Below, piece after piece: positions 1 through 40,158 of a stretch of 40,158 nt of DNA (its first letter is position 1; each line of letters opens with the position of its first letter). Where the stretch lies: contig CAMBUJ010000009.1 in NCBI GenBank assembly GCA_945871005.1, positions 1 to 40,158 of the forward strand, in the 5' to 3' direction. The notes beneath the pieces were generated by a model. It had not been told where the DNA came from. It did not search any database and saw only the letters and a program-made list of their open reading frames with translations. The position numbers and the translations under genes were made by a program. The stretch is from Opitutus sp. GAS368 (lineage in GTDB: Bacteria > Verrucomicrobiota > Verrucomicrobiia > Opitutales > Opitutaceae).

Positions 1-1
1 C

Positions 2-916
2 GTCCTTAGCACCGGAGTGACTGCGCCCGATGAATTGGCCAAACATACGCTCGCGTTGTTAGAAACGCGCTTGAGCACAGTCAGTCGGGTGGCACCTGCA
101 TTTGCGCTGGCGCTTCGTGCCTACCGTGAAGCCCAAGTCAAAGGCGACAATGCGCTGTGCGATGGCCTAATCGCCTGGCTCGGGGGGCAGCCCAATATCG
201 CGGCGGAAATCAAACGGGCCGCCAGTTTGAAGGGTGACGTAGATCACTTCGCTGCCCTCGGATTCACTCAAGGACTTCTGACGGTGCTACGGGACTCCGG
301 CCGCCCTGGCTTGGTGCTGGTGCTTGATGAAGTGGAGACACTCCAACGGGTGAGAAGCGATGTGCGGGAGAAAGCGCTCAATGCGCTGCGCCAATTGATC
401 GACGAAGTAGATGCCGGACGATTCCCCGGACTTTACCTGCTGATCACTGGCACTCCGGCCTTTTTCGATGGAGCACAAGGCATCCAACGCCTGCCTCCGC
501 TGGCGCAACGGCTCCACGTAGACTTTTCGGTCGACGCCCGCTTCGACAATCCCCGAGCGCCGCAACTCCGCCTTCGCGCCTTTGATCAAGCGCTACTCCA
601 GGAGATCGGTCTGCGAGTTCGCTCCATTTACACCCAGAACGCGACTACGGCGGACCGGATCGATCGACTCGCGAATGACGCAGTGCTTTCACGTCTCGCG
701 GACACACTGTGTGGTCAACTGGGTGGTAAAGTAGGCGTGGCCCCACGGCTCTACTTGAAAAAGTTGGTCGCCGAGGTGCTCGACCGCATTGATCAATTCC
801 CCGATTTCGACCCGGCGCGTGACTACCAGTTCACACTCCAAAAACAGGAGATGACCACGACTGAACAAGCTGCGGCCGGGTATTCCTCGGTGGACGATAT
901 TCCCCTGGAGACGTGA
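2..916 (+). CDS. brxD: BREX ATP-binding protein BrxD, 5'-truncated by window edge
   Basis: P-loop ATPase of the BREX phage-defence system; only the C-terminal part is present. The track's GTG at 17 is not the real start, because the frame is open to the window edge and family members carry about 120 further residues including the Walker A loop. Visible are the Walker B strand 'LVLVLDEVETLQRV', the sensor-like 'YLLITGTPAFF' and the characteristic 'GGKVGVAPRLYLKKLV' near the C-terminus, all typical of BrxD. The stop overlaps the start of brxHI by 4 bases (GTGA), so the two are translationally coupled. In known loci brxD and brxHI close type 2 (Pgl-like: pglW, pglX, pglY, pglZ) and type 6 BREX operons; which type this is depends on sequence left of the window. 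Confidence 0.93.
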   Translation, partial: VLSTGVTAPDELAKHTLALLETRLSTVSRVAPAFALALRAYREAQVKGDNALCDGLIAWLGGQPNIAAEIKRAASLKGDVDHFAALGFTQGLLTVLRDSGRPGLVLVLDEVETLQRVRSDVREKALNALRQLIDEVDAGRFPGLYLLITGTPAFFDGAQGIQRLPPLAQRLHVDFSVDARFDNPRAPQLRLRAFDQALLQEIGLRVRSIYTQNATTADRIDRLANDAVLSRLADTLCGQLGGKVGVAPRLYLKKLVAEVLDRIDQFPDFDPARDYQFTLQKQEMTTTEQAAAGYSSVDDIPLET

Positions 917-3000
917 GCCCGTTTGAGCGACTCCATCCCATCGTCCAGCACCATGTGGTAAACACACTTGGATGGAGGGAGCTGCGACCACTCCAAGAGG
1001 AGAGTATCGCCCCGGTCATGGACGGTGCGCACGCGCTTCTGTTGGCACCTACCGCCGGGGGGAAGACGGAGGCCGCCTTTTTGCCGCTGCTTTCTCGTAT
1101 GACCAGCGAAAGCTGGAAGCCGCTTTCGGTTATCTACGTTTGCCCACTTAAGGCGCTGCTCAACAACCTGCACTCCCGCTTGGAGCGCTACTGCGCGTGG
1201 GCCGGGAGAACCTGCGCAGTTTGGCACGGGGACGTCCTTACGGCACAACGCAACCGGGTGTTGAAAGAGCTGCCGGATTGCCTGCTCACCACCCCCGAAT
1301 CGCTCGAAGCGATGCTGATCTCCACCCGCGTGGAGCATCGCAATGTCTTCGCCAATGTGAGGGTCGTGGTTATCGACGAACTGCATGCGTTCGCAGGGGA
1401 CGACCGGGGATGGCACCTGCTCGCCGTGCTGGAGAGGATTACCCGACTGGCGGGTCATGAGATTCAGCGCATTGGGTTATCAGCCACCGTGGGGAATCCG
1501 CAGGGACTGCTCGATTGGATGTCAGGTCACTGCGAAGGCCGCCGTGAACTCGTGGTGATCCGGCCGCCCGCAAATGCCCCCCAGCCAGAAGTGCAGGTGG
1601 ACTTTGTGGGCCGCATCGAAAATGCCGCCCGTGTGATTGCGGCCCTGCACGCGGGTCAAAAACGCCTCGTGTTTTGCGACTCGCGCAACCGCGTGGAGCA
1701 ACTCGCTCTTCACCTGCGGGCGGCCGGGATCGAAACCTATGTCTCCCATAGTTCATTAAGCGCAGATGAGCGAGGAAGGGCGGAGCTAGCCTTTGCCGAG
1801 GGCGGGAGCTGCGTGATTGTCGCTACCAGCACGCTGGAACTTGGCATCGACGTGGGCGACCTCGACCGCGTGATCCAGATAGACTCGCCGTCCACGGTGG
1901 CCTCGTTTCTCCAGCGCATTGGTCGCACGGGACGTAGACCCGGAACCTCACGCAACTGCCTATTCCTGGCACTGACGGAGGAATCGCTGCGCCAGAGTGT
2001 TTCCCTCGTGCGTCTGTGGCAGACGGGCTACGTCGAGCCGGTGCAACCGCCTCCACATCCGGTGCACCTGTTCACGCAGCAACTCATCGCGTTATTGCTT
2101 CAGGAGCGTGCGCTACCGAAGCACGACTGGCGGGAGTGGATCGGACGCCTGCCTCCATTTAAAGAGATCCCCGAGGATTCGTTAAACGCGATCCTGCGGC
2201 ACCTGGTGGCGCAGGGCTACATCCATGAAGATCAGGATATGTGGATGATTGGACCGTTGGCGGAATCGGAGCTAGGACGCCGTCATTTCTCGGACCTGGT
2301 TTCCGTTTTCACGTCGCCGCCGCTGTTCGAGGTCTGGAATGGCCGACAACATGTCGGGAACGTCGAGGAAACCGCGCTCCAGCGTGAGGCCGACCAGCCC
2401 GCTATCATCTCACTCGGCGGACGAGCCTGGAAGGTGACGAATATTGACTGGAAAAAGCGCCGACTCGAAGTGGTGCCCGAACCCGGTGCCGCCAAAACAC
2501 GCTGGCTAGGCACGGCCCGGTCGCTGCGCTACGAGCTATGTCAAATGACCTTAAGCGTGCTGAGTACGGACGAGGACTACGCCTTTTTATCAAAGCGTGC
2601 ACGCACCAGCCTTGAAGCGGCGCGCAACGAATACGCCTGGGTAAGGCTGACGTCCCCATTACTACGGGTTCGTGAGAACAAGGTTATCGAGTGGTGGACG
2701 TTTGCCGGTCGCAGCGTGAACCAGTGGGTTTGCGATGTAGCGAGGGAGCACCTGTCCGTTCACGCCACAGGTGATGATCTGCGAGTGCGCTTCGAAGCCG
2801 GAATGGAGCGGGTTGAGGAGATGATCGCATTGATCCAAAAGCAGTCGGCCGCTACACCCACCGGTGAATCATTCGTCGCCAAGTTCTCAGACCTGCTCCC
2901 GGACAAGGAGCTGGCAGGCTTGATCAAATGCCGAGCGTATCGAGCCAGCGACGTGGGGCAGTTTGTCGATAAGCTCCGGGCAGTTAAGATCGAAAAATAG
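913..3000 (+). CDS. brxHI: BREX helicase BrxHI (Lhr-like DEAD/DEAH box helicase)
   Basis: Superfamily 2 helicase of 695 aa, the expected full length. Walker A is 'APTAGGKTEAA' (about residues 45-55), the DExH box is 'VIDELHAF' (about 154-161), motif III is 'GLSATVGNP', and motifs IV-VI include 'STLELGIDVGDLDRV' and 'QRIGRTGRRPG'. The C-terminal half resembles the winged-helix/Lhr-core extension. It starts at GTG 913, overlapping the brxD stop by 4 bases, with GGAG only two bases upstream. BrxHI is a core member of type 2 and type 6 BREX, which restrict phage without cutting their own modified DNA; its precise mechanistic role is not established. The gene ends 23 bp from a convergent phosphoesterase remnant, so the BREX locus ends here. 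Confidence 0.95.
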   Translation: MSPFERLHPIVQHHVVNTLGWRELRPLQEESIAPVMDGAHALLLAPTAGGKTEAAFLPLLSRMTSESWKPLSVIYVCPLKALLNNLHSRLERYCAWAGRTCAVWHGDVLTAQRNRVLKELPDCLLTTPESLEAMLISTRVEHRNVFANVRVVVIDELHAFAGDDRGWHLLAVLERITRLAGHEIQRIGLSATVGNPQGLLDWMSGHCEGRRELVVIRPPANAPQPEVQVDFVGRIENAARVIAALHAGQKRLVFCDSRNRVEQLALHLRAAGIETYVSHSSLSADERGRAELAFAEGGSCVIVATSTLELGIDVGDLDRVIQIDSPSTVASFLQRIGRTGRRPGTSRNCLFLALTEESLRQSVSLVRLWQTGYVEPVQPPPHPVHLFTQQLIALLLQERALPKHDWREWIGRLPPFKEIPEDSLNAILRHLVAQGYIHEDQDMWMIGPLAESELGRRHFSDLVSVFTSPPLFEVWNGRQHVGNVEETALQREADQPAIISLGGRAWKVTNIDWKKRRLEVVPEPGAAKTRWLGTARSLRYELCQMTLSVLSTDEDYAFLSKRARTSLEAARNEYAWVRLTSPLLRVRENKVIEWWTFAGRSVNQWVCDVAREHLSVHATGDDLRVRFEAGMERVEEMIALIQKQSAATPTGESFVAKFSDLLPDKELAGLIKCRAYRASDVGQFVDKLRAVKIEK

Positions 3001-3009
3001 AGGGGTGAC

Positions 3010-3152
3010 CTGCATACAGCCGTCAAGCAGGGCGGATTTTATGAGTAACAGGCAACCTGACGTTGTCCCTCAAAAGGCCGCTTCGACGGGTTGCGATGGC
3101 GGAATCAAAATCGATGAGGACATAAGTGGGTACAGTTGCGAGGGGCTTACCT
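3010..3152. repeat. Direct repeat copy A (phosphoesterase 3'-end fragment)
   Basis: A 143-bp segment that is repeated in the same orientation at 4634-4775. Shared blocks include 'CAAGCAGGGCGGATTTTATG' and 'GTGGGTACAGT', ending in 'GGGGCTTACCT'. Similarity stops abruptly just after this last block in both copies. The copies bracket a 1.5-kb module (ORF fragment, outer-membrane protein, HTH gene). Confidence 0.9.
3023..3152 (-). pseudogene. Remnant of calcineurin-like phosphoesterase C-terminus (copy A)
   Basis: Reading the minus strand gives an open 42-codon tail beginning about 'PLATVPTYVLIDFDSA' and ending '...THKIRPA' at a TGA at 3023-3025. It matches the C-terminus of the intact phosphoesterase at 5921-6631 ('PLATVPKHVLIDLKAG'). 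The catalytic part (DxH, GDxxD, GNHD, GHVH) is absent; upstream of the homology the frame meets a stop. It is therefore a 3' fragment, not a gene. At protein level about 30 of 40 residues match copy B, so both come from a related but distinct phosphoesterase, not from the intact gene next door. Confidence 0.8.
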
Positions 3153-3531
3153 CGAACGCGACCTACTCACCAAAGGCGATCCAGTACAGGCGCGGGCCGA
3201 TTTGACCGCTGCCTTTGTCGCCGCCAACCCAACCACGAAAACCTACTACCAAATCGCGGCGGAAACCTATGCGGCTAAATTACTCGCTGATGCAGGTAAT
3301 ACGGGTGGGACGGTTAATCCCCCAGTTACAGATACTGGAACCACGCCAACGGGCACGATCGGGTCTGCAACCAATCCTTATACATCCATGGCGGCGCTCG
3401 TGCAAAATGCTGGGACCGCATCCTCCACTACTCTAGGCCAAACGGCCTATGTTGGGACCACAAAGTATAAAGTAACTCGACACAGTGGCGGACAAGGAAC
3501 GGCGTCCTACTCATGGGACCCTATCCCATAA
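3136..3531 (+). CDS. Hypothetical protein, probable 3' fragment of a larger gene
   Basis: The 131-aa ORF begins inside repeat A (TTG at 3136; frame open only from 3118), so its first residues are an artefact of the repeat junction. From about residue 6 it reads like ordinary protein: a helical segment ('QARADLTAAFVAANPTT', 'YYQIAAETYAAKLLADAG'), then a Gly/Thr/Pro/Ser-rich low-complexity linker, then a compact C-terminus with 'TTKYKVTRHSGGQG' ending 'WDPIP'. No family is recognised. The most economical reading is the surviving 3' end of a longer gene whose 5' part was lost when repeat A was joined at 3152. A strong terminator follows directly, supporting that this is a genuine gene end. Confidence 0.45.
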   Translation: MRGAYLERDLLTKGDPVQARADLTAAFVAANPTTKTYYQIAAETYAAKLLADAGNTGGTVNPPVTDTGTTPTGTIGSATNPYTSMAALVQNAGTASSTTLGQTAYVGTTKYKVTRHSGGQGTASYSWDPIP

Positions 3532-3538
3532 ATCAATA

Positions 3539-3568
3539 AAAAGGCCCACCGTTAAAGGTGGGCCTTTT
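3539..3568. terminator. Bidirectional rho-independent terminator
   Basis: Perfect 8-bp GC-rich stem GGCCCACC / GGTGGGCC (3543-3550 and 3557-3564) with a 6-base loop, A-tract on the left and TTTT on the right. It lies between two convergent reading frames (the ORF ending at 3531 and the beta-barrel gene ending at 3590) and can serve both. Confidence 0.9.
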
Positions 3569-3589
3569 GCTTTCGCAGTAACCGAAACC

Positions 3590-4234
3590 TTACCAAGAGT
3601 AACCAACGCTCAAGGCAAAACTAGGACGAGTAGCCCCATCAAAGGCAAAGGTGTCAGTACCGCTATGGGTGACATAGGTATTACTCTCGACCTTAAGCAA
3701 CTGAGCGGAAGCTGAAACATCCCATCCCTTACCTAGATCAGCCTTAACCCCAACGGTGCCACCGAAAGCCAATTTCCACTTTGAGGCACTGTCTGTGCCA
3801 TACTGAGCAGGATTACCACCACCACCCAAATCATTAACAGTACTGGTGTAAGTCTCGCGAATGAACCCGACAGTAGGGCCTGCAAACACCGTATATTTCG
3901 CGGCCTTATCCAAGCTGTAATTAAAGCGATAATTCAGCAATACAGGGATCTGTTTGGACTCAGCAAGAAAATCGGAAATACCAACCTCTACATTTTTCTT
4001 ACCCTCGAACTTGGTGTAACCCGTGGAAATACTGACCTCGTGAACCTTGTCGATGAGGACGCCAGCGGTGAGACCAGGCCCAACCTCGTAACCCTTGGGT
4101 GCGAAAGTCTCCTTGTAGCCGGTATTGGTGTAGGCGATTTCAGCGCGCAGGATAGGAGTCACGCGGGATTGAGCCTGAGCAGAGGCGATGCCGGTGAGGG
4201 CAGTTACGGTCGCGATGGCGATTAGGTATCTCAT
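3590..4234 (-). CDS. Outer-membrane beta-barrel protein (porin-like, OmpA/OMP_b-brl type)
   Basis: 214 aa with a clear Sec signal peptide ('MRYLIAIATVTALTGIASA', cleavage around residues 19-21). The mature part shows alternating hydrophobic/polar strands and turns rich in Gly, Asn and Asp ('YTVFAGPTVGFI', 'WKLAFGGTVGVKADLG'). It ends in an aromatic residue ('LSVGYSW'), the usual BAM-recognised barrel terminus. The length suits an 8-stranded barrel. A ligand cannot be named. It sits in the module bounded by the two phosphoesterase-tail repeats and is divergent from a small HTH gene about 107 bp away. It resembles general outer-membrane cargo more than a known defence component. Confidence 0.8.
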   Translation of the reverse strand: MRYLIAIATVTALTGIASAQAQSRVTPILRAEIAYTNTGYKETFAPKGYEVGPGLTAGVLIDKVHEVSISTGYTKFEGKKNVEVGISDFLAESKQIPVLLNYRFNYSLDKAAKYTVFAGPTVGFIRETYTSTVNDLGGGGNPAQYGTDSASKWKLAFGGTVGVKADLGKGWDVSASAQLLKVESNTYVTHSGTDTFAFDGATRPSFALSVGYSW

Positions 4235-4341
4235 AGAGGGATTAGGTTGGTTAGCTGGATTTATCCTGATTCGAAACGTGTAAGTGCTACGAAAGTGTGC
4301 CCGTGGGGCACCTTTTAGCAGGGCAATCTGCTTAACTCACT

Positions 4342-4608
4342 GTGCTCTGCGAGCACATTTTGGAACGGGAACAGCCTCATTCTCCCCGCAATTTAATCGG
4401 CGCGTCACTTCGAACGATTCGCCAGAGAGCGCGTCCACGTATTTCTCAGGAGGACCTTTGCGGTAGAGTCGCACGCTACGGAGTTATTTTGACCCGCACG
4501 CAAATCGCAAAAATTGAGGCCGTTAAACGCCCGGTTTTCGACTACGAGCTGAACGCATTTGCAAAAGCCCTAAACGTGGAGATCGAGGAGTTGATTCACG
4601 CCAGCTGA
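4342..4608 (+). CDS. Small XRE-like helix-turn-helix protein
   Basis: 88 aa from GTG 4342; a downstream start is possible because the conserved part begins at 'IGASLRTIRQRARPRISQ'. The HTH reads 'ISQEDLCGRVARYGVILTRTQIAKIEAVKRP', with the recognition helix around 'LTRTQIAKIE', followed by 'LNAFAKALNVEIEELI', the usual C-terminal helix of short XRE regulators. It probably binds DNA as a dimer. It is divergent from the beta-barrel gene and lies between the two direct repeats. Its target is unknown; local autoregulation of the divergent spacer (4235-4341) is the simple guess. Confidence 0.7.
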   Translation: MLCEHILEREQPHSPRNLIGASLRTIRQRARPRISQEDLCGRVARYGVILTRTQIAKIEAVKRPVFDYELNAFAKALNVEIEELIHAS

Positions 4609-4633
4609 GCGGAAGCCTCCAGTAATTGGTGGC

Positions 4634-4775
4634 CTGCTACAGCATTCAAGCAGGGCGGATTTTATGAGTACCGGTTAACTTGACGCGATCCACCAAATGA
4701 CCGCTTCGCCGGGTTGCGGTGGCGGTATCAAAATCAATTAGGACATGAGTGGGTACAGTCGCATGGGGCTTACCT
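4634..4775. repeat. Direct repeat copy B (phosphoesterase 3'-end fragment)
   Basis: Second copy of the ~142-bp repeat seen at 3010-3152, same orientation, clearly related but diverged by scattered substitutions and small indels. Both copies end at the same 'GGGGCTTACCT' block. Confidence 0.9.
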
Positions 4776-4786
4776 GCGCATATTGA
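4646..4786 (-). pseudogene. Remnant of calcineurin-like phosphoesterase C-terminus (copy B)
   Basis: On the minus strand the frame reads '...CSICAGKPHATVPTHVLI', continues through 'ATRRSGHLVDRVKL' and stops at a TGA at 4646-4648. This aligns with the tail of the intact phosphoesterase 5921-6631 ('CLNAAGDNPLATVPKHVLID', 'SGHMVDRVTL'). Similarity reaches slightly further upstream than in copy A, then an in-frame stop appears and no catalytic motif remains. It begins only 18 bp beyond the stop of the ATPase gene (4805), as if a third phosphoesterase once followed the ATPase in the same operon. Confidence 0.8.
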
Positions 4787-4804
4787 GCATTGGGCGGACT
4801 AGAG

Positions 4805-5902
4805 TTACTGCGTGTGTCGATGGTATTCGACCCAGCGACGGAAATAGGGGTTATCAAAAACAACGCCTCGTTCGCCTCGAACCAAGATTTGGCTTTTTAC
4901 CAAGTGTTTGATCGCGGTCGTGGCTGTCGACGCCGCGTTGATCCCAAACTTACGGAGGGCTGCCGCAGATGCAGGCCGAAGCCCGCCTGCGATGGCTCGT
5001 AACATGGCCCGTTGGGTTGCCAGTAGCGGACGCCATTGGTGCGTAAACGCCGAATCCAACTCCACGAGGGCGATCGCATCAAGCGCCCTGGCAACCACCT
5101 GGTCTGGCTCATGAATGCCGGCTCGCGTGAGATCGAAAACCGTCTTGGCGAGGCGGATTACATCTCCTTCACACGGTCCGGCGATTTTCACAATATCTTC
5201 GGCGTTGGAAAATTCCGTGACTCCACCCAACTTCGCCCGAGCTTCAATCCACTGGACTACAACATGGACTGGGCGTGGGCCGACCTCCACGAATTGGAGT
5301 TGCTTGAAAAAGGCGGCCGTCGGCGCAGTCATCACTTCCACGATGTGCTGCGGGCCGACGAAGATGTAGTTGAGGTTACGGTGCCCCTGCATGGCTCCGC
5401 GTAACCTCCATTCGATACGATCACCTCCTAGGGCCAGGACTTCTTGAAATTCATCCAAGCAGATTGTCCACACCTCGCCCCTTTCCGCTGCTTGATCGTT
5501 GAGGAGGCTGAGCGAGCCTTCCAAGGTCTGGCCGCCTTCATCCTGCCTTAACGCGCTTCCGATGAATACCCTACCGGCAGCCACCCCCGCATTAGGGAAG
5601 TAGTTAGCCGCCATCGCCACGGTACGCGACAGGTGCTCATCGGTCACCTCAGGGGCAGAGGCGAGAAGTTTTTTAGCGACCTCATTGAGATCAGCAGCCT
5701 TAGAAATATCACAGTACAGAAATGCCTGTTGAGCTTTCCGTCCGGCGAATTGAACAAGCGAGGTTTTCCCCATGCGCCGTCGGCCGAAAACGAGCAATCG
5801 GCGACTCGATTCGCCCATTAACTGGATAATCTTAGCCGCAAGGGCCTCGTGGCCGTCTAAGCACGTATCATCCGCAGTATAAGTGAATGGATTCGCGGTC
5901 AT
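4805..5902 (-). CDS. P-loop ATPase of the ATPase_2 / archaeal-type family
   Basis: 365 aa. Walker A 'GRRRMGKTSL' lies at residues 40-49 with the extra arginines typical of ATPase_2 (STAND-related) proteins; Walker B is 'ICLDEFQEVL' around 147-156. The sensor region is 'NYIFVGPQH' and the C-terminal third looks like a winged helix ('QRAMLRAIAGG' ... 'LVKSQILVRGERGVVFDNPYFRRWV'), as in the DUF234-type tail. Members of this family often act as regulatory or toxin-activating NTPases in mobile and defence regions; the specific function here is unknown. The start at 5902 is 18 bp after the stop of phosphoesterase 1, same strand, so they are probably co-transcribed. It is the last intact gene of the minus-strand cluster. 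Confidence 0.85.
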   Translation of the reverse strand: MTANPFTYTADDTCLDGHEALAAKIIQLMGESSRRLLVFGRRRMGKTSLVQFAGRKAQQAFLYCDISKAADLNEVAKKLLASAPEVTDEHLSRTVAMAANYFPNAGVAAGRVFIGSALRQDEGGQTLEGSLSLLNDQAAERGEVWTICLDEFQEVLALGGDRIEWRLRGAMQGHRNLNYIFVGPQHIVEVMTAPTAAFFKQLQFVEVGPRPVHVVVQWIEARAKLGGVTEFSNAEDIVKIAGPCEGDVIRLAKTVFDLTRAGIHEPDQVVARALDAIALVELDSAFTHQWRPLLATQRAMLRAIAGGLRPASAAALRKFGINAASTATTAIKHLVKSQILVRGERGVVFDNPYFRRWVEYHRHTQ

Positions 5903-5920
5903 CGGTCTGGCGCTATAATT

Positions 5921-6631
5921 TCAGCCGACTTGATTACGCAAAGTAACCCTATCCACCATATGGCCGCTTTTCAGAATAGCCTCGCCAGCCTTTAAATCAA
6001 TCAGGACGTGCTTCGGCACGGTTGCCAGCGGATTATCTCCGGCGGCATTGAGACAGATCGCCCGTCCACACTTCGCCTGCCATTTCGTCGCCGTATGGAC
6101 GTGCCCACTGAGCACCAGTTTAGCCCGAGCACCCCAGGCAGGCGAAAGTGCGGCAAATAAGTCATCACTACCAAAGTCGATCGGTTGCCCACCGTCGTCG
6201 GAGCGCCCCAAGCCACACTCGCTCGGTGGCGCGTGGTGCAGCCAGACATCGGCCTCAACCACGTTAGGTCGCAAAAAGTCCACGGCTTCACTGCCCCACG
6301 GTAAACAGGCGATCGTCCAGTCGCCGAAAACGCCAACTCCGCCATCGACCGTCACGCCTGGCCGTGCGAGCGCCCGCAGCCAGTCGGCATTGTCATCAAG
6401 GACGATGTCATGATTGCCGCTACACAAGAAAAGGGGGAAATCGATGGCGCGCACCCAGGTGCCGATCCAATCGATTTGCCGCTTCAATGCACTGCTGGCT
6501 TGCTGGGCATCGGCGTCGACCAAATCACCCGAAATGGCCACGGCGCAGCCCGTTGCTCTGGCCTGCTTGGCGACCCAATAAAACCAGGTTTTATTACCGT
6601 GCAGATCGGAGAGGTGGAGTAGTTGGCTCAT
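5921..6631 (-). CDS. Calcineurin-like metallophosphoesterase 1
   Basis: 236 aa with the complete two-metal phosphoesterase set in order: 'DLH' (D9, H11), 'GDLVD' (35-39), 'GNHD' (72-75), 'HHAPP' (132-136) and 'GHVH' (176-179). The GNHD/GHVH pattern places it with nuclease, cyclic-nucleotide and phospholipid-type phosphoesterases, not with PPP protein phosphatases, which have GNHE. There is no signal peptide, so it is cytoplasmic. It is a distant paralogue of the gene at 7480-8190 (same length, same motif spacing, both with a Lys-Trp shortly after GHVH). The tail 'ATVPKHVLID' is the part duplicated as degenerate copies A and B. The substrate cannot be deduced. Confidence 0.9.
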   Translation of the reverse strand: MSQLLHLSDLHGNKTWFYWVAKQARATGCAVAISGDLVDADAQQASSALKRQIDWIGTWVRAIDFPLFLCSGNHDIVLDDNADWLRALARPGVTVDGGVGVFGDWTIACLPWGSEAVDFLRPNVVEADVWLHHAPPSECGLGRSDDGGQPIDFGSDDLFAALSPAWGARAKLVLSGHVHTATKWQAKCGRAICLNAAGDNPLATVPKHVLIDLKAGEAILKSGHMVDRVTLRNQVG

Positions 6632-6857
6632 TCAGAGTAAGTCGGAAAATCAGTGCTGTGAAGAGTAAGGAGGGGGAACAAGTACGGGTGCTTTCGTTGG
6701 GGTGGCGGACCAACAGAGATAGGTGGTTTCGCGCTCTAAAGCCCCCTGGCGCTTGGTCGGTCAGGGGCGAAGGTGGTTTTGCCGAGTTGCTAAGTTGAGT
6801 GGGGGCAGGTGCCTCATCCATGGTTACGGTTTTGGTTATGGGCCGGGCATCGCTCAT
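6594..6857 (-). CDS. Possible small ORF or gene remnant between phosphatase and phosphoesterase 1
   Basis: The 233-bp gap between the Cys phosphatase and phosphoesterase 1 holds one frame starting ATG at 6857, seven bases after the phosphatase stop. It begins with a plausible polar N-terminus ('MSDARPITKTVTMDEAPAP'). The second half looks non-coding (Arg/Ser/Pro/Leu-rich) and overlaps the start of phosphoesterase 1 by 38 bases in another frame. It could be the 5' stub of a deleted gene or simply chance. I see nothing else in this gap. Confidence 0.2.
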   Translation of the reverse strand: MSDARPITKTVTMDEAPAPTQLSNSAKPPSPLTDQAPGGFRARNHLSLLVRHPNESTRTCSPSLLFTALIFRLTLNEPTTPPLRSAR

Positions 6858-6864
6858 AATGGCC

Positions 6865-7407
6865 TCATTGCCCCTGCTGCCAGGCCTCGATGAATAGCCT
6901 CTGTTGGTCGTTCTCCGGGGTGGGGCGGAACGCCTCAATTTTGTCGCCGATGAGCGCGTGCATCTGGGCCACGGCCTGCGTCGGCGTGGCCAAACCATGA
7001 CGCACCAGCCAGCAGCAGACTACAGTACCGGTTCGGCCCCGACCGCCCCAACAGTGAACGAAGCCCACGCCGCCACGTTGCAGGGTGGCGTCGATGTCAT
7101 CGAGGATGGACTGCACTACGTCTGGAGTGGTGGTGGAGCCATCCACGATCGAATATCTGCGTCCCTCCACGCTCCGCCCCATCGCGGCGGCAGTTAATTT
7201 AGCATGCGACAGGTAATCGTAAAACGGAACCCCGTCGTGGTTGGTTTCCGTGGTGTACATCAGGTTAATGATGTCGGTGACTCCGACATCGAGCAGCGCC
7301 TGGATTTTCGCTTCGGAGGATTCACTGGTTCTGCCGGCCGGGTAGGCACCAGCCAAAAGCTTGCCGGGCACGACCCAGTAACTGCGTTGGTAAGGAGCGG
7401 GTTTCAT
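6865..7407 (-). CDS. Dual-specificity/tyrosine phosphatase family protein
   Basis: 180 aa. The Cys-phosphatase loop is 'HCWGGRGRTG' with nucleophile C119 and R125 (C-x5-R). A candidate general acid is D89 in 'IVDGSTT'. The fold begins 'YWVVPGKLLAGAYPAG', the usual N-terminal strand of bacterial dual-specificity phosphatases that restrain phosphate on protein or small substrates. It sits 72 bp downstream of phosphoesterase 2 in the same direction, with a 233-bp gap before phosphoesterase 1. Such phosphatases are sometimes appended to defence or nucleotide-signalling loci; the substrate here is unknown. The AT-rich spacer ahead of the start contains TATAAT-like sequence almost touching the ATG, so an internal promoter is possible but not convincing. 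Confidence 0.88.
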   Translation of the reverse strand: MKPAPYQRSYWVVPGKLLAGAYPAGRTSESSEAKIQALLDVGVTDIINLMYTTETNHDGVPFYDYLSHAKLTAAAMGRSVEGRRYSIVDGSTTTPDVVQSILDDIDATLQRGGVGFVHCWGGRGRTGTVVCCWLVRHGLATPTQAVAQMHALIGDKIEAFRPTPENDQQRLFIEAWQQGQ

Positions 7408-7479
7408 GATTATATTATGCTTTATGGTGCGATTGATGGAAAATCATTTGGGCGCTACGTGACTTCATACTACCGTGCT

Positions 7480-8190
7480 TTAATCCTTGTGGTTAATTGG
7501 CTTGAAGTACGCGGATTCGGTTCGGTTTTCGTCGGGGCAATGCCATTCAGCTCGGCCCGTTTGGGTATCAATAATGATGTGCTGAGGAATCTTAGCGGTC
7601 AGGTCGCAACCTGGGTTGAGGCAGAGACTATCGCCGATATGTGCATGCCACTTCTTGGGTTCATGCACATGGCCACAGAGCACCAGTCGTGGCTTGTGCG
7701 CCCAGATCGCATCGCTGACTTCGGGGTCACCGTCGTCACGCAGCGAGTTCGGGGAAACAGCCAATACGGTTCCTGCGGGCGGGGCGTGGACCACCACGAT
7801 GTCTGTGGCCGAGGGCCAAGTCCAAGGCACTGCTGCTCTGCCGCACCACGGCACCACCCCTATTGACAGTGGTCCCGACCAAAGTTGTTCGTCCACAATC
7901 AGGCCGGGGCGACTCAGTTCCCGTAGCCAAGCGCCACTGCGCGTTTGTGTACCCGTGCGGAGATCGGGCAAAACATCGTGGTTGCCCGAACACACAAGAA
8001 GCGGGCGTTTGGGCGAGCAGGGAAACGCCGCCAACTGTGCGCTCCACCGCTCGACCTGGGCAGGGGTTTTATCGAACTGATTAAGCATGTCACCCGCCAG
8101 GGCAATTGCATCATAATTAGCCGCTTGTGAGGAAAGCCAAGTGAACCAATCCAAGCGAAAGTGGAAATCCGCGACGTGGAGGATTTTCAT
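7480..8190 (-). CDS. Calcineurin-like metallophosphoesterase 2
   Basis: 236 aa, intact metal-binding set: 'ADFH' (D8, H10), 'GDML' (33-36), 'GNHD' (69-72), 'HAPP' (135-138) and 'GHVH' (173-176). It is a diverged paralogue of phosphoesterase 1, sharing the arrangement around GNHD, the 'WLRxLxRPG' segment after it and the 'KPRLVLCGHVHEPKKW' region. Like its partner it has no signal peptide. In the second motif the usual GDxxD/GDxxN is 'GDMLNQ', still an acceptable metal ligand set. It starts 11 bp after the 77-aa gene and is almost certainly co-transcribed with it. Two non-identical phosphoesterases in one cluster suggest separate substrates or a heteromer. Confidence 0.9.
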   Translation of the reverse strand: MKILHVADFHFRLDWFTWLSSQAANYDAIALAGDMLNQFDKTPAQVERWSAQLAAFPCSPKRPLLVCSGNHDVLPDLRTGTQTRSGAWLRELSRPGLIVDEQLWSGPLSIGVVPWCGRAAVPWTWPSATDIVVVHAPPAGTVLAVSPNSLRDDGDPEVSDAIWAHKPRLVLCGHVHEPKKWHAHIGDSLCLNPGCDLTAKIPQHIIIDTQTGRAEWHCPDENRTESAYFKPINHKD

Positions 8191-8201
8191 GGAGGCGTTA
8201 C

Positions 8202-8435
8202 TTATTGGTCGAGCAGCACCTGCAGTTTTAGGCGAAGGGGTTCACGTTCTGCACGGCCGTCGATCGACGAATAGGCGAGGTATTCGAGGAGGATTGATTT
8301 TAACTCCGCTGCTCGCCTGCCGGCGCTCATGAGAATCGCATCGCGCTCGGCCCCGTCTCCAGCGGCACGTAAGATCGCTTCAATTTCGGCCCGCACCGCA
8401 GGTGGTTGCTGGGCAAATAGTTCATTTTTGATCAT
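8202..8435 (-). CDS. Small hypothetical protein heading the phosphoesterase cluster
   Basis: 77 aa, starting 'MIKNELFAQQPPAVRAEIEA', mostly helical and strongly charged, with no recognisable catalytic motif, signal or membrane segment. It is the first gene downstream of the promoter at 8486-8515 and ends 11 bp before phosphoesterase 2, so it belongs to the same transcript. The size and composition would suit a small regulatory, adaptor or antitoxin-like partner, but that is only inference. No family is recognised. Confidence 0.65.
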   Translation of the reverse strand: MIKNELFAQQPPAVRAEIEAILRAAGDGAERDAILMSAGRRAAELKSILLEYLAYSSIDGRAEREPLRLKLQVLLDQ

Positions 8436-8485
8436 GGGTGTGTACTCTAGGTATTTTGGGGTTCGGCACTTCGTTCGTTCTTTTC

Positions 8486-8515
8486 AGTATAGCACGCGAT
8501 TGGTCGCATTTTTAA
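8486..8515 (-). promoter_or_regulatory. Sigma70-like promoter for the phosphoesterase cluster
   Basis: On the minus strand TTAAAA (8510-8515), an 18-bp spacer and TATACT (8486-8491), about 50 bp upstream of the ATG of the 77-aa gene. The -10 is one base from consensus; the -35 is weak. It is the only good promoter seen ahead of the cluster. Confidence 0.5.
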
Positions 8516-9164
8516 GATTTCTGACGGTTCGCGAATTTGGCGCTGGGGCCTTAGCTCCATCTCTAGTTTTGGGTGGTTCGGTAAGCGCTGCGAGACGCTC
8601 AAATAATGCCTAGCAGCGTTGGTAGAAGTTATGAGAACCGGCCTGGCTGGCTCGAAACCATTGCCCATTTCCCCCCGTCTCTAGCTACCTGCCATTCCCC
8701 CGATGGCATGAGGGCAATCCGGCCATTACGTAAAATGGCGCTACGTTACTTAACGTAATGGGTGGGTGGGCGGATCCAAGTGGACTGCCTCAGTTCTAAC
8801 TTTCTACCCACTTCTAGCTACGTCTATCTGAAATCGAGTATAACTGAGTATAAGCTGCTATAATTTCACAAGCCACTGTTTAGTAATAGTTAATATCCAC
8901 TTGTGGATCCATCGAGCAGATATCGAGGCACACTCGACTGGGCCTGTTCAGGGCGTTTTTCCGTATCAAGGAGATGCGGACATGGACGACCGCCCGCCGA
9001 TTGGTGGATTGAGAATTCTGCCGCACCTGCGCGCCGTGGAGGCTAATGGCAGCCAGAATAAGACGATAGTTGCCACCCCTTACGGTATTTCGCCGGTTTA
9101 TCCATGGCCGCCAGCTAGGTATCTGCTATGGATGGAGTGCGTTCAGTCGGGGGTCGAACTACGA
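8516..9164. other. Gene-poor spacer with an inverted repeat
   Basis: About 650 bp with no convincing gene. It contains an inverted repeat CATTACGT (8724-8731) / ACGTAATG (8753-8760) with a nested GTTACTTAAC-type palindrome between the arms. It also holds a tandem GAGTATAA / GAGTATAA-like stretch followed by TATAAT around 8838-8865 that could be a plus-strand promoter without an obvious target. The plus ORF 8901-9521 is judged a shadow of the gene at 9165-9557. Confidence 0.5.
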
Positions 9165-9557
9165 CTAGAGCCTACCCTTAAATCGACCGGCAGAAGAAAT
9201 CGATTCGATACTCTCACCCTCAGGGAAATCAAATATTACCAATGGTTTAAGCCTCATGTCGGTCTTCTGATGGATTTCCGCCATCGAAATCTTAACCTGC
9301 CACTTATAAAAATTATCCATGAGTTCGTTTTCCGAAACATTAACCGATCCATCGGAGAGGACTTGATTTTTCAAGGTACGGTGAAGAACCACTCCAAGCA
9401 TAAAAATCCCCCACAAGTAAGAGGAGGGACTGCCATCGTCTTTGTTGTGCGTCCAATGGCGAATAAACCGTTCAGGCAAATCATGTGTCGTCACATTTGG
9501 ATTCGTTTTGATCCACTCTAGGCTTTCTTTAAAAAATAACGGTTCAGGATTTTTCAT
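9165..9557 (-). CDS. Hypothetical protein, 130 aa
   Basis: Moderately AT-rich ORF with ordinary protein composition: 'MKNPEPLFFKESLEWIKTNP', a hydrophobic segment 'YLWGIFMLGVVLHRTLKN', then 'ELMDNFYKWQVKISMAEIHQK'. The hydrophobic stretch is too short and too interrupted to call a transmembrane helix. No family is recognised. It is preferred over the overlapping plus-strand ORF because of its natural amino-acid pattern and because its start faces a divergent regulator. The spacer to the XRE gene holds a perfect palindrome, so the regulator may control this gene. Confidence 0.55.
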   Translation of the reverse strand: MKNPEPLFFKESLEWIKTNPNVTTHDLPERFIRHWTHNKDDGSPSSYLWGIFMLGVVLHRTLKNQVLSDGSVNVSENELMDNFYKWQVKISMAEIHQKTDMRLKPLVIFDFPEGESIESISSAGRFKGRL

Positions 9558-9602
9558 GCCGAAAATGTACGACTGAAAACGCTAAAAAGCACAAGGTAAA
9601 AA

Positions 9603-9616
9603 CCATCTATAGATGG
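9603..9616. promoter_or_regulatory. Perfect 14-bp palindrome, probable XRE operator
   Basis: CCATCTATAGATGG is identical to its own reverse complement. It lies 37 bp before the likely ATG of the XRE gene and 46 bp from the divergent 130-aa gene, the classic position of an autoregulatory operator. Confidence 0.55.
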
Positions 9617-9652
9617 TGTCGAGTCTGGGTGATTGTCGGTAGAATGCAAGGG

Positions 9653-9883
9653 ATGCCCAGTGAATTCAGCCTGTTACCCAAACAATTGGGACGTACCGTT
9701 CGACAACTCCGTGTTGAGGCAGGGCTGAGCCAGCAGGTATTGGCTGAAAAAGCCAATTTGGCACTCAATTTCGTGGGTGAAATCGAGCGAGGAGAGAAAA
9801 ATGCCTCGCTGGAAACCACGCTACGTTTGGCCCGCGCACTAGGACTTTCAGGGGCCGAGCTATTGCAGCGTGTTGGGGTGTGA
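9653..9883 (+). CDS. XRE-family transcriptional regulator
   Basis: 76 aa from ATG 9653 (ATG 9644 and GTG 9629 are alternatives; the conserved domain begins just after residue 9). The HTH_3 domain is complete: 'LGRTVRQLRVEAGLSQQVLA' then 'LALNFVGEIERGEKNASL' with the recognition helix around 'ALNFVGEIERG', then 'TLRLARALGLSGAELL'. Length and layout match single-domain regulators of mobile elements, restriction systems and toxin-antitoxin loci. The palindrome just upstream is a likely binding site. No methylase or nuclease gene is adjacent, so it may control the divergent 130-aa gene or be what is left of a larger system. Confidence 0.85.
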   Translation: MPSEFSLLPKQLGRTVRQLRVEAGLSQQVLAEKANLALNFVGEIERGEKNASLETTLRLARALGLSGAELLQRVGV

Positions 9884-10682
9884 CGTCATTTGGCCGCTAA
9901 GAGCGGTCAAGCCTTCTCCGCCCGCGCTGCAATGAATCGAGGCGTTTCTTTCAGACGGCCAGCCGATGAAGACCTGTAAAAACAGGAATTTGGAAAACCC
10001 AAGTCTGCGCCATGATCACCTTCGAACCGCCGTTACTCAAATTACGCTTTCGAATTCAACCGATCGATTTTTCCTAGGGCACGATCAATCGACACTTCAT
10101 CCGAATTCTTCGGAAATTCGCCAGCCGCAGGCCGATGGACCATTTAAAACGAGTGGTCAGTGTGGCATGAAATTAATGGATCAGCTTTTACCGCTAAGGT
10201 AACCGGATTGATTCCTGCAAAATCGACACTGTAACCGCAGAGGAAATACATTAGCCGGCTCTTTTTCGGAAAGGGAAATGCGGGGGACCGAAGCATTGCC
10301 CACGGTATTTTCCGCTAGGGGCGGCGAATTGCTTCCATTTCTCCGTTATAGAAAAGAATATGCTTCCTGCCGTATTTTTCTCATGCGCCTTACCTATGGA
10401 GCGACTTTTCGAGATCGGGAGTGGAATTGATTCCGCAGAGCGTGGGAAATAGGTACAAACGACAAACCTGCGGTTAGGTTGCCAGTTGACGTGGCAACCA
10501 GCACCGAGGCCAAGTCTGGCCCCGTTTCGTTTCCAGGGCATGCCCGTTGCGTTCCTGCTGCGCCTGGCCGCCCGCCTGCGTGATGACCCGGTGCGCTATT
10601 ACCCGACCTCGACGAAGTTCCCCGCGCTTACCTCGACTGCCAGTGCCCCTTCCTGCTCGAGACTCTCGTCGAGGCCGGCGCC
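9884..10682. other. Non-coding junction between accessory island and housekeeping region
   Basis: About 800 bp without a convincing gene. The left two thirds are AT-richer and look decayed; near 10480 the composition switches to the high GC of the following genes. Features seen: a weak hairpin GGCCGCT/AGCGGTC right after the XRE gene (9892-9908, no T-tract); an inverted repeat at 10477-10499; and a plus-strand frame after a TGA at 10584 reading 'PDLDEVPRAYLDCQCPFLLE' (from 10602) that looks protein-like but is not identified. No tRNA or integrase was found. Confidence 0.5.
10477..10499. repeat. Inverted repeat at the composition boundary
   Basis: GGTTGCCA (10477-10484), a 7-base spacer, then TGGCAACC (10492-10499); perfect 8-bp arms exactly where base composition changes. 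It could be a recombination or attachment remnant or a hairpin; no partner copy is visible in the window. Confidence 0.45.
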
Positions 10683-12221
10683 TCAGGTGCCGCAAAAGGT
10701 GCGATACGCCTCCCCGCCTTGCGGGCCCGGTTCCCGCGCCGCTGGGTCCGCGCCGGCGTAGTCGTAGGGCGAGGACAAGTCTGCCAGCAGTCGCGTCATC
10801 ACGCTCAAGTCGCCGCGTTCGGCCGCGTTCAGCGCGGCTTCCACCCGGTGGTTGCGCGCAATCACCGCCGGGCTGTTCGCCTGACGCAGTCGCAGCGATT
10901 CGGCCTCGGTTTGCTCCTGCCGTGCCAGTCGCTGCCGCCACCGGGCCATCCACGAGGTCAACTCCGCATCGTCGCCGGCCCCGGTGATGGGGCCGCAACC
11001 CGCGGCGGTGGCCTCGGCTAGCGCGGCAAAGGTGTTGGTATAATCCGCCTTCGTGGTCTGCATCCACAGCAGCAGCGATTCCGCCAACGCGGCGTCTTCC
11101 GGCTCGGCGTTGAACAGTCCCAACTTGCCGCGCATCCCCGCCAACCAGTGGTGTTGATAGAGCTCGGCGAACTCGCCCAGCGCCGCCTGCGCCAGCGCCA
11201 CCGCGCGCTCCTCCTCCGGGTGCAGTAGCGGCAGTACGGCCTCGGCCAGCCGGGACAGGTTCCACTGGGTGATCTTCGGCTGGTTGCCATACGCGTAGCG
11301 CCCGTGCCGGTCGATCGAACTGAACACCGTGGCCGGGTCATAGGCGTCCATAAATGCGCAGGGGCCGTAGTCGATCGTCTCGCCGGAAAGCGCCACGTTG
11401 TCGGTGTTGAGCACGCCGTGGACAAACCCCACCAGCATCCAACGCGCCACCAACGCGGCCTGGCGCGCCACCACCGCGTTGAGCAGGGCGAGCGCCGGAT
11501 TCGGCGACCCCGCTTTTTCCGGATAATGCCGCTGAAGCGTGTAATCGACCAGTGCGCCCAGCTCCGCGAGGTCGCCGCGCGCCGCCGCCCCCGCCACGGT
11601 GCCCACGCGCAGGTGGCTGGCCGCCACCCGGGTGAGGACCGCGCCGGGACGAGCCTCGTTCCGCCAGACCGGTTCGCCGGTGGCGGCCACCGCAAGGCTG
11701 CGAGTGGTCGGGATGCCCAGAGCGGCCATTGCTTCACTGATGATGTATTCGCGTAACATCGGGCCGAGCGCCGCCCGCCCATCACCGCGCCGCGAATACG
11801 GCGTCGGCCCCGCGCCCTTGAGCTGAATGTCCCAGCGCGCCCCGGCCGGACTGAGCTGTTCACCGAGAAGGATGGCGCGCCCGTCGCCCAGGGTGGTGAA
11901 GTGGCCGTATTGGTGCCCCGAATAAGTCTGGGCCAGCGGCTGTGCCCCCGGCGGCAGCTGATTGCCCGCAAAGATCGCTGCGCCGTCTGCTCCCGCCAGC
12001 GCGACCGCATCCAGACCCAGCTCAAGGGCGAGGCGTTGGTTGAAGGCGACGAGCTGGGGCGCGCGTACGGGGCTGGGCAACACTTCGGCCCATAACCCGG
12101 CCGGCAGTCGCGCATACGAGTGATCCAGGCGCCAACCGCCGGGGGTTGCCGGCGTGCGCTGAGCGTCCGCAGGCGAACCCTCGCGAGAACCTGCCCCGGC
12201 GTGGAAATCGTTTTGAGCCAT
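10683..12221 (-). CDS. selO: Protein adenylyltransferase SelO (YdiU family)
   Basis: 512 aa pseudokinase-fold enzyme of the SelO family, which transfers AMP from ATP to Ser/Thr/Tyr of target proteins and is linked to redox stress. Diagnostic stretches: 'YSGHQYGHFTTLGDGRA' near residue 100, 'QLKGAGPTPYSRRGDGRA' with the ATP-contacting lysine, 'GFVHGVLNTDNVALSG' with the metal-binding Asn, and the following 'DYG' aspartate. The C-terminus ends 'YRTFCGT', with a cysteine in the region where eukaryotic SelO carries selenocysteine. The N-terminal ~25 residues are variable; the ATG at 12221 is used, with no clear ribosome-binding site. It is the first gene of the high-GC housekeeping part and is divergent from metX. 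Confidence 0.95.
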   Translation of the reverse strand: MAQNDFHAGAGSREGSPADAQRTPATPGGWRLDHSYARLPAGLWAEVLPSPVRAPQLVAFNQRLALELGLDAVALAGADGAAIFAGNQLPPGAQPLAQTYSGHQYGHFTTLGDGRAILLGEQLSPAGARWDIQLKGAGPTPYSRRGDGRAALGPMLREYIISEAMAALGIPTTRSLAVAATGEPVWRNEARPGAVLTRVAASHLRVGTVAGAAARGDLAELGALVDYTLQRHYPEKAGSPNPALALLNAVVARQAALVARWMLVGFVHGVLNTDNVALSGETIDYGPCAFMDAYDPATVFSSIDRHGRYAYGNQPKITQWNLSRLAEAVLPLLHPEEERAVALAQAALGEFAELYQHHWLAGMRGKLGLFNAEPEDAALAESLLLWMQTTKADYTNTFAALAEATAAGCGPITGAGDDAELTSWMARWRQRLARQEQTEAESLRLRQANSPAVIARNHRVEAALNAAERGDLSVMTRLLADLSSPYDYAGADPAAREPGPQGGEAYRTFCGT

Positions 12222-12288
12222 GCGTGAGCCTCACTCGGAGGTTCACGGACGTCGAGAGGCGCATTGGGGGAATCGAGGAACGGCGGGT

Positions 12289-12330
12289 GGAGCCGAGCTG
12301 GAGCTCCGCGGTCCGGCCGGAGCGCCGAGA
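12289..12330. repeat. Dispersed palindromic element, copy 1 (partial)
   Basis: GGAGCCGAGCTGGAGCTCCG followed by CGGTCCGG..GGAGCGCCGAG; same element as at 14319-14371 and 21847-21897. This copy lacks the closing GAGCTCCAGCTCGGC arm, reading GATTCAGCG instead. It lies in the selO-metX divergent spacer. Confidence 0.8.
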
Positions 12331-12402
12331 TTCAGCGCAGTTGGGTTTTCTCACTTCTTGCCATTTTCCCCCGCGAACCGTTGTTTGCCTGCTTTCCACG
12401 CC

Positions 12403-13650
12403 ATGAACGACGCCGCCTCAGAACCCACCGCCTCCGCCCGCTCCGAACCCGGAGAGGTCGGTCTCGTGGAGCCGCGCGACTTCGTTTCCCCCGCGCCGTT
12501 CACTTTTGATAACGGCCTGTCCATTCCTGGGTTCACCCTGCGCTACGAGACCTACGGGCGGCTCAACGCCACCGGCGACAACGCCGTGCTCGTCTGCCAC
12601 GCCCTCTCCGGCGACCACCACTGCGCGGGCATTCACTCTCTCACCGACAAAAAACCCGGCTGGTGGAACAACCTGATCGGCCCGGGCAAGGCGGTTGATA
12701 CCAACAAGTTTTTTGTCCTCTGCGCCAATGTCCTCGGCGGCTGCCAGGGCTCGACCGGCCCGTCCTCGATCGATCCGCGCACAGGCCAGGCCTACGGGAT
12801 CACCTTCCCCGCAGTCACCATCCGCGACATGGTGCGCACCCAGAAGCGCTGGCTCGACTCACTCGGAGTGCGCAGTCTCTACGGGGTGATCGGCGGCTCG
12901 ATGGGCGGCATGCAGGTGCTGCAATGGAGCCTTGAATACCCCGCCTTTGTGCAACGTGCCCTGGCCATGGCCACCACCGCGCGCGAGGGGGCGCAGGCCA
13001 TTGCCTTCAACGAGGTCGGCCGCCAAGCGATCCTCCAGGATCCCGAGTGGAACCACGGTTATTACCCCAAGGGCGGCGGCCCGCGCGTCGGCCTGGCCAT
13101 CGCACGCATGATGGCTCACATCACCTACCTTTCCGACGCGTCGATGGATCGCAAATTCGGCCGCAAGGCGGTGGCCGCTCATCACAAGACCGCTCCAGGC
13201 ACCCTCGCGACCGGCGCCGCCAGCGCGCCCCTCGGGGCCAACGAGGCCTCGAGCCTGTCGATGGAGGGCGTCGATCCGGTCGCGCCCGCGGCCACCTTTG
13301 ACGTGCGTTTCGAGGTGGAGAGTTACCTGCGTTATCAGGGGCAGAGTTTTATTAACCGCTTCGACGCCAATTCGTACCTCTACATCACGCGCGCCCTCGA
13401 CCAGTTCGACTTGGCCGCCACCCACGGCTCGCTGGAAAAAGCCTTCGCCGGGGTGCAGGCCGCGACGTTGGTGGTGGGCTTCACCAGCGACTGGCTGTTC
13501 CCGCCCGAGCAGAACCGCGCCATCGCCCTGGCCCTGCTGCGCGCCGGCAAACGCGTCAGCTACGCCGAACTCGCCACCGACCTCGGCCACGATTCCTTCC
13601 TGCTCGAGTCCCCGCAGATTTACGATCTGGTGCGCGGGTTTTTGAACTGA
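12403..13650 (+). CDS. metX: Homoserine O-acetyltransferase MetX
   Basis: Alpha/beta-hydrolase-fold acyltransferase that activates homoserine in methionine synthesis. The track ORF runs from 12220, but its first 61 codons include the dispersed repeat and are not protein-like; ATG 12403 gives 415 aa with the expected N-terminal 'FTFDNGLSIPGFTLRYETYG'. The nucleophile elbow is 'GGSMGGMQ' (Ser about 166), the Asp is in 'GFTSDWLFPPEQ' and the His in 'DLGHDSFLLE'. An Ala/Ser-rich insertion of about 40 residues around 'HHKTAPGTLATGAASAPL' interrupts the lid region and is not typical. Whether it uses acetyl- or succinyl-CoA cannot be settled by eye. metW follows closely, the usual partner arrangement. 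Confidence 0.93.
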   Translation: MNDAASEPTASARSEPGEVGLVEPRDFVSPAPFTFDNGLSIPGFTLRYETYGRLNATGDNAVLVCHALSGDHHCAGIHSLTDKKPGWWNNLIGPGKAVDTNKFFVLCANVLGGCQGSTGPSSIDPRTGQAYGITFPAVTIRDMVRTQKRWLDSLGVRSLYGVIGGSMGGMQVLQWSLEYPAFVQRALAMATTAREGAQAIAFNEVGRQAILQDPEWNHGYYPKGGGPRVGLAIARMMAHITYLSDASMDRKFGRKAVAAHHKTAPGTLATGAASAPLGANEASSLSMEGVDPVAPAATFDVRFEVESYLRYQGQSFINRFDANSYLYITRALDQFDLAATHGSLEKAFAGVQAATLVVGFTSDWLFPPEQNRAIALALLRAGKRVSYAELATDLGHDSFLLESPQIYDLVRGFLN

Positions 13651-13681
13651 TCCCGTGCCTACGCCCGCCGCCCTCCCGCCC

Positions 13682-14290
13682 ATGTCCCGCCAATCCCACC
13701 TCAAGCGCACGGTCGATATGCAGATCATCGCCGACTGGGTCGAACCCGGCTCTCGCGTGCTCGATCTGGGCTGTGGGCGCGGCGTGCTTTTGGAATACCT
13801 CGTGCACAGCAAACAGGTGCATGCGGTCGGGGTGGACCTCGATTTTGATAAAATCTCGGCCTGCGTGCGCCGCGGCCTGACCGCCTATCAAGGCGACATG
13901 ATGGCGCTGATGCGCGCTCTGCCGGAGAACCACTTCGACCGGGTGATTTGTTCGCGCACACTCGAGGAGTTGCCCGACCCCGGCGCGATCATCGAGCAGG
14001 CGCTGCGCATTGGGCGCACGGTGACGGTGGGTTTTGTGAACCACGGGTATTGGAAAAACCGTACGGCGGCGTTTTTTAGCGGCCGCAAGCCCCGCAACTC
14101 CGTGTACACCACCGCGTGGTACGAGAGCCGCCCGAGCAACCCGGCGTCGATCGCCGACTTCGAGGATTTTTGCGCGCTGCGCGAGCTGAGGATCGCCCGC
14201 CGGGCCCACTTGCATGGCGATTGGAAAACCACCTGCCGCTTTGCGCCCAATTTGTTCGCCGGCTACGCGCTCTACGACCTGACGCGCTGA
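13682..14290 (+). CDS. metW: Methionine biosynthesis protein MetW
   Basis: Class I SAM-dependent methyltransferase-fold protein commonly paired with metX. The track starts at GTG 13655, five bases after metX; ATG 13682 removes a Pro/Ala-rich leader and puts 'MSRQSHLKRTVDMQIIADWV' at the N-terminus, closer to the family. The SAM motif I is 'VLDLGCGRGVLLEYL', followed by 'GVDLDFDKI', then 'FDRVICSRTLEEL'. The C-terminal 'TAWYESRPSNPASIADFEDF' is characteristic of MetW. MetW is reported to assist or form a complex with MetX-type acyltransferases in several bacteria; that role is inferred here from position. 202 aa is normal length. Confidence 0.92.
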   Translation: MSRQSHLKRTVDMQIIADWVEPGSRVLDLGCGRGVLLEYLVHSKQVHAVGVDLDFDKISACVRRGLTAYQGDMMALMRALPENHFDRVICSRTLEELPDPGAIIEQALRIGRTVTVGFVNHGYWKNRTAAFFSGRKPRNSVYTTAWYESRPSNPASIADFEDFCALRELRIARRAHLHGDWKTTCRFAPNLFAGYALYDLTR

Positions 14291-14318
14291 GCGCGGGGTG
14301 AGGGGGAGGGGACCGGGA

Positions 14319-14371
14319 GGAGCCGAGCTGGAGCTCCGCGGTCCGGGCGGAGCGCCGAGCTCCAGCTCGGC
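14319..14371. repeat. Dispersed palindromic element, copy 2 (complete)
   Basis: AGCCGAGCTGGAGCTC (14321-14336) and GAGCTCCAGCTCGGC (14357-14371) form a long inverted repeat around a GC-rich centre CGCGGTCCGGGCGGAGCGCC. It lies between the convergent ends of metW and the sugar kinase, where it could also stop transcription. Confidence 0.85.
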
Positions 14372-14377
14372 ATGGGG

Positions 14378-14424
14378 AATCGAAACCGAGAACGAGTAGG
14401 AGTAAGAGAACGAGAACGATTACG
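14378..14424. repeat. Degenerate GAGAACGAGTAG microsatellite-like tract
   Basis: Purine-rich imperfect repetition of GAGAACGA / GAGTAGGA units following dispersed element 2; a shorter version (GATCGAGAACGAGGACG) follows element 3 at about 21911-21930, so the two repeat types travel together. Confidence 0.55.
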
Positions 14425-14446
14425 GCGGGAGGGACTTAACGACCCG

Positions 14447-15328
14447 TCACGCCACCCGTTGCAGCAGTAAGCGGCGGACCCCCTCGATCGGCGACTCGGT
14501 GAGCGGGCGCAGTTGCAACGAACTGCGGGAGCTGAGCACAGACCGCACGGCGGCATGGGTGAGGATGGGGCCAGTCACGCCGGTGGGCAGCAGATCGCGG
14601 TGCCAGCCGGGAAAGAGTTTGGTGATCACGTCCTCGGCGATTTGCAGCAGCGCGGTCACCGACTCGGTGACGATCAGGTGGGCGGCATGGTCCCCTTCGG
14701 CGGCCAGGCGCAAGAGCGCGGGGGCGAGGGCTGCGATTTGTTTGTTGGGTTCGGCGTGCTGATAGAAGTGCCGGGTGATTTCAGCCGCGTCGGTCAGTCC
14801 GGTGTGGTCGCGCACCAGGGTCGAAAGCCGCGTGGTGAGCTGCCAACCTTGTAACTCCAAAATTGCTTTGGAGATGGTCCGGCGCCCGAGGTCGTAGCCG
14901 CTGCCCGGATCGCCAAAGCGCCAGCCGGTACCGCCCGCATAGTGGTAGGAACCGTCGGGGGCTTGTGCCGCCACGAACGAGCCGGTTCCAGCGTGAAGAA
15001 CCACCCCGGGCCGGCCGCCGGTGGCCAGGGCGAGTACGGGGCGAGAATCATCGACTGCACTGACCGGGCCAAAGCGGCCGTCGGCTTCGAGGGTAGCGGC
15101 GGTCTCCCGCCAAAAGGCGGGTGCGCCCGACATGCAGAGCAGCGTGCGGCTAACCGGGTGGTGGCCGGCGATGCGGGCCAGCGCGGTGGCCAAGGTGTGG
15201 CGGGCGGAATCGGGGCCGGCCACGCTCGGGTTACAGCCGCCGGCGAGGTGGCGGTCGACGAGTTCGCCCTGATCGTCGATCAGGATGAGCTCCGTTTTGG
15301 TGCCGCCGCCATCAACGCCGATTTTCAT
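14447..15328 (-). CDS. BadF/BadG/BcrA/BcrD-type ATPase, probable N-acetylglucosamine-type kinase
   Basis: 293 aa ASKHA-fold protein. The phosphate-1 loop is 'IGVDGGGTKTELILID' at the N-terminus and phosphate-2 is 'VVLHAGTGSFVAA' near the middle, with the glycine-rich 'GGTGWRFGDPGSGYDLGR' that is typical of the eukaryote-like GlcNAc kinase branch of this family. There is no Fe-S cysteine motif of the benzoyl-CoA reductase activators, which favours sugar kinase over that alternative. It follows the UPF0309 SIS protein in the same direction, with a repeat-filled spacer between, suggesting a shared amino-sugar pathway. The exact substrate is inferred. Confidence 0.8.
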   Translation of the reverse strand: MKIGVDGGGTKTELILIDDQGELVDRHLAGGCNPSVAGPDSARHTLATALARIAGHHPVSRTLLCMSGAPAFWRETAATLEADGRFGPVSAVDDSRPVLALATGGRPGVVLHAGTGSFVAAQAPDGSYHYAGGTGWRFGDPGSGYDLGRRTISKAILELQGWQLTTRLSTLVRDHTGLTDAAEITRHFYQHAEPNKQIAALAPALLRLAAEGDHAAHLIVTESVTALLQIAEDVITKLFPGWHRDLLPTGVTGPILTHAAVRSVLSSRSSLQLRPLTESPIEGVRRLLLQRVA

Positions 15329-15343
15329 GGGAGGAACAGAGGG

Positions 15344-15441
15344 TTTCCCACGAAAAACACGAATGACACGAAAAGAAAACCGCTGGAAATCAGAGCGGAA
15401 TCCGAATCCGGTTTCGTGTCATTCGTGTGTTTCGTGGGAAA
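15344..15441. repeat. Long inverted repeat (CACGAATGACACGAAA type)
   Basis: Left arm 15344-15373 (TTTCCCACGAAAAACACGAA plus TGACACGAAA) and right arm 15412-15441 are reverse complements over 30 bp with a single mismatch, separated by 38 bp. It lies between two co-directional genes and resembles a dispersed element rather than a simple terminator. Confidence 0.85.
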
Positions 15442-15467
15442 AAGGGTGGGGTCTCCGTCCGTGCGCC

Positions 15468-16193
15468 TTACCCGATTAACTTGCTCAGGCGGGTGCGGTA
15501 GGTCTGGGCCAGAGCGATGTTGGCCTCCATGCCGCCGGGGATGTTTTGGCTGGTCACCAGGGGCAGCGGGTGGCCGTTGCTCACCAGCCAGTCGATCACC
15601 TCGAGGGTGAGCAGGTTAAGCAGGGTAGCGCCGATCAGCGTCGAGGTGGGGCCGGCGAAACGCCCGGGGGTGACCTCAGTGATGGCGTCGCCGGTCACCC
15701 CGAGGTTGTCCAAGGTGTAGTCGGCGATGGCGTGGAGGTTCTGGCCGCCGGGGTGGACGGTTTTCGCGGTGCTGCTCATGGCCAGCGAGGTGAGCGCGAT
15801 GACGTGCAGGCCCTTCTTTTTGGCGAAGAGGGCGACCTCGATGGGCGAGGCGTTTTTGCCGGAGTTGGAGATGACGACGATGGTTTCGCCGGGCAGCAGT
15901 TGGTAGTGGTGGTCGTAGCGTTCGGCCAGACGTGAGCCGTAGCCGACTACGTTTTCGGAAAATCCGTAGCCCGGGTCGATCATGCCGGTGACGGGCATGA
16001 GGCCGCCGGCCCGGCCGATGATCTCGCGGCCGATCAGCTCGGAGTGGCCGCTGCCGAAGGTGTGGAGCACCCCGCCGGCGGCGATCGACGCGCCGATGAG
16101 CGGGGCGACGGCGCGGATGACCGGCAGGTTTTTCTCGCGGGCGGCGGCGAGCATGGCAGTTGCGGTGATGAAGTAGGTGTCGGCGAGGGACAT
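15468..16193 (-). CDS. SIS-domain sugar isomerase-like protein (UPF0309 type)
   Basis: 241 aa, a single SIS domain that binds phosphosugars. Conserved segments: 'GGVLHTFGSGHSELIGREII' (sugar-phosphate binding Ser/His region), 'RAGGLMPVTGMIDPGYG', 'ETIVVISNSGKNASPIEVAL' with the typical SNSG turn, and 'VGPTSTLIGATLLNLLTLEVI'. This layout is that of UPF0309 proteins, probably aldose-ketose isomerase or etherase-like enzymes of amino-sugar metabolism. The kinase at 14447-15328 lies downstream on the same strand. ATG 16193 fits the family start. No signal peptide: cytoplasmic. Confidence 0.88.
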   Translation of the reverse strand: MSLADTYFITATAMLAAAREKNLPVIRAVAPLIGASIAAGGVLHTFGSGHSELIGREIIGRAGGLMPVTGMIDPGYGFSENVVGYGSRLAERYDHHYQLLPGETIVVISNSGKNASPIEVALFAKKKGLHVIALTSLAMSSTAKTVHPGGQNLHAIADYTLDNLGVTGDAITEVTPGRFAGPTSTLIGATLLNLLTLEVIDWLVSNGHPLPLVTSQNIPGGMEANIALAQTYRTRLSKLIG

Positions 16194-16203
16194 AAAATGG
16201 GAA

Positions 16204-16316
16204 TGAGCTGGGAGCTGTGAGCTGGGAGCTGGGAGCTAGGAGCTGGGAGGTCAAAGCTAGGGGTTCGAAGCTCGAAGCTCGAAGCTCCTAGCTCATAGCT
16301 CATAGTTCACCGCTCA
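16204..16316. repeat. GAGCTGGGAGCT repeat tract with inverted half
   Basis: Tandem GAGCTGG/GAGCTGT/GAGCTAG units on the left (16205-16249), then AGCTCGA/AGCTCAT units on the right (16268-16316). GAGCTAGGAGCT (16233-16244) is the reverse complement of AGCTCCTAGCTC (16283-16294). The tract fills the whole spacer between lpxR and the SIS gene. Confidence 0.75.
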
Positions 16317-17393
16317 TCAGTAGAAGAAGGTTAGGCTGAGCGAGCCGAAGACAGAGAGGTGGTCTTGGCCGTCGAACTCGCGGGTGCGGTAGGCTTGGGC
16401 GTAGGTGAGCTGCCAGTGGGTGGTGCCGCAGCTGGCCCCGGCGTAGAAGTCGGCCACAAAGTTTTTTTTGTCGACCGAGGCGCTGTCGCCAAACGTGTTG
16501 CCGTCGAGAGTGATGTCGCGGGCCACCGCGCGCCCGTCAGTGGCGGCAAAAAGCAGGAAGTTAAAGGGCGCACGTCGCGGGCCGTTGGAGTCGCCGGAGG
16601 GGCGAATCAGGTTGCTGCCAAAGTCGGAGGGCAGGCACCAGCCGAAGCGGGCCTCGCCGCCGGCATTCGCGTAGGTGAAGACGTTGCCCGCACTCAGCCC
16701 GGCATGGGGAATTACGTCAGCACCCCAACCGGTGCGCGCCCCGGCGGTGGCGAAACGGTATTTGCGCTCATAGACGAAATTCAGGCCCGGCTCGTGCCCG
16801 ATTTGGTTATCCCAACCTTCGGCGTGAGCGACATGGATGATGTCGTGGAAGCCGTTTTGCGTCTCGCGACCAAGTGCGGCAGGCCCGACCACCCCGCCGT
16901 TGATCTCAAACACATCGAGCCGCTCGGCGACTCCGGAGGCGGCGGTGGGATGGTAAATGTGGAAGGCGATCCCGCCGTACAGCCAGGCCGCGTAGGGGCG
17001 GTCGTCGGGCAGGGCGGCGGAGGTGGCGGTGTTCGACGGGGTGTACAGGTTTTGCCCGAGGGTCAGGCCGACTTTGTAGGATTGCTCCGGCTGCACCAGA
17101 CCGCCGAGCAGGCGGGAGAGCCCGCGCACCGGATCGGGGACCGACTCGTCGGTGAAACTGCGCAGGTCGGTGGAGAGCAGGGAGAGCTTCAGCCCGTTGG
17201 TGTAATGCTCGTCGGTGCCGCCGAGGTATTTGTCGTTCTCGGTGTAAACCGAGACGGAGCCGAAGCGCAGGGGTGTGTGCTCAACGGGTATCGTGGCGGC
17301 GGGTACGGAGTCGGTGCCAGCCGGGGAGTCGGGGGCAGCGGCGCGGGAGGTCAGGGGAGCCAGCAGGAGCAGGCAGGCGAACCACGTTCTCAT
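16317..17393 (-). CDS. lpxR: Lipid A deacylase LpxR family outer-membrane protein
   Basis: 358 aa with signal peptide ('MRTWFACLLLLAPLTSRAAA', cleavage around 19-21). The DUF2219/LpxR signatures are clear: 'VYTENDKYLGGTDEHYTNGL' near the start of the mature barrel and 'DDRPYAAWLYGGIAF' further on, plus 'DIIHVAHAEGWDNQI'. LpxR removes the 3'-acyloxyacyl group of lipid A in the outer membrane; the Asn in 'TEND' and the 'HYTNG' region correspond to its active-site neighbourhood. The C-terminus 'GSLSLTFFY' ends in the aromatic residue of a beta-barrel. It confirms a diderm host. Confidence 0.9.
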   Translation of the reverse strand: MRTWFACLLLLAPLTSRAAAPDSPAGTDSVPAATIPVEHTPLRFGSVSVYTENDKYLGGTDEHYTNGLKLSLLSTDLRSFTDESVPDPVRGLSRLLGGLVQPEQSYKVGLTLGQNLYTPSNTATSAALPDDRPYAAWLYGGIAFHIYHPTAASGVAERLDVFEINGGVVGPAALGRETQNGFHDIIHVAHAEGWDNQIGHEPGLNFVYERKYRFATAGARTGWGADVIPHAGLSAGNVFTYANAGGEARFGWCLPSDFGSNLIRPSGDSNGPRRAPFNFLLFAATDGRAVARDITLDGNTFGDSASVDKKNFVADFYAGASCGTTHWQLTYAQAYRTREFDGQDHLSVFGSLSLTFFY

Positions 17394-17410
17394 GGAGAGG
17401 GGAGGCGGAA

Positions 17411-18313
17411 TCAGGCTTCCCAGCGGCCGTAGATGCCGCAGGGGAGGACCTTGCCGTCGGCTTTGATCGGCAGGCCGACTTCGCCACCGGTGATGGTGCC
17501 GCCGCGCGCCGCCATCAGTTCGGTGAGCAGGTTAACGACAACCGTGGGCGAAAGCCGGGCGGTGTAGGCGTTGATCAAGAGGAAGAGCGGTTTGGGAGTA
17601 AGCAGCTCGCGGCACTCCTGCAGCAGCGGCCAAAGGTGCTCCTCGAGCTTCCACATTTCGCCGGTGGCGCCGCGCCCGTAGGTGGGCGGGTCCATGATGA
17701 CCGCGTCGTAGCGTTTGCCACGTTTGAGCTCGCGGCGCACGAACTTGAGGCAGTCGTCGGCGATGAAACGGATGGGGGCGTCGGCTAGGCCGCAGAGCGC
17801 GGCGTTTTCCTTGCACCATTTAACCATGCCCTCGGCGGCGTCGATGTGGGTGACACTGGCGCCGGCTTTGGCGGCGGCGCAGGTGGCCGCACCGGTGTAA
17901 CCGAACAAGTTGAGTACGTTGACCTCGCGGCCGGTGGCGCGGGCGGCTTTGATTTTGGCGCTAAACCACTCCCAGTTGACGGCCTGCTCGGGGAACAGAC
18001 CGGTGTGTTTAAACGAGGTCGGGTGGATGCGGAAGGTGAGGCCGAGCGACTGGTATTTGATGTTCCAGGAGTCGGGCAGGGGCTTGCGGTTTTCCCAGCG
18101 GCCGCCGCCCTTCTCGCTGCGGTGGTAAAAGCCGTCCCACTTGGTCCACTCGGGGCCGCCGTGTTTGGGCCAGATGATCTGCGGGTCAGGGCGGGCCAAA
18201 ACAACGTCGCCCCAGCGCTCCTGCTTCATGCCGTCACCGCAATCGAGCAATTGGTAGTCCTGCCAGCGGTCGGCAAGGATGAGCGAGGGGCGGTGGGCGG
18301 TATCGGCGGGCAT
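17411..18313 (-). CDS. Class I SAM-dependent methyltransferase (RlmI-like)
   Basis: The track ORF extends to 18376, but its first 21 residues are Arg/Ala-rich and unlike the family; ATG 18313 ('MPADTAHRPSLILADRWQDY') is preferred, giving 300 aa. Motif I is 'VLNLFGYTGAATCAAAKAGA', motif II 'VTHIDAAEGMVKWCKENA', and the catalytic-region motif is 'DAVIMDPPTYGRG'. This is the Methyltrans_SAM family related to 23S rRNA C5-cytosine methyltransferase RlmI, but without the N-terminal PUA domain, so the RNA substrate is uncertain. It ends 17 bp before the lpxR start region on the same strand and may be co-transcribed with lpxR. Confidence 0.85.
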   Translation of the reverse strand: MPADTAHRPSLILADRWQDYQLLDCGDGMKQERWGDVVLARPDPQIIWPKHGGPEWTKWDGFYHRSEKGGGRWENRKPLPDSWNIKYQSLGLTFRIHPTSFKHTGLFPEQAVNWEWFSAKIKAARATGREVNVLNLFGYTGAATCAAAKAGASVTHIDAAEGMVKWCKENAALCGLADAPIRFIADDCLKFVRRELKRGKRYDAVIMDPPTYGRGATGEMWKLEEHLWPLLQECRELLTPKPLFLLINAYTARLSPTVVVNLLTELMAARGGTITGGEVGLPIKADGKVLPCGIYGRWEA

Positions 18314-18441
18314 TCTGCGGCGAACCAAAGCACCCGCCCGCAGTCTGTCGAGCGCCTTTCCCGTGGCCAGGCCCACTCAGCCACGCCCGAGGCGTGAACA
18401 TTTGACGACCGCACACGGGTTTGCCTAATAGGCCGTGTCGC

Positions 18442-19476
18442 ATGAATAACCGATTCCCTTACCTGCACTGGTTTGGCGTCCTGGCGCTCTTCGCGGTGGT
18501 GGTGGCCACGGGGCGCGCCGATGTGATCGAAACGAAAAGCGGGGCCCGCTTGGTCGGTACGATCACCAAGATTGAGGGCTCGTCGGTGTTCCTGAGCACG
18601 AATTACGCGGGCACCCTGACGGTTAAAAAATCCGAGGTGGTCAGCCTGCAAACTGATCAGGTGCGCTTTGTGCATCTGGCCGGGGGGCAGGTCATCGCGG
18701 GCACGGTCGAGCCGTCCGCCGCCGGTCTGGTGAAGGTGGTCGGCGCGGAGGGTCCGGTGGACGCGCCGATCAGCCAGATTGCCGAGCTGTGGGCGCCCAG
18801 CGCCAAGGATGTGAAGAAACCGCAGTGGCACTACGAGGCGGCGGGTGACGTGGCCGGCAAGTCGGGTAACCGCGAACAGTTCAGCTCGGTGCTGAGCGCG
18901 CGCGCCAAACGTGTCGGGGTGCACGATACCCTGCAGTTTTATTCGGCCTACCGCCTGCAGACGGCCAACCAGGTCACCTCGGCCGACCAGTTTAAAATTG
19001 GGTTCGACTACGCCAACAACTACGCGGGTCGCAAGTCCTGGTACGTGCGCGACGAAAGCGGCTTCGACCGGGTCAAAGCAATCGAGCTCTACAGCGTGGC
19101 CGGCGGCGGCGCCGGCTACGACCTGGTAAAGAACAAGCGCCAGCTCCTCACCGGGCGCGCCGGCTTGTCGTTTCGTTCCGAAGCCTACGAAGATCCCAAT
19201 ACCCCCTCGATCAAAAGCTTCGGTTTGGACTTGGGCCTGCACCATGTCCTCAACTTCAGTGATGCCAAGTGGGTTAACGATCTGACCTTCGTGCCGGCCT
19301 TCAGTGATTTTACCAACTACCACCTCGTGCAGGAGTCCTACTACGAGATGCCCTTGTCCATGGTGGGGTGGAAGCTGCGCCTTGGGGTGGCCAACGACTA
19401 CAACAGCCTGCCGGGCGCGAACGTGAAGAAGCTCGATACGACCTACTTCACCCGCTTCGTGCTGAGCTGGCAGTAG
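18442..19476 (+). CDS. DUF481 family outer-membrane protein
   Basis: ATG 18442 gives 344 aa with a signal peptide ('FGVLALFAVVVATGRADVIE', cleavage near 'GRA'). An N-terminal beta-rich region ('GARLVGTITKIEGSSVFL', 'AGTLTVKKSEVVSLQTD') precedes a DUF481 (YdiY-like) barrel from about residue 130: 'WHYEAAGDVAGKSGN', 'DQFKIGFDYANNYAGRKSWY' and a terminal 'TRFVLSWQ'. DUF481 barrels are salt-induced or uncharacterised outer-membrane proteins; no substrate can be given. It is divergent from the methyltransferase over a 128-bp spacer. Confidence 0.85.
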   Translation: MNNRFPYLHWFGVLALFAVVVATGRADVIETKSGARLVGTITKIEGSSVFLSTNYAGTLTVKKSEVVSLQTDQVRFVHLAGGQVIAGTVEPSAAGLVKVVGAEGPVDAPISQIAELWAPSAKDVKKPQWHYEAAGDVAGKSGNREQFSSVLSARAKRVGVHDTLQFYSAYRLQTANQVTSADQFKIGFDYANNYAGRKSWYVRDESGFDRVKAIELYSVAGGGAGYDLVKNKRQLLTGRAGLSFRSEAYEDPNTPSIKSFGLDLGLHHVLNFSDAKWVNDLTFVPAFSDFTNYHLVQESYYEMPLSMVGWKLRLGVANDYNSLPGANVKKLDTTYFTRFVLSWQ

Positions 19477-19572
19477 GCGGCCTACCCGCCGACGCCCGTC
19501 CGGCCAACTGCCGCGCCCCGGGCCGGCAGAAAGAGGTTTTCAAGCGCCCCGCGCTCGGGTCCAGTGGGGGCC

Positions 19573-20034
19573 ATGCTGTCCAAACCCATTCCCGGCTCCA
19601 CCGGCGCGGTGCTCACCTGCCTGCCTTCGCCCTACCTGCCCCATCCGGCGACCGGCCTGCTCTACCTGCCGCGTTTCCTCGCCAAGTGCGCCTACGTGAA
19701 AACCCATGGCGCACTCCCTCCCAGTTACGCCAAAAACTACAAGCGCGGGCTCGACCGGTTTTTGTGCATGCACCTTGGCATCGAGCCGGCAGCTGTGGAG
19801 AAAATCGTCCATGCCGCGACTTCCGCCGCCGAGATCGAGGAGGGACTGCTGGCGCTCTTGCCGGCCGACGTGCGCGCGGTGAAATGGAACCGCGAACTGG
19901 TGCAGAAGGGCCTGACCCCGGCCGGGCGTGAATTCCTCAAGGAGGCGCTCACCGCGATGGGTTGCGCCGATCGCGCCGAACAGATCATCAGTGTGCCGGA
20001 CCTGATCGACTTCGACGAAGGCCGCATCGATTAA
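19573..20034 (+). CDS. DUF5069 domain-containing protein
   Basis: 153 aa from ATG 19573 (GTG 19564 also possible). It shows the DUF5069 outline: 'GLLYLPRFLAKCAYVKTHG' (conserved Pro-Arg plus helix), then 'NYKRGLDRFLCMHLGIE', then 'TSAAEIEEGLLALLPADVRA'. The family is small, cytoplasmic and of unknown function, frequent in Verrucomicrobiota and Planctomycetota. The next gene is 57 bp away on the same strand. No metal or nucleotide motif is seen. Confidence 0.75.
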   Translation: MLSKPIPGSTGAVLTCLPSPYLPHPATGLLYLPRFLAKCAYVKTHGALPPSYAKNYKRGLDRFLCMHLGIEPAAVEKIVHAATSAAEIEEGLLALLPADVRAVKWNRELVQKGLTPAGREFLKEALTAMGCADRAEQIISVPDLIDFDEGRID

Positions 20035-20091
20035 GCGCGGCCGAGCCACCGATTGCTTTACGCCCGCCGATCCTCTTGTTTTCCCTGCATC

Positions 20092-20430
20092 ATGATTAAA
20101 GGACAGAAAGTCGTCTGCACCAACGATAGCTTCCCGGCGGTCATTCGCGCCATCTACAAGCAACTCCCGGTCAAGGGGTCGACCTACACCATTCGCGAGG
20201 TTTTTCTTGGCCGCGAAAAGGTCGTGAAGGGCGGCGACAGCGCCACCGTCGGCCTGCTGCTCACCGAGCTGGTCAACCCGACCGATCCCTTCCACGCCGG
20301 CCAGCAGGAGCTGGGCTTTTCCTCGGAGCGCTTTGCCCCGTTAGAGCAGGTTCCCGAGGAGCACGCCGAGGAGTTGGAGGCGGTCGGTGCGGGCAACGAC
20401 AAGGGCGGCGGCGGCTACTGGATGGATTGA
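20092..20430 (+). CDS. Hypothetical protein, 112 aa
   Basis: The track begins at 20053, but ATG 20092 ('MIKGQKVVCTNDSFPAVIRA') fits better: the beta-rich core 'LPVKGSTYTIREVFLGRE', 'VGLLLTELVNP', then 'ELGFSSERFAPLEQ' resembles small SH3-like proteins seen in phages and many bacteria ('GxxYTIRE ... GFxxxRFxPL'). The C-terminus is acidic then glycine-rich ('GGGGYWMD'). Function unknown. A strong terminator lies about 90 bp downstream. Confidence 0.65.
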   Translation: MIKGQKVVCTNDSFPAVIRAIYKQLPVKGSTYTIREVFLGREKVVKGGDSATVGLLLTELVNPTDPFHAGQQELGFSSERFAPLEQVPEEHAEELEAVGAGNDKGGGGYWMD

Positions 20431-20516
20431 GCTGCCCCGCTTCTGGCTTGGAGCCGAAGCCGTCGGGGTGGCGGCCGCGCCGCGCTCCGACTCGATCCGA
20501 TCGGCCGTTGCAGGCA

Positions 20517-20551
20517 CAAAAAAAGCCGCCCGAAAACGGGCGGCTTTTTTC
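20517..20551. terminator. Bidirectional rho-independent terminator
   Basis: Perfect 10-bp stem AAGCCGCCCG / CGGGCGGCTT (20523-20532, 20537-20546), AAAA loop, with an A-tract on the left and TTTTTT on the right. It serves the 112-aa gene (+) and the histone-like gene (-). Confidence 0.93.
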
Positions 20552-20577
20552 CTTAAAAAGGCAACGAACCGGGCTCG

Positions 20578-20754
20578 TTACTTCTTCTTGGCAACGGCCT
20601 TCTTGGCGACGACAGCCTTCTTAGCAACGACGGCCTTCTTGGCGGCGACGGGCTTCTTGGCAGCGACGGCCTTCTTAGCGACGACGGCCTTCTTGGCAGC
20701 GACGGGCTTCTTGGCAGCGACAACTTTCTTAACGGTCTTGGTGGCTTTGGCCAT
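20578..20754 (-). CDS. Histone H1-like Lys/Ala-rich DNA-binding protein
   Basis: 58 aa, just under the ORF-track cutoff. The start 'MAKATKTVKK' is followed by eight six-residue units of the type VVAAKK / PVAAKK / AVVAKK / AVAKKK, ending in a lysine run and TAA at 20578-20580. Lysine makes up roughly 40% and there are no acidic residues, so it must bind nucleic acid; the composition matches the C-terminal tails of bacterial histone H1-like proteins (HctB/AlgP type). The gene is bounded by a strong terminator downstream and has a 10-bp hairpin in its leader. Copy-number variation of the hexapeptide repeat by slippage is likely. It probably helps compact the nucleoid. Confidence 0.85.
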   Translation of the reverse strand: MAKATKTVKKVVAAKKPVAAKKAVVAKKAVAAKKPVAAKKAVVAKKAVVAKKAVAKKK

Positions 20755-20789
20755 GGGATGTTCCTGTATGGATTTTAGGTTCTGGTAGG

Positions 20790-20813
20790 ACGCCCGAAAG
20801 TGGTTTCGGGCGT
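20790..20813. promoter_or_regulatory. Hairpin in the leader of the histone-like gene
   Basis: ACGCCCGAAA / TTTCGGGCGT (20790-20799 and 20804-20813), a perfect 10-bp stem with a GTGG tetraloop, 36 bp upstream of the histone-like ATG on the minus strand. There is no T-tract in that direction, so a leader structure or transcript-stability element is more likely than a terminator. Confidence 0.5.
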
Positions 20814-21030
20814 TTGGCGCACTATGCGCCGCGCGTGGCCAGCATCAGTGGGTGTTTTATAAATGCAAGTGTCCAGTGAGCGAAATCACGTGATTTTACG
20901 CATTAATTGCGCCGTTTTTTGGCCTGCATCCGATTTCCTGATACGCCCTGTTTGGCTCCTGGTGAAACCCGAAGAAGGCGAAGCGGAGGCCTGGCCAGCA
21001 TCTCTCGATGGCTGTCCGAGCCGCGCGCTT

Positions 21031-21064
21031 GAAACCGGGTTTTATCTAGGTGAAACCCGGTTTC
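21031..21064. repeat. Inverted repeat downstream of the lipoate ligase gene
   Basis: GAAACCGGGTTT (21031-21042) and AAACCCGGTTTC (21053-21064), perfect 12-bp arms with a 10-base loop, 23 bp past the ligase stop. It may act as a T-less terminator. The remaining 20814-21030 contains nothing recognised. Confidence 0.6.
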
Positions 21065-21086
21065 GGCAGGGGCTAGCCGGTGGCGA

Positions 21087-21812
21087 TCAGCGGTATTCGA
21101 GCCAGTCGGTTTCCGTGTATTGTTCGGCCAAGCCGTCCAGTTCGCCCTCGGCAAAATCGGGCCAGGGGCAGGCCACGGCCTCGGCCCCGAGCGTTGCGGC
21201 CAGACGCGCCGTGAAGTCCGTGGCAAAGCGCTCCCAGTTGACCGCGCCGGTGGTGGTTTTGGCGATGCTGCCCTGAAACAGGAGCCCGTGTTTGCTGCGT
21301 TTCTGCGCGGCGCCAGCGACTTTGGCGCCGGTTGTTGCGTGCAACACGTCGTAGAGTTCGGGGCGGATGAAGCAGACGCTCGGCGCGGATGCGGGGGTGT
21401 CGGCACAGGCGCTTTCACAGCGCTCCTTGAGCACGACCGGCAGACCTTGAGCTTGCAGAGCGGCCACCAGATCGGCGTGCACCTGACGGTAGCTTTCGGT
21501 GGCGCGGGCGTCGTAGAGGGCGTGGCCGCGCGGGATCACCAGGGCGAAGGTCCAGTCGTCGCGGTGGTCGACCACGCCGCCGCCGGTGGGGCGGCGGGTG
21601 AGGTCGAGGTGTTCGCCCGGAGCGAGCAAGTTGAGTTGCTCGCGCACGTAGGCGATTTTTTGGCCGAAGCCGAAAGTGAAGGCCGGCCGGCGCCAGTCGT
21701 AATGGCGGAATCGCGCGCAGGCCGGCTCGGGGTAGCGCTGGAGCAGAAGGAAGTCGGACGCCATGTTTTCAGCGGCGCCGGCGGTGCGTTCAGGAAGGAG
21801 GTCGAGCTGCAT
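21087..21812 (-). CDS. Lipoate--protein ligase family protein (LplA/BPL fold)
   Basis: 241 aa of the biotin/lipoate ligase fold. The signature 'TRRPTGGGVVDHRDDWTFAL' contains the RRxxGGGxVxH lipoyl-AMP loop, and the lysine motif appears as 'ATTGAKVAGAAQKRSKHGLL', followed by 'FQGSIAKT'. 'YTETDW' near the C-terminus is common in shorter ligases. It would attach lipoate or an octanoyl group to E2/GcvH domains, or move it between them; the lack of a C-terminal adenylation-accessory domain makes an LplA-type salvage ligase less certain than an octanoyltransferase (LipM/LipL-like). ATG 21812 fits the family. Cytoplasmic. Confidence 0.8.
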   Translation of the reverse strand: MQLDLLPERTAGAAENMASDFLLLQRYPEPACARFRHYDWRRPAFTFGFGQKIAYVREQLNLLAPGEHLDLTRRPTGGGVVDHRDDWTFALVIPRGHALYDARATESYRQVHADLVAALQAQGLPVVLKERCESACADTPASAPSVCFIRPELYDVLHATTGAKVAGAAQKRSKHGLLFQGSIAKTTTGAVNWERFATDFTARLAATLGAEAVACPWPDFAEGELDGLAEQYTETDWLEYR

Positions 21813-21846
21813 GGTTTTTTGGAAATAGTCCTCTTTTGAAGAGAAG

Positions 21847-21897
21847 GGAGCCGAGCTGGAGCTCCGCGGTCCGTGGGGAGCGCGGAGCTCCAGCTCC
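21847..21897. repeat. Dispersed palindromic element, copy 3
   Basis: GGAGCCGAGCTGGAGCTCCG, then CGGTCCGTGGGGAGCGCGGAGCTCCAGCTCC; same element as copies 1 and 2 with a slightly altered centre. It is located between two co-directional minus-strand genes. Confidence 0.85.
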
Positions 21898-21935
21898 TCT
21901 TCGGCGCTTAGGATCGAGAACGAGGACGGGGCCGA

Positions 21936-22865
21936 TTACACGCTGAAGTACCATGCGCGGCAGGCGGGCGGGATGATGAACTGGTCGAGTTGCGCGGCAA
22001 AGGTCTCGAGCGGGGTTTTGACGACGCCGGCCAGCGGCTTGAGGTCCAGGCCGAGGCGGGCGGGGCGCTTCGAGGCGGCGCGCGGATCGCCGGCGCGGGT
22101 GATCGCGGCGAGCGGCGCGGCGCTGTCACTTAACTTGAAGTGCGTGCGGATACGGCGGGCGATTTCGTGGCGGGACAGCAGTTCCGCTCCCGCCCAGTGA
22201 AACACCCCGCGCACGTCGTTGCGCTCAAGGAGTTCAACCATGAGTTCGGCAAGGTTGCCGGCGGTGCACGGTTGGCGGAATTCGTCGGTGTAGACTTGAG
22301 GGGTTTGGCCGGCCGCCCAGGCGGCGAACAGGCGCTCGTGAATGCTGCGCTGCGCGCCGAGGCTGTTGCCGCTGAGCAGGGGGACGCGAAGCGTGATCGC
22401 CAGTGCGGGGGCGGCGGCCAGCACGAGCCGCTCGCTCTCCGCCTTTTGACGGGCGTAGAGGTTGATCGGTTTAACCGGGCTTTTGACCGTGTACGCTTCG
22501 GCGCTGGTGCCGTCAAAAACCTGCTCCGAGGAGAGGTGGATGAGCTTGGCGCTGAGGTGGTGGGCGAGGCGGGCGAGCTGCTCGGGCAGGGCCACGTTGA
22601 GGGCCTGGGCGCGGGCGGGGTCGGCATCACACTGGCCGGGTTCGGCAACGGCCGCGCAGTTGACGATCGCCTCGGGAAACGTTTCCAGCACGACGGCGGT
22701 GAGGGCGGCCTCGTTGGTGAGATCGAGCGGGCGTTTCTCGGCCAGGCCGGGCACGTTGCCGGTGTAGGCGCCGACCAAGCCGATGACGTGGTGGCCGCGG
22801 CGGGTGGCGGCCTGGGCGAAGGCGCTGCCGACGAGGCCGGAGGCGCCGGTGAGGAGGATTTTCAT
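21936..22865 (-). CDS. NAD(P)-dependent sugar reductase, RmlD/dTDP-4-dehydrorhamnose reductase-like
   Basis: 309 aa extended short-chain reductase. The Rossmann motif is 'MKILLTGASGLVGSAFAQAA' (TGxxGxxG). Family features are 'AIVNCAAVAEPGQCDADPAR', 'NVALPEQLARLAHHLSAKLI', 'HLSSEQVFDG' and the catalytic 'LYARQKAESERLV' (YxxxK). This is the RmlD/MAT2B-type subfamily: RmlD reduces dTDP-4-keto-rhamnose. No rml neighbours are present, so the substrate is uncertain. ATG 22865 is supported by the Rossmann strand starting immediately. Confidence 0.82.
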   Translation of the reverse strand: MKILLTGASGLVGSAFAQAATRRGHHVIGLVGAYTGNVPGLAEKRPLDLTNEAALTAVVLETFPEAIVNCAAVAEPGQCDADPARAQALNVALPEQLARLAHHLSAKLIHLSSEQVFDGTSAEAYTVKSPVKPINLYARQKAESERLVLAAAPALAITLRVPLLSGNSLGAQRSIHERLFAAWAAGQTPQVYTDEFRQPCTAGNLAELMVELLERNDVRGVFHWAGAELLSRHEIARRIRTHFKLSDSAAPLAAITRAGDPRAASKRPARLGLDLKPLAGVVKTPLETFAAQLDQFIIPPACRAWYFSV

Positions 22866-22936
22866 GAGCGGAAGCGGGAGGCGCGAGGGGGTGTGGTGGG
22901 GCGAAGCAGGCGGGCGCGGCTAACTTCCAAACGTAT

Positions 22937-23578
22937 TCAGGGAGCGAGTCGTTCGATGATCCAATCGGCCCCGGCGGCATCACGGCGATAGCGTAGCCGG
23001 TCATGTAGGCGACTGCGCCGGCCCTGCCAGAACTCGATGCTCATCGGGGTGAGGCGATAGCCGCCCCAACCGGGTGGAAGGGGGATCTCGGCGCCGGCAT
23101 GGGTTTTCTCCAAGGCCTTGAGCGCTTCCTCCAAGGTGGCCCGGCCGGGGATGATCGCGCTCTGCTGCGACACCCACGCCCCGAGCTGGCTGGCCCGCGG
23201 ACGGCTGTGGAAATACGCCGCACTTTCCTCGCGGCTGACCTGCATCAGCTCGCCCTCGACGATCACCTGGCGCTCCAGCGCAAGCCAGGGAAACAGCAGG
23301 GTGGCGCGGGGGTTGGTGGCCAGCTCGCGACCTTTGCGGCTCTCGTAGTTACTGAAAAAAACGAACCCGCGCCCATCCAGTCCCTTGAGCAAAACGGTGC
23401 GGGCCGAGGGCCGACCGTCGCGCGTCGAGGTGGCCAGCGTCATGGCATTCGGCTCGATAACCTTGGCAGCCTGCGCCTCTTGAAACCACTGTTCGAACTG
23501 GCGGATGGGGTCGCGGGCGAGGTCTTTTTCCTGCAAGCCCGACAAGCTGTAGTCTATGCGAAGATCGGCGAGAGACAT
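22937..23578 (-). CDS. pdxH: Pyridoxamine 5'-phosphate oxidase
   Basis: 213 aa FMN enzyme that converts pyridoxine/pyridoxamine 5'-phosphate to pyridoxal 5'-phosphate. Start and family markers: '[20 protein letters not shown]', '[14 protein letters not shown]', '[20 protein letters not shown]', the FMN segment '[20 protein letters not shown]' and the C-terminal '[17 protein letters not shown]' followed by 'W.IERLAP', all diagnostic of PdxH. Normal length, no anomalies. It stands alone, 44 bp downstream of the cupin gene stop on the same strand. Confidence 0.97.
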
Positions 23579-23622
23579 GATTTAGGGGGAGACGATGCGC
23601 GCCCCGCACTCCCTGTCAAAAA

Positions 23623-24120
23623 TCATCGGGTGAGTTCTTGAATCTCCGCGGCCCAAGCCGGGAAACGCGCCGTCAACTCGGCGCGGTCGCCGAGGACAAA
23701 TTCCCGTTCGTCCCAGCCAGGCGACATCGTGCAGCCGACCAAGGCCCAGCGCCCGCCGGGGGCCAAGCGGGCGCCTTGCCAGAGGCCACCGGCCACCACC
23801 CATTGCGGCAACTGGCCCTCGAGCACCGCCGAGCCGAGGAGGGTTTTGGTACCTTTGCCGGTGGACGGATCGAGTCCGAGGTGCTCGACCGGATCGCCCG
23901 CATAAAAGTGCCACAGCTCGTCGGTGCGCAGCGCGTGGAGGGCGGAAAAGCCCTCGGGGGTGAGCAGAAAATAAATCGCCGAACCCGCCGCACGCCCGCC
24001 CGGCAAGGTGGCGGTGCTGTGGTAGGTGGAGCGGAAAAAGCCTCCCTCGTTGGGGAGCGGTTCGAGCTGGAGCGCCGCGATGATCGCCGCGGCGCTGGGG
24101 TGGGGGAGTTGGTTCGTCAC
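23623..24120 (-). CDS. Cupin-fold DUF985 protein
   Basis: 165 aa, the usual size for the cupin_5 (DUF985) family. Characteristic strings: 'LEPLPNEGGFFRSTYHSTA', 'SAIYFLLTPEGFSALHALRT', 'DELWHFYAGDPVEHLGLD' (His ligand-like region), 'QWVVAGGLWQGARLAPGGRW' and 'LVGCTMSPGWDEREF'. Function is unknown; structures show a sugar- or nucleotide-binding-like cupin barrel. It lies 35 bp after the DUF255 gene on the same strand, probably in one transcript with pdxH. Confidence 0.9.
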   Translation of the reverse strand: MTNQLPHPSAAAIIAALQLEPLPNEGGFFRSTYHSTATLPGGRAAGSAIYFLLTPEGFSALHALRTDELWHFYAGDPVEHLGLDPSTGKGTKTLLGSAVLEGQLPQWVVAGGLWQGARLAPGGRWALVGCTMSPGWDEREFVLGDRAELTARFPAWAAEIQELTR

Positions 24121-24155
24121 AGGGGGAGCCGGGTTGCGTCGGATCGCCGGTGGCC

Positions 24156-26324
<2,169 letters not shown>

Positions 26325-26449
26325 GGGCGAAGGCGCCGACGCTCACCGAAAACCACCGCAAGGCAAAGCCCGGAAAGCAAAAAACGCGGCTTAATCCCCC
26401 AGTCCCGATGATTGCTTTTCCCACTTGGCCCGCATGGGCTTTTCATCCC

Positions 26450-27319
26450 ATGAGAATCCTGCCCCTGCTGGTTGCCTCCCTTACGCTAGCTCTGAGCCCG
26501 TTGCTCAATGCCGGCGAAATCCTCGTCAAAACCGGCGAGTCGATCGCCTTCCTCGGTGACTCAATCACCGCCCAAGGCGCCGCCAGTTCCGGCGGCTACG
26601 TCCGCCTTGTTGCCAGCGGGCTCGCCGCCCAAGGCATCGAGGTCACCGTGGTCCCCGCTGGCATCAGTGGCCATAAATCCGACCAGATGCTCGCGCGCCT
26701 CAACAACGACGTGCTCAGCAAAAAGCCCACCTGGATGACGCTCAGCTGCGGCGTGAACGACGTCTGGCACGGCGACAAGGGCGTGCCGTTGGAGGCTTAC
26801 AAAAAGAACATCACGGAAATCCTCGATCGCTGCCAGCAGGCCGGGGTGAAGGTGGTCGTGCTCACCGCCACCCAGATCAAGCTGCCGCTGACCAGCCCAG
26901 AGAACGCCAAGCTGGCCGGCTACAACGCCTTCCTCCGTAACACCGCAAAGACCCGCAACCTGCCGCTGGCCGATCTCAACGCGGCGATGGCGGCCGAACA
27001 GGCAGCATTGGAAAAAGCCGGCATCAAGCGGGTGTTAACCGGCGATGGCGTCCACATGAATCTCTACGGCAATCTGATGATGGCGAAGGGCGTGCTGAGC
27101 GCCTTCGGCCTCGATGACCAGCAACTCGCCGCAGCCAACGCCAAATGGAGCGAACTGCCTGACCTCTATCGGGGTGCGGCGAAGATCGAGCTTTCCCTCG
27201 CGGAGTTCACCGCGTTGGAAGCTTCCGCTGCGAGACAGAAGAAAACGGTCGATGCGTTTGTCAGCGACCTCGCCACGGCCGCAGTCAAGGCGTCGCTGAA
27301 GCCTGCCCCGGCGAAGTAA
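26450..27319 (+). CDS. Secreted SGNH/GDSL-family hydrolase
   Basis: ATG 26450 gives 289 aa with a signal peptide ('MRILPLLVASLTLALSPLLN', cleavage near 'LNA-GE'). The track's earlier start adds 14 residues without merit. Block I is 'FLGDSIT' with Ser about residue 38; block II 'GISGHKSDQM'; block III 'LSCGVNDVWHG'; block V 'DGVHMNLYG' with the Asp-His pair. This is a full catalytic set for an esterase/lipase acting on acylated or acetylated carbohydrates outside the cytoplasm. The C-terminal ~60 residues form a charged helical extension. A strong terminator follows. Confidence 0.92.
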   Translation: MRILPLLVASLTLALSPLLNAGEILVKTGESIAFLGDSITAQGAASSGGYVRLVASGLAAQGIEVTVVPAGISGHKSDQMLARLNNDVLSKKPTWMTLSCGVNDVWHGDKGVPLEAYKKNITEILDRCQQAGVKVVVLTATQIKLPLTSPENAKLAGYNAFLRNTAKTRNLPLADLNAAMAAEQAALEKAGIKRVLTGDGVHMNLYGNLMMAKGVLSAFGLDDQQLAAANAKWSELPDLYRGAAKIELSLAEFTALEASAARQKKTVDAFVSDLATAAVKASLKPAPAK

Positions 27320-27339
27320 GTCGGCCGCCTGTGCCCACG

Positions 27340-27373
27340 AAAAAGCCGCACCGGTGAAGGTGCGGCTTTTTTT
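27340..27373. terminator. Rho-independent terminator after the SGNH hydrolase
   Basis: GCCGCACC / GGTGCGGC (27345-27352, 27359-27366), preceded by AAAAA and followed by TTTTTTT; works for the plus strand and plausibly for the minus strand too. Confidence 0.92.
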
Positions 27374-27486
27374 GTGTAAAAAACCCTGCGCTCACGCGCA
27401 AGGCCACGGGGAATTTCAAGGCCGGGCGGGGCCCTGAGCGTGAGCTCAGGGTGGCCTGAAGCCGCATCGTGAATACGGCGTTCGCC

Positions 27487-28536
27487 TTACTTGCCCAACA
27501 CCCAGCTGAAGATCAGCGGGGCGACGATGGTGGCGTCGCTTTCGACGATGAACTTGGGGGTCTTCTGGCCGAGCTTGCCCCAGGTGATTTTCTCGTTCGG
27601 CACCGCGCCCGAGTAGCTGCCGTAGCTGGTGGTCGAGTCGCTGATCTGGGAGAAATAACCCCAGAGCGGCACCTCGGTGCGGCCGAGGTCCTGGTGGAGC
27701 ATCGGCACCACGCAGATCGGGAAGTCGCCGGCGATGCCGCCACCGATTTGGAAGAAACCAATCGAGCCTTCGCCGGTTTTGAGCAGCTTGGCGGTCTTGG
27801 TGTACCAGTCGGCCAGCCAGGTCATATACTCGATGCCGGTGCGCACGGTGTGCACGTTCTTGATCTCACCGGTCATCACGCGGCCGGCAAACATGTTGCC
27901 CAGGGTGGCGTCTTCCCAGCCGGGGACGATGATCGGCAGGTTCTTCTCGCAGGCGGCCAGCATCCAGGAGTTGGCCGGGTCGATCTGGTAGCTCTTCTTG
28001 AGCTTACCGGAGCGGATAATCTTATACATGAACTCGTGCGGGAAGAAGCGCTGGCCGGTCTTGTCGGCGGCGAGCCACTCCTCGGCGACGACGGCCTCAA
28101 TGCGGCGCATGGCCTCGCCCTCGGGGATGCAGGTGTCGGTGACGCGGTTCATGTGGCGGTCGAGGAGCGCCTGCTCGTCAGCGGCGGTCAGATCGCGGTA
28201 GCCGGGGACGCGCTCGTAGTAGTCGTGGGCAACGAGATTAAAAATGTCTTCCTCGAGGTTGGCGCCGGTGCAGACGATGGCGTGGACCTTGTCGGCGCGG
28301 ATCATCTCGGCGAGGGTCAGGCCAAGTTCGGCGGTGGACATGGCGCCGGCCAAGGTGACGAGCATCTTGCCGCCGGCCTTGAGGTGGTCCTCGTAGCCCT
28401 TGGCGGAATCGAGGAGGGCGGCGGCGTTAAAATGGCGGTAGTTGTGCGCGATGAACTGGGAGATCGGGCCCTTCTTGGCGGCGAGCTTGGCGTTGATGTC
28501 TTCGGGGCGCTTGGTCTGGAGCTTGGATTTTTTCAT
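27487..28536 (-). CDS. Deoxyhypusine synthase-like protein
   Basis: The track starts at 28725, but ATG 28536 ('MKKSKLQTKRPEDINAKLAA') is the natural start, giving 349 aa. DHS-fold signatures: 'MLVTLAGAMSTAELGLTLAE', 'HAIVCTGANLEEDIFNLVAH', 'SIGFFQIGGGIAGDFPIC', and the active-site lysine region 'NEKITWGKLGQK', which aligns with the lysine that forms the enzyme intermediate in eukaryotic DHS. 'FIVESDATIVAPLIFSWVL' closes the fold. Bacteria lack eIF5A, so the true reaction is probably a polyamine aminobutyl transfer such as homospermidine formation; that is inference from relatives. Its leader carries a strong hairpin. Confidence 0.9.
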   Translation of the reverse strand: MKKSKLQTKRPEDINAKLAAKKGPISQFIAHNYRHFNAAALLDSAKGYEDHLKAGGKMLVTLAGAMSTAELGLTLAEMIRADKVHAIVCTGANLEEDIFNLVAHDYYERVPGYRDLTAADEQALLDRHMNRVTDTCIPEGEAMRRIEAVVAEEWLAADKTGQRFFPHEFMYKIIRSGKLKKSYQIDPANSWMLAACEKNLPIIVPGWEDATLGNMFAGRVMTGEIKNVHTVRTGIEYMTWLADWYTKTAKLLKTGEGSIGFFQIGGGIAGDFPICVVPMLHQDLGRTEVPLWGYFSQISDSTTSYGSYSGAVPNEKITWGKLGQKTPKFIVESDATIVAPLIFSWVLGK

Positions 28537-28612
28537 GAAAATTGGAGGCGCAGACTTACAGCGCGTCCGAAGTCCAAAGCCACAAAAAACTCCCTTTGGA
28601 CCCCGTGACGTT

Positions 28613-28650
28613 CCGGCAACAACCAACACAATGGGTTGGTTGTTGTCCCG
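28613..28650 (-). promoter_or_regulatory. Strong hairpin in the leader of the deoxyhypusine synthase-like gene
   Basis: CAACAACCAAC (28617-28627) and GTTGGTTGTTG (28635-28645), perfect 11-bp arms, 7-base loop, extended by CCGG on both sides. It lies about 80 bp before the ATG; there is no T-tract, so it is more likely a leader structure or protein-binding site than a terminator. Confidence 0.5.
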
Positions 28651-28715
28651 GAGTGGGCACCGCGGGTTGGCCTTGGTCGTCGGTATTAAACTACGCGTCG
28701 GATACCGCAGCGGAC

Positions 28716-28811
28716 TTTGACGCAAAGGCGCAAAGGCCGATCCGAAGGTCGCAAAGTAATGCCGAGAATTTCTTGGCGAACTTTGCGTTCTCTTCGCGCC
28801 TTTGCGTTAAA
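28716..28811. repeat. Inverted repeat of the CGCAAAGGCGCAAAG type
   Basis: TTTGACGCAAAGGCGC (28716-28731) and GCGCCTTTGCGTTAAA (28796-28811) are near-perfect inverted arms; an inner pair GCAAAG / CTTTGC is nested. A single-armed relative lies at 35439-35471. The region 28537-28842 otherwise holds no gene. Confidence 0.8.
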
Positions 28812-28842
28812 ACCGCCCCGTTCCCTTTCACGGGCGACGGTA

Positions 28843-29271
28843 TTAGGCCGTGCGCTCCCAGCGCAGCTTGCGCTCCGCCTCGGTGATCTTGAGGTCGTTG
28901 ATGCTGGCGAAACGCCGGCGCATGTAACCGTGCTCGTCGAACTCCCAGTTTTCGTTGCCATAGGCGCGCCACCACTGGCCGTCGGCGTCGTGGAATTCGT
29001 ATTCAAACCGCACCGCGATGCGGTTGCCCGCAAACGCCCAGAGTTCTTTGCGCAACCGGTAGTCGAGCTCGCGCGCCCACTTGCCGCGCAGGAATTCGAC
29101 CACCTCGGCGCGCCCGTTGACGAAGTCGGTGCGGTTGCGCCACTCGGTGTCGAGCGTGTAGGCGAGCGCGACCCGCTCGGGGTCGCGGCTGTTCCAGGCA
29201 TCCTCGGCGGCCTGGATTTTCTTGCGGGCAGTTTCTTCGGTGAACGGCGGGAGCGGTGGGCGGGTGGTCAT
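28843..29271 (-). CDS. DUF1348 / NTF2-like protein
   Basis: 142 aa from ATG 29271; the longer track start runs through the divergent operator region and is rejected. The family is recognised by '[20 protein letters not shown]', '[19 protein letters not shown]', '[20 protein letters not shown]' and '[20 protein letters not shown]'. It is a cytoplasmic NTF2/SnoaL-fold protein, usually stress- or quinone-associated, without a proven reaction. It is divergent from the TetR gene; the two TAGAC-N6-GTCTA sites in the spacer suggest the TetR protein represses it, the standard arrangement for this pair. Confidence 0.9.
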
Positions 29272-29319
29272 GGTTGAATAGGGCTTTACCTGCAAAACGA
29301 TGGTTGCGGTAGACCCATC

Positions 29320-29335
29320 TAGACAGGTCGGTCTA
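29320..29335. promoter_or_regulatory. TetR operator-like site 1
   Basis: TAGACAGGTCGGTCTA: dyad TAGAC-N6-GTCTA in the DUF1348-TetR spacer; the same arms recur at 29355-29370. Confidence 0.65.
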
Positions 29336-29354
29336 TCGCTAGGCAAGCTCAGGA

Positions 29355-29370
29355 TAGACCTATCTGTCTA
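29355..29370. promoter_or_regulatory. TetR operator-like site 2
   Basis: TAGACCTATCTGTCTA: second TAGAC-N6-GTCTA dyad, starting 35 bp after site 1 and 34 bp before the TetR ATG. The spacing places the two sites a little more than three helical turns apart. Confidence 0.65.
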
Positions 29371-29403
29371 TTGCCTTGCGCTGGGCGGGGTCCGCGTGAG
29401 GTT

Positions 29404-29991
29404 ATGCCCATGTCCGCTCCTGCCGCCCCTTCGCCCAAACGCGATCACCTCATGGCCACGGCCTGGCGGTTGTTTTACCGCGATGGCCTGCGCGCGGTGG
29501 GCATCGACACGCTGCTGGCCGAGGCCGGCGTGGCCAAGATGACCCTCTATAACCACTTCGCCTCCAAGGAGGAGCTGATCCTCGCCATCTTGGATAAACG
29601 CGATTTGGAGTTCCGCGCCTCTCTCCTCGCGCAAGTCGCCGCCGCCGGTCCCTATCCGGTTCAGCGGCTGCTCGCGGTCTTCGATTGGCACGAGGGCTGG
29701 TTCGCCAGCGAGGCGTTCAAGGGCTGCGTGTTTATCCGCGCGCTCAGCGAGTACCCCGAGCCCACTCATCCGATTCACCAGGCCGCCTGGCGCCACAAAG
29801 TCGCGGTCAAAGCCGCGCTCACCGAGCTGTGCGCGGTCGCCGGGGCGAGGGACGCCGCCGCCTTGGCCGAGACGCTCAGTTACCTGATCGACGGGGCGAT
29901 CGTCACCGCGCACGCCACCCAGTCCACCGCCCCGGCGCGTTCGGCGCGGGCCACCGCCGCGCAGTTACTCAAACTCGACGCCGCCGCCTAG
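29404..29991 (+). CDS. TetR/AcrR family transcriptional repressor
   Basis: ATG 29404 ('MPMSAPAAPSPKRDHLMATA') gives 195 aa. The HTH is 'GIDTLLAEAGVAKMTLYNHF' followed by 'ASKEELILAIL', the canonical TetR DNA-binding domain. The C-terminal helical ligand domain includes 'FKGCVFIRALSEYPEPTHPI', typical of the subfamily partnered with DUF1348-like or quinone-stress genes. It probably represses itself and the divergent DUF1348 gene through the two dyads in the spacer. The inducer is unknown. Confidence 0.92.
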   Translation: MPMSAPAAPSPKRDHLMATAWRLFYRDGLRAVGIDTLLAEAGVAKMTLYNHFASKEELILAILDKRDLEFRASLLAQVAAAGPYPVQRLLAVFDWHEGWFASEAFKGCVFIRALSEYPEPTHPIHQAAWRHKVAVKAALTELCAVAGARDAAALAETLSYLIDGAIVTAHATQSTAPARSARATAAQLLKLDAAA

Positions 29992-30064
29992 AAATGGGCG
30001 GAATACCCCGTATCAGGATGAGGCGTTGACTGATGGAGCGCCCCCCGTTTGGGTGTGTGGTTTT

Positions 30065-31930
30065 ATGTTAACGATCGCTGACGTCTCCAAGTCCTACGGT
30101 ACCCGCGAACTCTTTTCCGACGTCTCGCTGTTCATCGCGCGCACCGATCGGCTCGGCCTGATCGGCCCCAACGGCGCGGGCAAGTCCACGCTGTTCGGCC
30201 TGATCCTCGGCGAGGAAAAGCCCGACACCGGCACCATCGAGTGGGAGCGCGGTGCCGATTTCGGCTACCTGCCCCAGGAAAGCGCGCCTGCCGGCGACGA
30301 AACCATTCTCCACATTGCCACCAGCGGTAAAAAGCTCGAGCCCACCGATGACGATTACGACATCGATTACACCCTGGAGCCGCGCGCCCGTAAAATCCTC
30401 GACGGCCTCGGCTTCAAAACCGACGACGCCGACAAGCTGGCCAAAACCTTCTCCGGCGGCTGGGTCATGCGCGCCCACCTCGCCCGCCTGCTCGTCGCCG
30501 AGCCCGCGCTGCTGCTGCTCGACGAGCCGACGAACCATCTCGATCTGGAGGCCCTGCTCTGGTTCCAGGACTACCTGACGCGTTACCCGGGCGGCTTGGT
30601 GGTGATCTCGCACGATCGCGCCTTCCTCAACGCCCTGTGCACCGGCATGCTCGAACTGCGCGCCGGCACGCTGCATTATTATCACGGTAACTATGATAAT
30701 TTCCTGACCGAGAAAGAGGCCCGCAAGCACCAGCAGGCCGCCGCCTTTAAGAACCAGCAGCGCGAAATCGCCCACTTGCAGGTGTTCGTCGACCGCTTCG
30801 GCGCCAAGGCCTCGATGGCCTCGCGCGCCAAGTCCAAGGAAAAGCAAATCGAGCGCCTCAAGGAGGTCGCCGTCGAGGAGCCGACCGAGGAGCTGCGCAA
30901 GATGAATTTCAAGTTCCCGCAGCCGCCGCGCTCAGGCCTGAAGGTCGTCGACCTCAAGCACGTTCGCCAAGCCTACGGCGAAAACGTCATCTACAAGGAC
31001 CTCAACTTCACCGCCGAGCGTGGTCAGGGCATCGTGCTCATCGGGCCCAACGGCGCGGGTAAATCCACCCTGCTCAAAATCCTCGCCGGCGTTATCCCGA
31101 TTCAGGGCGGCGAACGCGATCTGGGCAGCAACGTGGTGCCGGGCTATTTCGCCCAGAACCGTCTCGATAACTTGAACCCCGACGCGACGGTGTTCGAAAA
31201 CGTGATGGAGCTGCGTACCAACGAAAACCAGCTCACCGAGCAGCAGGCCCGCGCGATCCTCGGCGCCTTTCTGTTCCGCAAGGACGACGTGCACAAGCCG
31301 GTCTCGGTGCTCTCCGGCGGCGAGAAAACCCGTTTGGCGCTGGCGCGCATTCTGGTGAAGCCGCCGAACTTGCTACTCATGGACGAGCCGACGACGCACT
31401 TGGACATCCAGTCGATCGACGCGCTGGTTCACGCCCTGAAGAGCTACGAAGGCACGCTGATTTTCATCTCACACGACGTGCATTTCATCAAGGCCCTCGC
31501 CAAGAACGTGCTGCACGTTCACAGCGGCCGCCTGACGAACTACGCCGGCGACTACGATTATTACCTGGAGAAATCCAAGCTGAGCGACGCCCGCGCGGCG
31601 ATCACCGCCGGCTTCACCGACGGCCGCCCCAAGCAAGCCGAGGCTAAGAAAGCGGCTCCAGTTGCCGCAGTGGCCGCCAAGCCCAAGGCGTCCCCGAGCG
31701 AGATTCGTAAGTTCAGGGAGAATGTGGGCGTGCTGGAGAAGAAGGTGGTCGATTTGGAGGCCAAGCAGTCCGAGATCACTGCCGCGCTGGAGGCGCCCGA
31801 GACCTATGCGGACAAAGGCAAGTTCCAGCACCTCAACCGCGAGTTAACCGCCATGACTGATCTGGTGACCGCCGCGACCGAGGCCTGGGAAAAAGCCGTC
31901 TCGCAGCTCAGCGAGATGGAAAAGGCCTAA
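30065..31930 (+). CDS. ABC-F family ATPase (ribosome-associated type)
   Basis: ATG 30065 ('MLTIADVSKSYGTRELFSDV') gives 621 aa. Two full nucleotide-binding domains: Walker A 'GPNGAGKST' twice, signatures 'FSGGWVMRAHLARLL' and 'LSGGEKTRLALARIL', Walker B 'LLLLDEPTNHLD' and 'LLLMDEPTTHLD', with H-loops 'VISHDRAFL' and 'FISHDVHFI'. The interdomain linker ('KQIERLKEVAVEEPTEELRK') is the P-site tRNA-interaction motif region. The C-terminal coiled coil, about residues 545-620, is the Uup-type ABC_tran_CTD. There are no membrane segments; such proteins act on ribosomes or branched DNA. Whether this is Uup-like or a housekeeping translation factor is undecided. Confidence 0.93.
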   Translation: MLTIADVSKSYGTRELFSDVSLFIARTDRLGLIGPNGAGKSTLFGLILGEEKPDTGTIEWERGADFGYLPQESAPAGDETILHIATSGKKLEPTDDDYDIDYTLEPRARKILDGLGFKTDDADKLAKTFSGGWVMRAHLARLLVAEPALLLLDEPTNHLDLEALLWFQDYLTRYPGGLVVISHDRAFLNALCTGMLELRAGTLHYYHGNYDNFLTEKEARKHQQAAAFKNQQREIAHLQVFVDRFGAKASMASRAKSKEKQIERLKEVAVEEPTEELRKMNFKFPQPPRSGLKVVDLKHVRQAYGENVIYKDLNFTAERGQGIVLIGPNGAGKSTLLKILAGVIPIQGGERDLGSNVVPGYFAQNRLDNLNPDATVFENVMELRTNENQLTEQQARAILGAFLFRKDDVHKPVSVLSGGEKTRLALARILVKPPNLLLMDEPTTHLDIQSIDALVHALKSYEGTLIFISHDVHFIKALAKNVLHVHSGRLTNYAGDYDYYLEKSKLSDARAAITAGFTDGRPKQAEAKKAAPVAAVAAKPKASPSEIRKFRENVGVLEKKVVDLEAKQSEITAALEAPETYADKGKFQHLNRELTAMTDLVTAATEAWEKAVSQLSEMEKA

Positions 31931-31946
31931 CTGGCTCTCCCTTGGA

Positions 31947-31981
31947 TTGGGGCCCTGCCGGCCCCAACCCTCCGGGTTTTT
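31947..31981 (+). terminator. Terminator after the ABC-F gene
   Basis: TTGGGGCC / GGCCCCAA (31947-31954 and 31960-31967), then CCCTCCGGG and TTTTT: a strong stem followed by a second small stem with a T-run. 31982-32076 contains nothing recognised. Confidence 0.7.
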
Positions 31982-32076
31982 CGTTTATAGCCGATACGGT
32001 TGCGCGCGGAGGGGTGGGGCAGGGTGCGCGGGATACACGTTCGGAGGCCGTTTGACTGCAGTGCGGGGCAGTAGCT

Positions 32077-32451
32077 TCAGGAAATGAAACGGATGCAGAG
32101 CGGGTAACGGTAGGCGATGCCGTCAGCGGCCTTGATCGCCGCGACCACACCCAAAATCAGCGACCCGAGCACGAGGATCGGCAACAGGACAAAACCGACG
32201 AAAACAAAGCAGAGGGGCGCGATCAACAGGCTGTAAAGCAGCACCGAGAGGTGGAAGTTGAGCGCCTCCTTGGCCTGGATCGCGGTCGGGCCGCCCTCCT
32301 GCTTTTTAATCAGGTAGACCACCAGTGGGAGAATGAAGCCCACTCCCAGCAACGCGGAGAGGTGGCAGAGGACAATCAGAACTTTGGCGTCACCACTGGG
32401 GCGCAGGGGCGAGGCAGGCGAGGAGGAGGAGGGGAGCGTGACTATGGACAT
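32077..32451 (-). CDS. DUF4870 / Tic20-like small membrane protein
   Basis: ATG 32451 ('MSIVTLPSSSSPASPLRPSG') gives 124 aa. After a Ser/Pro-rich cytoplasmic start come about three membrane segments: 'VLIVLCHLSALLGVGFILPL', 'SVLLYSLLIAPLCFVFVGFV' and 'LVLGSLILGVVAAIKAADG'. 'KKQEGGPTAIQAKEALNFHL' between the first two is the DUF4870 hallmark (QAKEALNFQ). Function is unknown. It lies 72 bp beyond the cinA stop on the same strand. Confidence 0.88.
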   Translation of the reverse strand: MSIVTLPSSSSPASPLRPSGDAKVLIVLCHLSALLGVGFILPLVVYLIKKQEGGPTAIQAKEALNFHLSVLLYSLLIAPLCFVFVGFVLLPILVLGSLILGVVAAIKAADGIAYRYPLCIRFIS

Positions 32452-32523
32452 AACGGTCCGCAACCAAGCGACGATCCGGCCGAACCGCAAGCTGACTGCC
32501 ATCCAAAACCCGGATGCCCGGCG

Positions 32524-33846
32524 TCACGCTTGCCCGCCGGCCTGTGCGCCGGTGGTCACGCCGCTCTGGGTGCGCACCAGCTCCCTGCGCAACCAATCAA
32601 GCGCGGCGGTCACCGCCCGCCGGTTCACCGTCGCCCGGGGGCCGGGATAATGGAGTTTTTTCGACCATATCCCGTGCGGGGAGTGCAACGCGAGGTACAT
32701 GGTTCCCACCGGGTTTTCGTTGGTCCCGCCACACGGGCCGGCAAACCCCGTGATCGCCAGTGCGTAATCGGCCCCCAGCCGCTCAGCCGCCCCCACCGCC
32801 ATCGCCACCGCGTTCTCCGCCGACACCCCGCCGTGCTGCTCCAAAATGCACTCCGGCACGTCGAGAAGCTGCATCTTCGATTCGTTAGAGTAACACACGC
32901 AGCCACCGGCAAAAAACTTGGTGGCGCCGCAGACCCCGGTGAACTCGCTCGAAAGCAGCCCGCCGGTGGCCGTCTCCGCCACCGCCAGAGTGCATCCCTG
33001 CGCGCGTAACAGGTCGCCCACGACCTTGGCCTGCGAATCCCCGCCGTAGCACATAAAATCCTCGCCCAGCAGCACCACGCACTCGGCGGCAATCGCGTCG
33101 AGTTGACCAAAGGACAACGCGCCCGAGGGCGAACTCAGGCGCAGGTCGACCTGCCCTTGGTGGGCGCAGAAGGCGATACTCAGGGCCTCGCCATAGCGGT
33201 TGAAAACGGGCTGCAGTTTCACCTCGAGGGCCGACTCGCCAATGCCGGCGGTGCGCAGTTGCACATAGGCTTCACGCTTGAGCAGCAGGCCGCGCTGGGC
33301 CAGCCGCGGGACCACCTGTTCGGTCAACATGGGCTGCAATTCGTTGGGCGGGCCGGGCAGCATGATCAGCACCTTGCCGTCCTGCTCGACCCACAGCCCG
33401 GGAGCAGTTCCGTTGGCGTTGGCCAACACTTCGCCGCGCTCAAAACGGTAGGCCTGCTTGAGGTTGTTCTCCGGCATGATCCGGCCGCGGCTGGAGAAAA
33501 ACGCCTCGATCCCTTTGGCAATCTCCGGCTCGAAGACCAGCGTCTGCCCCAACACCCCGGCCACCGCCTCGCGGGTGCGGTCGTCGCAGGTCGGGCCGAG
33601 CCCGCCGGTGGTGATGACCACGTCGGCGCGCGCCCAGCTCTCGCGAAACTGTTCGGCGATTGCGTCGGCCTCGTCGGTCAGGGTGACGTTACGCTGGAGG
33701 AGGACGCCGCGCTGCCCGAGTTGGGCGCCGATGAAGGTGAGGTGGCCGTTGGCGGTCAGGCCGAGAAGCAGCTCGTCCCCGAGGGTGAGCAGTTCGTAGC
33801 GTTTCGAGGCGACCGAGCCAGAGGGGGCGATGTTTTTGGAAACCAT
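32524..33846 (-). CDS. cinA: Competence/damage-inducible protein A (CinA), NMN deamidase family
   Basis: ATG 33846 ('MVSKNIAPSGSVASKRYELL') gives 440 aa; the track's longer start runs back into the divergent uvrC leader. The N-terminal MoCF/MPT-binding domain shows 'LTLGDELLLGLTANGHLTFI' and 'VVITTGGLGPTCDDRTREAV', and later 'VLIMLPGPPNEL'. The C-terminal CinA domain (nicotinamide-mononucleotide deamidase) shows 'TLAVAETATGGLLSSEFTGV', 'FFAGGCVCYSN' and 'ALAITGFAGPCGGTNENPVG'. It salvages NMN into the NAD cycle. The start is only 37 bp from the uvrC ATG, so both promoters must overlap. Confidence 0.95.
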   Translation of the reverse strand: MVSKNIAPSGSVASKRYELLTLGDELLLGLTANGHLTFIGAQLGQRGVLLQRNVTLTDEADAIAEQFRESWARADVVITTGGLGPTCDDRTREAVAGVLGQTLVFEPEIAKGIEAFFSSRGRIMPENNLKQAYRFERGEVLANANGTAPGLWVEQDGKVLIMLPGPPNELQPMLTEQVVPRLAQRGLLLKREAYVQLRTAGIGESALEVKLQPVFNRYGEALSIAFCAHQGQVDLRLSSPSGALSFGQLDAIAAECVVLLGEDFMCYGGDSQAKVVGDLLRAQGCTLAVAETATGGLLSSEFTGVCGATKFFAGGCVCYSNESKMQLLDVPECILEQHGGVSAENAVAMAVGAAERLGADYALAITGFAGPCGGTNENPVGTMYLALHSPHGIWSKKLHYPGPRATVNRRAVTAALDWLRRELVRTQSGVTTGAQAGGQA

Positions 33847-33883
33847 ACTTGCGAAGCGCGAAACTAGGTTAAACTCAGCGAAA

Positions 33884-35365
33884 ATGCCAGCGCCGCACCC
33901 CATTAACCTCAAAGAGAAGGTCCGCCAGCTCCCGGAAAAGCCAGGGGTGTACCTGATGAAGGACCGCTTGGGGCGCATCATCTACGTGGGTAAGGCCAAG
34001 GCGTTAAAGAAACGGGTCTCCTCGTATTTCACCCCGTCGCGGGCGATGACCCTGCACCCGAAAATCCGCGCCTTGATCGAGATGATTGCCGACTTTGATA
34101 CCATCGAGGTGAAGTCCGAGCCCGAGGCGCTGCTGCTGGAGGGCAAGCTGATCAAGCAGTGGAAACCCAAATACAACACCGACTTCACCGACGACAAACG
34201 CTTCCCGCTGGTGCGTGTCGACCCGGCCCAGGAGCTGCCGCGCTTCGCCGTGACCCGTTTTAAAAAAGACGACCGCTCGCGCTACTTTGGGCCCTTTGCG
34301 CACAGCGGGCTGTTGCGTAAAACCCTCGCCCAGATGCGCCGCCAATTCGGGATTTTGCTGAGCGACGCCAGCCCGCAGCGCCTGCCCGACGGCCGCTGGC
34401 AACTCTACGACGACGTCCGCCAGGAGCTCTACGGCTTCGCCAACGAAACCACCGCCGAGGACTACCGGCTGCGGGTGGCCCAGGCCTGCGAATTCCTCGA
34501 AGGCAAGTCGCGCGAGTGGCTCGAAACCCTGCGCGCCGAGATGCTGGAGGCGGCCGGAAAAAAGGAATTCGAGAAAGCCGCCGAGTTGCGCGACGTGGTG
34601 TTTGCCCTGGAAAAAACCCTGGCGCGCACCCGCACCTTCGAGCGCTTCGACCCGACCCACCCGGCGGCCGACGAGGAGGCCATGCGCCTGCTCGGTGAGT
34701 CGCTCGGCCTAAAAACGATCCCGCGCACCCTGGAGTGTTTCGATATTTCCCACATCAGCGGGACCTTCGTGGTGGCCTCAATGGTGCACTTCAACGAAGG
34801 GCGGCCGGACAAGGACCGCTACCGGCGCTTTCAGATCAAAAGTTTTATCGGCAACGATGACTACCGGGCGATGGAGGAGGTGGTTGGGCGCCATTACCGG
34901 CGGATGCGCGACGAGCAAAAGCAGTTGCCTGACCTAATCGTGATCGACGGCGGGCGTGGGCAGATCGGTGCGGCGCTCAAGGCCTTCGCCGCGATCGAGG
35001 TGGAGCCGCCGCCGCTAATCGGTTTGGCCAAAAAGCACGAGACGATCATTTTCCCCGACGAGCGCGCGCCGCTGAATCTGCCGCTCAACTCGCCCGCGCT
35101 CAATTTACTCCAGCGCCTGCGCGACGAAGCCCACCGCTTCGCCAACACCTACAACGCCGACCTGCGCTCGAAGAAAATCCGCGAAAGCGTGCTGGACGAT
35201 TTCCCCGGGCTGGGGGCGGTGCGGCGGACGGCGCTGCTCGGGCATTTCGGCAGCATCGAGCGGTTGCGGGCGGCCGGCGAAGCTCAACTGGCCGAAGTCG
35301 AGGGACTCGGCCCGCGCCTGGCGGCCGAGCTCCACGCCTACCTGCACGCCCCGCTGCCTGAATAA
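33884..35365 (+). CDS. uvrC: Excinuclease ABC subunit C, compact form
   Basis: ATG 33884 gives 493 aa. The GIY-YIG nuclease is 'KPGVYLMKDRLGRIIYVGKA' (residues about 17-36), the UVR motif 'KKEFEKAAELRDVVFALEKT', and the RNase H-like 3'-nuclease begins 'LECFDISHISGTFVVASMVH' with 'LIVIDGGRGQIGAAL'. Two helix-hairpin-helix motifs close it ('VLDDFPGLGAVRRTALLGHF', 'EVEGLGPRLAAELHAYLH'). Against the usual ~600 aa it lacks roughly 100 residues between the UVR motif and the second nuclease domain; both nucleases look intact, so it should still make the dual incision in nucleotide excision repair. Confidence 0.95.
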   Translation: MPAPHPINLKEKVRQLPEKPGVYLMKDRLGRIIYVGKAKALKKRVSSYFTPSRAMTLHPKIRALIEMIADFDTIEVKSEPEALLLEGKLIKQWKPKYNTDFTDDKRFPLVRVDPAQELPRFAVTRFKKDDRSRYFGPFAHSGLLRKTLAQMRRQFGILLSDASPQRLPDGRWQLYDDVRQELYGFANETTAEDYRLRVAQACEFLEGKSREWLETLRAEMLEAAGKKEFEKAAELRDVVFALEKTLARTRTFERFDPTHPAADEEAMRLLGESLGLKTIPRTLECFDISHISGTFVVASMVHFNEGRPDKDRYRRFQIKSFIGNDDYRAMEEVVGRHYRRMRDEQKQLPDLIVIDGGRGQIGAALKAFAAIEVEPPPLIGLAKKHETIIFPDERAPLNLPLNSPALNLLQRLRDEAHRFANTYNADLRSKKIRESVLDDFPGLGAVRRTALLGHFGSIERLRAAGEAQLAEVEGLGPRLAAELHAYLHAPLPE

Positions 35366-35746
35366 AGGGCGCAGCCAAAATCCCCGTGACCCTTGGGGGT
35401 GGCGGTAACCTTTTTTAAGTCGGATCCAATCAAGGCAGTTTAGCCGCAAAAGAACGCAAAGGGCGCAAAGAACAAGCCATGTATTTCTAGGCGATCTGTG
35501 CGTGTGCGACCATGAAACGAACAACCATAACAGTGAGAGTCTGTTCGACCGCATTTAACGATTCGCTGTCGATGGGCCCGGTCACGGATGAAGGCCACGA
35601 GGCCTCGCCGGAAAGCACGACCGTGTGCCCGAACCAGTCATCCTGTTGCGTGTAGCAGACCAGCTAGCCACAGGACCTTAAACTGGAACTATTATTCGGG
35701 AGGTCGGGCGTGTGACTGCTCTGGTGGAAACGACCTCGTTGACGGG
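35366..35746. other. Spacer with single-armed repeat and a possible gene fragment
   Basis: 380 bp between the convergent uvrC and atzF. 35439-35471 is a CGCAAAAGAACGCAAAG-type repeat related to 28716-28811. On the minus strand 35487-35663 is an open frame bounded by stops reading '...HTVVLSGEASWPSSVTGPID...' that looks protein-like but lacks a start and is unidentified. Nothing else seen. Confidence 0.4.
35439..35471. repeat. CGCAAAGAACGCAAAG-type dispersed repeat, single arm
   Basis: TTTAGCCGCAAAAGAACGCAAAGGGCGCAAAGA; repeated CGCAAAG units as in the inverted repeat at 28716-28811. Confidence 0.7.
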
Positions 35747-37516
35747 TTAGGCCGCGCCGCGGGTCGCCAGGTAGCGGCGCCAGCCGCCAAGAGGGGTAAT
35801 GTCAGCGGCTCCTGCGAGTGCGTACGGTTCGCAGAGGAACCCCTTAACCCAGGTGCCGTCGATCAGTTGCACCGTGCCGATGACCATCGGCGGGGGCACC
35901 GCGGCGACAAAGCGCCCAAAGGCCTCCGGGCTGAGCGCGTAGGTTTCCACTTCGATGGGGGCGCCGGTCGCGCCGCCGGCCAGGCGGACGAGCCCCGGTT
36001 TTGGCGGAGTGGTGTTGGCCAGGGCGAACAGTTGGTAGTGATTCGCGGTGGTGGTGGCGGCGAGGAAGCGGGCCCCGAGGGCGGTGAGTTGCCCGTGAAG
36101 CGGCTGCCCTTGCAGGTGGGCCCCGCACACCGCGAGGGTAACGGTCTCGGCGGCCGGCGTCGCGGATGGAACAGACGGGGCGGTTTCGCCCAAAAAGCGC
36201 GAACCGAGTTCGAGCAGGCGGGCGTCGTGCCAGGCCGGGGCGATAAACGTGATCCCAAAACCCGGGCCGTAGGAATAACGACCGGCGGGCACGCTCAGGC
36301 CACACAGGTCGAGCAGGTTCATGAAGTTGGTATAACGCCCGAGATTCGAATTGAGCCGCACGGGATCGGCCAACACTTCGGTTATCATGTAAATCGTGCC
36401 GGCGGTGGGGGCGACCAGCGCGTCGAAGGTGGCCAGGATGTTGTCGGCGGCGCGGCGCAGTTCGGCTAGCCGGTAGGAGGCGCGGAAGGCGTCAGCGGCC
36501 GAGGCGGTTTTACCGGTTTGGATGATGGCGGCGACGGTCGGGTCGAGGCCGGCGGGGTTGGCGGAATCAGCGAGGCCGGGCGCACCGTCGGCGGGCAGGT
36601 GTTGCTCAATAAATGCGCCGACAGCGGCAAAACGTTCGGCGGTCCACGGCCCCTCGTAGAGCAGGCGGGCGGCATCGAAAAACGGGGCGAAATCCACCTC
36701 GACGACTTCGGCGCCGAGGCCGCGTAGCCGCTCAAGGGCTTCCGCAAAAAGCTCGGCCGATTCGCCCTCGTGGAACCACTCCAATTGGTCGGTGCGCGGA
36801 ACCCCGAGCCGAGGGCGTGCAGGCAACAAACACCCCGTTGTGTTGGTTGTGGGCGGGGGCCGGGAAAAGGGATCGGCGGGGTCAAAGCCTTCGGCGGCTG
36901 CGAGCACGCGGGCGGCGGTGGCCAGGTCGCGGGTGAAAATCGATACGCAGTCGAGGCTGCGGCAGGCGGGTACCACCCCGCGTGTCGAGAGCCGGCCCTT
37001 GGTGGGCTTGAGGCCGATCAGGCCGTTGAAGGCCGCCGGCACCCGACCCGAACCCGCCGTGTCCGTGCCGAGGGCGAAATCCACCAATCCCGCCGCCACC
37101 GCCACCGCCGAGCCGCTCGACGAGCCGCCGGAAATATACTCGGGGTTAAACACGTTGCGCGGTGCCCCGTAGGGCGAACGCACGCCGACCAGCCCGGTGG
37201 CGAATTGATCGAGGTTGGTTTTACCCAACGGAATCGCCCCGGCAGCGAGGAGTTTGTCCACCACGTGGGCCGAGGCGGCGGGCGTGTAGGCAAAGCCTGG
37301 ACACGCCGCTGTCGTCGGCACGCCGGCCAGGTCGATGTTGTCCTTGATCGCAAAGGTCAGGCCGGCGAGGGGCGCATGCCGGGGAGCGGCGGCCGCGTAG
37401 CTGGCGAGGGCTTCGGCCGAGAGCGTGTGGATCCACACGGCGGGATCGCGGCGCGCGTAGGTGACGCAGGGTTCAAGGAGGGCTTCGGCGTAGGGAAGGA
37501 GATCTTCGGGGGACAT
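35747..37516 (-). CDS. atzF: Allophanate hydrolase
   Basis: 589 aa amidase-signature enzyme that splits allophanate to ammonia and CO2, the last step of the urea carboxylase route or of triazine/biuret breakdown. The Lys-cisSer-Ser triad is visible: K58 in 'FAIKDNID', Ser about 133 in 'ISGGSSSGSAVAVAAG' and Ser156 in 'TDTAGSGRVPAAF'. The C-terminal ~140 residues are the allophanate hydrolase C-terminal domain ('AVCGAHLQGQPLHGQLTALG', 'VETYALSPEAFGRFVAAVP', 'GTVQLIDGTWVKGFLCEPYA'), which separates it from plain amidases. No urea carboxylase is in the window. A broken sigma54 activator lies 69 bp upstream on the same strand. Confidence 0.95.
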   Translation of the reverse strand: MSPEDLLPYAEALLEPCVTYARRDPAVWIHTLSAEALASYAAAAPRHAPLAGLTFAIKDNIDLAGVPTTAACPGFAYTPAASAHVVDKLLAAGAIPLGKTNLDQFATGLVGVRSPYGAPRNVFNPEYISGGSSSGSAVAVAAGLVDFALGTDTAGSGRVPAAFNGLIGLKPTKGRLSTRGVVPACRSLDCVSIFTRDLATAARVLAAAEGFDPADPFSRPPPTTNTTGCLLPARPRLGVPRTDQLEWFHEGESAELFAEALERLRGLGAEVVEVDFAPFFDAARLLYEGPWTAERFAAVGAFIEQHLPADGAPGLADSANPAGLDPTVAAIIQTGKTASAADAFRASYRLAELRRAADNILATFDALVAPTAGTIYMITEVLADPVRLNSNLGRYTNFMNLLDLCGLSVPAGRYSYGPGFGITFIAPAWHDARLLELGSRFLGETAPSVPSATPAAETVTLAVCGAHLQGQPLHGQLTALGARFLAATTTANHYQLFALANTTPPKPGLVRLAGGATGAPIEVETYALSPEAFGRFVAAVPPPMVIGTVQLIDGTWVKGFLCEPYALAGAADITPLGGWRRYLATRGAA

Positions 37517-37585
37517 CGGAGGTGCGGCTGGAAACGGAGAGGCGCCCGGTGGCGGGAGCAGGGTCGTGGATCGGGTGGGATGATT

Positions 37586-38342
37586 TTACGGTGAGGCCGG
37601 CGCGGGAGGCTTGTCCTGCCAGCGGTACAGGCTGGCCCGGTTGACGCCCAGAAGGCGAGCGGCTTGCGAGAGGTTTCCGCCGGCAATGGCCAGGGCCCGG
37701 GAAACGAGAATCTGTTCGGCTTCAGCGAGGTTAAGGGGAAGGTCGGAGAGGAATTTGCAATGGGGCCCGGTGGTGGGGAGTTCGGCGGATGGCGCCGAGG
37801 CGATGGGGTGGGGCGCAAACGAGATGTGCTCGGCCCCGAGTTCCTCGCCGCCTGCGTAGATGATCGAGCGCTCCAGCGTGTTTTTGAGTTCGCGGATGTT
37901 GCCCGGGTAGCTGTGGGCGAGCAGGCGCTGGAGGGCGTCGAGGCGCAGGCGGGGCGGTGGACGATTGAGTTTGGCCGAGAGGGTGCGCACGAAATGCTGG
38001 GCGAGCAGCGGCACGTCTTCGAGGCGCTCGCGCAGGGCTGGCACGGCGATGTGATAATGGAGCAGCCGGTAATAAATGTCTTGGCGGAAGCCGCCGGCGG
38101 CGATTTTGGCAGGTAGATCGGCGTGGGTGGCGGCGATCACCCGGGCGTTCATGCTACGGGATTTTTCCGAGCCGACTGGTCGGTAGGCGCCGTCTTCCAT
38201 CACGCGGAGTACCCGGGCATGGAGTCGGGGGGGCGCGCTCTTGGCCGAAAAGAAGGACTTCGGACTTATCCTCCAACAAAGTCGCGCATTCCACGCGGAT
38301 GAACGGCGCGGTTGCCCGCGCACTGCCGTAGTGGATGGCGCG
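37586..38342 (-). pseudogene. Decayed NtrC-type sigma54 activator
   Basis: The C-terminal half is intact: 'RLHARVLRVMEDGAYRPVGS', 'RVIAATHADLPAKIAAGGFR', 'DIYYRLLHYHIAVPALRERL' and a Fis-type HTH 'SRALAIAGGNLSQAARLLGV' followed by 'NRASLYRW'. Upstream, a different frame reads 'RAIHYGSARATAPFIRVECA' and 'LLEDKSEVLLFGQE', the preceding part of the same AAA+ domain. It then joins after a 7-C run (38225-38231) to 'APPRLHARV', skipping the GAFTGA loop and Walker B segment. Walker A and the receiver/sensor domain are also missing. So there is an internal deletion of about 70 codons, a homopolymer frameshift and a lost 5' end. It cannot activate sigma54 transcription. Confidence 0.85.
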
Positions 38343-38397
38343 GAGGGAGTGGTATGGATCCCTGCCTTAATCCCCAAATTTGCGTTCTATGCCCCGC

Positions 38398-39414
38398 TCA
38401 AATGCCGTTCGACTTATCGGGCTCGGCGATGATCGGCAGCTCGAGTTGATCGCCTCCCTGAGCACACCACGCATCGACTTGGCGCGATCGTAACTCCGCG
38501 GCGAACTCCTTGGTGTAGCCATGCACCGTGAGGACTTTTTTAGGGCTCACTTCGCGGATGCATTCCATCAATCCGGGGTGGTCGGCATGATCGGACAGGG
38601 CAATGAGCTCATCAATCCGGTAGCGGTATTTGGCGCCCGGTTGCAGGGCCCAGCCGGTGAGCATCGCGGTGCGGGGTGCGGTTAACGCACGCATCAATTT
38701 CGAGCGCAGGGTGTGGGGCGGGGCGATCACGACGTGCCCGGGCAGCGCTGGGTCGCTCAACAGGAGCGGTTCGGGCAGGCCGGGCACGCCGGCGGCCCGG
38801 CAAGCAGCGGTCATCTCCGCCACCGCGGGGTGTTGTACCACCGGGATTCCCTGGGCTGCGAGTAGGGCGATCGCCTCTTGCGCCTTGCCGAGCGAGTAGG
38901 CCAACAACACGGGTGTTTTCCCCACCGCAAAAGCGTCGGCGACGAAGCGCAGCAGGTGGGCTTCAACTTCGGTTTCGGAGGGAAACCGGTAAGTCGGCAG
39001 ACCGAAGGTGGTTTCCAAGATCAGGGTGTCAGCCGGGAGAAAACTGACCGCTTCGGCTGTGCGCCCGGCGCGGGTTTTGAAGTCCCCAGTGTAAAGTAAG
39101 GTGGCGCCGTCGTGGAGCCGGGTGAGGTGGAGCATGGCCGAGCCGGGAATATGCCCGGCGGGCAGGAGGCGGAAGCAAAACCCGTCGCGTTCGAAGGGAA
39201 GCTGAAAGCCTTGGGTGTCGATGCGCCGGACGGGCAGTTTAAAGCGGGTGTGGATCAGCGCGGCGGTGACCGGTGAGCAGAGCGCGGACTGGTGGCGGGC
39301 AAAGTGGTCGCCGTGGGCGTGGGAAACAAACGCGCGGGGTTTGGCCCGCTGCGGGTCCAGCCAGAGGTCGAGTTCCGGCAGGTACAGGCCGCGCTCATAA
39401 CGAACTTCGATCAT
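38398..39414 (-). CDS. Metallo-beta-lactamase/beta-CASP fold nuclease (ligase-associated exonuclease-like)
   Basis: 338 aa. Metal-binding motifs: 'FVSHAHGDHFARHQ' (HxHxDH), 'LLPAGHIPGSAMLH' (His), 'LLYTGDFKTRAG' (Asp) and, after the beta-CASP insertion, 'IALSDHADHPGLMECI' and 'VLTVHGYTKEFAAELR'. The layout is that of the family annotated as ligase-associated DNA 3'-exonuclease or mRNA 3'-end-processing factor homologue. The partner ATP-dependent ligase and Lhr-type helicase of that repair module are not adjacent, so a nucleic-acid hydrolase role is firm but its pathway is not. ATG 39414 is 14 bases from a long inverted repeat. Confidence 0.88.
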   Translation of the reverse strand: MIEVRYERGLYLPELDLWLDPQRAKPRAFVSHAHGDHFARHQSALCSPVTAALIHTRFKLPVRRIDTQGFQLPFERDGFCFRLLPAGHIPGSAMLHLTRLHDGATLLYTGDFKTRAGRTAEAVSFLPADTLILETTFGLPTYRFPSETEVEAHLLRFVADAFAVGKTPVLLAYSLGKAQEAIALLAAQGIPVVQHPAVAEMTAACRAAGVPGLPEPLLLSDPALPGHVVIAPPHTLRSKLMRALTAPRTAMLTGWALQPGAKYRYRIDELIALSDHADHPGLMECIREVSPKKVLTVHGYTKEFAAELRSRQVDAWCAQGGDQLELPIIAEPDKSNGI

Positions 39415-39428
39415 TAGGTTGGAGCGGC

Positions 39429-39508
39429 AAAGTAGCGCAGACTTCCAGTCTGCTCTGGGTTGGGGTGCGGCGCGGGCTCCAAAGCAGACTGGAAGTCTGC
39501 GCTACTTT
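39429..39508. repeat. Perfect 26-bp inverted repeat (GCGCAGACTTCCAGTCTGC type)
   Basis: AAAGTAGCGCAGACTTCCAG plus TCTGCT (39429-39454) is the exact reverse complement of 39483-39508, with a 28-base loop. Each arm itself contains GCAGACTTCCAGTCTGC-like dyad symmetry. The right arm ends in a T-run on the plus strand. It lies between two minus-strand genes. Confidence 0.9.
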
Positions 39509-39522
39509 TTTCGGCCGCGCAC

Positions 39523-40158
39523 TTAACCGAGCTGCTGAAGGGCGAAGGAGTAGGCGCCGAGGGCGACCGCCTCGCTGGTGCCGAGGCGCGACATGCCCAC
39601 GCCAAGGCGTTGCAACGGATCGTATTGCAAGGTGCGCTCGCTGCCTGGCACCTGGATGGTGCGGGTTTCGCCCTTAAGGAAGGTTTCCAGCTGGGCGGGA
39701 TCCTCGAGGTTAAAGGTCGGCTGGTTGAGGCGGCGGTAGGTTTTACCGCTCAGGCCGGAATAGCTTGAGTTCACCTCGGCGACGAGGGCGGGCAGGAACA
39801 ACGGCCACGCCCCCGAGACGCCGCCGCCGATCACGGCGAGCCCGTCGATCAGAGTGAGCGCATTGGCCAAGGCGTCGCCGGCCACCTCGCCGAGCTGGCG
39901 AAATGCCTCCAGGGCTGCCGCCTGGTTGCCGGGTTGCTGGCCGCAGCCAATCGCGTAGATGTCCTTGGGCTCGGGCGTTTGCGCGAAGGCGATGCCGGTC
40001 TGTTCGCCGTAAACGCGGCGCACCGCGCGGATGCAGGCGCCCTCCTCAACGTCCATCGTCGGCTTCAATTTGTTACGCAGGGAATGGATCTCACCGGCCA
40101 TCGAGTTGTCGCCGAGGAACAGTTCGCCGTTGCGCACGATGCCTGCGCCGAAACCGGT
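39523..40158 (-). CDS. ROK-family sugar kinase, 5' part beyond the window
   Basis: Only the C-terminal ~212 residues are present; the frame is open to the right edge (reads 'TGFGAGIVRNGELFLG' inward), so the M at 40137 is not the start. ROK features: 'GAGIVRNGELFLGDNSMAGE', then 'IHSLRNKLKP', 'EEGACIRAVRRVYGEQTG', 'ALEAFRQLGEVAGDALAN' and 'LIDGLAVIGGGVSGAWPLFL'. The usual ROK zinc motif CxCGxxGCxE is not seen; its place is taken by the 'IRAVRRVYGE' segment, as in a branch of Bacteroidota/Verrucomicrobiota ROK proteins. Probably a hexokinase-type enzyme; substrate unknown. Confidence 0.85.
   Translation of the reverse strand, partial: TGFGAGIVRNGELFLGDNSMAGEIHSLRNKLKPTMDVEEGACIRAVRRVYGEQTGIAFAQTPEPKDIYAIGCGQQPGNQAAALEAFRQLGEVAGDALANALTLIDGLAVIGGGVSGAWPLFLPALVAEVNSSYSGLSGKTYRRLNQPTFNLEDPAQLETFLKGETRTIQVPGSERTLQYDPLQRLGVGMSRLGTSEAVALGAYSFALQQLG

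Follow-up and report, generated by a model that had tools for sequence, protein, structure and literature searches.

The brxD-brxHI gene pair at the left edge of the window (the whole stretch of DNA analysed, 40,158 bp, which is the entire contig C9) is very probably the 3' end of a type 2 BREX (Pgl) operon of the order pglW-pglX-pglY-pglZ-brxD-brxHI, which was horizontally acquired and has been cut by the assembly. The first gene, brxD, lies on the forward strand at 2-916 and is open at the contig start, with its 3' two thirds (304 codons) in view; it encodes an ORC/Cdc6-like AAA+ ATPase of BREX. The second, brxHI (913-3000, forward strand), is complete, starts with GTG and encodes a 695-aa SF2 Ski2/Lhr-like DNA helicase of type 2 BREX. 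In the ORF list, frames 2-916 and 913-3000 share the four bases 913-916 (GTGA), in agreement with the original prediction, which had named both genes and their four-base overlap. BrxD matches its PADLOC profile at 5.8e-129 over model positions 146-439 of 440, the NCBIfam equivalog NF033438 with 419 bits against a cut-off of 350, despite the truncation, and Pfam PF10923 at 6.9e-80. BrxHI matches its PADLOC profile at 3.4e-282 over model positions 2-690 of 698 (689 of 698 positions). These matches are far beyond chance and settle the identity of both genes.

The helicase motifs of BrxHI (PTAGGKTE, DELH, SAT and QRxGRTGR) are intact and are invariant among four type 2 BrxHI proteins, save DEIH for DELH in one of them. 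The brxD fragment retains Walker B (VLVLDEVE); the contig edge cuts off approximately 143 N-terminal residues, among them Walker A, which reads GDYGCGKT in relatives. Hence, the earlier description of both genes as full strength by motif stands for BrxHI, with all of its helicase motifs, and only by half for BrxD. The solved structures nearest to the window BrxHI are 5v9x and 7lhl, which were deposited as ATP-dependent DNA helicases and which we take to be Lhr. Lhr-type DNA helicases share the SF2 core of BrxHI, which according to the literature also has an Lhr-like C-terminal domain, but they are longer and not linked to BREX.

The original prediction had placed the pair in either type 2 or type 6, and phylogenetic analysis of the helicase resolves this choice to type 2. 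BrxHI was compared with 80 relatives from genome contigs, three type 6 plasmid loci (L107, L110 and L111) and Shango loci. In the maximum-likelihood tree, the window falls inside a clade with all type 2 sequences (SH-aLRT 100), where it adjoins two Verrucomicrobia loci, and the type 6 and Shango sequences each form a clade of their own. Type 2 PglY and PglZ genes are present upstream in 65 of the 68 related genome loci that have at least 5 kb of upstream sequence, and type 2 core genes also stand ahead of the brxD-brxHI pair in plasmid loci (n = 4). The full operon pglW-pglX-pglY-pglZ-brxD-brxHI is found in G064, a complete genome from this family, where every gene tested matches a BREX-2 or BREX profile (pglW, PADLOC E = 0, 1368 bits; pglX, BREX-2, 1540 bits; pglZ, BREX-2, 778 bits) and brxHI, directly after brxD, is 52% identical to its counterpart in the window. 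Together, the tree, the conserved PglY and PglZ genes and this full operon type the pair as BREX-2. The type 2 loci of G064, Candidatus Thiodictyon syntrophicum pTs417 and Polaromonas naphthalenivorans pPNAP01 contain the same dyad in the same order and of the same protein lineages, and the four-base overlap is common to the window and all three. Compared with a complete type 2 locus, the window has the 3' end only, with brxD cut by the contig edge and the core out of view.

That the window holds the 3' end of a type 6 locus (brxE-A-B-C-pglX-pglZ-brxD-brxHI) is very improbable. Type 6 loci, such as those of Pseudanabaena pPg_02 and Aulosira plasmid3, have a core of BrxA/B/C instead of PglW/PglY but end in the same two genes, and a Planctomycete locus (L042) has a type 6 core beside type 2-like brxHI and brxD genes. 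However, the identity of the window BrxHI to type 6 proteins is 36-38%, versus 44-54% to type 2 proteins, and the tree test rejects a clade uniting the window with the type 6 BrxHI of L107, L110 and L111 (p-AU 5.5e-5, with a log-likelihood worse by 96.6). Moreover, in a phylum sample of 388 genomes that includes the source genome, no BREX-6 PglX exceeds the cut-off, and the assembly holds no BrxC, although the contig stops short of the position at which both genes would be expected. A Shango system, which consists of three genes (a TerB-domain (TerB-N) protein, a BrxD-like ATPase and a helicase) and whose ATPase and helicase are distant relatives of the window pair, is scarcely credible as a source of these genes. 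The BREX profiles outscore the SngB and SngC profiles by about 400 and 525 bits, even though the latter also match the window pair (1.5e-8 and 5.6e-123) and Shango-like plasmid loci carry the same gene pair; Shango helicases form a separate clade with a support of 100 and reach at most approximately 30% identity to the window BrxHI. Both the type 6 and the Shango readings are thus rejected by the BrxHI tree, in which the window helicase lies outside both clades. On L042, a Pirellula contig, the type 6 core (BrxB, BrxC and PglX) and the type 2-like brxHI occupy opposite strands, and a brxD and a PglZ piece lie further along; either two types of BREX are adjacent there or they are mixed.

The prediction that the BREX locus runs off the left edge of the window is well supported by a type 2 pair that is cut by the contig start. 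Contig C9 starts inside brxD, and the place where an upstream core would be expected lies outside the contig. Searches of the assembly for PglZ (family and protein), PglY, type 2 PglX, PglW, BrxC and BREX-6 PglX found none of these; the PglW search returned a single weak kinase-like match (C108, 6.4e-7), and the best PglX match, on contig C3, is a type IIG-like methyltransferase and not PglX. The first 150 bases of C9 have no match on any other contig of the assembly. It should be noted that the source assembly (3.48 Mb) comprises 305 contigs, is 91.7% complete, and that islands easily remain unbinned, so the absence of the core is weak evidence against a BREX-2 operon. Because 65 of the 68 relatives keep PglY and PglZ, and because binning readily loses an island of atypical composition, the most likely case is that the core exists and is absent from the assembly only (unassembled or unbinned), while its loss from the genome is possible. 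The latter would make the locus a decayed BREX-2 remnant, in which brxD-brxHI survive, pglW/X/Y/Z have been deleted and no BREX defence operates. Such decay is documented among the relatives and would agree with the lack of any core gene in the assembly. In L037, an internal-deletion remnant, the pglW N-terminus adjoins brxD from residue 154. L015 (G043 contig C4, 11552-19009), from the same family, has a complete pglW and, after it, a frame of 965 codons that joins pglX (residues 300-744) in frame to C-terminal brxHI (271-678), so that an internal deletion has fused the methylase with the helicase. L109 retains fragments of pglW and brxHI, and no further BREX gene was found at L093. Nevertheless, decay is unlikely for the window, given that nearly all related loci keep PglY and PglZ, that the window brxHI is full length, and that the brxD fragment can be aligned to intact BrxD proteins from its codon 1, the first of the contig, and shows no junction. 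This homology from the first codon indicates that the cut is due to the assembly and not to a gene deletion. The assembly-cut BREX-2 operon therefore remains the preferred reading.

The BREX end lies within a low-GC, horizontally acquired island with accessory genes (1-10600), which is recognized by GC content, GC3 and synteny. GC content rises from 0.51-0.61 in the first 10 kb to 0.62-0.68 beyond, and the GC3 of genes is 0.53-0.72 in the island versus 0.80-0.90 in the chromosomal part. The right boundary falls between about 10,480 and 10,680, beside selO, and from 10,679 rightwards the genes are chromosomal (selO, LpxR, PdxH, ABC-F, CinA and UvrC). In blastn comparisons, synteny with two genus mates, which extends for 9 kb in G210 (78-87%) and for about 4 kb in G164, begins in both cases at the end of selO, at 10,679. 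Since synteny starts only there, the BREX end sits in an island that has no counterpart at this place in G210 and G164. This synteny, along with the chromosomal genes to the right, also shows that contig C9 is correctly binned. The island of accessory genes in the original prediction is thus real, with approximately 10.6 kb of atypical composition. That the BREX locus explains why accessory genes follow, as the prediction proposed, is an inference, given that defence genes are common in such islands. Contig C114 of G210 also stops at this point behind selO, which hints that the boundary is a recurrently variable or repeat-rich site. A second small frame for a helix-turn-helix regulator (9610-9885, forward strand) lies close to the island's right end. 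With regard to distribution, a search of the 12 other genus members gave no BrxHI match at 1e-60, and among the 250 genomes of the family search only two others have a type 2 relative, a rarity that fits horizontal acquisition. A scan of viral contigs recovered no BrxHI relatives.

Behind brxHI, a 138-nt direct repeat (83% identical; 3015-3152 and 4638-4775) flanks a 1.5-kb segment that contains genes for an outer-membrane beta-barrel protein (3590-4234, reverse strand) and a small helix-turn-helix protein (4342-4608, forward strand). The repeat occurs in none of the other loci fetched, and a structured RNA was ruled out (fold z 0.11, no Rfam match). It is followed by an operon on the reverse strand (4805-8443) for a P-loop ATPase, a calcineurin-type phosphoesterase, a dual-specificity phosphatase (6865-7407), a second phosphoesterase and a small protein of approximately 77 aa. 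Among plasmids, there is one weak match to the ATPase, and the phosphatase is present in only 5 records; the second phosphoesterase matches the PADLOC candidate family PDC-S10 (1.6e-12) and had no match in the plasmid and phage searches. Related dual-specificity phosphatases are found downstream of type 2 BREX genes in two unrelated loci, L050 of Pirellula (4003-5625, 36%) and L018 of Sphaerotilus (26410-26925, 32%). These suggest a distinctly doubtful scenario in which the operon is an accessory module of type 2 BREX, its phosphatase acting against the PglW kinase arm. A general link between phosphatase and BREX is weakened by cyanobacterial plasmids that carry the phosphatase with no BREX beside it.

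In a survey of 1309 type 2 taxa, the dyad of BrxD and BrxHI is tightly linked, the two being kept in 88% and 91% of the taxa, and PglW is kept in about 80% (PMC12839542). The same survey describes BrxD as an ORC/Cdc6-type AAA+ ATPase and BrxHI as a Ski2-like SF2 helicase that has a winged helix and a beta-barrel as well as an Lhr-like C-terminal domain; the dyad is proposed to load the helicase onto target DNA and to drive it there, taking the part that BrxL plays in type 1 (PMC12839542). According to the literature, PglX would methylate host DNA at a short motif, and PglW, PglY and PglZ would sense and restrict unmodified phage DNA. Following the role proposed in PMC12839542, BrxD probably loads or activates BrxHI, which would unwind target DNA in place of BrxL, a protein missing from type 2.

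The locus is an ordinary member of the well-described anti-phage BREX type 2 and presents nothing new in kind. It demonstrates that, even with the core out of sight beyond a contig edge, brxD-brxHI alone can be typed from sequence (type 2 versus type 6 versus Shango). It also marks a defence island, the left part of which the assembly lacks. With the 12 other sampled genomes having no such system, it adds a rare, horizontally acquired BREX-2 to the genus.
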